From Stromatinia cepivora (taxonomy: Eukaryota; Ascomycota; Leotiomycetes; Helotiales; Sclerotiniaceae): 64,000 bases of DNA. The notes beneath the pieces were generated by a model, which had not been told where the DNA came from, ran no database searches, and saw nothing but the letters and a program-made list of their open reading frames with translations. The stretch lies in NCBI GenBank assembly GCA_014898415.1, contig RCTD01000015.1:496001-560000 (forward strand), given 5' to 3'. Both the position numbers and the translations under genes were made by a program. Shown here piece by piece: positions 1 through 64,000 of the stretch; within the stretch, counting starts at the first letter, position 1, and every line of letters starts with the position of its first letter.

Positions 1-313
1 ATCCATACCTACTTATCCTCCCTCATCAACAACTTTTCGTCCCTTTTCTTCCCCCTCCAATAAACCTTACAGCCCGGACTATATCCCTCATCACCGTCGC
101 CATCATCATTCTCATTCCCATCACTCTCGAGATCGCGATTATAATACTCATAGATCGAGAGAAAGGGATAGAGATAGAGATGCAAGTGGTAGTATACTCG
201 GAAAAGTACCTACGACGGGTAGTAGATGGCGTGATCATTTGGCTGCGGCGGGACTTGGGGGTGCGGCAGTGGGATTGCTGAATGTGTTGAGCGAGGCTGC
301 TGATGGATTTTAG
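1..313 (+). CDS. C-terminal part of an uncharacterised His/Arg-rich protein with a Gly/Ala-rich tail (partial)
   Basis: The frame beginning at base 2 is open from the window edge to a TAG at 311-313, giving 103 residues of a gene that starts outside the window. It opens with a Ser/Pro-rich stretch, passes through a His-rich run (HHRRHHHSHSHH), then alternating Arg/Asp/Glu (RSRERDRDRDRD), and ends in a hydrophobic Gly/Ala segment (AAAGLGGAAVGLLNVLSEA). The charged low-complexity part followed by a glycine-zipper-like tail is common among fungal proteins of unknown function. No function is assigned. The opposite-strand reading frame over the same bases is a shadow of the biased composition. Confidence 0.7.
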   Translation, partial: SIPTYPPSSTTFRPFSSPSNKPYSPDYIPHHRRHHHSHSHHSRDRDYNTHRSRERDRDRDASGSILGKVPTTGSRWRDHLAAAGLGGAAVGLLNVLSEAADGF

Positions 314-3300
314 GGGTGGGGTCTGAGATTGTTAGTAGGGGGTGTTTGGGGGGAGGGGGAGGGATGCTGTGATGGTATGGTATGGGGAAATGGGTGGAAT
401 GAATGAATGATATGATTTGAAATGAATTTATGAATGGACGGGCTTCAGAAATTTTATATTTCGGTTACTTAGGCATGGAACGGAGTCTGGGGAATTGACA
501 ATTGAACGGATCGTACGAAGCATGAAACAAAATTAGGCGTGTTATTACTACCTATCATCTATTACTTTACTACTCGCATCTCTACCCTCTAGGGTTATTT
601 CCGGGTATGTGTGGTCTTAGTAGGGGGGATACCCATCAATGACACCTACATCATGCATACATTTACTCTCCCTTTATTTTTTAAAGTAACCTCAGATATC
701 CAATATCTATCGCCCTCATCTCCAACCCAATGAGCCTTACTATTTTTTAAAAATCCTGTCGGCAGTATATATACCTACCTACCTACCTATCAGGTATTCA
801 GACCCCTTAATCATGAGTTAAATATATAGATGAGACTACGTAGGTAGATCAGTGGATTACTAGAATATATTTGTATATTGGAATATCTATCTCATTTACC
901 CCAGTACGCCCGATATCACGACATCGTCTTAAATTCGCATACATACATTCAAATCTAATCATCACAAGCTCGCAATAGCACTAGCAGATAGGTACTAGAT
1001 AACCTTAATCTCCGTGATAAAGTATTCGAAAGGAAAACAAGTACAGTAACCTTGCAAAATAACGACAAATACCGGTAACCTACTGTTGATATCACTTCTC
1101 GAAGTCTACACCCTCGAAAATTTCCACTCATAAGCCCAACAACAAATAACCGAACATTTGTTTTGTTTAACCTTCAAACGGCCTCGCATGAAGATATATA
1201 TTAAAAACAATCGAGATAGGGGGATATCCCCGCCTTTCACAAGAGTACACGAGTTTATCTGATTGATCGGGGATTTTCCAGGGATTTTAGTGGGTTGTGG
1301 AGAGGGATTATGGATATGGTACCAGTTGGAATCTGGGATCTTGGGTCTTGGAGAAAAGGAAAAGCGCAGGTAGGCAATGGATCGAAATTTTGACTCTGGA
1401 ATTTTGATTGTGGTTGCGAGGGTGATTTGGTTGTGATTATTAGAGGAAGCGTCTGTGTACATGGTTGATGAATGAATGATGGATGAATAATGGATGAATG
1501 GTGGATGATGGATGACAACCTTATTGAGTATTTGGGATATCGATGTCATGAAGACCGAATTATAAAATTGCAATTTTATGTATACAGTATGTGTTGTACA
1601 AATGATATTATGATCTCTGTATGCATCTATCAGATTTTATATTGGGTTTTGGGAGTGAATGATATCTTACATCTTATATAGTTCACTGATGGTTTTTTAT
1701 TTCTCTTCGATTGATTCTTGCGGAAACATAGAGCAGAACTTGCGATAGTGAGGATATTGTTCATTACCGGGGTATATTGGGAAGGATTTGTTTATTCATT
1801 CATTTGTTTGTTTATCGATTGAGATCTTTTATCACGAAGGAATTTGCAGTGGTGAAAACTTGTAAGATTAACCTTACTACACTGGACGAAGTGCACCGGT
1901 ACAAGAATTTTTGATATCACTTCTCCTTTTAAAGTTTTGGGAACTGTAGTAATTTTGGGCTCTGGGAATCGCATTGGGCATTGGGCGAATTTACACACCT
2001 TCAGGCTCGCGGGACAAGGGGAAGGATTGAGTTGGGTTGAGAAGAGATAATTCGCATTTTCTACAAAAAAGTAGTATTCTCAAGGAGCATCGATTCTCAT
2101 ACATCACACCAAAAAGAAGTTCCGAGCTCACGAGTGGTTCTAAAGTCTGAAGTACTTCCGGCCACGAATCACGAAGCGGCAAATATCATCACTCCATCCA
2201 AGCCAAAAAGAAATGTGCATCTACACCCTAACCCATCACACCTGCCCTCACACCTCTCTTCTACTACAGGAAAGATGTACCGATTCATTGAGGAGAAGGA
2301 AAAGTGTAGGAGGTGGAAATTATGAGAGTCCACCTTGTAGATTTGACAGGGGACGATTTGAGAGGTGGAAGAGGGAGGGGGAGGAAGAGAGAAGAGAGCA
2401 AATGGGTGAAAAGGAGAAGAGGATGGGAAGTGGGGAGGATGGAAGAAAGTCTAAAAGGGATGTGGAGAAGAATGATGTGGAGGATGAAAGGAAGAGAGGA
2501 AGAAGCGAAATGGAAATGCAAAGAGAGTTTAGAGAGCGATGGGCGGAGGGTGTGTGTGTTAAGTGTAGAGGGGAGAGGGAAGGAAGTAGGGTGGTGAGTT
2601 CTTTTTTTTTCATTCTTGGGAGATGGAGGTGAATGCGAATGAATCAAGTATTAAGTTTCGAGAAAACGGTTCTCAAGTCAAGAAGACCCCATCTCTCTCC
2701 AAAAGGCAAAATTCTCACGAAGAACAGCCTCATTTTTTATACAAGTCAAAAGGAAAGGAACGCATGAACTAACCTCAAAAATAGCTAGCAAGAAAAACTT
2801 CATTCGTGGAAATAGTTAAGAATCTTTTAAGTATAGATCGAGAAATGCAGATGCAGAGATTAAGCGTGCAGTCGGCAAGTGGAAGGGAGAAGTTAGGTGT
2901 TCCACATGTTCCTGTGGTTGGAAAAAGGAGGGAAGGGGTGCGGTGATTGGAGGTTGATGGGATGGATCATGTGGAGCTGGGGACTTGAGGGGTTGAATGG
3001 TAGGCATGGCCGCTATGGTTTCTTTCGAATTTGAACAATCAGATATAATTGTTCCACTCGAGTATGAGAAACCGGGGCTCGTTATCCTAACCAGCCTCCA
3101 ACATTCAAACTATCGATTGGATTGTGAGAGAAGCTTAAGTGAGGCATGAATATTCTTGTCGACGGAAGGGTGGATGGATGATTGGACGTACGATATGAAG
3201 AATGGAAGGAAACTAATGATGAAGATACAATGACTGGAGTGGACTGGAGATTAATTCCTATTTTAGACTCGGCGACGGGGAATACCTTGAGATACTTGTA

Positions 3301-5159
3301 TTATTGGTTGAAGAAAAATGAGCATGAGATGCGATGGATAACAATATATGACTCCCAAACGATAAATGATACGGTTGATGCACAATGAGTTGGATGAGAG
3401 AAAGTTTTGGACTCAAGCTTAGTTTTCTACTGTACATATCTGGTATTTGGTGTTCATCGTGTACATGATGATCTTGATGTCTAGAAGAAATTATTCATTC
3501 AGATATATCTACATTCAGTACTTTGATTAAATTTCGATGGGGAGTATTTAAGTGGTATCGTGGTTTATTCCTTGAGCATTGCTTTATTTCTCTTCATTTT
3601 CTTCTGTCAAGTCTAAATTTAATTCCATACTTAATGTTTAAAACTAATAGGTACAACACACCTTCAAAATCCCACATTCACTCCCACAATGTGCAAACAC
3701 ATCCACAAACACTACACCCACTGTCCCCCTTCCCACCCCCCATACACCCCTATATCCCCTTGTCCCCATGCCAAAAACAGACAAAAAAATCTGTTCATAG
3801 GACATTGCACGATTTGAGCTAGGGAATGAGAGTGGAATCGTACAGGTAGTTGAGACAAAGGGCATTTGTGATGTATGTGCCAGGACAGGAGAAAGGGAAA
3901 GAGAAAGCGTGAAGGAACAAATGGTCGGAATGGGCATTAGACGAAGTAGGATTTATGAAGGGAAAGGGAAGAAAGGTGATCATAGAGAGGGTAGAGGGGA
4001 GGAATCTAAGGGGGAACTGTGTATTCCGGCCACGGAATAAAGTAAGGAGGAAAGTGGGAGCTTGAATGTCAATACAACAATAGTATCTTCTATATTTCCG
4101 GATAAAGCAATTCATTCCCCTTTCATCACAACAGATACGAAGTTAACGAATAACAATAGCGACGGAATAAAAGTCCAATATGGTCCAGCAACCCCGGATA
4201 TCTCAGTTGTATGGTGTGATCTAGGGTTGGAAATCTAGCTTGTTATATTTCATATATTTTAAATCTAATAAATGTTCTTCTTTAATTGATTCCTTTCAAT
4301 GATTGGTTTGGTGTAGATAGACATCTTTCTTTGAAAATTTGGAGTGTAGATTATATTGACCTTCAACTTGTCATGATACAGAATGTTCGAACTGATCAAA
4401 TGTTAAAACTGCGAATCAACTTCATCATTCTCATTTTGGGAAAAGTTATCACTTTACTCATTTACACCTTAATAATAATCAAACCTCGCATTCAAATAGC
4501 ATCGTGCATTAAATCTAAATGTCATCTCACTAACTAGATAAGCTAAATAGTAAGAGATGGTAAAAACTTCGCATGTAATATCATGGTTTCAAATCCCGTC
4601 CTGTCCTTCCCAATACTTACCCGCGTCATGATATCGTTATATCATGATGTAAATGTGCATACCCAATTAATGATAAATACCCTTCCCGTTCGTTGGTCCA
4701 GTCATGCGCGGGTATCGTATCATGAATATCCTACGTGTACTTGCCTCCCAGTTCCAAAATCTGAGGCAAATACCTAATGGTAACGCCTGTAAGCTCATTT
4801 CCCCAGATATCCTGCCCATGATATCTAACCCAAAGCACAACCACACTCATGCTAGAAAACTCTCGCACAAAGAAAAGGAAAAGTAGTAGACTCCCGATCT
4901 AGTTTGATCGAAATGCTCGGATGTCCCGGTAATTCATCTACTCAGGATGCATATCTTCAATACCAGCACCAGTCAAATATAGTACCAATTCCATCCGCAC
5001 TCCAAAAACAAAAGAAATATCCAACGTAGCGAGTGTAAAATCGTGAGTCAAATACAGCATCACTCATTCACTCACACCCCATCCTTAGCCTTCCTTCTTC
5101 CTCTCAATCACCAGCACATTCCTCTCTCCCTCTAGCACTCCCCCCCTCTCCACATCCTC
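314..5159. other. 4.8-kb spacer between two convergent genes, no gene recognised
   Basis: This lies between the 3' end of the plus-strand gene at the left edge and the 3' end of the minus-strand gene at 5160, so it should need no promoter, yet it is nearly 5 kb long. It holds short simple repeats (TACC repeats near 771-790, a GATG/GAATG-rich stretch at 1463-1512) and a strongly purine-rich block at about 2285-2600. The short open frames here (at most 139 codons) are low complexity or show no recognisable domain. I see no RNA gene. Confidence 0.5.
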
Positions 5160-7889
5160 CTAATTTTTATCCTCACTCTCCCCCCTACAAACAAAATCAT
5201 ACCCATCCCCCACATCCAACCTTTCGGGCCTCGCCCCCAAAATCCTCGAAATCTGCACTTCTCCCAATCTCCTTCTCGCTCCTTGCAACCTCATCCTAAC
5301 ACCATTTCCCAATCCCCTAAAAAACACCCGGATTTGAAAATAATTCACAGTACCCCTCTTACTCTGCACCGCCAATTTAGCTTTCCTCGTTTTCGCTTTA
5401 ACCTTCTTGAGTGTTTTTCTATTTTTCCTCTCTTCGGCTTTTTTCTCTTGTTTTTCCTTTTTTTCTCGCTTGCGCAGCGCGGAATGTAGTTTGCGGCCTG
5501 CGCGTTTCTTTTTGCGGTGGAGTTGGAAGGGGGTGAGTTTTTGGGTGAGGTGAGGGATAGGGTCTTCTGTAGAAGGTGGATCGGGATGAGTGGGATAGGG
5601 ATCGGTGGTTTTAACGACATCGTAGACGATACCACCGTAGATTCCTTCTCGTACTAGATGTTCGGTTAATGCGATACTTTCTTGACTTAGATTGCTGATG
5701 CGAGGATTGGGCGATGGAATAGCTGGTGAACTAGTATCGAGGCATGGGCTAGCTTTGAGAGACGGGCTAGCTTCAAGGAACGGACTGGCATCGACGAATG
5801 GACTAGCTCCAAGGAATGGACTAGTGTTTAGCGACGGACTAGCTATAGGTGAAGTGATGCTAGAAGCCAGTGTCGAAATGGTGTTATTGCGAGTATGCGA
5901 GTATGTACCCTGAGTAGCACTACTGGGATTAGTACTGACTGTGTTGGAACGGAAGAGGCAGGTTGTCGGGGTATTTGGTGGTGAAGGGATGCTGGGGATG
6001 AGGGAAAGTGTAGGAGGGAGGGTGGCGCTATTGTGAGGAGAGGACTCAGGAGTGTAGATGGAATATATGGATGATTTGGCTGTAGCTGATTGTTGATTGG
6101 AGATTGTAGGAGGTGAGATGTTCGAGTCGGAATTAGAGTTTGTGGTGAGAGTTGCGGGAGTCGCGGAGGGAAGTTTAAGTGGTAGAGAGATTGGTGATGG
6201 AGTTGAGAAAATTTTGGGGAGGTCGAGAGTATAGGATGGAAGCTTTACTGGAGTTTCGGGGATGGTTGGAGATATAGTAGTTGTTGAGGTTGGCAGGAGA
6301 GAAGTGATACCGAGTGTCGGAGATGTTGTAATTGCTGTTGGCGGTACAAAAGAAGTAATATCGACCACAATTGGAGAAGAATTACTTTCATCAGAACCGC
6401 AATCTTGAGCTGGTGGAGTATTGACACGAGGTATTCCGTTCAAGGATAGTTGACTGATGTGACGATATGGACGATCCGTTGGTGGGGGTGAACGGATTGG
6501 ACGAATCCTTGGAGATGGTGATCGTCTATTGACTGGCGTGAAAGGTCTTCTTAGACTTGTATTTTCGTTCTCGGTAGCTGGTAAGTATATTAGACCGACC
6601 TTTCTCCGACGAGATTTTTGGCGAGTTAAGGTCGGCAAGTCGCCTAGTTTTCTGGAGATATTGGCAGATGGATGTCTTGAAATTCTCTTGATTGGTATTG
6701 TATCAGATCTCAATCTGCTAATTTGTTGATCTGCTCCTGGACTTCCAATTCGTTCCGGGTCTGAAGCCAGTCGCAGATGTCCTTTGACAACATCTTCCTC
6801 GTCTCCATTTCCAAGTCCATTCTTAACATCTCGGTACAGATTACTAGGTTGAACTTGTGGCTTCATTCTCAAAGGTCGAACTCCCGCTACTCTATCAGAG
6901 TTTGTGTATTTCATTATTGCCGCCTCGGCACGTATCTGCATCTTACCAAGAGCTTTGCCTTTCTTCCCTTGCACTCTATCTGCCGCCGCATACAGACCGT
7001 CAATTTGCAGATCAACGCTGGATCTCGAGCCTCCTTCCATTTCGGTCTTGGGTTTCTTGACGTATCGGTCGTATTGAGCGTCGTACATCAGGTTGGAAAA
7101 TCGAGAAGTCAATTGAACTCTATGAAGTCCTTTTATTGCGGGGTTTGCTGAGATGGAGTGAATAGTAATTGCCTCAATTCCATCGTGATCACTTGATTTA
7201 ATTCCATTGATATTAGCGATTGGTGTCTCCGATTCGTTGTCGTGGATTGAATCAAGGTGGTCGTTTGAACAGCAGTCGATGTTCATGGAAGATGGTGGAT
7301 ATTCAAGATCTTGAATCATTTGTGACATTGGAGATAACCGGCGGGTTGTAGAAGGTGGGAGCCCAAATGATGTAGTTCCATTGCTTGACAGCACAGCTGA
7401 AGGTAGAGAGGAAGTCATTGAGGGGGCTTGTCCATCTTCACAATCATCAATGTTATGCCCGGCAGCCATTTGTGCTGGTGCCGATGGTCCGGCATTTTTC
7501 CATTTCTCTTGAATAGATTCGATGGACTCGGTGGATTCATCGATCGGGGGTAATGGTTGAATGTCATATTTGGCCGGCTTTCTGTAAGACTTCGGTCGGC
7601 TTACATGACAAAGAGCAGATGCGTCCTCAGTTGATTCCTTAGATCTCTCCGAATTCATGAATTCCAATGTAAAGGCATAGAAGGTATGGCATTCCAGATA
7701 GAACCTTGCCTCATGCTCGATAGATACAGAGTACAGGCGATTCAAAGCTGGGAATTGTTCTTCTGGGCGCAAATTATGATGTTTGATTATATTGCAGAAG
7801 AAAGATTCATCGTCGAAATAGAGTGGATTGGAAATTGGCCGAACTCTCCTCTTGGGTTGCGTTTGTGGGATTAAATCAGACTTTCCCAT
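5160..7889 (-). CDS. Large disordered Ser/Thr/Pro-rich protein with basic C-terminal region, function unknown
   Basis: The protein is 909 residues from the first in-frame ATG (7887-7889) to a TAG at 5160-5162. The N-terminus (about 1-90) is the most ordered-looking part, with aromatic and charged residues (FDDESFFCNIIKHHNLRPEE). The middle is long, Ser/Thr/Pro-rich and probably disordered. It includes a short repeat family (SPFLGASPFVDASPFLEA), encoded by an 18-bp-period minisatellite at about 5726-5850. A Lys/Arg-rich stretch at roughly 785-840 looks like a nuclear or nucleic-acid-binding region, and a compact final segment (YFQIRVFFRGLGNGVRMRLQ) may be a conserved tail. A probable intron at 7995-8049 (minus donor GTAAGT, branch CTAAC) lies just upstream. 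It is either in the 5' UTR or, if the second of two tandem acceptors is used, joins an in-frame ATG at about 8081. I do not recognise the family. Confidence 0.75.
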   Translation of the reverse strand: MGKSDLIPQTQPKRRVRPISNPLYFDDESFFCNIIKHHNLRPEEQFPALNRLYSVSIEHEARFYLECHTFYAFTLEFMNSERSKESTEDASALCHVSRPKSYRKPAKYDIQPLPPIDESTESIESIQEKWKNAGPSAPAQMAAGHNIDDCEDGQAPSMTSSLPSAVLSSNGTTSFGLPPSTTRRLSPMSQMIQDLEYPPSSMNIDCCSNDHLDSIHDNESETPIANINGIKSSDHDGIEAITIHSISANPAIKGLHRVQLTSRFSNLMYDAQYDRYVKKPKTEMEGGSRSSVDLQIDGLYAAADRVQGKKGKALGKMQIRAEAAIMKYTNSDRVAGVRPLRMKPQVQPSNLYRDVKNGLGNGDEEDVVKGHLRLASDPERIGSPGADQQISRLRSDTIPIKRISRHPSANISRKLGDLPTLTRQKSRRRKVGLIYLPATENENTSLRRPFTPVNRRSPSPRIRPIRSPPPTDRPYRHISQLSLNGIPRVNTPPAQDCGSDESNSSPIVVDITSFVPPTAITTSPTLGITSLLPTSTTTISPTIPETPVKLPSYTLDLPKIFSTPSPISLPLKLPSATPATLTTNSNSDSNISPPTISNQQSATAKSSIYSIYTPESSPHNSATLPPTLSLIPSIPSPPNTPTTCLFRSNTVSTNPSSATQGTYSHTRNNTISTLASSITSPIASPSLNTSPFLGASPFVDASPFLEASPSLKASPCLDTSSPAIPSPNPRISNLSQESIALTEHLVREGIYGGIVYDVVKTTDPYPTHPDPPSTEDPIPHLTQKLTPFQLHRKKKRAGRKLHSALRKREKKEKQEKKAEERKNRKTLKKVKAKTRKAKLAVQSKRGTVNYFQIRVFFRGLGNGVRMRLQGARRRLGEVQISRILGARPERLDVGDGYDFVCRGESEDKN

Positions 7890-7994
7890 TTCAGTTGACT
7901 TATTAGAAATCCGTCCCCTGGAAACGAGGTAGAGATGGTAGATCCAATGAGTCAAGTAGCTGTCTTGGTGGTTGTTTGTGAGGCTTCCGTGGCT

Positions 7995-8049
7995 CTGTAA
8001 TCAAAGGTGTTAGGTTTCAACGTTTTCAATAATGTGGTAAGGTACTTAC
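7995..8049 (-). other. Probable 5' intron of the 5160-7889 gene with tandem acceptors
   Basis: On the minus strand the donor GTAAGT starts at 8049, a CTAAC branch site lies within, and the acceptor reads ACAG followed by AG two bases later. If the first AG is used, an upstream ATG reading through the junction meets a stop after about 25 codons, so the start would be the ATG at 7889. If the second AG is used, the same upstream ATG is in frame with the long protein and adds a short N-terminal extension. The sequence alone does not decide which is real. Confidence 0.55.
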
Positions 8050-8079
8050 AGAGTAGCTAGAGTAGTCCAAGTCGCACCG

Positions 8080-8616
8080 TTCATGTTGTAAGTTAAGCAC
8101 GGAAATTGGATTGAAATTATCAAGGGACAAAAGGATGCTTTTTGCTCCCTCGTGCCCATATCTTCGTAGTTACGAAGGCAAATGATGCAACCCAGCACCT
8201 GACCGTCTCAACTGTGAATCACCTCATACAAGAAATTCACCATAACTATCGCATCATCTTCTGAGAATGAGATGAAGGCCGATACCGCAGCTAAAGCTGT
8301 ATTGAGCAAAAATAAAACAAAAACCGAGAATAATTGAAGATTATGATGGAATCGCCCACACAGTAAGGGTTGAGTTTTGAGGTTGAAAGTGGTAAAGGAA
8401 TCACAAAGTAGAAAGGGGAAGCGAGGTGATATATGTCATTCTGATATTGTTCTCGACTCCAGCGCCAATTATTTCATCATTATGAAATTAAGGCTGAACT
8501 GAAGTCGATGTAAATGCGTATTGTGTTTGACGATTTCCACTACCAGTATATCTGCATATTTCCGATTAAATCCAAACTCAAAAATGCCAGTGTTCAACTT
8601 TTGTTTACTCCTCCTT
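8080..8616. other. Spacer: 3' side of adenine deaminase and promoter side of the 5160-7889 gene
   Basis: About 540 bases separate the two minus-strand genes. They must hold the terminator of the adenine deaminase gene and the promoter of the next gene. No repeat, RNA gene or further coding region was recognised. Confidence 0.4.
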
Positions 8617-9684
8617 TCAAATCAATGCCTCATACTTATTGGCACAAGCGTCAACTTTGCTCAACAGCACAGTTTTTCTCTCATCGTCGCACCAACTTCC
8701 TTCAATTGCGCTGGTTGCAATGTATTTCCATTCCTTTAAATTCAAGCCAAATGCTTCTTGAACGGCAAGATAATTATCCAAAATGTAACTACCGAAGTAA
8801 GCTGGGTCGTCACTGTTGATGCTGAATTTAATTCCTGCATCCAAGAACTTTCGAATTGGCAATTGTCCAACATTCTTGACACACCTCAAGCGAACATTGC
8901 TGAGTGGGCAAACTGTCAACATTGTCCCCTGCTCCGCTACTCGCTTTAACAAATTTTCATCTTCAGCCAACCTAATTCCATGATCAATTCTTTCCACTTT
9001 GCAGATGTCGAGTGCTCTGGAAATGTAAGAAGTGTCACCTTCCTCACCAGCATGAGCAGTTCGACGAATTCCTTTGGTTTCTGCAGATTCATAAATCTCT
9101 CTGAAAATTTCTGGTGGGAAACCAACCTCACTGCTATCAAGGCCAATAGCAGCTACAGTTCCATTTGAAAAGTGACCCAACGACATTGCTTCCTGATATG
9201 TAGTGTTGGCATCCTCAGCCGACAAGTGTCGCAAGAAGCATAGAATGAGTTTTGAGGTGATACCAAAATCCTTCTCAGCGCGCTTTAGTCCAGCAGAAAG
9301 ACCCTTAACAACAGTGTTGTACGTAATTCCACGTTCAGTGTGTGCTTGTGGATCGAAGAAAATTTCGGCATGGTGAACACCGTCGTGATTTGCTTTGGTG
9401 AGGTATTCGTAGGCCAAGCTTTCATAGTCCGCAGGGTTTATTAAAACTGACATGCCAATGTAATAGTAATGAAGGAAATCGTTGAGAGAAGTAAAACGTT
9501 CGTAGCGAGACTCGAGTTCTTCGGGAGATTTGAAAGAGGCATCAGTCGCAGAGTCTGGAAGGGCGATGTTGTTTGTTTTTGCCAGTTCGAATAGCAGAGC
9601 TGGAGACAGAGACCCCTCGATATGAATGTGATGCTCACATTTTGGGAGCTCCTTGAGGAACTGCTTCATATTCTCACCACACAT
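8617..9684 (-). CDS. AAH1: Adenine deaminase (adenosine deaminase superfamily, fungal Aah1 type)
   Basis: This 355-residue enzyme is predicted to hydrolyse adenine to hypoxanthine and ammonia in the purine salvage pathway, in the cytosol or nucleus. It is a single intact exon. The metal and catalytic motifs of the adenosine/adenine deaminase superfamily are all present: the N-terminal HxH (H19 and H21 in HHIHIEGS), HAGEE at 211-215 with the metal ligand H211 and catalytic E214, DHG with H235, and SDDP at 291-294 with D292 and D293. Length matches the 340-360 residues usual for fungal adenine deaminases. The start MCGENMKQFL is the first Met of the open frame; M6 is an alternative. A TATATATA element lies about 56 bp upstream of the start. 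Adenine rather than adenosine specificity is inferred from overall resemblance to Aah1-type proteins. Its neighbours give no functional link. Confidence 0.92.
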   Translation of the reverse strand: MCGENMKQFLKELPKCEHHIHIEGSLSPALLFELAKTNNIALPDSATDASFKSPEELESRYERFTSLNDFLHYYYIGMSVLINPADYESLAYEYLTKANHDGVHHAEIFFDPQAHTERGITYNTVVKGLSAGLKRAEKDFGITSKLILCFLRHLSAEDANTTYQEAMSLGHFSNGTVAAIGLDSSEVGFPPEIFREIYESAETKGIRRTAHAGEEGDTSYISRALDICKVERIDHGIRLAEDENLLKRVAEQGTMLTVCPLSNVRLRCVKNVGQLPIRKFLDAGIKFSINSDDPAYFGSYILDNYLAVQEAFGLNLKEWKYIATSAIEGSWCDDERKTVLLSKVDACANKYEALI

Positions 9685-9739
9685 TTTGAATTATTATATT
9701 GAAAAGATTTTGTGTGACGAAGGACTCGAGATCGTAAAG

Positions 9740-9747
9740 TATATATA
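9740..9747 (-). promoter_or_regulatory. TATA-like element upstream of adenine deaminase
   Basis: The palindromic TATATATA lies about 56 bp upstream of the adenine deaminase ATG. It could be a TATA box, but AT-rich spacers produce such strings by chance. Confidence 0.3.
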
Positions 9748-12700
9748 GTATGCTTCGATTGACCCCGTTCGAGCTGCAATAATCTGTTTGTAGTCTTGAG
9801 GAGATACCTCTGTCAAAATCAGTTGTTCTTAGAGAGAAAAGTTCCCAATAGTAACTTCTTGATTCTTCTATCGTAGAAATATTGAGTGAATGTCAACCTT
9901 GATGGAGAGTAATGGTTACAATTCACAATAATCACCCACCGAATAGCACAGTTAGTGAGAAAGAAAAATCTCGGTCCTACCTACGGCCACTAATATGTGT
10001 TAGGTGTTTGAGTATAGATATAAAGTTATAGTACAATATTACTTTACCACTGGTTACCTTTGTATCATTTTCATCTTTTAGGCCTGTAATGTCAAGGAAT
10101 TGACAGCAAACATATGGTCTAATCACGAAGATTGAAGATGTATGGTAATAGTTATTGAAGTCTTATTGAAAAGGTGGTGATGACCGAGATATGGCAGAAA
10201 GTTTTCATCCTATTTTTGCAGGCGGTCAAGTAAAAGACCCGACATATTTATTATTCTAGCCAATCCTTTCAGAGTTGATGGGGGTTGATTGAATTTCATA
10301 GGCTATCATGTTCTGTGGTGGAGTCTCCAAACGCAAGAACTTCACAAGGACTGCACAAGGAAGGATCAATCGCTACACGGCGAAATCCGGGAAAAGTCAA
10401 AGTGCGGAGTGCCTGACACTTAGATTATTTATTTCCATGAGAAAATTTTGGAAAAATATTCTACCACATCCCCAATTTTTATCGGCTCCCGAGTTCCTTT
10501 ATCTGTACAAAATTACAAGTAACAAGTCCAAAGTCCCAACTTCTGGGAACTTGATGGTCGCCGGTAAGGTAGGTCCAGCATACCACATTCTGCAAGCGGT
10601 AATGCACAAGGGGGGGCCACTACTCATGCATTCCCCCCCAATGATTGACCGCCCAATTGGTTCTTTTATCCAAGTGAAACTGAGTTCTGACATGGGATTT
10701 GACCCAGGGATGAAGACAACTGATTCATTGAGGCTCCACAATTCGCCCTCTCGCGTTAGTGTCACTGTCACCTCATCGGGTCTTGAAGGTTATCGAATTT
10801 GCACGAACGGCGTTTTCCTTATTTTCCCCTTGTGCCTTCGACTTTACCCTAGTCATCAACTGTCAATCTGTCACCCAACAATGTTACTCCGGGGTTGTTT
10901 GTGGACTCCTTTGATATACGAGGCTTCAAATATCAATGTCGCTATGGTGGAGCGTTACAAAGTGTTTCATTATGCTCCGGAGCAGCGGATACCTACTTAA
11001 TCTTGTCTAACACCGGGGAAAGACTTTCGGTAGCCTTGAAGATGTTTCTATACTTGCACCCCTTGCACCCCTTGCACAAAACTTTCCGATCCTTCGGTAC
11101 ATCGCCAGCATCTCAACGTGGTTAAATAGCAAAACTGCATGGTGATATGGAGTTTTCGGGTCGCCCACCGAACTATTCTTGGAGTAATGTTTACGAATGG
11201 TTTTTGATCGTTACAAGGGAATCTATTTGGTGTTTATTCGAGGTTCCAGTTACACGCATTTACGTTTTCTTACCGCTTGCCGTCGCAAACTTACAGCAAG
11301 CATTTATGGTGGACATCATGGAGGTGTGCGACTACAGCGGAACTCGGAGAATTTCCCGGATTCAACCTGTGTCCCGCCACAGAGTACACGCAACGCACGC
11401 ACTCACCCTCCCAGCATCTATTTTGATTTACTCCATAGCATTCTTAGTATTCAAGATCATTGTGAAGCATAGTGGATCACCAAAAATGCATCACTCCGTT
11501 GGGGAGAATTCGGAGAACTACCCTAGGTATCCAAAAATGCCCCGTTCAACACAAAAGGCAAGCAAAGATCTATAGTTACTAATATTGGACCATGGCAAAG
11601 CAGGTGATGATCAAATCAGAAGGCATACGATATTCGTTAATTCGTTTCAGAATTCAACTATACCCACTAACACACCCTAACATTCGGAATTGATTTTTTC
11701 CAAGCCAATTTAATATATCCCAGCTGGGCCATAGCTTCATATTTTTCTTAAGGAATGATTCGGCAGATATCTTGAGACTTAGGAAATTAGAAGTTTGTCT
11801 GCTCGTTAGCTAATTATTTTGTCTCTCTATCCATAACCATGCAGGAGTCATTTTACGCCAAGAGAAGACGAAGAGTTCTTAAACCGAGTAACCTTTTTAA
11901 CCGGAAAATGAAAAATTCATGATGTGCATCCATGTTGAATATCATCATCATATCACTAATTTGTTATGTTTTTCGACAAGCTCTACCGGCATTCCACGGT
12001 AGTGGATAGCTGTAGATACTAACCGATGTTTTTCTATATCAGATTGAATTTTGAAAGCCTAGGAAAAGAAAAAGAAACATTCAGTCCAAACCCCATCTTT
12101 TCGGGATTAATCCGGCACCTATGGACGTGATATGACGCCAAATTACTCAACGAGAGTTGTCTTGCTTTCATCATAGAGGAGAACGAGTCTCGACTTCACA
12201 ATCTGAACGCTATACTCGAATTGTTAACAAGCCTAAATTTTAAGAATTAAAGCGCCGGGAGAGGTCCCTAGATTCGGGTAGTCCCCCGATGTTAGACAGC
12301 ATCACAGCCACCACAGAGCACATTTGTCGTCATCTTCACCAAATGAACCTTGAAATTTCAACAATAATCCTATTTCAACCGGAGTGGGCGAAATGAGATG
12401 GTGCAGCGATCTTCTTAGCAAATTTTGAATCTTTTCTTGGCTCTTTTTGATTCCACCACGAGTCCAATCCTTCACAATGATACTCAAACTCTATGCAAAC
12501 AAAGATTTAGAGACTAGCACTTTAATTCGGAACTCCTTCGATATCGATAAAAATAACCAGCATCTCAAACATGGCAATTATACCAAAAACTCTTCGGGTT
12601 CTGAAGAATGCCGTATGGAAATCTCACCCAATCCTTCACGTCTAAGTATCATCATCCTTCATCTAAAATCAGCTCCTGACTTTACTTAATCCGTCAGTTA

Positions 12701-15700
12701 GACTCGGATAGAGGGGCACGGTAGTTCTGTTTCTGAAGTGTACAGAACTAATTTAGGAACGTTTTCGACCGCAATGCCACGGCAGCACGAACTTTATTGT
12801 TAAGACATGCAATCCATGCTACGGGAGTAACGTCAAATGTTATCCAACATCACCTAGGTCGCTTCCCCATAATCTGAATACAAGGACATAGTGAATCAGT
12901 GATGGTCTCACCTACAGCGAATCTCCTTGTCAATAACTATCTATTTGATTATCAAGAGTCAATATAAAACAAGCATCCACATAACCACAAGATCAAGTTC
13001 TTACGAAGTTACAGGTCATGTTCATATGATTCTGAGAACGAGAGTAGACCTCATATATCTCATACCGACAAATCGGGAGGCTTATCCTAGCAAACTTCTC
13101 GGATAAACATTCAACCCCTGATGCCCATCTAAGCCTTCCTGATTGACAGCTACCACTTCTGAGGCAGTGCATGTATCTCTTAGGTGGATATTTGGATCCC
13201 GCTAGAATCTTGGAAGCAATTCACGTCGGGCCGGCAAAAAGTAACCATCCAAACAAGCATACTAGCACGCCTCAAACTTTGAATGATGCTTTTTGTGTCG
13301 TCATTCACATCTTTCCCTACATACAGTAGATCATACTAAATTGTTTCTACGCGCGACAGCAGACAATACCGAGGCAATTGCGACTGCTAAGTAGAAGGAT
13401 TCGAGATTTTTGGCTGAGAAAACCCCGCTCACTCGTGCAGCCGTCAGGCGAGCAGCCAGTTAATATCCGGCACAATCAATGCAGCAAATTGAAATCCTCC
13501 AATCCCTTTGAGCCTATAGGCCTATTAGATGCGGCCGAATTCTTCAAGAATTCAAGACTGACAGCAAACTGGACGAATTCGATGCATCATCGCAAACATA
13601 AATGTCCATATCAATCAGATCCTCGTACTTTCGACGCACCGTCGATGTAATGGAGGTACCTGGTTGGAATGGAAGTTGCAGATGATAAACTCCACCGTCA
13701 AACTGTTACGATAATGATACCACTTCTAGGATCCTTTAGCAAAGCTGTAGATAGTTGAGCAATTGGTGTGCGCGCTTATGAATCGACATCACCACAATAT
13801 CAGGTATGCAACGTAAGAATGAAAGAATCATACCGCCCACTTAACCGGCATTTCTGTCGACCATCCCCTCATTTCAATACTCATCCCCCCCCCCACAATA
13901 ATCCCTCAACATTTGGAGTCTTGGCATCACTTCCCAAATCCCCACACTGATCCTCTGGATGCGCTTCCTTTTCGGAAACATACATCCCGCTTCGTTCTCC
14001 GAACGATCGGCTGCCCCAAATAAAAGGTAAAAAGAAGCTTGGTGTAAAACATGAAACACCAATTAGGCTCTATAGAACTCGCCATTGGACAGACACGGTG
14101 CTTCTGGGCCGACAGAACATCTCCATGCCTTGAGACCTTTGACGCCTCGAGAGAGTGTTGTTGAAGAACCGGAGCTTGAAACGTCAATGCTCTTACCTTG
14201 GTTTTTCCTCGTCAACAAAAAAGCTACATTTATAGGAGCCGGGTTGATAAAAATTGGATGACAAATTGACGATGGAAGCTCTATACTATCTGCATCTTAC
14301 AACATTCCCTCTCATATACAGCCTTGCATACATTATCATGCACCTCGACCATGTCTTGGGAACACGACCTGCTAATCCAGACAAACCCCAGTGAATCGCT
14401 TCAAGGTACCAGTGCTAACAACACACTTGTAGCAAGGATATACAAAGGATATACAAGGATAGTAGGTACCACCACCTTATCCCATCACTATTATTCCCAG
14501 TACCAAATGTTCTACCTCTCCTACCAGGTTTGTGCCGCGTCGCCTATTAAATCTCCTATGGGCACAAATCGTGCATCAGTTATCCTTAATATCATCACAG
14601 GCCTAGACCTAGACCATTCTCGGAATCAAAGCATTGTCCACATACATATCCGCCTTTGGCGTCAAGAAAATAAAGATCATCAGAAAAGAAATTCAGGAAA
14701 ATCACGCACGCGTTATCCGTTATCTCACATTTGCATATTCCAAATATCGGTATCAAATCACACGAGCTAGGAAAATCTTCAAAAGTTCCAAAGTTCCTAA
14801 GCTAGAGCCTTCTTTTCAAACAGTCGTACAATACAATACACACATGTATCTAATGTATCTATACATCTATATACTTGCCTAGATTCTAGACCCTACCATC
14901 TATTATTCTCACATCCCATCTGCTCGGCTTCTCGATTCAAGACTTGCGTCGCCCCCAAAAGCATCCACTCCCAAAACATAATAGCTTCGAGTCATTGGAA
15001 TTTACCCTGTCCTATCAACGGCCCGAACCTGTCGGTATCCTCTGCCGGAAGTGGATTGGAGTCCGCATATATGCAAGTAGGAACGCTTACTCACGCCACA
15101 ACCCGAGAAATTCTGCAGGGAGGACATCCTTCACAAATATCAGTGGACGCCATCCACTGAACGGTGAACTAGGTGTGCAAGTCGAACAGATTCCCGGTAT
15201 GTATTTTTAATTTATTCGAGAGATCTACTTCCTTCTACATGTCGTTTTATGTTCTGGAACGGCAACGGCTCATCAGTACGAGCTGCCTGACAACCATCTG
15301 CTTGAGCCTTTATTTACCGCTGAAGAGTTGAGTCAAGCGCGCAATCAACAAGTGCATATCATGTCCCGAAGTATGACAGGACCTCCCTGTCGACCCGACT
15401 ACCAAATAAGGACGAGCTCGCAAGTTTGCATCTCAATCGGGAAAGATCTTTAGATGGATTTGCCTCATGGCCATACCCACCTTAGGATTTACCACCCTTG
15501 ACGTTTGCTTCATGCAGAGTGTTCCGGTAACTACTGTTCACTGTCTCATATCTTTAGACCCTGCCGATAAACTGCCACAAGAAACTGGACCGACGAAGTT
15601 TTGACTATCACAATCATGCCGCTACTTTTTAGCAGAATAGTAGTTCTTATTATATACATGGATGGCCGCGTAGCAGTGAAACTTAGGGCCTAGCAACCTC

Positions 15701-16465
15701 TGGCGAACCTCTTCTTTTGAATGCTTGCCGTTCACTCTTGGCAATCAATTACTCCAGATTTCCCAATCAGCCTTAAAGCGGAAGCTCAATGCTTGCATCT
15801 CCGTCATATACCCTCCTATTCAACCACCCACCCAAGTCCATTATAATACGAAAAGCTCATATCACTTGTTTATCGGCACATTCTTTTCTCTCTCTAACAC
15901 ATTTACCGCTTAAAATGGTCATTCTCCTTTAAAGCATTTGGACTTTCCCGATATGCGACCATATACTTCAATGTAATTGGCTGATATTCATTCTATCACA
16001 GATTAAACACCTCCACCTCACGGATCAGCTGCCGACTTTTGATATATCTAGCATTGAACGATTCAGTAGGGGAATTTCTAGCTTGAGCACACAGCAGGCG
16101 TGCTTCGGATTTTGGCAGCCCTCCACGTTGTACAATATTGTTCCCCTGCGGCGCATCGCAGATTTTCCCAGATCTCCAACACACAGAGCAGTTGAGACAT
16201 TACCTGTTTCTGACTAAAACTTTTATGACTAGATTTTATAGACATTTTGAGGATTATACCAACGATAATTTCTGATTATTATTTACTATTTTATCACAAT
16301 ACTTTATAGACCGGTACATACCGACCAAGCGATGAAGCTAAACCACCAATAACGACATCTTTAACAAACACATTTCCAATATCGGTATTTTCTTCTCATA
16401 GATACATCGAATTGACCTCCAGACACTATATTGGTTAAAGAAAACAGATCTCGCAAGCTCCAACA
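9748..16465. other. 6.7-kb spacer between divergent genes, upstream of a Zn2Cys6 regulator
   Basis: The stretch separates the divergent adenine deaminase (minus) and regulator (plus) genes. It contains unrelated open frames, the longest 230 codons at 10308-11000 and 142 codons at 11147-11575. None has a recognisable domain or plausible protein composition. Pyrimidine-rich patches are scattered through it, some with CCAAT-like strings (for example near 10650). It probably contains the extended promoter and 5' UTR of the regulator at 16466. No tRNA, repeat array or transposon was recognised. Confidence 0.4.
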
Positions 16466-19081
16466 ATGACGGATCCACTGCATAATTCATATCCCAGATC
16501 ACCGATACCTTCTACATCATCTTATGATTCATCTTCGGTATCTTCTGCGACCTCTCCAAGGCCTCAAGGATTATACGAAGGAGGATTGATGGGAGCTTCG
16601 CCACGGCCACTTACAGGAAACATTTCTCATCCTCAGCACATATCAATGACATCAGGGCTTCCGCCACCGGGACAAAGTCCCTTCCATCACAGTTACAGCT
16701 CTGCTACTACCTCACCAGGCGGAATAGGAATGGAATCCATGGCCTCTAATGGGTCGTCAAGCGGCACTCCAGGTCCATCTGTCGGACAGATGACATCGGC
16801 TAACATGCAAGCGCAGAAACGAGCTTATCGACAACGGAGAAAAGATCCCAGTTGTGATGCTTGTCGAGAGCGCAAGGTTAAATGTGATGCGACAGAAACA
16901 AGTAGCTGTTCGGAATGCTCAAGTAGGGATGTCAAATGTCAATTCACTAAAGAGACAAATAGGCGTATGTCTTCCATCAAACAAGTTCAAGATCTAGAGA
17001 AACAGATTGCTCAAGTCAAGCGCGAAAATGGTCAATTAAGAGCTATGCTCAGTATGAGGGAGGATCAAATGGATGTCGATGGTGATGGTTTGGCTCAGAC
17101 ATCTGTATATTTGCCGGAAATTGGATCGCAACCTAAAAAAAGATCAAGAGCACCTCCACCGCACGATTTGTCCAGAGTGCAATCAAATATTGGGAATTAT
17201 AGCCATGGGATCTTCAAATCTCCAGCCCTCTATCGACAAACAAAAACACCGGCGAACTGGTCTTCTCAACCTCCGGAACTACCACCCAAACACCTCGCAG
17301 ATCACTTATTAAGAGCATATTATTCATCCATACATCTGGTAACACCTATATTGCATTGGCCCAATTTTCAGCGCGAATACGAAGAAGTTTATAAAAAGGG
17401 CTCCTTTGAAACCTCATCCCGAACTTGGTCTGCACTATTCTTCGCAGTCGTGGCAGTTGGTGTTTTATTTAGCACCGAGCCTAGTATCCAGAGACCTTAT
17501 AAAGGCAAAGAATACATAGAGATATCTATAAGTCTATCGGATCCTTGGAATGACGAATACTGCATAGATCATGCTCGAACAGCCCTTCTTACTAGTATCT
17601 TTCTATACGAAATGAGTATTAAATCGGCAGCATGGACATGGTTAGGATCAGCTGTTCGTATAGGTCAAGATCTGGGTTTTCATAGCGAGACCGGACCGTG
17701 GCAATTAGTTGAAGATGAAATGCGCAGACGAGTCTGGTGGGGAATCTACATTTGGGATCGTCATATGTCACTTGAGCTCGGAAGACCTCTCCTAATCGAC
17801 GATATAGACTGCGACGTTAATCTTCCCAACCCCATCGACGAATTTTACTTGCACCCTAGCTATCGCTCTCCGCCCGTTCCGCAAAATGGCGCACCATCTG
17901 GCCCATCTTCAACATTTCTCCTCCCTATCATCCACATAATGCGTTCAATTGGACCACTTCTCAAAAGTCTCAAATTACCCATCGTCCCCCCCTCCACAAT
18001 CTCAACCTTCGACACACATTTCACATCTTGCCTCTCACACTTCCCACCTCCCTGTCAATTCTCTTCCCTCGACCCTCTCGATCCAACTATGCTAACATCA
18101 ATCATCCACCTCCTAAATGCACGTCTCTCACTCCATCGCCATAATCTCATCACCACCTCTCCACCCGATTTACGCGCTAGCGCTATTGAATCATGTATTC
18201 ACGATTCCCTAACCAGCGCATCCGTACTCACTCGATCACTCCCCAATTTCCCACCCAATTCACCACAAACTCGTTCCTGGGGCCAAACAATTAGCGCAAC
18301 GGTTGTCATGCATATATGGCGGTGTACACTATTTTTACTATTCGGAGGACAATTCGAAGCAGCTATGACGTGTATTAGAGCACATACCCATATTGGGTAT
18401 TCGAGAGAGGTAAATGTGGCTTGTGGACGATATATGGGATTTTTCTTGACGGTGTTGATTGAGAAGAAGAGGGGTTTGTATTCGGGGGAGAAGGGGAGAG
18501 AGCTGGGGTATTTGGGTCAGAGGGGTGGGAGATTTGAAATGGATGAGGAGGTTTTGGCTTATTTGAGTGCGGATTTGCAGGGGGGTGATGAGGCGTGGGT
18601 TTGGCAGGGGAGGGAGGTGATGGGGATGAGAAGTCCGGTTGCTAGTGGTGTAGGTGGGACGGGAGTACTTAGTCCGATTCTTGGGAGTGGTGGTGAGAGG
18701 GATAGGGAGATGAGCGGGATGAGTGGATTGAGTGGGGGATTTTTGGTGCTGAGGGAAAAGGAAGCAATGGATTGGGGTGGGTGGGAACGAGTGCAATATT
18801 TGGTGGATGTTTTGGCTAGGGAGTCTGGTGCATCTGCAGCTGCACTTGGACCTGGTCCTGGGTCTGGGCAAATACAAGGAAGTACAGCATATATACCAGA
18901 ATCTCGAGGCGTGTTTGGTTTGGGATTGGGAGTAGGACCGAATGTAGGTGTAGCACCCGGAGTAGCAGGAGGACCAGTGGGAGCAGCCGCGCCCATAGGA
19001 ACCGCACAAACAAGTCCACCAGCAAAGCGAGACGAGCGAAATCGCGGCAACGAACGAATGAGTATTACAAATATCATCTAG
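16466..19081 (+). CDS. Zn2Cys6 transcription factor with fungal-specific regulatory domain
   Basis: This 871-residue nuclear regulator is encoded by one uninterrupted exon. The first 115 residues are Ser/Pro/Gly-rich and probably disordered. A basic patch (QKRAYRQRRKDPS) leads into a complete Zn2Cys6 binuclear cluster with Cys at 130, 133, 140, 148, 151 and 158 (Cx2Cx6Cx7Cx2Cx6C). The next segment, about 166-198, has the heptad pattern of a dimerising coiled coil. The middle homology (fungal_trans) domain spans roughly 275-470 and shows its hallmark around RRRVWWGIYIWDRHMSLELG (near 421). The C-terminus is Gly/Met- and Ala-rich low complexity. The ordering of cluster, linker, coiled coil and middle domain is that of Gal4-class regulators. 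I cannot name the specific regulator or its targets. The very long upstream spacer resembles those of developmental or metabolic master regulators. Confidence 0.9.
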   Translation: MTDPLHNSYPRSPIPSTSSYDSSSVSSATSPRPQGLYEGGLMGASPRPLTGNISHPQHISMTSGLPPPGQSPFHHSYSSATTSPGGIGMESMASNGSSSGTPGPSVGQMTSANMQAQKRAYRQRRKDPSCDACRERKVKCDATETSSCSECSSRDVKCQFTKETNRRMSSIKQVQDLEKQIAQVKRENGQLRAMLSMREDQMDVDGDGLAQTSVYLPEIGSQPKKRSRAPPPHDLSRVQSNIGNYSHGIFKSPALYRQTKTPANWSSQPPELPPKHLADHLLRAYYSSIHLVTPILHWPNFQREYEEVYKKGSFETSSRTWSALFFAVVAVGVLFSTEPSIQRPYKGKEYIEISISLSDPWNDEYCIDHARTALLTSIFLYEMSIKSAAWTWLGSAVRIGQDLGFHSETGPWQLVEDEMRRRVWWGIYIWDRHMSLELGRPLLIDDIDCDVNLPNPIDEFYLHPSYRSPPVPQNGAPSGPSSTFLLPIIHIMRSIGPLLKSLKLPIVPPSTISTFDTHFTSCLSHFPPPCQFSSLDPLDPTMLTSIIHLLNARLSLHRHNLITTSPPDLRASAIESCIHDSLTSASVLTRSLPNFPPNSPQTRSWGQTISATVVMHIWRCTLFLLFGGQFEAAMTCIRAHTHIGYSREVNVACGRYMGFFLTVLIEKKRGLYSGEKGRELGYLGQRGGRFEMDEEVLAYLSADLQGGDEAWVWQGREVMGMRSPVASGVGGTGVLSPILGSGGERDREMSGMSGLSGGFLVLREKEAMDWGGWERVQYLVDVLARESGASAAALGPGPGSGQIQGSTAYIPESRGVFGLGLGVGPNVGVAPGVAGGPVGAAAPIGTAQTSPPAKRDERNRGNERMSITNII

Positions 19082-19755
19082 CATGGGGCGGGTGATGGAT
19101 AGGAGAAGAAAAAAACAGCACACACACCTTCTCAAACTCTTCTACCAAACAACAAATACAAGACACACAAGCAACAAGAATACCATTCCGCAATAATTAC
19201 CCATACCAATACCAACAATAAAACAGCACGAGCACAAGCACAAGAAATTTTCCATTGTATATATTTTCCACAAACTCAAGATCTAGAGTTCCCTACCTAC
19301 CTACCTAGCAAAAGAGGGAAGATTAGAAACGAGGTGCGGAGCTAGAGAAAGACAGGACAAACATGAATCGAATAATAAATAAATATGAGATGTTTTTTTA
19401 TACCCTTATCCGTTATTCTCTATCAGCATGGCGTTAGTATAGATTCTATATAGATACCTACTTTTAATCATTTTCTTTTGTTTGGTTTGTGTTTGTGTTA
19501 GATCGATGGGTATATATACACATATATACATCTAATCTTTCATATTACAAAAACACTTAATGTTGTAATAGAGACCGCACAGATGCGAACTTTTCTCGAA
19601 AATATCATGTGTAACCTTTTGAAATTCTTTCAATTCAGTACAGATCGTATAATAATTATACAAATTAAAAGATAATAATAATAAAATAATTATAAGAATT
19701 AGAGTTTTCAAATGATATAACTTTTATGTTTATTATTTCTCCGAAGGGGTAGGTT
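19082..19755. other. 3' spacer after the regulator, AT-rich, no gene seen
   Basis: The 674 bases between the regulator stop codon and the LTR element probably hold the 3' UTR. A short CTAC repeat occurs near 19291-19307. Composition becomes strongly AT-rich from about 19640 into the element. Confidence 0.4.
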
Positions 19756-19760
19756 TTGAG

Positions 19761-19910
19761 TGTCACGAGATACACGTGATCGCGTACGATCGGGCTAGTA
19801 CAGTACTAAGCTCCGAATCGATCATATATATAGCTTCGTAGCATATTCTCTTTAGCTTTATAGTTTTTAATTCTAAGATTGATCTCTAAACGCTTATTGG
19901 GTTCGTCATA
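19761..19910 (+). repeat. Left LTR of the retroelement
   Basis: This 150-bp direct repeat begins TGTCACGAGATACACG and ends GGTTCGTCATA. Offset from the right copy is a constant 1526 bp with no indel. It keeps C or G at many sites near its start where the right copy has T or A, while the reverse holds in its second half, so both copies have been mutated. Confidence 0.8.
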
Positions 19911-20077
19911 TTATTAAAAGCTTTTCCAGATAAAAAATGGAATAACATCTGTATATACTCATATACACTCTGTTTGCTTTTGTTTAAGTATATCGCTTAT
20001 ACTCTTTTACTTGTATATAGATCTTCTTGATATTATTCGAAAATATTATTTTTTTTCTTACCCTTAATTTCTAAATT

Positions 20078-20778
20078 ATGGATTACAATTCGATAAATCT
20101 TGCGATTGTAAAACTTTATAGCGAAGTGATTCGTCAATGGGATAAAATCTCGTTCTTATATTCCCTGATTCTCAAATGCACTTTTGTTGTTTATACTTTT
20201 TCTTATCCGAAACCCTTTCTCCCTGATCCTGAAAAGTTCAATAGTAGTTCTCAAAAGTTCGATATCTGGCTTCCTTCGATTCAAACGAAACTACAAATAG
20301 ACAGCATTACGATCGGCAATTTTACAATTCAATTTTATTATGTTTATTTCAATCTCGAATCTTATATATAAATTATAATATTACTTCAGTTTTCTTCTTT
20401 TAATCAAAATATTCTTTTAGATCATACAACAATCCTGAATCAATTTATATACATTTATAACAATCCAAATAAAGTTCAAAAAACCGAAAATAAATTATTT
20501 ATTTTCAAACAAAAAACTGATTCTTTATATACTTATATTACAAAATTCAAAAGAACTCTTTACAAAGCCAAAAATCAGAATTGGCCCAATTCGAATAAAA
20601 TCTCAATCTTTTGTAATGGACTCAATATTACTCTTAGAAATCGTTTTTTTCAACAACTTTCTCTTTTCTATTCTTATCCCGATTTTGTTCAGATCATACA
20701 ACAATTAGCTGCTCGCACAATAAATAGATTCCCTACATCATCCCATTTTAATAAATCTAGAGCCCCATATATATTATA
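20078..20778 (+). pseudogene. Degraded retrotransposon gag-like fragment
   Basis: An open frame of 97 codons (20078-20371) contains gag-like text (FNSSSQKFDIWLPSIQTKLQ, then IGNFTIQFYYVYFNLES). Further downstream, with stops and frame changes between, come NSNKISIFCNGLN and FFQQLSLFYSYPDFVQIIQQ. These resemble the capsid region of fungal LTR retrotransposons. Many stops are TAA/TAG in AT-rich context, as RIP would produce. It is not expected to make a working protein. Confidence 0.65.
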
Positions 20779-20809
20779 AAATTCATCCCATTCTCGGAAT
20801 TACAATTCA

Positions 20810-21220
20810 ATGGATATTAGCAATCTTAATATCATTAATACCCTTAACCCTTTTGATATCCAATCGGATAAGTTTAATCGTACTTTGATTCTATTCTGTA
20901 TACGAATATCCGAGTTTTCCTCTTTTGAAAGAACTCTTTTGTATAAACAAAATAAATATATACAATATAGAAATAACTTTTATTGGGTACGAATCTATCC
21001 GTTAAATCCGTATCAAGGAGTTCGAGATCGATAAGAATTTGTTTTGGTTATTATATTGATTATTGAACCTGAAAACGATAATAATAAGGATTTAGGAGAA
21101 ATGATCAATAGCCGATATTTTGAAGATCGTTTGGAAAAGGTATATAGTACAATGAATACATATTCGTTGGCTGTGATACAATCCGTACATCAGGAATTTT
21201 TATCAAAAGAAGATTAATAA
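20810..21220 (+). pseudogene. Second degraded retroelement-derived reading frame
   Basis: A frame of 74 codons at 20810-21034 (MDISNLNIINTLNPFDIQSD at its start, ending NPYQGVRDR) is followed after a stop by about 60 more codons (for example SRYFEDRLEKVYSTMNTYSL) ending near 21218. It lies inside the LTR element and shares its composition. I cannot assign it to a standard retroelement domain. Confidence 0.4.
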
Positions 21221-21286
21221 TCATTTTATACTTAAATCATTCATTTAAAATGAATTCGAGACGAATTCTTCAAAAAAAAGGGATAA

Positions 21287-21436
21287 TATTATAAGATATA
21301 TATGATCGCATACAATCGGGTTAATACAATACTAAGCTCCAAATCGATCATATATATAGCTTCGTAACACACTCTCTTTAGCTCTGTAGCTTTTAATTCT
21401 AAGGTTGATCTCTAAACGCTCGTTGGGTTCGTCATA
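21287..21436 (+). repeat. Right LTR of the retroelement
   Basis: It matches the left LTR over its full 150 bp with no gap. Its first 18 bases differ from the left copy only by C-to-T or G-to-A changes, so the terminal TG has become TA. The following TTGAG is the right half of the target duplication. Confidence 0.8.
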
Positions 21437-21441
21437 TTGAG

Positions 21442-23170
21442 ATGTTTTAAAAAATAATAAAACGAGTGGCAGCTCTTTTTATTATTTTCGGCACCGAGGG
21501 GCCGGACTCAAAACTCGTATATATATCCTTTACATTGCATTATCAATTATACACAGCAGATGAGTGTGCCGAGTTCACAAATCAAGAATTATTATGAACT
21601 TAGTGCTGACTGATGGTTTAATTTTGAGTTTTTTTATAGTTATAGTATGGTATTATATTACTCTCATTGACTCTATGTTGCGCTTATACCCCCACCCGAG
21701 ATTATGTTTTTAAAGAACAGGATTCTAACCTTATTGGCCTCAATCGAGATTGATCAACTGATTATAGATTCTTCCCTCCTTCTATAAATCCACCCTCCCA
21801 TTATAAAATCTATCTTCTCATCACAAACAATATCATCTTCACATTACTATTATAAAATTACTCTTTTACTATAAATTCTATCTTTTTATTATAAATTCTA
21901 CCCTCCCGTCACAAACACCACCATCTTCACACTACTACTATGAATTCCACCCTCCCAATATAAATTTTTACCCCCCTCCCCCACCCCTTCTATTCCTCCC
22001 AAAAATATCAAAAAATCTATATAGATTCTAACTATCTCAGACTAGATTCTAAATAGTAGTATCAAAGTAAAATACACTAAATTCTTATAATATCTAAATA
22101 ATTTATTTCACTTATAGTGATATGAGAGTAATTTACCGTATATTATTTCATCACATTACATCTAATAGAAATATTTCCAAGAAATACTAAAAATACATTG
22201 TGGAAGATTTATTCATAATAACAATAATAATAATAATGTAATATCCTGATTTAATATTTAATGTTTTATATATACATATATAAAAAATTAAAATTACTCC
22301 CCTAGATCAACCCTCCATCTCTTATGTCCTTCCCCCCATCTCTTCCCTCCAAACTAATCATAACCATTCATTTTCATTCATTATCTAATTTCCTGATATC
22401 TGACAGGTCCTCTCCAACTCCTCACCGGATTTCCAAATTCCCTTCCCCTTCCTCCCCGCCTACTCCAACTCTAACTCCTAAACCTAGCTAATTTTCCCAA
22501 TCCAAGTATTGCCCCCCTTCCCCGCTTTCCCCCATTTCATCAATTACCCATCCACCCCTATATTTTCCACCCTCCCAGTTCCTCCCCCTCGTCTCCTTCC
22601 TCATCTTTCCTCATCCTTTCCCTTTCCCATCCATGATTCCCGCTTCTTCTATTACAACCATAGCTATCATAGCTATAATTATCATTCACATTCCCTGTTT
22701 CTCCTCATAGCCCTCCCCCTCCTCTCATCCCTATCCCCAAGTATCGCTCTCCCACGCCTCCTAACACCGTATCCAAATCCAAATCCGAATCCACCTCCAT
22801 CCCCAACCACATCTTCACACTCATAACCCCCCTCTCCCCATCAAATTCCTCGCTTTCTCCATCCCCCAGCACTTCTTCATCCTCCTCCTCCTCCCTTCTT
22901 TCCCCCCATCCCCATCCCCACCTCCCATCCCCAACCCCAACCTAACCCAGCACACTACCCACCACCTTATCCGCTTAATAAAACCGGATACTATAGATTG
23001 AAGGGTTACATCGCAGGAAGCTCTACAGTAAGCATTATGTATCAAGCACCCAATGTTGATTTACCGGATCGTAGAAGTGATGTATATGAGAAGGCTGAAG
23101 AGGTAGAAATATGTAATCAGCCACTGATATGAAGTAAAAACTCAGATTAATCTATAGATTACATTAACCG
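21442..23170. other. AT-rich then C/T-rich spacer with degenerate repeats, no gene recognised
   Basis: From about 21760 to 21990 there is a degenerate repeated motif (variants of CCACCCTCCC, TATAAATTCTA and CACAAACA..ATCTTCACA), probably an eroded tandem duplication. The part from 22310 to 22940 is a C/T-rich tract with low-complexity reading frames only. The end of the stretch should hold the 3' UTR of the minus-strand regulator. Confidence 0.4.
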
Positions 23171-25982
23171 CTACCAAGTCTGACCATAAGTGTTACCAGG
23201 CTGGCCAGTGAAGGCAGGAAGATCTCCATCTAATAATGTTTGCCAGTATTCCCAATCCATAGGCGTGATATCAGGCATTGAAGTATCAAGAAAAGAATCC
23301 GAGGCCAGCCAAGGCTGTTCCTGAGGCATTTGCATTGAACGTGCAGCTTGTGATGGTTGTGGTGGTGGTATGCAATCAGGTGGTTTGTGTCTAACATAAG
23401 ATTCAGCTGTAGCGGGCATTTGCCAGTGATCTACCGTTCTGAATGGATCCAAAATATCATCATGTTGCTCTACAGATCTTTGAACGTGGTCGTGTTTTTG
23501 CCTCTGGGATCGCAGAATTGATATAAACTTTGGTGGTGTGACTTGATCTGGTGAATTTCCACCTTCTCTTTTTTCCCAAGCTTTGAGTACCAAATTACCC
23601 AAGGCAAAATATAGGCTATTCTTAGTATCATTAAGCATTTCCGCACGAAACTCATATGCAAGTTCGACTTGTTGCCATGCTTTATCCACCAATTCTCCCC
23701 TTTCTCTGCGTCGAAGTTCGCTGAGCAAATATATAAATGTATCCACTTGAAAATGTACATGAATATGCCAGAGATACCTTTGGACAAGTTTTTCGGAATG
23801 ACCTATGCCATCATATTCAAGCATCTTCAATGATTCATTAAAAAGCATATCTCTTTCCTTCTGTGGCATACTCGCACCTTTATCAGGATATTGCCGTGGG
23901 TGATGAGCCATTAATCTCATCGTACAGATGACTGATTTGGCAACATATATCGACAGTAAATGTAAAGGTATTGATGGATCACAATATTGCAAATACTTAT
24001 CCTGAAGTCTGGCTTCCAATTCATCGATAGTCTTGTCTTTTTCAGTGATAACGTTCGAACATGGAGGAATATGCGATGGATCACCATGATGACCACCTCT
24101 ATGACCACGTCGGCCACCACCACCACCATCACCTCCATGTCCATGTCCATGTCCATGACCTCCATTGCCAAAGCTATTAGCTTTTCGAATGGCTTGTGAA
24201 ACTTCATATCGAATACAACAGAAAAGCATTTCAGTTGCTCCGGCTCGTTCAGGTGGAGGTTCTGTCATGTCGGGAGTGAGATCACTATCACTAACATTGA
24301 GTGGTAACTTTGTATCGAATTTTGCAAGCCACTGTGTGATATAAGTCAATAAAATCTTGAATAGAAATGGAGAAAATATTTTCAGGAAGACGATAAAGGA
24401 ATGTTGAGAATGGGGTGAGTTGCGACATAGAACGAGAATATATACTAACAGCAGGGAATCCTGCGCCACATAATTTTGCAGCAAAACCATCAAGGAAAAC
24501 TACCTGCCACCAAACTCTCCTTCTCATTTCTGTGTCGAAAGGAGATAAATTATGAGAAGATCCATCACGATGAATACCCAATCTTTGACCAATTCGAACA
24601 GCAGAACCTGTCAAGATCCAAAATGCATGAGCATCATAATGCTTACGAGCTGCAAGCTATTGATATGGAATTAATTACAAAAATACACAATTCGTTGCAA
24701 TGGTGCCAGGAAAAGATGTTGGTATTTGGGTCATTCGAGTAAAAGGAGACAAGGAATAGTAGGGCTAACTTACAAGAAATAAACAATAAGCTTGTAAGGC
24801 AGTCAAATTAAGGGATTTAATATATTTGACATTAATAAGAGCTTGTTGTGTAGCATGAGAGTATCTTGATAGAAGTACGGATCTTGGTTCATTGAAAGTA
24901 CTCTCACATTCATCGTCTTTTAGTGAGCCGATAGATAAAAGGTATATGGCGAACATTAGAGCTTCTGTAGGTTTCGGAATATGATCCATATCTGAAGTTG
25001 CTTCTAAGATCATCTCCTGAACTGTCGGAGCATGAAAAAGTTTTATCAATGGGTTCACATTGGTCAAAAAGATTTGCCATAACCTGAAAATTGTAACAGG
25101 TTGCGGGTGGAGGCTTCTCAGGTTTCTTTTTGAACTAATCAAGTTACCAAGAAGAATGGTTGATTCTTCTGGGAAGAGGGGATTGTCATTATTATCATCA
25201 TCTTCTGATGAAACTTGAAATGCATCTTTTGGATCTTGTAATTCATTACTGAGATTCTCCCAAACAGGGCTAAAGTCGGTTAGCAAATACATTCTAATCC
25301 GAAGGGATTCAAAGGAGAGCTCGCACTTTTCTATGTAACGAGAGTTACCATGTTTAGAAAACAATTGACCTTTTCCAACTTTAGAACCATGAGGACAACC
25401 CATGGAATGATGCCCATGTGATTCATGAGGGCCATGAGGACCGTGAGGACCGTGAGGACCATGGTTACATCGATGTTTCTGTGGCCCAGATTGATTCTCA
25501 TTATTGTCGGTCCCGGTAACTGTAGTAGCTTCTTTACCTTTACTGGTACTTGATAAAACTTGGTGAGTAGAACCTGATTCATCAGCACCTGCATCATCAG
25601 TGCCACTTGCATTTGCACTTCCAATACCACCAGTAACACCACCATTAACAGCATCAGCAACACCATCATCCTCAATTCGAATTCCATTGACCCTCAATAA
25701 ATGTTCATATTTTCTTAATCTTGCAGCCACATCCAATTCACTAAGTTTACGTCTTCTTCGACGTGGAGCAGCAGGTGTACTGGGAATACATTCAGCATGT
25801 GCTTTAAGACAATTTGAACATTTAGGTTTTTGTCGGTCGCATCGTACTTTTCTCTGTTGACAGAGAATACAAGAATGACCACGGGTTATCTTTTGATGTA
25901 TTGGTTGAGTTGGAGGTGGGATTGTAGAATCAGGAGGTTGTGGAGGGATTGTAGAATCAGGAGGTTGAGGAGAGGACTCCAT
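23171..25982 (-). CDS. Zn2Cys6 transcription factor with fungal-specific regulatory domain and His-rich linkers (three exons)
   Basis: Exons are 25982-24774, 24656-24450 and 24331-23171, all joined in phase 0, giving 858 residues. Introns are 117 and 118 bp (minus donors GTAAGT and GTTAGT, acceptors ATAG and CACAG). The splices restore the family text [16 protein letters not shown] and [17 protein letters not shown]. The N-terminus has a tandem duplication of QPPDSTIPP. The Zn2Cys6 cluster is complete with Cys 38, 41, 48, 55, 58 and 65, followed by a poly-Arg patch (74-78) and a short linker helix. The middle domain includes [19 protein letters not shown] and [20 protein letters not shown], encoded mostly by exon 2. 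Two His-rich stretches stand out: [19 protein letters not shown] at 174-192 and a HGHGHG/GGGGG run near 528. Target genes are not deducible. Confidence 0.88.
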
Positions 25983-26012
25983 GATGATGTGAAGATATAA
26001 GAAAATTAAAGT

Positions 26013-26160
26013 ATGAGTGGATGGATGAGTGGATGGATGAGTGGATGGATGAGTGGATGGATGAGTGGATGGATGAGTGGATGGATGAGTGGATGGATGA
26101 GTGGATGGATGAGTGGATGGATGAGTGGATGGATGAGTGGATGGATGAGTGGATGGATGA
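26013..26160. repeat. 12-bp minisatellite (ATGAGTGGATGG)x12
   Basis: The array is 148 bp, about 12.3 perfect copies of a 12-base unit, followed by two diverged GGATGGATGATAATT units. It sits 30 bp upstream of the regulator ATG at 25982, so it is probably transcribed as part of the 5' UTR. Because 12 is a multiple of three, it stays open in several frames and yields repetitive pseudo-proteins on both strands. These are not genes. Confidence 0.95.
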
Positions 26161-27239
26161 TAATTGGATGGATGATAATTGATGTGATGAAGGAGTCGTG
26201 AATTGACGGAGATTCGGAAGCTTCGGGAGTTTCATCAAGATTTCTTCCCCAAGATGCAACAACACCATAAATAAACCTCACTGATTTTTGCTGTTGGTCG
26301 AGCTTGTGATCATTACTTCAATATGAGGTCTTCAAATCCGTACAAATATTTTCTTTTCTCAATATCAAGTGATATTCAAGAGGGAGTGAGGCTAATTTGA
26401 TAGCATGGTGGTGGTTGTTTTTTTGATCAATTTCCTGAGGTTGTCTGGTCGGAGGTTCGGCATTTCTTCGGTCCCGACAAATGAATGTTCTTTCCTAATT
26501 TGTTCAATCTTTGAAGCTTTCTCATTGGTCTAGAAGGAGGTGAAAAAGCTCGTGAGCCTCATTATTACTTCAATTGGTAGGACAATAATATGAAGGCAAA
26601 GGGACGGTACAATTCATTTTTGTTGAAAGGAAGTTCTGTGTTATGTTACTCTTCACCCTCTCCACACTTTGTATATAATTACTTACTAATCTGCCAGAAA
26701 TACATTACCATAACCGTAACAGTGCCATTCTTTTGTTATTTACACTGTCGTTCTCCTCTTATCATCTATTCTTGCTGTCTTTGAGTTTTTGTGGGCAGCA
26801 GTTTATCAGCCTTCTGCTCTCACCTTTTGTTGTTCCTTGAATATTTTGCTCATCTACTACTTCAATGTGATTTTATCTCATATATAATATTAACATCGAG
26901 ATTCAGCAAACACGCTTTGACTGATATTATATTCATCTAAAGGATTTATTCATTCAAGGGATCTACTCATTATAAATATTGCACCTTCTTCATTTATATT
27001 TTCTGATCCAGAGTCCCAAAGTCGGCGACTTGATGTTATAAGTTTCCTAGCTCAAGAACCATTGCCAGCTCAAATTTCCTAGATTGTAGTCGATATCCGA
27101 TTATTGAGACGAGACTTCTCGTAAATGACTAATAAGGAAAAGTTATAATTAGACATCCCGCGTCAACCTAAGCAGTCAAAACCCAAAACTAATCAAAAAT
27201 ACACACACAGCCAACCACCACCAGCAATCTCAACAAGTA

Positions 27240-27345
27240 CATCTAAACATCTAAACATCTAAACATCTAAACATCTAAACATCTAAACATCTAAACATCT
27301 AAACATCTAAACATCTAAACATCTAAACACTAAACATCTAAACCT
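27240..27345. repeat. 8-bp tandem repeat (AAACATCT)
   Basis: About a dozen copies of an 8-base unit run nearly without change until a shortened unit near 27327. They are located between the upstream region of the regulator and the PAQR fragment. Confidence 0.9.
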
Positions 27346-27409
27346 CTATCTCTACACCAACCCAACCCCTCTAAAAACCCTACAAAACCCCTCAAAAACC
27401 TCAAGAACC

Positions 27410-27568
27410 TTAAGTGCAACGAAACCCCTCAGAATGTATATGATCAAAAGCTCTCAAAAGCCTAGTTATATAAGCCAATCCTGCAAAAATAACCATGAAA
27501 TGCAGAATTTGATGACTGGAACCCACGATGTCGTGTCGTCTAGGAAAGCATTTTTCGGGGATCCGGTG
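27410..27568 (-). pseudogene. C-terminal fragment of a PAQR/hemolysin-III family membrane protein
   Basis: About 52 codons up to a TAA at 27410-27412 match the last transmembrane segment and tail of PAQR (adiponectin-receptor/hemolysin-III, fungal IZH-like) proteins. The visible text is RIPEKCFPRRHDIVGSSHQI followed by LHFMVIFAGLAYITRLLRAF. The family signature is a D-I/Y-x-GSSHQIxH motif before a hydrophobic helix; its His is a metal ligand in this family. Upstream (27569-28100, minus) I find none of the other six helices, so this is a truncated relic rather than a gene. The residue after the upstream boundary does not continue the family pattern. Confidence 0.65.
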
Positions 27569-27631
27569 GGGGTTTGGTAGCAAACTTTCCAAATATGAGT
27601 CTATCTGCTCAACGAGTAGCAATAGTATCAA

Positions 27632-28141
27632 ACGAAAGAAAGAATATCTATGTTTTGGGGCCTGCGAAGAAAATTCTCTGTCTTATTTTTTGTTAGTATT
27701 ACATGATTATATGATCAGGAAAAAAGTAATAATATTTAAAACAAAGGGCTCTAAAACATCTTGGGCGCCAGCTCACCCTAATTTATCGATACCAAAAAAC
27801 ATACAAATGAATCTGTATCACATGTGCAGCAGCTGAATCACAATACTATTGTATATTTATATCATCGGTAGATATTATCCTAGTGTTGGAGCGTGTCTTG
27901 CAGAACCTTCTTCGAAGTAAGGTTGCGTTCGCATTTGGTCTAATACAAAAAGATATGACCTGTGTCCTTGAAACAAATGAGGCACGGAAAATAGTGATGA
28001 GAGAAAGGGGTGAGTCAGGGGAAGAGCATTAAGTGATGATATTTCCCACCGCGCTGGCACACTATCAACTCTCCTTGCACAAAGTAAATACAAACAATCT
28101 AGTCATTCCCTCTTCTCCCCATTTTTCTTGCCAGTATTGCG
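27632..28141. other. Spacer between divergent gene remnants, nothing recognised
   Basis: About 500 bases between the PAQR fragment (minus) and the membrane-protein gene (plus). No further PAQR helices, RNA gene or repeat was recognised. Confidence 0.35.
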
Positions 28142-29994
28142 ATGCTCTTCCCCACTTCTTCTATATTTTGCTATCTTTCATTAATCTCTACATCAACAAG
28201 TGCACCATTTCTCAAACCCAGCAACGAGACAACCACAGAATGGGTAGCCGATCCCAATGGCCGAGGCACATTTTCCCTCGTCGTTTCTTGTCTCTTGACT
28301 TTATCGCTTTGTGTTTGGTCGGCTATGCATCTCAATATTCCTAGGCCAGATCATCCTGCAAGTCATGAATATATCAGAGGAATCAAATGGGGGATTGTGG
28401 GGGTTTTTGCTCCAGAGTTGGTCGTGTTTGCCGCCTCGAGACAGTATAATTCTGCGGTAGCTTTGCGGGATTCGGTTTAGAAGAGGATTAAAGAGGGTGT
28501 GCAATCTCAGGACGGGATCACGGAGGTGATGCATTCTGAGCTTAGTAAACAGGATGGGAGGGTATTCGAAGAGGTAATTCTTCTGCTCTCTCTTCTCACT
28601 GAGCTACTTTTAAGAGGATTCGTCAGCGGGAGACTTATTAGGTTACTAATGGTTATTAGTTTGGAATTCCCGCGCCCAAATTCGAAGCACAGGAAATCAT
28701 TTCACCCTGGACTACCGTTCACGGCTTCTATGCCGGTATGGGATGCTTCGTATTCGATTTTGAAAACCCCTCTGAAAACACTCTACTATTCATCACCCCT
28801 TACACCCGCTTAACACTTACTGCCCGTGGCGTCAGTCTCCTAGCACAACGCGGCCACCTACCCAACATAAGCAAGCGAGAAATCGTCGACAAAAGTAAAG
28901 CCGACATGATGGCCAAACTCCTCGTTATTCTCCAAGCAGGCTGGATGCTAGTACAAGTAATCGGACGACTAGTGACTGGTCTTCCAGTCACTCTTCTGGA
29001 AGTTAATACATTGTGTCATGTTCTTTGCGCTTTTTTCATCTTTCTACTATGGTGGCATAAACCTCGCTCTATAATGGTCCCTACGAAATTGGGAGGGGGC
29101 TGGGTGGGACCTCTTTGTGCGTGTGTGTATGTGGGTGGTCGGGTCGGTGGGCACGGTAGCGGGCATCCCGGAATTCTCAAGAGATCATGGAAGGATTCGG
29201 AGTTGTCGAGATTTGCGTATGTTCCTCCTGAAACAAATGACGGAACTCCCGAGGAACCCGCAAGCGACACCACACCACCCAACCCACCAGCAGAGAAAAC
29301 TCCCTCTACCGAATTCGATACCACAATCGCAAATCTATATGAAGCCGCCAAAAATTCTCCCCACGGATTCTTCGTCCCGTCAAAATCCTACCTCAACGCA
29401 AACGGTACATCGAAACGCGACCCCGACGAAAAAGAAAATGCACAATACCTCCTAACCGCCAGTCCGAAGCAACTTGCACGGTGGCAACTTGCAGCCCAAG
29501 CCATCCACACCCACCCCGCCCTCCACTCACGCTTCACACTCCACCGCAACAGCACTCCACCCCCCCTCACACAAAACCCACAAGCAACCCCACAAACAAC
29601 GCACGAACCACTCCTCGAACCACTCCTCTCGGTCTCCTCCTCCAACTGGCCCAGCGAAGATCTCCTCCGTAGCATCGGCGGCCTAATAATGGGCATGACA
29701 CTCTGGCTCGCCAGTATCCTCTTCGGGTGCGTACACGTAGCCGCATGGTACGATTACTTCCCCTCTTTATTCGAACAATGGATGTGGCGAGCCAGCGCCA
29801 TCTATATTATATTTTCCGGGGCATTATGGTTATATATTAATGGGGTTGCGAGGGCGAGTAAACGGGTGGATGATTTTTGGGATCGGTTTCTCGCGTTAAG
29901 GGTTCATGGGGTTGTGTATTTCGTTATTGGGTTTTTGTGTACGGTTTGTGGGTTGGCATATGTGGTTGCTAGGGTTTTGCCGGTTGGGGCGTAG
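28142..29994 (+). pseudogene. Fungal multi-pass membrane protein gene with an in-frame stop codon
   Basis: Exon 1 is 28142-28573 and exon 2 is 28660-29994, with an 86-bp intron (donor GTAATT, branch ACTAAT, acceptor TTATTAG). The phase-0 join restores EE-FGIPAPKFEAQEIISPWT. The N-terminus looks like a signal peptide (MLFPTSSIFCYLSLISTS). It is followed by a hydrophobic helix (FSLVVSCLLTLSLCVWSAMH), a WxxxHGFYAGMG-type segment, more helices, a Ser/Pro-rich loop and three C-terminal helices. The coding length would be about 588 codons. A TAG at 28478-28480 interrupts exon 1 after VALRDSV while the same frame continues family-like on the other side (KRIKEGVQSQDG). No intron of plausible size removes it. 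The family is a common fungal membrane protein of unknown function. It may be a pseudogene, a strain-specific null, or a sequencing error. Confidence 0.65.
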
Positions 29995-31585
29995 GGACGC
30001 CGGATTGGACGATGGTTGTGCCGCATTTGTAGTTTTTGTTTTTTTTTGTTGAAAGAACGGAAGGGAAAGGAGCGATTTGGGATGAATATGCGATTTTGAA
30101 TGAAGTTTGTTGAGGGGGTAAGAAGTGATATCAATAGTTGAGATAAATTATCTGAGAATATTAGAGGCGAAAGTACCATGTATTCACAAAATTCTATTTT
30201 AGAAGTTTTGACTCCTTGAACTCTTACCCTGAGAAAACTCATCTCGGCTTAAACCATCCCACCATTCCACCAAGTACCTCAACCCACTTCCCAACCAAGA
30301 ATTCCCATTTCAAGATTCTCCAAATCCAAAATAAGCCCTCTAATAAATATATCAAGTCTCTCTCCCGATCAACTCGCAACAAAGATGAGAATTCTATTTT
30401 CTTGACCATATATCTAACCCCTTAACCTTTTTGTTCATGTTAGTTTGATTTTTAGCGAAGTCAATTGAAAGAATGATATGATATGGTATTATATTAATAT
30501 ATACCTAATAACTTCAGCTGATTGTTATTTTAAGATTTAGGATTTTGATTGATTTAATTTACAGACAGGAAAATTTTCATATCTGTAAGGTTATTTGGAC
30601 ATAGGGAAAAAATATTTATTTTTCTCTACTATTTTTGCCGCTGCTGATAACTACAAGTACAAGTAAAGAAAATGTCTATCCGTACCGGAAGAGGGAAAGC
30701 GTAAGAAGATTCACATACACAAAAACACCACTCTGACATTCTAGCTTAAATAATCCTACCCCTACTCCTCCCGCTTCCTCATACTCAGACTCAGACTTGG
30801 AGAATGACGCCAGAAAATAAAATAAAAGATTACAATACAATACTTGATAAATATAGAATCACGCGAAAAGGAGAAGAGATTGTCTTCAAACGATTAGTGA
30901 ATGATGGATTGAATGGGGAATGGGGGGTGAGGAGTAAGGGGGGGGGGGGGGGCTTAGTCGGATGGGGAGGTTGTGTATTGGAGGGTGGGAGAGGGATGTG
31001 TGGGAGGGGGATTAAAGGGGTTTTTGCTGGTAGGGAGGAGAAAGAAGTGAGTTTTGAGGGGAGATGGTGGTGGAGTAGAGGAGAATGTAGATATCAATAG
31101 TTAATAATGAAAATAGACAGTTGACTAATAGCTAGATGTTAACAGTAAATGTTTCAAAGTTCTATAAACCGTAATCCAATATCTTCAGAAGAGATATAAA
31201 GGTTCAATAAATGTTCAAAAGAGAAATGTAATTATGTCATGATTATCAGAAGATAGTATGTTCTATTCCGGACAGATCTCTTCTATAAAGCAACCTCTCT
31301 ATATGCATCTAATTTCGTTTATCCACTTAGACTCGAGTATCCAAATTTTCCATCACACTTCATTCAGACCGGAATCTCTCACTAAATAACCCCGTATCTA
31401 TTGAATGTTAAACATTCATTGCCAGTATTAAACACAAGCTCGGATATTCAAAGCTACCGGCCCCCACCAAATTGTTCCACCGTGGAAGGACATAACAGAA
31501 ATATCTCAAAATTTCCTTCTATATTTTCCAACCCAACCTCAAATAGCTCAAAAGCGAGACTTCACTGAGTAATATCTCAGGAATC
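29995..31585. other. Spacer between convergent genes, AT-rich with a G15 tract
   Basis: This lies between the 3' ends of two damaged membrane-protein genes. A run of 15 G at about 30938-30952 sits inside a G-rich block (30910-31080). The open frame there (30804-31100) is low complexity and is not accepted as a gene. Nothing else was recognised. Confidence 0.4.
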
Positions 31586-32584
31586 CTACCTTGCTTTATC
31601 CGCTTTTGTAATTTTCTCCTTTGTAGAAAATCTTTTCGACACCGCCGAAATCATCTGTTTAAACCAATAGAAATTCAATAGTGTCAACATGGTATTCGTT
31701 CCCAGATAACCCCAAGCTAACCACATCGGCAATGTCAAGTCTTCAGAGGACACGGAAGATCTGAAGAGTTCCCATTCGGGATCTCCAGGAATTGCGAATT
31801 CGGGGATGGATATTGCGGTGCTTGGAGCATGATAAACCTTCCATATATCTTGGTATAGTTTTGCTGATTGATATACACCCCATACGAGACGACATGAGAA
31901 AAATGTAAATAGTAGAATAATGCCGTTGTAGAGTTGAGCTCGGGAACCCGTCATATTGAGTTTTTCGAAAAACCAGTGAATATTGAGGAATGGATAGAAA
32001 GTTCGTAGAGTACGAAGTTTAGACCGTAATAATTCGCAAATGGTCTCTAAGTATCCTAAGCATTAGCATATACTCGCGCAGTAATATTTGGGTAAAGGAC
32101 TCACGAAACCAATGCCAACCACCAAAAACGCACAAATTGCATGTATCAACGAGCTCAAACCAAGAACATCTAAATGAATAACGCTAGCCATCAAATCCCA
32201 TAAGAAATATCCCATAGCAAAAGCTTGGACAAGAGCTCCAGCTCCGGTATAACCCCATATTCTACTCGTCCAGTCCATGTTCCATCGTTCTTCATCTGTC
32301 CATAGCACCCATAAGGCTAATGTACATATCAACGTGGATTGAACGAATGAGACGACATGAATATTCCAGTTGACCTTACTCCGAGGGGCAAGAGACGGAT
32401 AGATATTTGGGAAGAGTTGAGATAAGATGATATACGAACCATAGGTATCGATGAAGGTATAAAAACAAAATGCAGCGATTATTTCATGTAAATGGAAAGG
32501 TAAACTCTGTAAGTTTAGAAAATCGGATAAAACTTTTCCTTTCGCCACAAATATCTCTGGTGCAGAGAAGAACGGATCAAGCAT
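31586..32584 (-). pseudogene. TLC-domain membrane protein gene with a frameshift
   Basis: Exon 1 is 32584-32105 (160 codons, phase 0) and exon 2 is 32046-31586. The 58-bp intron has donor GTGAGT, branch GCTAAT and acceptor ACTTAG; a nearer AG, nine bases earlier, would give an immediate stop. The product resembles TRAM/LAG1/CLN8 (TLC) proteins: LPFHLHEIIAAFCFYTFID, KVNWNIHVVSFVQSTLICTL, GYFLWDLMASVIHLDVLG, then GF-RPFANYYGLNFVLYELS. At about 31993-31998 one base is missing. The expected continuation (PFLNIHWFFEKLNMTGSRAQ) is present in the next frame and runs on to a stop at 31586. As written the protein would end at 31951 after about 192 residues instead of about 313. TLC proteins act in ceramide synthesis or membrane lipid handling; the exact role here is unknown. 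Confidence 0.75.
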
Positions 32585-34410
32585 CTTAGGGATTTGATTG
32601 TGAAAATTCGATGTTTTTCCCGCACTTCCCCTCGATGTATTAATACATCAGTGTCTCAAATGCATACTGCTAAAGTCCAATCAAGGCCTGAACTTTCAGC
32701 CTCGCGCCCAATGGCACTGCATAATCGCATCCCCTGCCCCCCATGGCCACCCTTGCATAGAAAACGCATTCCCATTGGAGCTCAAGTACGATGGATGCTG
32801 CAATACCTTTTGCTGCAACCAAAATGTAGCGGGAGCTCTTTCGGCAATTGGATATTGGTCCAAAGCTATGATAGATTGGTCTTGAAGCAGCATTTGCAAA
32901 CCGTACAACTCGTACAAGTATAGACCCATGAACATCCGATCAGAGAAAGGATTTTATTCTATGTATAATGGACCTACAGAACTAGTGAATATTTCATGAT
33001 AATTGTATGGACAATGTTCGTGAGTTTTGTTGAAGCTTACTCAGTACTTCTCAAGTTAAAACGTTTAGCAAGAGAAAAGTTGTTTTCTTTATCCGCATCT
33101 CCACCCACTAATTCATACTTCATTGCTTTTAGTCCGAGGTCACAATAAGACTTTTAGACTTTTCTTCAGTAATGAATTCCCATTCCCGAAGTATAACCTT
33201 AAAACCCGTGACGTTCCTTCTACTTGTACCCCTCACCAAATTTCCATCCCAAGTTCAAACTTCATTGATTCACCTCAACAATTTTCATCATATTATAATA
33301 AAACAAAACGATCATAACTTCATCTCATCCTCCCCCTTTCCGAAACCTTAAAAGAACATATAATCAGACGATATCAATGTACAGCTGTACCTTCAATCCA
33401 TGTCATTGAAACTTGGGACGTTTTAAAGGCTGTTGGAACTGTTACATTGTTACACCCCCGTGCTTCAGGATACTCGCTTGCTTATAATGCCATGGGGGAG
33501 GGGGCGGACATGATTGAAGCCGAGAGATATGAGAAGATTGGGATTTCTTTTTATTGTGCACTATGAGTAAATTATTATCAAAGGAAATGGAATTTGTGCT
33601 TTGGTGAAGAAGTTGAGTACTGCGGATGTGTGGGACTTACGATTGATGAAGGAATACTCCAACAGTTGGATTCAACCTCTTTATATATGCGAAGTTTCGC
33701 AACCACAAAAGTCACCATACAAGAGGCCAAAAAGTAGCCCATGTAGGTACTTCCTATTTTCCAATAGCCCTACATATATTACCCCAATCATATACATTTA
33801 CTTAGAGTCCAAGCATATCATTTAAACATGACACACCATCTCAACTTCAAAGAGTTACATGCCAACCCTTCACTCCTGTCATCATCATCCGTACTTTTGG
33901 TTCCCGCCGTCAAAAGACCTAACCCTTGGAGTTTGAAAACCCCCTTTCCCAAACACTTGAGAGTCGTTTTTTGTTACAACCTCAACCTTCGTCATGACCT
34001 TGAATAGTATACTTGGATGAAGGAATTGTATTAAAATTTACTCATGAGTATCATCAAAGCTGGAACAATCATGACAAGCATATTGAAGATCATTCATTTC
34101 TTTGTTTTTGCTTAATTATGCCTTCTTTCCTTTTAAATGTAGCTTCTTACTTTTGATCTTCATCTCTTGGCTTTCTATTTGGTATACTATTTTCATCTCT
34201 TGGCTTTCTATTTGGTCTACTATTTTCTTCTCTTTTCATTCTTCTTTTCATCTACTATATTTTGAAAATATATACGTATTCTTTAATTGTTTTGTCGGCG
34301 AGTACGATATACAACATTCATTATCAAGCGCAAGTCGCCATTATTCTATTAGATAAATTTTACACAAATCCATACAGTCGTTTTTGAACTTCAAAAAATA
34401 CACTATCAAA
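32585..34410. other. 1.8-kb spacer between divergent genes, with one possible coding relic
   Basis: The region holds the promoter of the TLC gene (minus) and of the cupredoxin gene (plus). The frame at 33342-33566 reads like protein and is listed separately. Near 34161-34225 a sequence around CATCTCTTGGCTTTCTATTTGGT is repeated in tandem with slight change. No other feature was recognised. Confidence 0.35.
33342..33566 (+). pseudogene. Possible coding relic, unidentified
   Basis: A frame without an ATG near its start is open for 74 codons to a TGA at 33564-33566. It reads unusually protein-like: HVIETWDVLKAVGTVTLLHP and then LAYNAMGEGADMIEAERYEK. There is no clear upstream exon or splice site, and I do not recognise a family. 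It may be the last exon or remnant of a lost gene, or chance. Confidence 0.2.
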
Positions 34411-35421
34411 ATGCATTTCACACAAACTCTATTCCTTTCTGCCTTGAGCATCAGCAGTGTCATTGGTAAATCCTCCATCCGTTACCCCCCACCCCAATCC
34501 AACTAACCCCCTCCCTACCAGCCGCTACCAACACTTCAACCTCAACACCTCAAACCCACGTAGTCCGCGTCGGCTCCACCAACAATTCCATAAAATACTT
34601 TCCCGACAAAATTTCCGCCCAAGTAGGCGATGTAATTCAATTCCAATTCGCAGGAGGAAACCACACTGTTACCCAATCTACTTTCGATGCACCCTGCGTC
34701 CCAATTAGTCAAAGCACAAACAGTACAGGAGTCTTCAGCGGCTTCATGGATGTAGCTGCTAGTTTAAATAGTACTGGTATGGTACCGGTATTTAGTATGC
34801 CGGTCAAGGTTGCTACACCAATGTGGTTCTATTGTAGTCAGGCTAAACATTGCCAAAAAGGAATGGTTTTGGTGGTTAATGAGAAGTATGTTTATTTGAT
34901 TTCCGATCTTCTCTTCCCTCTGCAAAGAAGCGAAAAACAATTACTAATATATAAATCTCTAAAGCACAAAAGCAAACGCCTCCCGCTCTCTCTCCAATTT
35001 CGCAACTTTAGCTGCTAAAGCACCGGCTAATCTTTTTCCTACACTCAATGGTACCTCTTCTCCTGCTTCTACCGCTTCTACTTCAGGTACATCTGGCACT
35101 TCATCTACATCAAACTCTAATTCTGGCTCTTCCTCTGGCTCCTCATCGGATTCCTCAAACTCAACCCCGGATTCCACAGCAACAACACTCAGTCCCTCCG
35201 CCTCGGGTTCATCCTCAACATCTAGTAACAACGGGGACTCGTCTGGTTCAGTATCAGCATCAGCATCTGCATCATCTGGATCATCCACAACAACCTCCGC
35301 TCTCGCAAACGCAACCGCGAATGCAGCTGCAGGAATAAGTATGAGATTTGATGTATTCGGAGTACAGAACGCAATCACTTACGTAGGAATTCTTGGGGTT
35401 GGAATGTGGATTTTGTTGTAA
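34411..35421 (+). CDS. Secreted GPI-anchored cupredoxin (blue-copper-like) protein
   Basis: There are three exons: 34411-34465, 34522-34885 and 34965-35421 (introns 56 and 79 bp; donors GTAAAT and GTATGT; branches CTAAC and ACTAAT). They give 291 residues. A signal peptide covers about 1-19 (MHFTQTLFLSALSISSVI). The cupredoxin domain (about 30-140) keeps a full type-1 copper set: H66 in GGNHTVTQ, then C123, H128 and M133 in the FYCSQAKHCQKGM loop. C77 and C129 are placed for a disulfide. A long Ser/Thr/Gly-rich linker (about 165-265) is typical of a glycosylated wall stalk. The C-terminus has small residues (ATANAAAG) followed by a hydrophobic tail ending GILGVGMWILL, as in a GPI-anchoring signal. 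It probably sits at the cell surface or wall. The redox partner and physiological role are unknown. Confidence 0.9.
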
Positions 35422-36214
35422 TCTTAGATGGAGTGATTGGGTTTAGGATTTCACAAGGGAGTTGGGAAACGGAGACAGAAAAATTGATATGGGGGGATCT
35501 AATGGGGGAAGGGATGGAAGGTTATTAAGTTTCGAGCTGGATTACTAGGTAGCTGTTTGAAATGATGATTTCGAGAGAAAGAATGAAAGAAGGAAGGAAG
35601 GAAAGGAAGGGGAAGAAATGATGTTGCGTTAATATCATGGGGATTATTTACCACTACCTAGGTATGCATATATAAGATCTTACACGATACCGCGTTCTGT
35701 GGACGGATGCGATGATGGCGTATGAGAGTTTCTTTTCTTTTCTGTTGGTTTAATTTGCTGGGGGTGTATATGGTGAATTGATGATATTGTGGAGATAGAA
35801 TAGATTATTTTTGTCATATTTGATGACCAGGGTTTTAAGGTATTGTGATGATCTCTCTGTGTTAGTACTTGCTTGGCGAGAGGAGTTGAAGTATCCTGAT
35901 ATGATTGCTAGATAGAGTAAATTGACTTGGGATAACTAGCTCTTGAACAATCTTCGGTTTGAAGATATGTAGATGACTTTTTGAATTTGTCTATATGTGC
36001 TCTTGTGAATATAATGATATTATTATGGTAACTCCATGTCCAAAGCAATGTCCACCAATACCTCTCCGTGTGTCTCCCGGTAACGCCGAATGCTATCTAC
36101 TACCACTCTACTGGTGAAGATTCCCTCTTTCGATGCGAAAATGTCTGCAAAAGCTTAAAGCACCGTTGCACCATATAATATTCGTCCTTCCAAATTATGA
36201 CTGCCTCCACTTCC
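35422..36214. other. Spacer between convergent genes, no gene seen
   Basis: About 790 bases between the 3' ends of the cupredoxin and CENP-X-like genes. Purine-rich runs occur at 35571-35617. No other feature was recognised. Confidence 0.4.
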
Positions 36215-37038
36215 TCAAAAATCCAACAACAACTGCGGCGCCATCTTCTCTAAATCTTCCACCTATATCCAAAACACAAAGTTAGCCACTTCGTTCCATT
36301 CCAATCCACTCGATTTTCCCAAGTATCAAATATCACAAAAAAAGAAAGAAAAAAACATACCTCCCAAAATCCCCCTCTCCTCCCATCCGCATCCCAAAGC
36401 CTCGTAACAGCCTCCCTCACAAATACATCCATATATTTTCCCACGGCCTGATTTGCCTCTTTTGAAATCCGCGAGTTAGGTTCTGTAAATAGTTCGTGTA
36501 TGATTTTGGAGAGGAGATCCGGAGGGATGGTTGTGCGGGTATCGGAGGAGTCAGAGTCCTCTGCTTCTTCGGCGGGTTGTTGATTAGGCGGATGCGTGCG
36601 GCTGGACGTGGAATTGGAGGTGGTTTGATGGGGAGGAGATAACATTTCTAGTTCTGAATCCGAGGATTGCGGATCACTGTTATTGTTGTTGTTGTTTGTT
36701 TTTGAGGCTGAGGCTGAGGTTGAAGGCTTGGATGTAGCGGTAGAACTTTTTGATTTGGTTTTGGTTGTAGACTTAGATGTAACAACAGGCTGTGAGGCGA
36801 ATGGATCATCACTTTCTTCTTCTTCATCTACATCGATATCCATTTCTGAATCTTCCAGTTGCGGGGTAGGAGTTTTGGAGACGCGGGGTTTCTTTGCAGC
36901 AGGTACTTTATCTTTGGGGGTGGATTTTGCTTTGGAGGCGGATGTTGAGGCTGATGCTGAGCCTTTGGGACGTCCGCGGGGTTTGGATGGATTTGCTTTG
37001 GTGGAGGGGCGCGGGGGATTGAAGGGTTTGGGTGGCAT
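36215..37038 (-). CDS. CENP-X/Mhf2-like histone-fold protein with N-terminal AT-hook extension
   Basis: Exon 1 is 37038-36361 (226 codons) and exon 2 is 36262-36215. The 98-bp intron has donor GTATGT, a GCTAAC branch and acceptor GATATAG. The protein is 241 residues. The last 71 residues match the CENP-X/MHF2 histone fold: IPPDLLSKIIHELFTEPNSR, ISKEANQAVGKYMDVFVREA and the diagnostic end EDLEKMAPQLLLDF, which depends on the second exon. CENP-X pairs with CENP-S to bind DNA at kinetochores and, with FANCM/Mph1-type helicases, at blocked forks. The N-terminal 170 residues are disordered, Ser/Thr/Pro-rich and acidic in places (DIDVDEEEESDD), and carry an AT-hook (RGRPKG at 21-26). Such an extension is absent from the roughly 80-residue animal protein. 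The start is the first in-frame ATG. Confidence 0.88.
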
Positions 37039-40000
37039 GATTGTGAGATGGGTGACGGATTGAGTATTCGATCGGTTCAATTGTTCGGTATGCAATATGC
37101 GGTATGTGAAGTGTGTTCACTATGTAATTGTGAAGTATTGCAACGGCGATGTTGAATTGACTTGATTTCGCTCTTTAGTTGAGACACGCGACGCGAAATG
37201 GAACGTCAACATGTGACCAACCAAATACGGTGACCATTTCCCAGAATTCCACCCTCGAAAAGTCATCCCGCTACAACATCATCAAAGCAGAAAAATAAAG
37301 AGAAATAAACTCATTATTACTCAATTTAGTTTAGGTTCATGAGATAATAGAATATATTCATGAGACATGCAACAAAACTTTGAGAAAGGAGCTAATGAAA
37401 CTAGGGATGCGGAGGGTGAATTGAAGGGGAGTGGGAGGAAAGGGGGTGGATTTTGGTGAATCGTAGTCTGTATCCCTTTTTACTGCGGGTGATGATTTGG
37501 TTTAACGCGGGTTGATGATTTGAAACGTTGCTGCTAATTAAGATTTGAGTTATGGTGTGAGTGCGTCGTTGAGGGTGTAGGGAACTTTATCCTGTACATT
37601 GTATCTGCCATTTGTCGACAGAGATGATAAAACTTTTATCATGCAGATTTCTAAATTGTTCTGGTACTTTTGTATCGTTTAAGTACATATGTCTCTCTCA
37701 ACTCACGGAGGACTTCTGTGTCAGTGACTGGTAAATTGGCTTTACTCCCTTACCAAATGCTACCTGGCATAGTATTCTTCCGTCCCCAGAAGCCGCGGGA
37801 ACCTTGGGCTGTTTCTTTAGATGATGGACGACGTTCATATGGTGATCATCAATTGGAGTTTATGAGCCTTGAATCGCAGGGAGACACTATGAGTTGTGGA
37901 AACACTAGAAAATCATCTAGATTTGAGGGGCAAAGTCCAGCTGTCTATTGCAAGGAGAAAAGCATCGGAAGTGTCGAAGCAAAGCCCAGCCCATTTGTTT
38001 CTACAAGCGGATCGTCTAAAACGTTCTCGATATCTTGTGTTTTCCTCATACTGATTTTGCTTTTGAGTTCTGCTTCAACAAGGTATCGGGATGAAGTTCG
38101 AATTTTCCTTCATCACATTAGACATATAAATATGCTTGCTCCCATGTCAACAGAATTTCAGAGCATAGGTACCACGGAGCGTTTCAGCTTCTGGATAGTC
38201 GTCCTTCAACAAACTAGCTCTGAGGTGAATGGAGAATCTCAATCAATCACTGATGAGGTGAGTTCTTTTTTGTGGGCCTGGGAAGGGTTGGTACATGAGT
38301 TGGTGACGAGGTAGGGTCAAAATTCGCGAAAGATGCAATCATAGGAATCTCTGAGATATCTATATAAACACACGATGCTTGAATTCTCTACTGGATATTG
38401 ACCTGGCAAGACTTTAGCTTTGCAAGTTCTTAGGATCTCTTCCGTTGCAACATGCCTCATCGTTTGTGGTTCACGCATCTCTATTCTTAGCTTGTAATAA
38501 TACATCATTATAAAGTAATGCCATGGAAATTATCATTCCTGTTATGTTGTCGTCGTTTTTTTGTTGTCACTTACAACAACGGGCCCTTCTATTTCGTTGT
38601 TACAAAAACTTGTATCTATGTAGTAAAGCAATTCTGATTTTTGACGGGCACGCAATGTTGAAATTAGAACGTAAAGCAGCTTATCCAGTACCTGTCTTGT
38701 GAGTCCTTTCAACGCTTCAAGCAAGATTACTTGACCATTATGAGGATCTTTGGATGAAGCCAAATCAGGTTTATATAATGTCTTAAAGGGTTTGTGGTTA
38801 GGAGGGAATGATGTTGTAGTGACCACTTGCAATACTTTTATCGCTCTCATTAGGTTAATTTGCCCTGCACATCTTAACTATTCTCCTGTATATAAGCACT
38901 ATGATCATACTTTCTCTTCCTGTGACCTGTCAAGACAATCTTTTGCTCACGGGACTTTTAGGTTTGTATTGGAAATTGCAACTACCTGACCGCGCGAACG
39001 TTTTCTTGATGTAAATTGGTAGTGTAGTTCATGTGTATCTGATGCGATCAGAGTTCAGTAATCTGATACCTTCACGTTGTCAATAATTGAGCTGCTATCA
39101 GTCTGCTCTTTTTAACGCTATTGGATAAAGTTATTCGTAGCGCATGCAAGCAATATCGTCGTTTCATTCACTTGACCATTGCTCGTAGAAAACATGTATC
39201 GCTCGAAGGCTTGTGTGGTTATTATGTCCTATTGTTATCTTCCAGAAATGCGGCACGCTCAGCTTACTCAATTTGTCCATTCTCTCTCCCTCGTGCACTT
39301 TGCCGTGCTATGATGAAGATTCGACGGAGTACTGGAAGTATTTATACACTTTGGATTTCAACCCAGTCACATTATTAGTGCCTCATAGAATAAAAGATTA
39401 TCTGCTTTAACAGCTGGTCAATCATGCTCTATATTGTACAAGTCGTCCTGGCTTATCCTTCCTACAACGGTCTCCTATTTGGGCCGCGACGCCATCTATA
39501 AAAGCCCACTCATTTTTTTATTCAACTTTTTAAGAAGACGATACAGGCTAATCCAGGAAAGAGTATCTCCACTACATTTGTGTTTCTCGCCTTGATGGAA
39601 GGTTGCGGAGAAAGGACAAGAAATTTTATTGGTCAATATCAATATCTTCCTATCTCCTCGAAGTTACTGTTGCGCATGCGCTGGCATCATTGTTGTTGGA
39701 AAGTTTCAAATTCTTGACATTGATTATTGTTGCTTAATATCCCCATCGGCCGAAAAATAATTGCCATACCTATCAATTCATTTTAATCTTCCTGCCCCCC
39801 ATCTAAATCATAGGAGACTTAATGGGCTTTTGTGTATAGGATTACGTGCGTAAAGCAAGAGGAATGCTTGGTGGGTCGCAAATATTTGCAACCATCTTGT
39901 TGCGAAACCGACAAGGTTTGATAATGCTTGATGAAAATATAATGAATATCAGTCACGGAATTATTCATCATGAAGTAATAAAAAGAGAATTCTGTTATCA

Positions 40001-43000
40001 ACTATCAACTATCAGGCACTGGACTTTCTTCGTAACTTTCACAAACAAACTCTACCTATATTCATCAGTTCAACCTCGCAGACCCAATAATTTCTGATTA
40101 ATTGACGTTGTATTGCTCTGTCATTTTTCCAGCTAAAGGCATCCTGCATTAACAGTAATCACCTAATCTTCAGATCCCCATTCTTCAAGGTTCTATTCAA
40201 TTCAAGTATTCCCTCATTTTTCTCATTGGAAAAGCTCAAACATTACTCCTTGGACATCGACACTCATTTTTCCAAATAGGAACTGTAGAGAAATCCGAAG
40301 AGATTATATCTGGTCTAGTCCACTACAGCTTGGCGAAGCCTTATTCATGGTAGCGGAGTTTAGTCTCGATGGTGCTCAAATCTTGATGTTTCGTGATCCT
40401 GAAGTGCAACATTCGCTATTCCTATTCTGCTGCTTCCTATATTTGCGCTTTCACTCATAGATTCCGACCCCTTTATACTGGATATATAAAGCCCTGTCAC
40501 GGTCACCAGGCTAATAAGGTAATGTTTACAAAAGTAGTCTTGAATTGGTGTCACGATATGGGAGATGAGAAGCTCTCATAGCATTCCCATAGCATAGTTC
40601 ACTGGACCATAGTGTGAAAGAGGTAGGTCGAGATACGTGCGTCCCGATAGCACGCTGCGAGGGGAAATGGGAATTGGAACTGATCAGATTACATTGTAGA
40701 GGCTTCAAGTAGTAAAACTAGTAGGTTTAGACAATGGTTTGGGTTGTGCACAAATGGGGTACAAAAAGACTAGTGGAAAAACGATTGATTTCTTTCAAGG
40801 AGAGGGGAGCAGAGCCCTCTCTTATATCTAACTACGAAGAGTCATGTGACCATATGACTACGAACTAGCTACGTGTTAGGCCTTGATATCCCAACTTTCT
40901 CACAATAGCTTTACCGAAAAGCATCGCTGATGTTGCTCACATAATCTTTGTCATAATCGATAGAGCCCAACTAGTGTTTGCTGTTTATTAAGCAGAAAAA
41001 TCATCGCCATAGTTGAAGATGCGGCTCCCGTCTGCCACTTCAGCTCAAAGGATTTTAGTATAAACCACTTGTATCAAGGCCTGAAACGCGCTTCTAACTG
41101 ATTCTGTGAGAACTTTCTCTGAGCTTGTACTTGCGCAAGGGCATCACTTTACTGTGAAGAAGGAAATTAAGCGGGGGAATGAAGATTCTTTTATACTTAA
41201 TCTTACTGCGGAGAAAAGCTTCATTGCATTTCAACTCTAGGATTAGGCCCCAAAATCAATCCCGAGTGACACTTTTAAGTCATCTGCATCCAGTAACTTC
41301 CTTAGTCAAGCTAGTATTTCCTCGATCTTTCAAGCTGAGCATATAAGAAAGCCTATTCTTTTAGTTGCTTTGGTATCAATGAACCAAGATCCGTTTGATA
41401 GAAGGATACAGGACTGTATTGAACGACCTGCCAACTGATGTGGAAGTCTGCTCAGAGAAAAAAATGAGGCGGAGTGAAATATTAGGGTGTTCTACTATTG
41501 TTGATTTCTCTATCTGTTGCTCGGTGAAAAGCTTCATTGAAATTTTGCTATCGATTTGTGTTGAGTTTAGCTGCCGTTGTTTTCACAAGTAATAGTAACG
41601 TGTTTCCTGTAGAAACCTCGCAAGCATTACCTGTCCCGGTTTACCAGTGCTGAACATCTACTACCATTCAGTCTACCCTTCCGAGCTCTTTTTAAACTTC
41701 TTTGTATAAGCATTTGAAGAACCAGGATTTGATTTAGTCGTGGCTTTATATACCAACTTTAAATTTTTATACGCATCCAGTATTATTTTATCTGGATGTA
41801 TTTACCTTGACCCTAGGCCATTATCATTCTGGCTCACCGATCCCTTTTTACTTCTTTCTTGTCACATTCTGCCTGAGCTCATGACCGGCACTTTTCATTT
41901 TTCATCCAGCATAAAAATTGTCCACTGCTTTATTCTACGGATAGCAAATATATGTACACTGGGCTGAATCGAGAAAACAGGGATGCCGATAATAATTAAA
42001 AAGTGTTGTGTGATTATTGTAAAAAACTTTCCCCAAAACAGTGTACGAGATTCCAACCTGCAGACGGCGGCCATCTTCTTGAAAGCATCTGTTTTTGTCT
42101 ATTATTGTCACGGCTGACCGGTTGTTGTTGTTAGCGAATATGAGATCACCAATTGCACCATTGTCGTCTCCCATTTAGTCAATGAACTCATCCTCCGGTT
42201 TACACTTTATCAGTTTCAATCTCTTTCATAATTCACCATCCTTCAGACTTCAAGGAACGACATCTCCCAAAAAGCTGCCACCTTGATCGCCAGACAAGCC
42301 AGCTGAACTTCTTCCATTGAGAACAAATCATTGCTAATAAGGGGATTTACACAATTAGTCTAATTTTGTGAAAGCTAATAGAATCATTTCTATCAATTGC
42401 TGACAACTTTAGAGTAGTTCACCACCCTTCTAGTTTGTGACTCATCGAGATTCCCAAAGCCTTTTCTTTAACAGGCCCACATAATTCCGGCATCAACGTT
42501 CTGATATAAAAACCTTCGTCTACTATATCCATGAGACCTCATTTTCTTGGTGAGTCCATAATGCAGCACACATAATGGTTCGTTTCAAAAGCACTTGCTA
42601 TGAACGCGTGTTGAATTTGTGTAGAATGTGGAAACTCGGAAATACGAAGAATGAAGGAGACGGAAAGCGAAGCTCGAGATTTCTTTTCGGATATTATTGT
42701 CACTGATTCTTAAATACCGTTGGTCCTCCAATTATTAACAAGAAATATTCATTATCAATCTATTTCATCATCAACTATAACAAATATTAAACCCAAAGAG
42801 ATACAGCAATCCCTGTGTAGTCCTTCTATTTCTTTTTGTCAAATTTATCGGAACAAGTTACAATAAGGGGCATGGGACTTCTTATAGCACGCAAAGCTCC
42901 GCAAACTCTCTCTCCCTTTAGTATATTCTTTTAGAATTGAGCTTTGGACCAATGGGCCGAATGATATTTTTGCTAAACTTTTTTACCTCGTATTGAATCT

Positions 43001-45510
43001 TTAGCTCGATATAAATGCGAGGTATATAACTTCCCAATCATTATTCGTAGAACTCATGGGATGAGGTACATACGAATCGCAACATTCAAGGAACCCGTCT
43101 GCTTGGATTCTGAGATATATAATCAAGAAAGAGGAGAAATGAGGAAGGGATGGGTACTAGGGATGAATGGCTAGCCTATTTATTAATGAATCTAATTATT
43201 CAGTATCCCCTCCGTCTTCTTCATTATTGAGTACGTCGTCATTATCACCATCGCAGTTTTTCACTGCCAGTAATATATAGAGATGTTTCCTTTCAAGAAT
43301 CGGGCTTTTTGTTTGAGAACAGTACTTTCGAATTCAAGCCGTATCTATTCCATTTCCACCCCTTTTTCATTGAAGTGCAAAAATCTAGTGACATTCGCCC
43401 CAAATCAAAAGACAATCTTAAGACACGTCACTACGAAGTTCCGCCTTTTGCTCTCCTTGATTATCCTTTGACAGTGTCAAATAAACCTGTATATTCGCAA
43501 AATGTCAATTATTGATCTATTTAAATACTCCAAGAATAGTTTAAATGGGGGTGCGGCGGGTTAGGAGTTTCGTATTTCCGGGTTTGGCGTTCGGAAGCTA
43601 TTGAGATGGGAGAATCTTGATTGTGGATATGCAATAAATTTGAAAATGGACTTGAGATTTGATCAAACTTCCGAGGATCTTGCTATAGAGAGTGTGCTTG
43701 CTATCACAGTGATATTACAATCCCGCTAGGTGAATCCCACGAAATTTTAGTATGGATTATAGGTCTTTTCCAACTCACATCTTTTTACTTTTACTAGGAC
43801 GCTCTGAGATTCGATATCCAAGTATATAAGGATACATCCTCCTCGTGTGATTGAAATAAACACAAGAGATACAAAGGTTTACAAAAACCAAAGGGCAGCA
43901 AGCAGACGGTTTGAATAACGCTGGCTCTTTGATTTTGGGGTAGTTTACTGATGCAGGGAATTCGGAAGTAAAAGTCGCCAGGAAGTACTAGTGGCCTGCG
44001 GAATTGATAATAAACTAGAATGAAGGAGCAGTTCACAGGCGATCTTCTTTCGAGCACAATCAATAGTTTCAAAATTTTATGTTGGACTCATTGATGACTG
44101 ATTATCTTTTCTAAGCATTGGTGAATTCGGTCGAGCCTCTCCATACCTACCAAAAGGCCTGGCTAGTTGTCATTGTCCTTGATTCGATACGCTTATTGTC
44201 ATCTTAATTAACATCACTTGCAGCAGTCAGGCCACACAACCTTCCCTCACGCAAACCCAATTTTCTCACCCATCTCTATCGCCTGTTAAATCGCTATTCT
44301 TCCTCGAATATTGTTCGAAAGAAATCAAAGCCTTGTCTCTGGAGTATGTCTATGTTACTAATATCATGAAGAAGGAAACAAATGTGCTTCTAGCGAAGTA
44401 TATATAGCGTCCTACCACGGATTTACAACGGTCTAGCAGGAGTTTGAGGATCTTCAATAACCTGTATTTTGAAGCAACGGCAGGGCACAAGGTATTTATA
44501 AACTTCGCCAAAGAATTTAGAGGAGAGGTGTCATAAAAATCTCCGGAAAGCTTTACTATGGTGTATCTAGAGACTTTGAGATAGCCTAAGCATAAAGCAA
44601 GTATATGAAACACACATTAGTCAATGTCTCTTTCTAATCATCCAACTGAAATTTCCACCGATTTTCACACCAGGTAAGGTATACCATCTTTGAACACACC
44701 CGGACCGGTTCAAACTGGATTCTGGAGTCAAGCATAGGTGGCATGTTTGCATTATCTGCCAAGAAAGTGAAATGATTGATTTCTCACTATTAAAATCAAT
44801 CAATTGTATATGTGACATGTGTAACGATAAGGGAGAAAGATTCAGTATGGCGATATTCTTGTCATCATTCTTTGTATTCGTTGCTATGAGTATATGCCAC
44901 CACCATCATCACTATCTCATTACTACTAGCGTTTAAATGATAATTCTGAACCTCGCATGTCCTCTGGCTCAACTCGTAATTTCCGTACACAATACCACAC
45001 GTGAATTTAAAGCGCAGAACTTCGGAAGCAATCGACACGACGGCCGAAGGAATATTTGTCACTCTTAAGCACAACTTCAACATTCACTCAAGAGCATGAA
45101 AAGCAATCGGGTGGGAAAGAGTCGCCTTATATATCGGTGTGGAATTGGTCTAAATTCATTGGATAGGAGGAACAAGAGCATAACTCTTCCAAGGCGAACT
45201 CGCACTCCTGGTATAGATTTTTCGTTGCGGAACATTATAGAGATTTATCCGCTCTGTATTTCCTCAAAAGGCCTACCCAGGTGGATCATTACTCAATATC
45301 TAAACGCTTTTATTTGCAATAATTAATAACTCAAGAATGACCGAAATTCTGACATAAAATTGTCACGGTGGTAATGGCACGTGACCTTAACCCTATGTTC
45401 CTTCCATAAAAACTCATTCACGACACTAAAAACGTTACTCTCTCCTAAACACCATTAAATACTAAGAGGCTTTGAACGTGGGCCTTGCCAAAACCCTGCT
45501 GCCGCAACAT
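37039..45510. other. 8.5-kb gene-poor region
   Basis: No recognisable gene, RNA gene, transposon or repeat array was found in this long AT-rich stretch. The longest frame from an ATG is 185 codons (37757-38314, plus). It has a hydrophobic stretch (CVFLILILLLSSAS) but no recognised domain. All other frames are under about 95 codons. The left end should contain the CENP-X-like gene promoter and the right end the 3' region of the fusion gene. Eroded genes or non-coding transcripts may be present but are not visible by eye. Confidence 0.4.
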
Positions 45511-48500
45511 TTACCGACCACGATGAACAGGGAATTCTGCAACAACCATAATGCTGATATCCTCAACACAAACCCCAGCTTTAACCAACAACTGTAGCAC
45601 CGCGCAAAGTGTCCTTCCCGTCGCAAGAACATCATCCACTACTACCACTGAATTACCTCTGCGAACCAGGTCCCGATTCATCCCAAACCTCTTTTCTTTT
45701 AACTCATGGAATTCCGTAGAAGAGATATGTGATGGGGATTTCAGGACGGAACTTGTAGGTGGAGGGAGTTTGCCAGACTCACGAATCAGTACCAATGGTA
45801 CACCAAGCACCATCGCTAAAGGTGATGCAAATACATACCCGCCGGTCTCGCAACAAACCAATTTATCGATCTTAGCCCATTCACCATTGAAATGATTCTG
45901 TAGTAGAGTGGTGACCAGGGCCAGTCCACCCGCCTGTTGAGAGATGTCAAGCACATGACGGAAAACTATCCCAGGGCGTGGAGATTCCAGTACTGCACGT
46001 ACCATACCAGCTAGCCGCATCAGATCCTCGTGGAGGAATGGGAGGAGATACTGCTTAACAAATGTTTTCGCCGCTTCGCTTCCATCTTTTTCATTATCGA
46101 AGATGAGACTAGGGCGATACTGTGTGGTTTTTGAGTTTAATTCAATGTTGCTGCATGTATCTTTATTTTCATCATTATCGTTACTGCCGGAATGATGCCC
46201 TTTACGAGTCGAGCGCACCGTTTGGCCAGCTTCGATTCGAACATCGAGAAGCCTCCTATCTGGTACGAGATGCGAAAATGTCGCAACCGGTGCCTCGTCT
46301 CTCATTCCAGTAATTAGCAACACGTCAACATTGCCAAAATCATGAACAACATTCTGAAAGTGTTCCATCGGTAGCTGAGGCCGTTGTACCACCTGATCGT
46401 GATAAAACACAGTCAACGCTTGACGATGTTTCTCCTTGTAGGAACGATCGGAAAGAAGCCTATTTGGGTCAGCCCCGGCAGCTGTCGCATATTCTCGCTT
46501 GGTGACATCGCTAATACTTGCTGAACATGCTGTGAATGTTTTGTGGGGGTATGCAGTTATTGCGGAGACAAAAATATCGGCGCAATAATCTTTACCGGCT
46601 GCGCTATCACCCGTGACAAGAATGATGAGTTTTTGTTTCACCGGCGGTTCTAGGAGCGGACAGGCGTACGCTATCACATTATATGGATCCAAAGTATGTT
46701 TTAGACGGGATAGATGTGGCAGATTTGGCCCGAAAGCTTTGGCTGCCAGTGCTTTGTCCCTAGGGTCTGGCCCAAGGTCGGCGCCGTACACTCCACTACA
46801 AAAGGGCAGCAAGTTTCTCGCGACATTGTAAACCCACTGTACAGCAGTTTGAGCAGTTTCGGTTCCATTCTGGTCGCGGGGCCACACACCAGTTATAACA
46901 CAGGCAAAATCCCAATCGCGACAGCCGAAAGCGGTGGCTTCTGTGGCTATATCACGCACCGCCCCATCACCTTGCAGTAGATGAAAATAATATAATGGCG
47001 AGGGGCGAGCCTGTATTGCCGCTAACAAGATATCTGCGATGTGCACACCTGTAATGTTCTTCAAGAATAAGCATCGTTTGAAGGAGGAGGTTTTGCCACA
47101 ACCGTGTCCGCCGTGCATCTCAGACATGTACATTTCAGTCTCGAACAAACCGACACCGTCCACTATTTTATGTTTGTTCTCTAAACCCAAGATGCTGGTT
47201 ACGGATTTGGGCACCTCAGGTGCTAGTATGGTTGTGGAAGCCTCGAATATGGTCAACCCAAGATGCAGCTGGTCGGAGTCCCAATAGAGATATGCGTCTA
47301 TGGACCAGTTATGAGGAAGACTCTTGGCAATGAAGTTGACATCAGACAGTTTGTTCTGCGCCGAAGTTTTGGACCTCATTGGGAATACCCAGTTTCGGAC
47401 GGAATAGGTCGGAGCTGGGTAAGCCTTGAAAGTAACGCTAATCACAATACCGAAGTTAGTTCCAGCTCCTCTTATTGCCCATAACAAATCTCTTTCGTCT
47501 TTGGAGCGCACTGCTCCAGCTGGCACATATTCGGTTGGTACCTGTCCGACATAAACAATCTGGCCAGAGTCAACGCTGACAAGCACAGCACCTACGATAC
47601 TGTCGCATGCGAGTCCGTGAAGCCTAGTTAGGTGCCCAATGCCGCCTTGTAACCACAAACCAGCACCTACACTTGGGCGGGACCCCATAGGCACTGCCAA
47701 ACCTGACGGTGTGATCTTGCGGACGATATCTTCAGTCTTACACCCGGCCTCAGCTACAACCAAATGATTAGATTTGGAGTAAGTATCGGTTTTGCCTACA
47801 TCGTCACTGGACGTTACAATGTGCACTTGGTTAAACGCTTCCATGTCGACGGAGACAACGTTGGGCCACATACAATGACCACTGTGTCCTCCACCGATAA
47901 TGGTAAGTCCAAATTTATGCTCCAAGGCCCATTGGACAAGCTGTTGGACGTGTTGTATCATTGCTGGTCTAAAGACATCAGTGGGCTGATGCAAGCGAGC
48001 TTCCCAGTTCTTGACTTCTCTCTTCCCTCTCACCTGTCCCAACTGTGAATTTTGACCGGGCAAGTCGATCGCACGTCTATTGAACGACGCCATACGTTGA
48101 GGTGAGCTGAACGAGAGATGGCTTGGGTGTGTTTCCTCATTGCAAGTCAAGGCGCGACATATTTTAATCCACTCGCATCGAACAGCCTCGTCTGACTCTA
48201 CATCCTGTTTGACGTAACCCGCGATGAAAGGGACAAAATTATTCAGTATTCCGTCGTCATTTTCCACTGTAACAGTCGCAGTAGGGAAAACTGCTGTGCG
48301 GTCGCAAGCCAATCTTTCAAGATCAAGAGCTTCGTCGCGGTGAAAAATCACTATTATTCCATCTCCTGGACTTTGAACAAGTAACTCTAGCGCACGTCGT
48401 ACGAATTCATGTTTGGGATTCATGCCATACATGCTATGACAGAAAAGAACAATGTCAAATCTCCCCCCATCATCAGTCTGTGTGCCATCCCTTGGCTCAG

Positions 48501-48921
48501 TATCAAGAGCAAAAGGGGCTCGGTAGATATTTGGTGGGTTTTCCAAAAGAGGCAGCGGGGACTCCAATTTTGATGAAGAGGAAATCCAATCTTCCAATCT
48601 TGTAGCTGACAACAGATTAGGCTCGAATGCAGAGTATCTTCTAATCTTCCGTCTTAGATGAATGGGCAGATAACCAAGTACGCTTTTAGAACCAGGTCCG
48701 ATTTCAAGTACCGAAATATTAGGGCGTGATTTCAATAGGGAGGTCAGAAGCTCATTGAGTTGCGGAATGATGAAGTCTTGATATGACGTCCATTCTGAGC
48801 CATGCATCAATATTTCGAAACCGGCACTGTACTGTGTATCGGATAGCGATTGATTTAAGGACGACGTGTTTGCCGTGTCCCACTCCTCGAGAGCTTGCTT
48901 CAAGTAGTCGAAACTGGCCAT
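45511..48921 (-). CDS. Four-domain fusion: methyltransferase-like, FAD-linked oxidase, PMK-type kinase and APRT-like phosphoribosyltransferase
   Basis: One uninterrupted exon encodes 1136 residues. Residues about 30-260 resemble a SAM-dependent methyltransferase (motif I VLEIGPGSKS, 71-80). Residues about 308-755 are a berberine-bridge/6-hydroxynicotine-oxidase-type FAD domain: IIGGGHSGHC with the likely flavin-linked H346, LWLQGGIGHLTRLHGLACD at 422-440, and the terminal DPYNVIAY. The usual second flavin-anchoring Cys is replaced by R415 in GSRPSVG. Residues about 763-965 are a P-loop kinase of the animal phosphomevalonate kinase type: Walker A GDSAAGKD (771-778), RLLSDRSYKEKHRQAL, and a C-terminal helix KTFVKQYLLPFL. 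Residues about 968-1131 match adenine phosphoribosyltransferase: RPGIVFRHVLDI, ETGGYVFASPLAMVLGVP, RESGKLP and the PRPP loop VVVVDDVLATGRT (1092-1104). The GTP cyclohydrolase I gene lies about 1 kb upstream on the same strand. A role in making a purine- or pterin-derived metabolite is inferred; the product is unknown. Confidence 0.85.
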   Translation of the reverse strand: MASFDYLKQALEEWDTANTSSLNQSLSDTQYSAGFEILMHGSEWTSYQDFIIPQLNELLTSLLKSRPNISVLEIGPGSKSVLGYLPIHLRRKIRRYSAFEPNLLSATRLEDWISSSSKLESPLPLLENPPNIYRAPFALDTEPRDGTQTDDGGRFDIVLFCHSMYGMNPKHEFVRRALELLVQSPGDGIIVIFHRDEALDLERLACDRTAVFPTATVTVENDDGILNNFVPFIAGYVKQDVESDEAVRCEWIKICRALTCNEETHPSHLSFSSPQRMASFNRRAIDLPGQNSQLGQVRGKREVKNWEARLHQPTDVFRPAMIQHVQQLVQWALEHKFGLTIIGGGHSGHCMWPNVVSVDMEAFNQVHIVTSSDDVGKTDTYSKSNHLVVAEAGCKTEDIVRKITPSGLAVPMGSRPSVGAGLWLQGGIGHLTRLHGLACDSIVGAVLVSVDSGQIVYVGQVPTEYVPAGAVRSKDERDLLWAIRGAGTNFGIVISVTFKAYPAPTYSVRNWVFPMRSKTSAQNKLSDVNFIAKSLPHNWSIDAYLYWDSDQLHLGLTIFEASTTILAPEVPKSVTSILGLENKHKIVDGVGLFETEMYMSEMHGGHGCGKTSSFKRCLFLKNITGVHIADILLAAIQARPSPLYYFHLLQGDGAVRDIATEATAFGCRDWDFACVITGVWPRDQNGTETAQTAVQWVYNVARNLLPFCSGVYGADLGPDPRDKALAAKAFGPNLPHLSRLKHTLDPYNVIAYACPLLEPPVKQKLIILVTGDSAAGKDYCADIFVSAITAYPHKTFTACSASISDVTKREYATAAGADPNRLLSDRSYKEKHRQALTVFYHDQVVQRPQLPMEHFQNVVHDFGNVDVLLITGMRDEAPVATFSHLVPDRRLLDVRIEAGQTVRSTRKGHHSGSNDNDENKDTCSNIELNSKTTQYRPSLIFDNEKDGSEAAKTFVKQYLLPFLHEDLMRLAGMVRAVLESPRPGIVFRHVLDISQQAGGLALVTTLLQNHFNGEWAKIDKLVCCETGGYVFASPLAMVLGVPLVLIRESGKLPPPTSSVLKSPSHISSTEFHELKEKRFGMNRDLVRRGNSVVVVDDVLATGRTLCAVLQLLVKAGVCVEDISIMVVAEFPVHRGR

Positions 48922-49930
48922 GTTATTTCAGCATGAACGATAAATGAGGGAAAAGATAAGCTCAATGGAAAAAGAGAGATGGCTATATACACATCGCAAC
49001 AAACATAAAGTTCCATGACAAGAGGTCTTTCAGCCACTTGCCTGAAACTCCACAATGAAAGATGACGCACTTTTCAAAACTAACAGTGCGTTTGTGGAAA
49101 CATCAAATTTGTAAGAACAAACCACTTACTAGAGCAATTTCCACCATTGCTTCGCAATCAACGAAATTCGAAGGATGGATGGCTCAAAGCCGTTCGTGTC
49201 AGGCAATAAAAACAGAATGTTTGATAGGACATGTTGAAATCACCTCGGTTGTGACCATCTACCTTCATTATCATGGTAAGATTAGGGATTGTGTTGATTG
49301 ATGTTACCTAGATATTTAGAGGTTGCTTGCTACGAGAGCTTTAAGCTAGATGGCGAAGATATAGCGTGAGGCTAGTGCACATGTCCTTATTCGCTAGTAT
49401 TGCAATAGGAAACTAATAAATAGGTTCAGGATGCGCGTAGCACATATCTTGATTGACTGCAGTTATACATACAATCTTCGATACAGATTGTGACCGGTGT
49501 AGTGGCTGGTGCAGAGGCTGATTGATTACCTTGTTCCTGCATGCATTGTGTAACCGGTGGTTGACTGGTGCGACGGACACAAGACAAAACCAAACGAGAA
49601 TCAAATGGGAATCTACGGTAATTAATGTCTTGATGATATATTTTGCTGGAAACATTCTATTCGGCACGAATGAGTTTTACATCTTGGCGCCAATTACAGG
49701 CAGAAAGAGCTAATGTGACGCCATAACAGCAGCATCTCTCATGAGGAGGCATACTTCTTTTTACATTTTCTGCTATCAAGCCATAAAAGCTGGATTATGT
49801 CACTTAAAAATGCATTAACTTGTCATTGTAAGAACTCGATTCCCTGTGTTCACTGTCGCTTGCGACGATATCCTATCAGTCTGTTGGTACAAAATTCTCG
49901 CGATCTTTCATTATTTCTATTGAGTGCAGA
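48922..49930. other. 1-kb spacer between the two same-strand cluster genes
   Basis: The stretch separates the cyclohydrolase stop from the fusion gene start, so the fusion gene has room for its own promoter. A TATATA at 48984-48989 (63 bp upstream of the ATG) is a candidate TATA box. No other gene was recognised. Confidence 0.4.
48984..48989 (-). promoter_or_regulatory. TATA-like element upstream of the fusion gene
   Basis: TATATA lies 63 bp upstream of the fusion ATG on the minus strand, at a distance plausible for a TATA box. This is weak evidence in AT-rich DNA. Confidence 0.3.
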
Positions 49931-51078
49931 CTAGCCTCTCTGTCTCATATTGAGTAGAGCATGAAAGTTTTTCTGTTCTTTCATGTCATGTTTCAACAAG
50001 CCACTCATGCATTGAGTCAATGTCAAGGACCCGGTCTTCTCTACACCTCTCATCATCATGCACATGTGTTTACACTCCAAAATCACAGCAACACCTAGCG
50101 AGCTCAAGACCTCCTCTATCGCCTCTGCAATCTGCTTCGTTAACCGTTCCTGCACTTGTAGTCTGCGTGAGAAGATTTCAATGATGTGCAGTAGTTTCGA
50201 CAATCCGATTACCCGGCCGTTGGGAATGTATCCGATGTGTACCTTGATTTTTCTATGTTAGTCTATGAATGAATGGCAAATAAAAATATGAGGGAAACAC
50301 ATTTCTTGAATGGATCTGGTAGATGGTGGCTAGTGGATGTACGGATTCATGAGCCGAACTCAAAGTTGAGTAAAAACGATTCCACAAGGCTTGTTTGTAC
50401 ACTCCAAAACAAATGGAATCATCCAGTCCATATCGGAAAGGAAACCATAAAATTGGAGCTGAACAAATTGAGGTCTAGCCTAGTCCTGCATGAAATTCAT
50501 GGAAAGTTTCATGATCCATACACCCAGAATCAAACCAACGCACGGCGCGTCTAGGGGAGAAAAACCTACCTTTCCAAAAAAAACGGTAACATGTGATGCT
50601 CACACAAGCTAGAAACATTAATGTCACTTACAATGACGATATCCTTCGTATCGACATTGAAAATGGCACCGTTAACCACATCTTCGACCCTTCCTTTATA
50701 TCCTTTGGTAAGGTCTAGAAGTGCTTTGCCGTAGCGGCTAGGTGTATTCTGAAGGCCTTCACGGCCGGGATTCTCGCCGATCTGCAACAGAAGTGTTTTT
50801 ACCGTGGCTGCTATCTCGCTTTGGGCAGATGAGGGAAATGGGTTGTCTACAATCTGGCTAGATTGTGATTGTCCGACGAGAGTTTCTTCTGAGGTAGCTA
50901 AACGTTTTAGATTGGCCACAAAGTTGTGAAGAGAATGGAGGGCATGCTTACCTTGCTCGATGATATCATGATCAATCGTTTCTTGAATAGTAATCTTCTT
51001 TAACAAAGCTAAAAATTCGATCTCATTCTGGCTGGGAAGACTCGGGGCTTCGTTTGCAGAACCAGAGTTGGTAGACAT
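49931..51078 (-). CDS. Divergent GTP cyclohydrolase I with a double-frameshifted internal segment
   Basis: Exon 1 is 51078-50570 and exon 2 is 50243-49931. The intron is unusually long for this window (326 bp; donor GTAGGT, branch ACTAAC, acceptor TCAAG). The joined frame encodes 273 residues. GTP cyclohydrolase I opens GTP to 7,8-dihydroneopterin triphosphate, the entry to folate and pterins. Visible family text: [24 protein letters not shown] at 159-162, GRVIGLSK at 179-186, [17 protein letters not shown] and [11 protein letters not shown]. Predicted zinc ligands are C159, H162 and C231; H161 and H229 match catalytic positions. Near the splice the conserved GKVHIGYIP is not read. A T8 run at about 50576-50583 shifts the frame and an extra A at about 50219-50222 shifts it back, giving [10 protein letters not shown] instead. 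The sequence around [18 protein letters not shown] is more divergent than in typical housekeeping enzymes, so a paralogue is likely. Function depends on whether the altered segment is real. Confidence 0.8.
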
Positions 51079-52984
51079 AATTTGTGATTGAAAACTGCTT
51101 CAAGAACTTGCAATGTTGATTGAATCAATTTGACAAGAACACATGGTAGAAGCTTTATTTAAATGAAGTGTGTAACTTTTGTTTGTGACGTGTTTGGAAA
51201 GCTGCAGCATCCCAGACATCTCTCCTGCAGTCATGATTCGGTATCAAGGTTTGGGTTCTATACAGCTTCTGAGTCTTGACAAATAACAAAGGTTTCCATG
51301 GAATCTTTGGATATCAATCGAAATGGATCGCAAACCGCGGAGTTGTCGTTATTTTGATTTATTTACGAGATCAATGCTGTACGATGTCTCACTCATCAGA
51401 TGTTCACCTTGTCCCCATAGGGAACAATATAAGCAAATACCAAGCCGGAATTACATTTCATCTCAAACTTCAATGCAGTATACCAGGAACTTGCTCCCTG
51501 GTAATTAAAAGAGCTTAATGCATGCTAGTGTCTCTCCAATAAGGTTTCCATATTTCAGTGTAAAAGGCATGAAGTTAATTTCGTTTCTGGATAGATTATC
51601 ATGTCACTGCCACCATGTCTTTTCTAAAGTTTTGCCACGTCATTTAAACCTCTGAACATTCCGGCCACCTTTCAAGAGTATATTTAAACATATTTTAACT
51701 AAGACTTACAATCTCCCTTGATGTCTTCTGTGCCGTATGGATCTATGATATCTCATCCACTTCAATGATCGTGAGACTTGACAACCATGGGTTCGACTTG
51801 CTCTCCGGGCACTCTGGGTACAGGTGTACAACTGTTAAGGGAAACCCATCTCCTATCGGACTGATGTTTAATATACGAGGATAAGTATTGTGATAGATGG
51901 AGCGTATGTGAGCCAAGAGGAAGCTGAAACTATCAATTAGACGGCAAGAATCAGGCCCGAAAATTACAATTTTATTTAGGGTCTAGAAGTTCATAACCGA
52001 TATCTTCAACTATCTAGATTGAATAACGAAGAATCTAAACTACTCTACTTTCTTCATCAATCCCCCTTCCCAAAACTTCCGAGCTATCACCCACCAATGC
52101 AGGGAAAACAATCTCAAATACGATTATGATACCAGATCCGACTTTTGCTTATTTTACAATGATGGAAATTCCTAGAGTGTGGTGATCAAAAGAAGGGATA
52201 AGGAATATAAAACCACTATCAATTGTACCTAATTATCTCTCGTTTGTGGAAAACCAATCCGAGTGTTGTCGATAATGTGTTTTTATCGTCGTTTCTGTAA
52301 TCATCAAGTACTAAATGTACCTCATTGCAACCGCGCTTTTCTGCTGATAAATGAATCTGAAATTCCTAATTTCTGAGGTCCTTTTTTGTCTCTTAACAGA
52401 CTGGTCGTTGTGCCGTGACGCAGTAAACTCGCCTAGGATAGCGAAGGAAAAAGACGATATAGTTATGAAAAGAGGGAATTTAGACTCATGTTTCATACTG
52501 TTGTCAGAGGAAGGAAGGCGGTGAATGTATGGATAGATAGATAGATTGATGAATAATTCAAATTACGACATCTGTATATGGAAAAACTTCTGATCTAGTT
52601 TCTCATCTATTGCAATAACCTTAACTTCCTAGCTTCGCCGCGGTGATTTAATGAAAAAGTATATAATCTCCCATGCCGTTGATCTATTTTCATATTTATA
52701 GATGAGAATAGAGATGTGGCGACTTAAATTCAGGAGACTTAATTCTAGATAGCGAGCAAGTATTCCGGCACTAGAAGAACGACACGGGTTGAGAAGCATG
52801 AGATTTTCGTGGAGTAGGAAGAAAGTGAAAGATTGGAATGTTCTAATAGCGTTGGTGTTCATGGAAGTATTATTGTCTGAGAGCAGAAGCACAATAAAGA
52901 AAAAATAGTATTTATACCCACCATTGAGAAAATTCACCTGCTCTGACAGTTGCAGCAAATATAGACAAAAATCATCCTCCCTCC
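51079..52984. other. 1.9-kb spacer upstream of GTP cyclohydrolase, to the transposon
   Basis: A TTTAAATA string about 78 bp upstream of the cyclohydrolase ATG could be a TATA box. The remaining sequence shows only short open frames without recognisable domains. A frame at 52629-53075 (minus) runs into the transposon end and is not accepted. Confidence 0.4.
51156..51163 (-). promoter_or_regulatory. TATA-like element upstream of GTP cyclohydrolase I
   Basis: TTTAAATA (read on the minus strand) lies about 78 bp upstream of the ATG at 51078. The position fits a TATA box, but the evidence is weak. Confidence 0.3.
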
Positions 52985-52986
52985 TA

Positions 52987-53012
52987 CAGAAGAACTTGGT
53001 TATACCGGACTG
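52987..53012 (+). repeat. Left terminal inverted repeat of the pogo/Fot1-like element
   Basis: 26 bp starting CAGAAGAACTTGGTTATACC. It matches the reverse complement of 54991-55016 with one transition mismatch at the fourteenth base. Confidence 0.88.
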
Positions 53013-53031
53013 AGATTTTCGACCAATCAAA

Positions 53032-53057
53032 TCCGGTATATCCAAGATTCCGGTATA
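53032..53057 (+). repeat. Left subterminal copy of a 26-bp direct repeat
   Basis: The unit begins TCCGGTATATCCAAGATT and is found again, same orientation, at 54962-54987 inside the right end. It may be a transposase-binding site or a trace of an internal duplication. Confidence 0.75.
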
Positions 53058-53559
53058 AAAATGGTAAGGCATCAAGGTATCAATATTATATAGCTCAAAA
53101 TCATCAATTTCATTTTATATTAAAGTAGTCTAATATAATATCTTGCATTCTCCCTTGATCAGATTTAAACTCTATTTCACGCTCTCTCTTGTATAGATTC
53201 TTAATTAGACTTATATCAAAAATACCTTGCTATTCTTGATATTTAATTAGAATCTGAATAGCTTCAAAAGCTTTAAAATTACTAATAGAAGGCTCAATCT
53301 CTTCCTTTACTTTATTATCTTCTTCGTTTTCTTCAATCATTTTTCTAGCTTGAATAATATCATCAATTAGAGTATCCAGATTATTATCACTCTCAATAAT
53401 ACATTCTGAATAAGATGAAATATACTCTTGTATATTGAGGATACTAACTATAATGCTTTGGTATTTTAACTATATTAAAATGAAACATAAAGACTCTAAA
53501 ACCTCTTCAGAACCTTGCTATATTATTAATAACATCGAGGATTGCAATCCCAAATCGAT

Positions 53560-54640
53560 ATATTATGATTTATTCTAGCAATTCAAAATAATACTCATTT
53601 TGACGTCTTCCCAAACTAATATCCCCCATCTAATCACTTTTAGAATATCAAGCTCTTTAAAATAATTCAGATCATTATCAAAGCATTCAACTATGAATCT
53701 AACAGCTCATCGTCATAAATAAAGCTTCCAATTCTATATAATACTTTGATCAAGAGATTGAAATTTAAACATAGAATTTAAAGGCAATCATATAATCTTC
53801 ATATTACATAATTTGCCAGTTTCAAAAAAAGTAATAACAGTTAATTCGTATACAGAGAAGTTATCCATAATAAGCAAAGCCTTCTTTTTCATCTGCTTTA
53901 TAATCCTATCGAATCATATAAGATATTTAGCGAAAATCCCATTATTCATTCAGGACTTCGAATTCGATCGATATTTCACCCTTAAACTATCGAGAATTGT
54001 CAACCCTGATCTTCTAAATATTTATGGAATATATACTTTCCCAATAATCTATAAAGGGAGTTTATAAATACCTATAGAATTGCTAATAAGGAGTATTATA
54101 AATCGAACTTTTTCCTTCTTTCTACCAATAGATTCGAATATAGAAAATATACGATTTAATTTATCTCTTCAAAAAAGCCTTGTTTTATTGCAATTGTAAA
54201 TATCATCTATATCATATGAAATTGCAATACATCATATCTCTTCCATTATAACCTCTAATTCAAAACTTATATCTACAAAAGTTTCTTTATCAAATCGATA
54301 TCTTTTTTGCATAGAATTATATCTTTTGAAACTATCAATAAAATTAATTGATCAAATCTTCTTTTTATCGAATAATAAAGATTTATCCTTATATTCAAAA
54401 AGCTTTTTCCAGAATTCTGTAACTTTTAAACATAAAACATCGTTTGTAGTAGATCCTGCATTGGGGTGACGATTGTATCGAATCTGTCATTCAAACAGAG
54501 CTTCTTCGAGAGCAGGGTATATAGGAGGCCGAATCTTATATTGATTTAATTCGTATTGTGTGAATTCTGTTCGATCGAGCCATTCGAATTTCGTACTTAA
54601 AAGATCACTAATAATCGATTTCTTCAACTCTATACTATAT
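53560..54640 (-). pseudogene. Degraded pogo/Fot1-type DDE transposase
   Basis: Reading the minus strand, conserved blocks of fungal pogo/Fot1 transposases appear in one main frame, broken by stops. They include PALEEALFE near the N-terminal side, then IYNCNKTRLF, SIFESIGRKKEKVRFIILLI, VKYRSNSKS, ALLIMDNFSVYELTV and KELDILKVIRWGIL. The first catalytic aspartate lies in the family motif NCDETGLFW. Here D, E, G and W read as N, K, R and stop, each a G-to-A change on this strand. The second catalytic D in MDNFS is preserved. This is a dead copy of a once functional transposase. Confidence 0.88.
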
Positions 54641-54961
54641 TGAGCTTTGTATTATACTATTACATTATCGTGCCTCCTTTTCCTGTATTTAAGATCCTGC
54701 CATCATACTCTTAAAGCTTTTTTTTATTGATTTGATGAATTGATTCGAGGGCCATAATGATCGACTCTTTTCGGCTTTTTCGACGACGACAACGATGACG
54801 ATGATAATGTCGTTATATTCGAAGATTCACCCTTATTAGCATGTAGTATATTGATCAATAATAAGGGTTTATACCGGAATTCAGTCAATTCAGTCCGGTA
54901 TTCCGGTTTTCATCGAAATTCCGGTATTCCCATATAAATTTCGGAAAAAAGGAGAAAAAAT

Positions 54962-54987
54962 TCCGGTATATCCAAGATTCCGGTATA
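54962..54987 (+). repeat. Right subterminal copy of the 26-bp direct repeat
   Basis: It is identical over 26 bases to 53032-53057 and in the same orientation, and sits 3 bp from the right terminal inverted repeat. Confidence 0.75.
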
Positions 54988-54990
54988 TCC

Positions 54991-55016
54991 CAGTCCGGTA
55001 TAGCCAAGTTCTTCTG
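54991..55016 (-). repeat. Right terminal inverted repeat of the pogo/Fot1-like element
   Basis: 26 bp ending CCAAGTTCTTCTG, complementary to the left end with one transition mismatch, followed by the TA target duplication. Confidence 0.88.
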
Positions 55017-55018
55017 TA

Positions 55019-58000
55019 TTCCTAAATCCCCAGCTCCGAAGTTCACCAAAATAAGCGAAAAGAATATCCTCCCCTATCCCTCAAATCTATCTTCACTATG
55101 CACAATATTAAGTGTAATCGCACTTCCTAGGAAACTACGTTCGGTATCTCCAAATCGAAAAACCGAGACCTCCGGGTTAATTTTACTGGCGAAAATAGAA
55201 GAAGAAGAAAGCTGGAAAAGTCGTCGTCAGAAAGGAAACAACGATTGAGATATTGTTGTAGTCGTCGTTACCATTCATTTACCTGAGAATCGCTATCACT
55301 GTCAATTCCTGACATATTATCGCATCACATCTTCCTGTCATCGTACCCGATCCTCCCACAAAATTCTCGCTTATTTTAAGAAGATGATATGCCATCTAAG
55401 GATAGTTGTAATCAGGGGAGAAAGGACGAAACGCCCATGAATCTTTTTGATACGGTGAAATACTCCCGTCGCCATTTTTTAATCTTCGAGGGAAAGGGTC
55501 TTTATACTAGATTAATGTCAAAATTGAAAAGTGAATGCTTTTTGAGGGATTGGATGAATGGATGGGGTGGCTGAATGGGAGGTGAATCGTAAATCTACTA
55601 CTACCAGAGCGGGTAATCTCATCCACCAGCATATAAGGAGCGAAATACTAGAGGTGCTATATAAGCATGTTCTTACTTATTCAATATTTGCCATGAATAG
55701 TTGATTGGAAATGAGACGCAGGGAATCTGTGGAATTTTGAGAATTGTTCTTTGTGTTTAGTTTTGGGTAAAGAATTGTTTTCGGGAGGAAAAGGCACGCT
55801 CAAGAAATGGGAAATTGAGGGTATGATTAAATTTTTTGTTGTTATTCTTTGGTTGCCTAGATCGACTAGTATCATCTCGCACATCTATCATCATTACTAT
55901 CATCATCTTCACTGCTAATTGCTCAACTCCATGTTAAATATATGAATCACAACATTTGAACACCAGTTTTCTTCATCTGTTTACTTCCAAATACTGTCTT
56001 GGGCACAAATCAAGCTTGCTGTACGCCGCTCTAATCTCCATTGTATCTGTGTCACTATAGCTATGAGAAAAAACATCAAAAGTGGATGAAGCAGAGATTT
56101 TATAGTTCACCAATGGCTCACATAACTCGTATAACGATTGAGCGAATCGAAATTTTCATGCAATGGATGAATATTACATCTAAAGCTGTTTATACGTACA
56201 TATAATTTTGCCCACTTTTTGGGGGGATCGATGAGTATTAGAATATCCTTCCCCCCCGGCTCTCTATATTATCATAACCCCAACCCAAGGCGTCGGATGG
56301 ATAAATATGTAATGGAATTGGATGAGAAATATATTTAGTGGATTGGATTTTCCTGAAAACGTGTTTTGCTCAAAATTTGATGTCCGACGAAAGTACGATT
56401 TGTCACACGGAATAAGTTCATGATACCAAGAAATAGCATCAACAACAAAGATTCAATTCCATCATCGTAATTCATTTTCATCATCTAATAGAGTTTCATC
56501 ATTACCGCTATCCCCACAATCTACCATTGTCACCACAAGAAATTCCAAACTCGCCCTCAAACTGGCTCGGAATGGCCATTCAAGTTTTCCCCCGCAAAAC
56601 TCATATTATTCCTAAAATCGATAATCTACACAACGAAAAATCCCATTTTATATTCGCGACCTTGAAATTGCGATATTTTGGAGAGGAAGAGAAAGGAAGG
56701 AAAGAGGAGATTTTATATTGAAGGGAATGAAAGGGGATGGAAACTATGGTAGGCGGGGCTTCGAGGAGATGGAGGAGCAGAGATATACGCACCCTAAGAT
56801 TTCACTTACACCTCCTTCAATTACACTTCTCTTTATTTCAGCGTATTCATTTTGTTATCACTTTAAATTGTTTAAGATAAATGTTTATCGCCCTGTAAAA
56901 TTACTCTTCGATACTCTATCCCCCTCATTTACAAATCAAAATGGATTGACATTGGCAACCCATCTGGGATTTGAGATTTTTGTAACCGAGAGATGTCTGT
57001 ATAATACTTCTAATATTTCAAAGGTGAAGCCAATGAGCCATAAGGAGAAAATAGTGAGAAGGGAAAAGGGAGAAGAGAGGGATATCATTGTCGATGTTGT
57101 GGTGAGATAAAATGGCCTAGAGTGTTGTTGCTTGATGGGGTTGTTGTTGCTTCATTTTAATCTTCATTACTACCATCCGTTCCTCATCACTCAATCACCA
57201 TCACCCAACCTCACAATCCCAAACTCTCATTCCCCTCCTCCACCCCGCCCGAAAGATTTACCGAGAATCTCTACCCTATATCCTCTCACTCAAATGTTTT
57301 AGATTTTCACAACCTATGTACCGAGAGGAATTCCCTATGACGAAACCCTCTGGCCCATAATATCTTTACCGCAAAAAACAAAGGAGAAAGATGGATTTAT
57401 ATACCCTCTCTAGGACTTTTCCGCTCTGTCCCCCTTTCTTCTCTTCGGCTATTCGTCTCTCTTTTTCAAGCATCTACACATAGACTAAAATCCTTAACCT
57501 TAACCTTAACCTCAAATATTCGAGATCATAAAATCTCGGTCTGCAGACTACAAGGTGACTTATTTCTGAAAGGAATCGGGGAATGTGGGTATATAAACAT
57601 ACACTCCTCTCCCTTTTATTTCCCATAATAAATCAAAAATATTACTTCTCCGGGTATGATCTTAGGGACAAAAGAGCTCCTGGCAGCTGTAATACTTGTT
57701 CTTAATTCATTCGTGCAGTTTGTAAATTTTGTACTAAAGATATGATGTTGCAAGAAGCAGACCTGAAATTTGAAGAGTATTATCATTATTATTCTCTTTG
57801 TTTGCTGTTGTTTTTTGGATCACAAGAATATTACCATTCTCACCATCATCTCATAAAATAATCGTCAACTCACTGCCATGTTCATCATCTCACCCTCTCC
57901 AAACACCGTTATCATCACCATCTCCTATTCCATTCTTCCTCCTCGCCTATTTTCCCCGCAAAACCCATGCCATCACATCTCAAACCCTCCTGCAAACATC

Positions 58001-58983
58001 CCATATCCTCATCTTCTATTCAAGAAGTTGACTCTCATCTCTACCCATGACAATAGCATGACAACCATATAGCATCTATACAGAAAAGAAAAAGAAAAGG
58101 AAAAAGAAAAGGAAAAAGAAAACCGAAAGGAGAAATAAGAGATTTATACACTCCCTCCTGGCCTTCCCATCCTCGAATCATACTAACGATTACCCAACCC
58201 CATGATATAATACTATCAGAACCACAAAAGATACCCACTTACTCTCATCCGTACTTCCATTGAAAATAATCACTAACGCATCGATATAAATCCATAACAA
58301 ACCACACCTCATACCATAAACCCCATCCCCTCCCCATCACTGAAATCTTCATAGATACATAAAAACTAGATCCAATTTACCAACACTCAAGACTGGCGGA
58401 CCAAGCTAAGAAGAGATTAAAGTGGTCTGTACTGAATGGACTCTTTCATGATCTATTAACACTACACGATCATTGAGTTCTGCTGTGATTGCGAAACTGC
58501 AGAAAAGATGGTGAAAGTTAGTCAGGATTACTATTGTCAAATCTGTATTTATTTGTCAGATTAATATGAAGTTAGTTATTTACACCTTTGCGTAAAGAAT
58601 ATCATTCATTATTATATTCTTAATCTAAGATTGATAGAGTAAGCTTAGTACCATTATCGTTCATGATCACTCACCCCCCATCCCCTACTCATATAAAACC
58701 AGCTTGCTACCTTTCCACCTCTCAGTCTTCCTATCCAAAAATAGCCCCATAGAAGCATAAAAGTAAAAAATAAATCTCAAACCTATTTGTTGAATATGAT
58801 TTGTTTTTATCAATATTTACGAAGAAGAAAAGCAGAAAGAATCATACATAAAAGAAGAAGGGTTTTATAATAAGACGTCGACTTACACCTCTACATTTAC
58901 AGACGTACTAAAGTTCATTACCTAGATATGTATTTTCTTGTCAGATTTGAAGATAGATTAATTCATGGACGTCGATGTGGTTT
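55019..58983. other. 4-kb gene-poor spacer
   Basis: This is AT-rich sequence with short low-complexity frames only. An A/G-rich tract of AAAAAG/AAAAGG units lies at about 58081-58125. I see no recognisable gene. The frames at 56527-57110 have no family features. Confidence 0.35.
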
Positions 58984-59142
58984 TTTAACAATCAATATAT
59001 CACGGCGGTGGTAGGGCCTTAGGTAATATGATGATATTCTACGTAGGAGGGAAGAAGGTGCAGGAGCACCTCTGACTATATGGAGAATAGTAGATGCCTG
59101 AGGCATCTATGCTAGCTAGGAACGGGTGGTGAACCCGTGACA
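58984..59142 (-). mobile_element. Probable solo LTR or LTR fragment
   Basis: Read on the minus strand, the segment begins TGTCACGGGTTCACCACCCG, the TGTCAC start also seen in the LTR element at 19761, and has the look of fungal LTRs. It contains three perfect short hairpins in a row. The far end is not firmly placed and no target duplication was found, so a fragment is as likely as a complete solo LTR. Confidence 0.4.
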
Positions 59143-60383
59143 CTATATATCTATATATATATATAATATAACTCTCCAAGCGATAATCCGTGATCTCTCA
59201 TGCCTTTCAAGCTCTCTATAGAGTACCAAAATCGCATCTGTGATTTACAAAGTATATATAACCTATAAAACTTTTTTACTTTATCTTTTAGTTCCTCGGA
59301 ATATCCTTTGTGAATAACGAAGGTGGAGTGATAGGTTTTGTAGATATTGTCTGCCTATCACTTCCTCCCCCTTCCTCCCCCTTCCTCCCCCTTCCTCCCC
59401 TATGTCCTCTATCTCCCCATTTCCCTATATTCCCATCCTCATTTTCTCATCTCTTCATTTTTATTCCCTTCCCCTTCCCCCCTTCATTCCTTTTTTATTT
59501 CCTTTTTCTTCTTCTTCTTTAATTTTTTCTCCTTCCTCCTCCCTCCTCCCTCCTCCCTCTATTCGCAGATCCAAAAAACCACACTTCACTTCATTTCACT
59601 TCAAACAACTCTCTATACTCATATAATCTTATAATCTTATAATCTTATAATCTTATAATCTTATAATCTTATAATCTTATAATCTTATAATCTTATAATC
59701 TTATAATCTTATAATCTTATAATCTTATAATCTTATAATCTTATATACATTATACAAATACAGATAGGAATATAGTTACTTATCTACTTACAAGTAGAAA
59801 AGAAAGATATGAGGAAGAAAGAGATACGAGTTAAGTTGTTATATACGCTTTATTTATTCATTTATTGATCACACACTGATATACTAACATATTAACACAC
59901 TGAAACTTTTATACTCTTATACTCTGTATATCCTAAGCGAAAACACCAACTACACTGCCCTGCCATTGGTATTCTCTCCCACATTGCCCGCTTTCCCCCT
60001 CCCCCCTCACCCCTCCCACCTCAAATAAACCATTCATCCAAATCCAACCAAGTGAGTAGAATAAAACCCAATCCCCAGTCATAAATCATAACCAACCACA
60101 CAAACCATCCAACCCAAAAGCAGCCCTTAAAATCCTGAATTCCTGCCATTTCCTTTCCAAAGACACGAACCAGAGACAAGAACTCCGGTGCTAAATGGAC
60201 GGATGGATATACAACTATTTGAACTCCAACTCCCTTATTTCCAGCTCCATCCAATGTACTGTCCTCCCTACCCTATCTTCCATTATTACAAGAATTTAAT
60301 CACCCCAGCCATGCTTAGCCTACCCACCAGAATATAAACATTCCCCACTACTTCGCATCCCAACCCTACGCACAACCCCGTCA
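59143..60383. other. Spacer with C/T-rich tract and an 8-bp tandem array
   Basis: A (TA)n run at about 59143-59170 is followed by a C/T-rich block at 59358-59560 with repeats of CTTCCTCCCC. The 8-bp array at 59620-59745 follows. The end of the stretch should hold the 3' UTR of the minus-strand coiled-coil gene. The overlapping Pro/Ser/Phe-rich reading frames in the pyrimidine tract are artefacts. Confidence 0.45.
59620..59745. repeat. 8-bp tandem repeat (ATAATCTT)x about 15
   Basis: Near-perfect repeats of an 8-base unit run for about 125 bp and end at TATACATTATAC. They lie in the spacer downstream of the coiled-coil gene. Confidence 0.93.
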
Positions 60384-62145
60384 TCATCTTCCCTGGCTTC
60401 TCCCTCTCGCAGGAGTAACACTACTGGCTGGCGCACTAATATCCCTTCTCATTCCACCCTCAACCATTTGTTTTTTAGGTGTCATAGTACCATTTGCTAA
60501 ACTTCTTGCTCTACCTCTTCTTTCTCGAATCATTGCTAGAGCTTCTTCTCTTGACATTGTTGGGTTTAGTGCTGGGTCATTTGTGTTATTTGGAAGCGTG
60601 CTCGTGGTTGATGTGCTTGGAGTTATGGGGAATGTTTGATCTTCGGAGGGATCGGCTAGTGGGACGCGGGTTGTAGTTGATATTGTGTGGAAGGTTGGTT
60701 CGTGGTGGTGATGGTGATTGTGATGAGCTTGAGGGTGGTGGATTGTGGTTGAAGTGGAATCGTTCAAGTCTTCGGAGTTTCTTTCGTTTTCGACTTCGGC
60801 TTCTGGTAGATTGATGGGGCTCTGAAGGGATCTGCTAGTTTTAGGACTTGCTACTTCATCGAAGATTGAGAGAAGGGAGGTATTGCTATCGGAAATGAGA
60901 GCCACAGCTGGTGGATCGTGAGATGGTGTTACGTCTCTTTGTGAGTTGGTAGAATGATTCGATGGTTGTTGGAAATTCATATTAGTTTCCGAGTTGGAAT
61001 TTTCCATAGATCTTGAGGAAGACTCTTCAGGTACTGATTTAAAGATCCCTTCAGAAGGTATAAAAACAGTTCTTGGAGCTTTGGCTTGTCTTTTTGGATC
61101 ATCATTAAGTTCTTGTGTATCTGTTGACTTTCTTTTGTTAGACTTTGGTTCGCATACATGTATGCTAGATTCCATCTCCAAAAACTCGACTTGATCAAGG
61201 GCTCGATTTGCTCTTTGTATCTCCCATTCCAACTTCAATCTAAGTTCATCGAGTTCTTGTTGACCAGCTCCAGATGGTGAAACTGTAAGAGGATCGATTG
61301 ATCTTCTAACCCTCGTTGGTGATGTAAATTCGTCCTTGGTGGATTGTGGTAATGGTATTCGTCCTTCTGCTGCAATCCTGGCGATTTCTTCATTCTTAGC
61401 AATCATCTTGAATGCATCTCTTTCCTGTTCCACCAACTTGATCTTTTCTTGTAATCGTGTCAATTCTTCTTGCGCTGTAGCAAGTTGATGTTTTGCCGAA
61501 AATGCTTCTTGTTCTCTCTTTACACTTCGACTCCTTTCTTGCTCTAAACCACCTTGAACCATTCTTAATGTATCCCTTGAAGCTTTGAGTTCTTCTTGAA
61601 TTTTGACAACGACGGATTGTGATTTGAAACCTTCTTTTCGAGCTTTTCGAATTTCTTTTTCCCATAATGCTTGTGTATGTGAATGTGTTTCTTTGGCTCG
61701 ACCGTAATTTTCCTATAAGATGAGGGATCAGCAAAGATTCAAAATGATGCGCATATTGATAACATACCATAACACTTTCAAGTCTTTCTCCGACCTTTCT
61801 TTCCCGTTCCTTTCCTTCCTCAACCTGCCTTCGTAATATTCTTGCCTCATCCCTATATCGGCGCATCTCACTCTCTGCCTCCTCTCTCCCCACCATCGCG
61901 CGCTTCAAAGCAGCATCATTTGTCTTCCTTTCCAGTTGCTTTCCCTGATAAGCCAAAGAGTTAAACTGAGCAATCTTATCATTGACTGAACTATCTCTTG
62001 AATGTTTGCTAGCTTTCGAACCCTTTTCACCGGTAGGAGATGTTGGTAAATCCCATTGTCTTTGTTGATTAACACGTTCAGGAGAAACTTCATATAATGG
62101 AGTACCTGGAGGACAATTCTCCGTAAGTTTTTTTGGTGAATCCAT
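60384..62145 (-). CDS. Coiled-coil protein with disordered C-terminal half, function unknown
   Basis: Exon 1 is 62145-61768 (126 codons) and exon 2 is 61712-60384. The 55-bp intron has donor GTATGT and acceptor CTTATAG, joined in phase 0, giving 568 residues. The N-terminus is short and motif-like (MDSPKKLTENCPPGTPLYEV). A long charged region rich in E, K, R and Q runs from about 55 to 260 with heptad character, including RRQVEEGKERERKVGERLES and ELTRLQEKIKLVEQERDAFK, and suggests a parallel coiled-coil dimer. The rest is Ser/Thr/Pro-rich with an NKRKSTDTQ basic patch, a His run (HHNHHHHHEP) and a conserved-looking end (MSREEALAMIRERRGRARSL). The mix suggests a cytoskeletal, spindle-pole or chromatin scaffold, but this is inference from composition only. 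I do not recognise a named family. Confidence 0.82.
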
Positions 62146-62565
62146 TTTGGATTTTGATTGTGACAGAAATCTATTATAATTACAATATGATTTTTTGTGT
62201 ATGGAGTCTTGATTAAGTTGATGGAGAAATTGTTGTAAAGATGGCCCAAGTTTGGATTGTTTACTTTACTAGTGCTTATTTCGGTTTAGTGTGGTTACCG
62301 GGAGAACAACAAAAGTTAGATTTGAAATCTGGAGTGGAACAACACAGAAGACAAAGAAGATGGTATGAAAATGTAGATATGTAGATATGAAGTATTTATA
62401 TATAAGAGTGAAAATTTGAAGATTTTGCACGAAGATGATGTTTAAGATGAAGATGATACTTGAGGGTAAATTGAACTTTTATCAAATCCAAATCCATCAA
62501 TCACCACCAAAACATAAAGTTACATTTATTTACCTGCATTGAATTTGATACTGTGTACAGTATGA

Positions 62566-62849
62566 CGCTCCGCTGGGCCACTGCCGTGGGGGCTTTTTCG
62601 CTTCGCTCTAGAGTGGAAGTCATGATAATTATTTTCTATTTCTATTTTCTATTTTCTATGCTATATCAGCTGATAATCCTTCTAAAGTAATGCAGATCGT
62701 ATTCTATGATCTATTCGGACTCGCCGTTGTTGTGGTCGTGTTCTTCGCGAAATATTCCGAACTCTTTCCTACTTCAACTCTACAACACAATTTGAGCTTC
62801 TGAATAGTCTGCCCCCCACGGCAGTGGCCCCCGGAGGGCCAGCGGAGCG
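62566..62849. repeat. GC-rich inverted repeat flanking about 217 bp
   Basis: The left arm at 62566-62593 (CGCTCCGCTGG then GCCACTGCCGTGGGGGC) is the reverse complement of the right arm at 62811-62849, except that the right arm has an extra block of about ten bases (CCCTCCGGGG-like) in the middle and one extra C in its C-run. The arms are far richer in G+C than the AT-rich surroundings. It could be a short non-autonomous (MITE-like) element or a long hairpin. Confidence 0.6.
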
Positions 62850-63786
62850 ACATCTCATTCTTATTAACTGGGGCAAGCCCTCAAACCCCCCATTTCCTCG
62901 CTGCGCTCGAATTTTCGGTGTGTTAGATTACCATCTGCATGTATATCTCAGTCCTCCAATTGCTTCTAACTTCATCAAGTTGCTTCACCCAGCCAGTTTT
63001 TATTGTCCTAATACCATTCAATCGATCAAGCTCATCTCTTCCAGGTCAACTCGCTCTAGCATCACGACTTTCCTGTTCGCAATAGTTCAATATCCCTTCT
63101 CAAAGTACGGTTTGTACTCTCATTCATCCATCCACCAATATGATCATTGAGTCTACTCGAAAAGGTTCCTCAAACTGTCCCCTTTTCATTCGATTGACCA
63201 ACCTCACTCACACTTATGTATAAAATATCATTACATGCTGATCCTCCATATTGCGATTCGTCTCTTCAAAAGATTCCAGTGTCTCATCAATCACCACTTT
63301 TCTATGCTTACTGATTGACTCGCCAAAAACCACAATCCCCACAGAAGCATGACATTGCAGTTCAAAATACCAATAAAGTAGACTAAATACTTCAAAAACA
63401 GGGAACTTGCCCTTGAATGAAAAATGATGGAGATAAAAAGAAAAAATATGCAACGGCAATATGTTTTATAGAGATTTTCCATCCTTCACAGAAATTATGA
63501 AGTGTTGACCAGGCGCATACATGTTTCTTCTAGAACCCTTGATTCTGGATATTCATTGGGTTGTAGAGCTCGGAAAAGATAGGGTGAAGAATTGCAGGCG
63601 AATGATAGAAAATTAGGATTTTGTATGGAAGGGGGGGAGTGGTAAGTGGTAATAGAGGAAAGAAATGAAGAAGAGCGGATAATTAGCGATGGCTATGAAG
63701 AGAATTAAAAGATGATATTATTATTACTCTTTTCTTTATTTTCTTTTTTAACCGTATCAATCAATTCTTTGCCGCCAACAAGGTAG

Positions 63787-63806
63787 AGAGAGAGAGAGAG
63801 AGAGAT
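63787..63806. repeat. GA microsatellite
   Basis: A simple (AG)n run of about ten units. Confidence 0.85.
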
Positions 63807-63874
63807 ACAATAGATAGATATTTACTGGAGGCTCTTTCCTCTTTCCGTCCGTTGTCCGTTAAATCTTATTTGCT

Positions 63875-63909
63875 ACAATGTACAATGTACAATGTACAAT
63901 GTACAATGT
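63875..63909. repeat. 7-bp tandem repeat (ACAATGT)x5
   Basis: Five perfect copies of a 7-base unit near the right edge of the window. Confidence 0.9.
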
Positions 63910-64000
63910 GGAGGGGAGAGTTTAGAAAAAAAACCTCGCGTCCGTTCACTCACTAAACTCAATTAGTAATAAATTCCCACTTAGCGCACACTCTCTGTGG

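Follow-up and report, generated by a model that had tools for sequence, protein, structure and literature searches.

In the genome of Stromatinia cepivora (Leotiomycetes, Helotiales, Sclerotiniaceae), a gene for GTP cyclohydrolase I (GCH1) lies beside a gene for a four-domain fusion protein. The locus raises the question of whether the two genes form a metabolic unit, what it would make, and whether it still works in this fungus. The first-pass annotation of the 64,000-nt stretch analysed here (the window) had described a divergent GCH1 about 1 kb from the fusion, on the same strand and in gene-poor DNA, and had proposed a dedicated route to a pterin- or purine-derived metabolite. We give an even chance to the reading that the two genes are a linked unit found in other fungi as well, which likely makes a pteridine metabolite and is likely disabled in S. 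cepivora.

The GCH1 gene has two exons and occupies 51078-49931 on the minus strand, as do all the parts given here. Exon 1 (50570..51078) starts with the ATG at 51078 and carries the CEHH zinc motif near its end. The intron of the deposited model (50253..50569) has 317 nt, and exon 2 (49931..50252) holds the remaining active site, the HMC motif and the stop codon. PF01227 matches both open reading frames (5.6e-22 and 1.3e-39) and covers the gene over its length. The 276-aa model is identical to EAF04_006574 of S. cepivora (P0121). GCH1 is the upstream gene, and 1,009 bp separate it from the fusion on the same minus strand, which bears out the spacing of the first-pass annotation. According to the family search, the genome (55.7 Mb, 48 contigs) contains two GCH1 genes, each found as two matches: the window copy and one on contig C36. 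The latter is of the housekeeping type, and the second, housekeeping gene that a dedicated route implies is thereby present. Window gene and C36 copy have their intron at the same position, as would be expected of an old paralogue within eukaryotes and less of a gene recently imported from bacteria.

The relationship of the two copies was analysed with a tree of 51 GCH1 sequences: 48 of the 120 listed proteins, the copy on C36, and those parts of two joined gene models that correspond to GCH1. Seventeen sequences, the window copy among them, form one clade (GCH1-B) with a support of 99/95, and the same clade is obtained at 96 in another tree. Its members are eight Sclerotiniaceae, four Xylariales, Apiospora, two Aspergillus (Aspergillus pseudocaelatus and Aspergillus avenaceus), Penicillium salamii and the GCH1 part of the joined model of A. 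glaucus. The C36 copy groups with other GCH1 of fungi, outside GCH1-B. A quick tree of 119 of the 120 listed proteins and the two joined parts again brings the same 17 sequences together (0.95), with a weak inner node (0.22), and the next to join them are one protein (P0197) and then eight more. These trees indicate that the window GCH1 belongs to a clade of its own and not to the housekeeping one. A mite protein (Medioppia subpectinata, P0124), which seems to contain two consecutive GCH1 domains, was included in the first tree and excluded from the later ones (those based on the 48 sequences, and the quick tree).

The fusion gene (45511..48921, minus strand) is a single open reading frame of 1,136 aa with the ATG at 48921 and the stop codon at 45511-45513. 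It encodes a methyltransferase domain (about residues 1-290), an FAD-binding oxidase domain (about residues 300-755), a PF04275-type kinase domain (residues 766-890) and a phosphoribosyltransferase domain like that of adenine phosphoribosyltransferase (APRT; residues 967-1136). PF01565, PF04275 and PF00156 match at 3.5e-14, 3.5e-18 and 4.7e-22, respectively. The Methyltransf_23 match taken alone is below the cut-off (0.0011); the E-x-G-x-G motif and a Rossmann-type fold were both found in this part. The gene is single-copy, and eight other matches in the genome are partial stretches with identities of 33-46%. The fusion belongs to an uncharacterised family that is found widely in Pezizomycotina.

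Motifs were counted in an alignment of 64 of the 140 listed fusions. All 64 keep the core positions of the methyltransferase motif E-I-G-x-G, of the FAD motif GGHS (with H346 aligned to 6-HDNO), and of the phosphoribosyltransferase motif D-V-x2-TG, together with the kinase P-loop G-x4-GKD, after which an R-x-YKE block is also present. Within the PRPP-binding motif, D1097, T1101, G1102 and T1104 are present in 64 of 64 sequences and D1096 in 63. The histidine is that of covalent FAD oxidases (BBE/VAO type), and a covalent flavin bond is predicted. The kinase domain, whose Pfam family PF04275 is that of animal-type phosphomevalonate kinase (PMK), scores 27.1 bits against the PMK equivalog cut-off of 188.15 bits. 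The structure model of the full-length fusion is poor (mean pLDDT 60.8), and only its FAD match was used, because it agrees with the sequence. The N-terminal 300 residues, modelled separately, gave a better model (79.5), and the nearest fold of the methyltransferase is that of a ring-nitrogen methyltransferase.

Is the proximity of the two genes peculiar to S. cepivora? All 140 listed fusions were compared for linkage with the 16 listed GCH1-B sequences and, in addition, with the first 80 of 120 GCH1 proteins, and neighbourhoods outside the window were judged from locus tags, contigs of matching length and joined gene models. Among the matches listed, six species have both the fusion and GCH1-B, and in all six the two genes are on one contig: the window species, Sclerotinia trifoliorum, Botrytis galanthina, Monilinia vaccinii-corymbosi, Xylaria acuta and Aspergillus glaucus. 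For 11 of the 16 listed GCH1-B species no fusion is among the matches listed. In B. galanthina the tags are adjacent (BGAL_0364g00040 and BGAL_0364g00050, on a 41-kb contig). Both genes of X. acuta are on a 444 kb contig. The contigs of S. trifoliorum (3.55 Mb) and M. vaccinii-corymbosi (3.36 Mb, with tags 38 apart) exceed 3 Mb and are weak evidence by themselves. GCH1 and the fusion are joined in one annotated model in two of the 140 listed fusions, those of A. glaucus (1,384 aa) and Rutstroemia (1,404 aa). In both, GCH1 is N-terminal, which is the order of the window. The A. glaucus model lacks the last part of GCH1 and the first residues of the fusion, as expected from the merging of two neighbouring genes. 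With Rutstroemia, linkage by a shared contig or a joined model extends to seven species.

The GCH1 joined to the fusion in Rutstroemia is of the housekeeping type and stands beside Drepanopeziza in the trees. Its grouping with GCH1-B was rejected (p 0.022) in a test for which the group was named after the tree had been seen. As this GCH1 lies outside GCH1-B, a second GCH1 lineage occurs at the same place. It thus appears that a GCH1 came to stand ahead of the fusion on two occasions, the one in Rutstroemia apparently independent.

Two neighbours might also have been kept together by chance where rearrangement is low. Consistent with this, most of the named fusion-bearing species have no GCH1-B among the matches listed, Ciborinia, B. 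elliptica and B. fragariae being examples, and the Monilinia genes are far from adjacent. Against it stand the shared contigs in six of six species across Sclerotiniaceae, Xylaria and Aspergillus, even with the two large contigs counted as weak, and the separate GCH1 type joined to the fusion in Rutstroemia. We regard chance as very improbable. According to these sequence comparisons, the link between GCH1 and the fusion is no accident of the S. cepivora genome. That the genes be neighbours in some other genome, without which the earlier proposal would have been refuted, is borne out, directly in B. galanthina and the two joined models, and as linkage on the same contig in S. trifoliorum, X. 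acuta and Monilinia. That a conserved four-domain enzyme is repeatedly linked to a GTP cyclohydrolase I of its own is a concrete lead to the enzyme's substrate.

The surroundings were examined by a six-frame Pfam scan (E<=0.01, with X at stop codons) over 37.4-45.4 kb and 51.15-60.35 kb. The only Pfam-recognised gene in these two stretches encodes a DDE_1 transposase with an HTH_ABP1_N domain (53578..54735, minus strand), a neighbour outside the system, and in terms of Pfam-domain genes the DNA is gene-poor, as had been described. The transposase is located about 2.5 kb upstream of GCH1 in AT-rich DNA, with a GC content of 0.28-0.31 at 53-55 kb. Fungal biosynthetic gene clusters comprise several co-located biosynthetic genes, often with a regulator or transporter. 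Here there are two genes only, and besides the transposase no Pfam-recognised gene is found within 8-9 kb. The suggested pteridine route has no polyketide or peptide synthase, and cluster finders based on such backbone genes would miss a locus of this kind. Ordinary genes are present farther out, among them an open reading frame of the adenosine deaminase family (8617-9690, minus strand; PF00962 at 1.6e-101) and Zn2Cys6 regulators. One of the latter (24765-26231, minus strand) has an in-frame THPS repeat just ahead of its likely start. The stretch 22001-23000 shows a GC skew of -0.725 (C over G), the most extreme among the 64 stretches listed.

What could the two genes make together? GCH1 enzymes convert GTP to dihydroneopterin triphosphate. 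A plausible best reading, with the chemistry inferred from the domains, is that the two genes provide a compact route by which GTP becomes a pteridine that is methylated, oxidised and ribosylated. GCH1-B would form dihydroneopterin triphosphate, which ordinary folate enzymes may trim. Oxidation of the pterin ring would fall to the FAD domain and methylation of a ring nitrogen to the methyltransferase domain, and the phosphoribosyltransferase domain would add ribose phosphate from PRPP. Either the product or some intermediate would be the substrate of the kinase domain. With a GCH1 besides the housekeeping one, the route could draw GTP independently of folate synthesis. Thus the dedicated route proposed earlier gains from the recurrence of the linkage in other fungi, and its pterin product is plausible. 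The 7-deazapurine branch of that proposal gained no support; it was set aside as no Pfam-recognised supporting gene lies within 8-9 kb.

The unit might also be functional with a purine or another base as the substrate of the fusion, in which case GCH1-B would supply only a cofactor or an early ring-opened product of GTP. The best PDB matches of the phosphoribosyltransferase domain are purine phosphoribosyltransferases, as the domain itself would be, and many fusion-bearing fungi lack GCH1-B among the matches listed. However, the position of the Arg of the RGF motif, which we take to be an adenine-site residue of APRT, holds Gly in all 64 aligned fusions, and this points to another acceptor. 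The loop Glu of APRT is not conserved in the fusions either. Moreover, a direct precursor fits better with the finding that GCH1 of two distinct lineages stands beside the fusion. A purine or other base as the substrate appears rather unlikely to us.

The pair had been taken as working, but both genes carry likely disabling changes in S. cepivora. The fusion ends at an early stop codon (45511..45513, minus strand), which frames and alignment place 22 residues short of the C-terminus of its relatives. Past this stop, the frame reads 21 more codons resembling the tail of the relatives. These form an untranslated remnant of the C-terminal tail up to the next stop (45445..45510, minus strand), as judged from the frames and the family consensus of the tail. 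All 63 aligned relatives extend at least 15 residues beyond the stop of the window fusion. At position 1080, in the phosphoribosyltransferase domain, the window has Gly where the 63 other aligned sequences have Glu. Otherwise the substitution load is ordinary: of 320 near-invariant sites, nine, position 1080 among them, have odd residues in the window fusion, nine to 11 in most full-length Sclerotiniaceae relatives and four in Ciborinia.

In GCH1, the unbroken frame is lost at the conserved intron junction. The relatives S. trifoliorum and Botrytis share a 12-residue reading across the intron. The acceptor that matches the relatives (exon 2 from 50242) results in a frameshift and a truncated product in the window gene. 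The earlier acceptor alone keeps the frame, and it adds residues that are absent from the relatives. The gene departs at four of 70 near-invariant sites, which, with its place outside the housekeeping clade, justifies calling it divergent. One of the four is at the splice junction; the other GCH1-B sequences depart at zero to two of the sites, and sequences outside the clade at up to five. Another is the Arg of GLSKxxR, presumably a triphosphate contact, which is His in the window gene and deviates in no other of the 51 sequences.

Intact copies of the genes exist in other species. The S. sclerotiorum fusion model (P0033) has only 902 aa, and the S. nivalis GCH1-B model (P0123) lacks CEHH, hinting at either wider decay or poor gene models. 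The shortened P0033 shows 24 odd residues at the 320 near-invariant sites and was excluded when these sites were set.

The pair may nevertheless be functional in S. cepivora. Errors of assembly could account for the T-run and the early stop, or splicing could use the alternative acceptor while the fusion tolerates the loss of its tail. No publication on how this genome was sequenced is among the literature matches listed. The deposited GCH1 model is indeed open over 276 aa by way of the earlier acceptor, and the fusion is open over 1,136 codons apart from its end. On the other hand, two separate lesions affect two neighbouring genes, the fusion tail is kept in 63 of 63 relatives, and the Arg to His change in GCH1 and the Glu to Gly change in the phosphoribosyltransferase are each without parallel in their alignments. 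We consider a functional pair doubtful. The sequences make it likely that both genes carry changes that disable them, and the pair looks newly damaged; the S. cepivora copy is probably failing.

The trees also bear on the origin of the pair in Sclerotiniaceae. In the larger fusion tree (49 of the 140 fusions, no outgroup), seven Sclerotiniaceae sequences are sister to Hypoxylon crocopeplum with a bootstrap of 100 (limited iterations), away from the other Leotiomycetes. A single clade of all Leotiomycetes fusions was rejected (p 6e-5, AU test) in a quick tree of 35 of those 49, the group having been named after the larger tree was seen. In the GCH1 trees, Sclerotiniaceae stand next to Annulohypoxylon moriforme (99 in one tree, 82/65 in the 51-sequence tree). 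These placements would be accounted for if a Hypoxylaceae-like donor among Xylariales had passed both genes jointly to Sclerotiniaceae. However, a Xylariales clade that excludes Sclerotiniaceae is not rejected by the GCH1 data (p 0.307), the fusion tree is unrooted with the family scattered over classes, and the fork of H. crocopeplum, Parahypoxylon and Durotheca is not settled in the 35-sequence tree, in which the tested group was chosen post hoc. A shared transfer is thus a tentative possibility, less probable than its absence, and we treat it as a lead from the trees and not as a result.

Among the literature matches listed for a fungal pterin cluster, the fusion or tags of the BCIN_03g00960 type, nothing concerns the pair. 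In PMC6557632, the B. cinerea GTP cyclohydrolase is Bcin02g03810, a gene other than BCIN_03g00960. Passages of PMC10657286 and PMC8703953 deal with pterins in fungi and mention no gene pair. According to the Results of PMC6330040, GTP cyclohydrolase I and pterin dehydratase genes are in excess in the tested gene group of P. solitum, possibly a related pterin locus.

Compared with known enzymes, the window GCH1 shares the Pfam family, the zinc and catalytic motifs and the intron position (that of C36) with housekeeping fungal GTP cyclohydrolase I of the FolE family. It differs in its separate clade, its linkage to the fusion and its damage in S. cepivora. The phosphoribosyltransferase domain resembles APRT in its sequence match and PRPP motif, and differs in the invariant Arg to Gly replacement, the unconserved loop Glu and the fusion to three other domains. 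The FAD domain resembles EncM, 6-hydroxy-D-nicotine oxidase and berberine-bridge-type oxidases in fold, sequence and the GGHS histidine. Unlike bicovalent oxidases, it has no Cys in the stretch that we take to hold the second flavin link, and it is one part of a four-domain chain. The bacterial routes to toxoflavin and other pteridine-like compounds likewise open with a cyclohydrolase acting on GTP and involve a methyltransferase. They differ from the fungal pair in using GTP cyclohydrolase II and other enzymes, and in being bacterial.

Asperopterin carries an 8-methyl group and ribose. Asperopterins A and B are blue-fluorescent pteridine compounds of Aspergillus oryzae, and asperopterin A is an isoxanthopterin glycoside according to reference titles (PMC6208954). 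Neither passages of that paper nor the literature matches listed name asperopterin genes, and A. oryzae is not named among the fusion and GCH1 matches listed. It is unlikely, in our estimate, that GCH1-B and one tetrafunctional enzyme constitute the whole pathway to asperopterin-type pteridine ribosides, a first genetic basis of fungal pteridine glycosides that was assembled with GCH1 from two lineages and that Stromatinia is now losing. The pair is a testable genetic candidate for such glycosides. By analogy, the asperopterins, A in particular, are the nearest known product type: like the output expected of a GCH1, an oxidase and a phosphoribosyltransferase, they combine a pteridine ring of the isoxanthopterin type with a glycoside.
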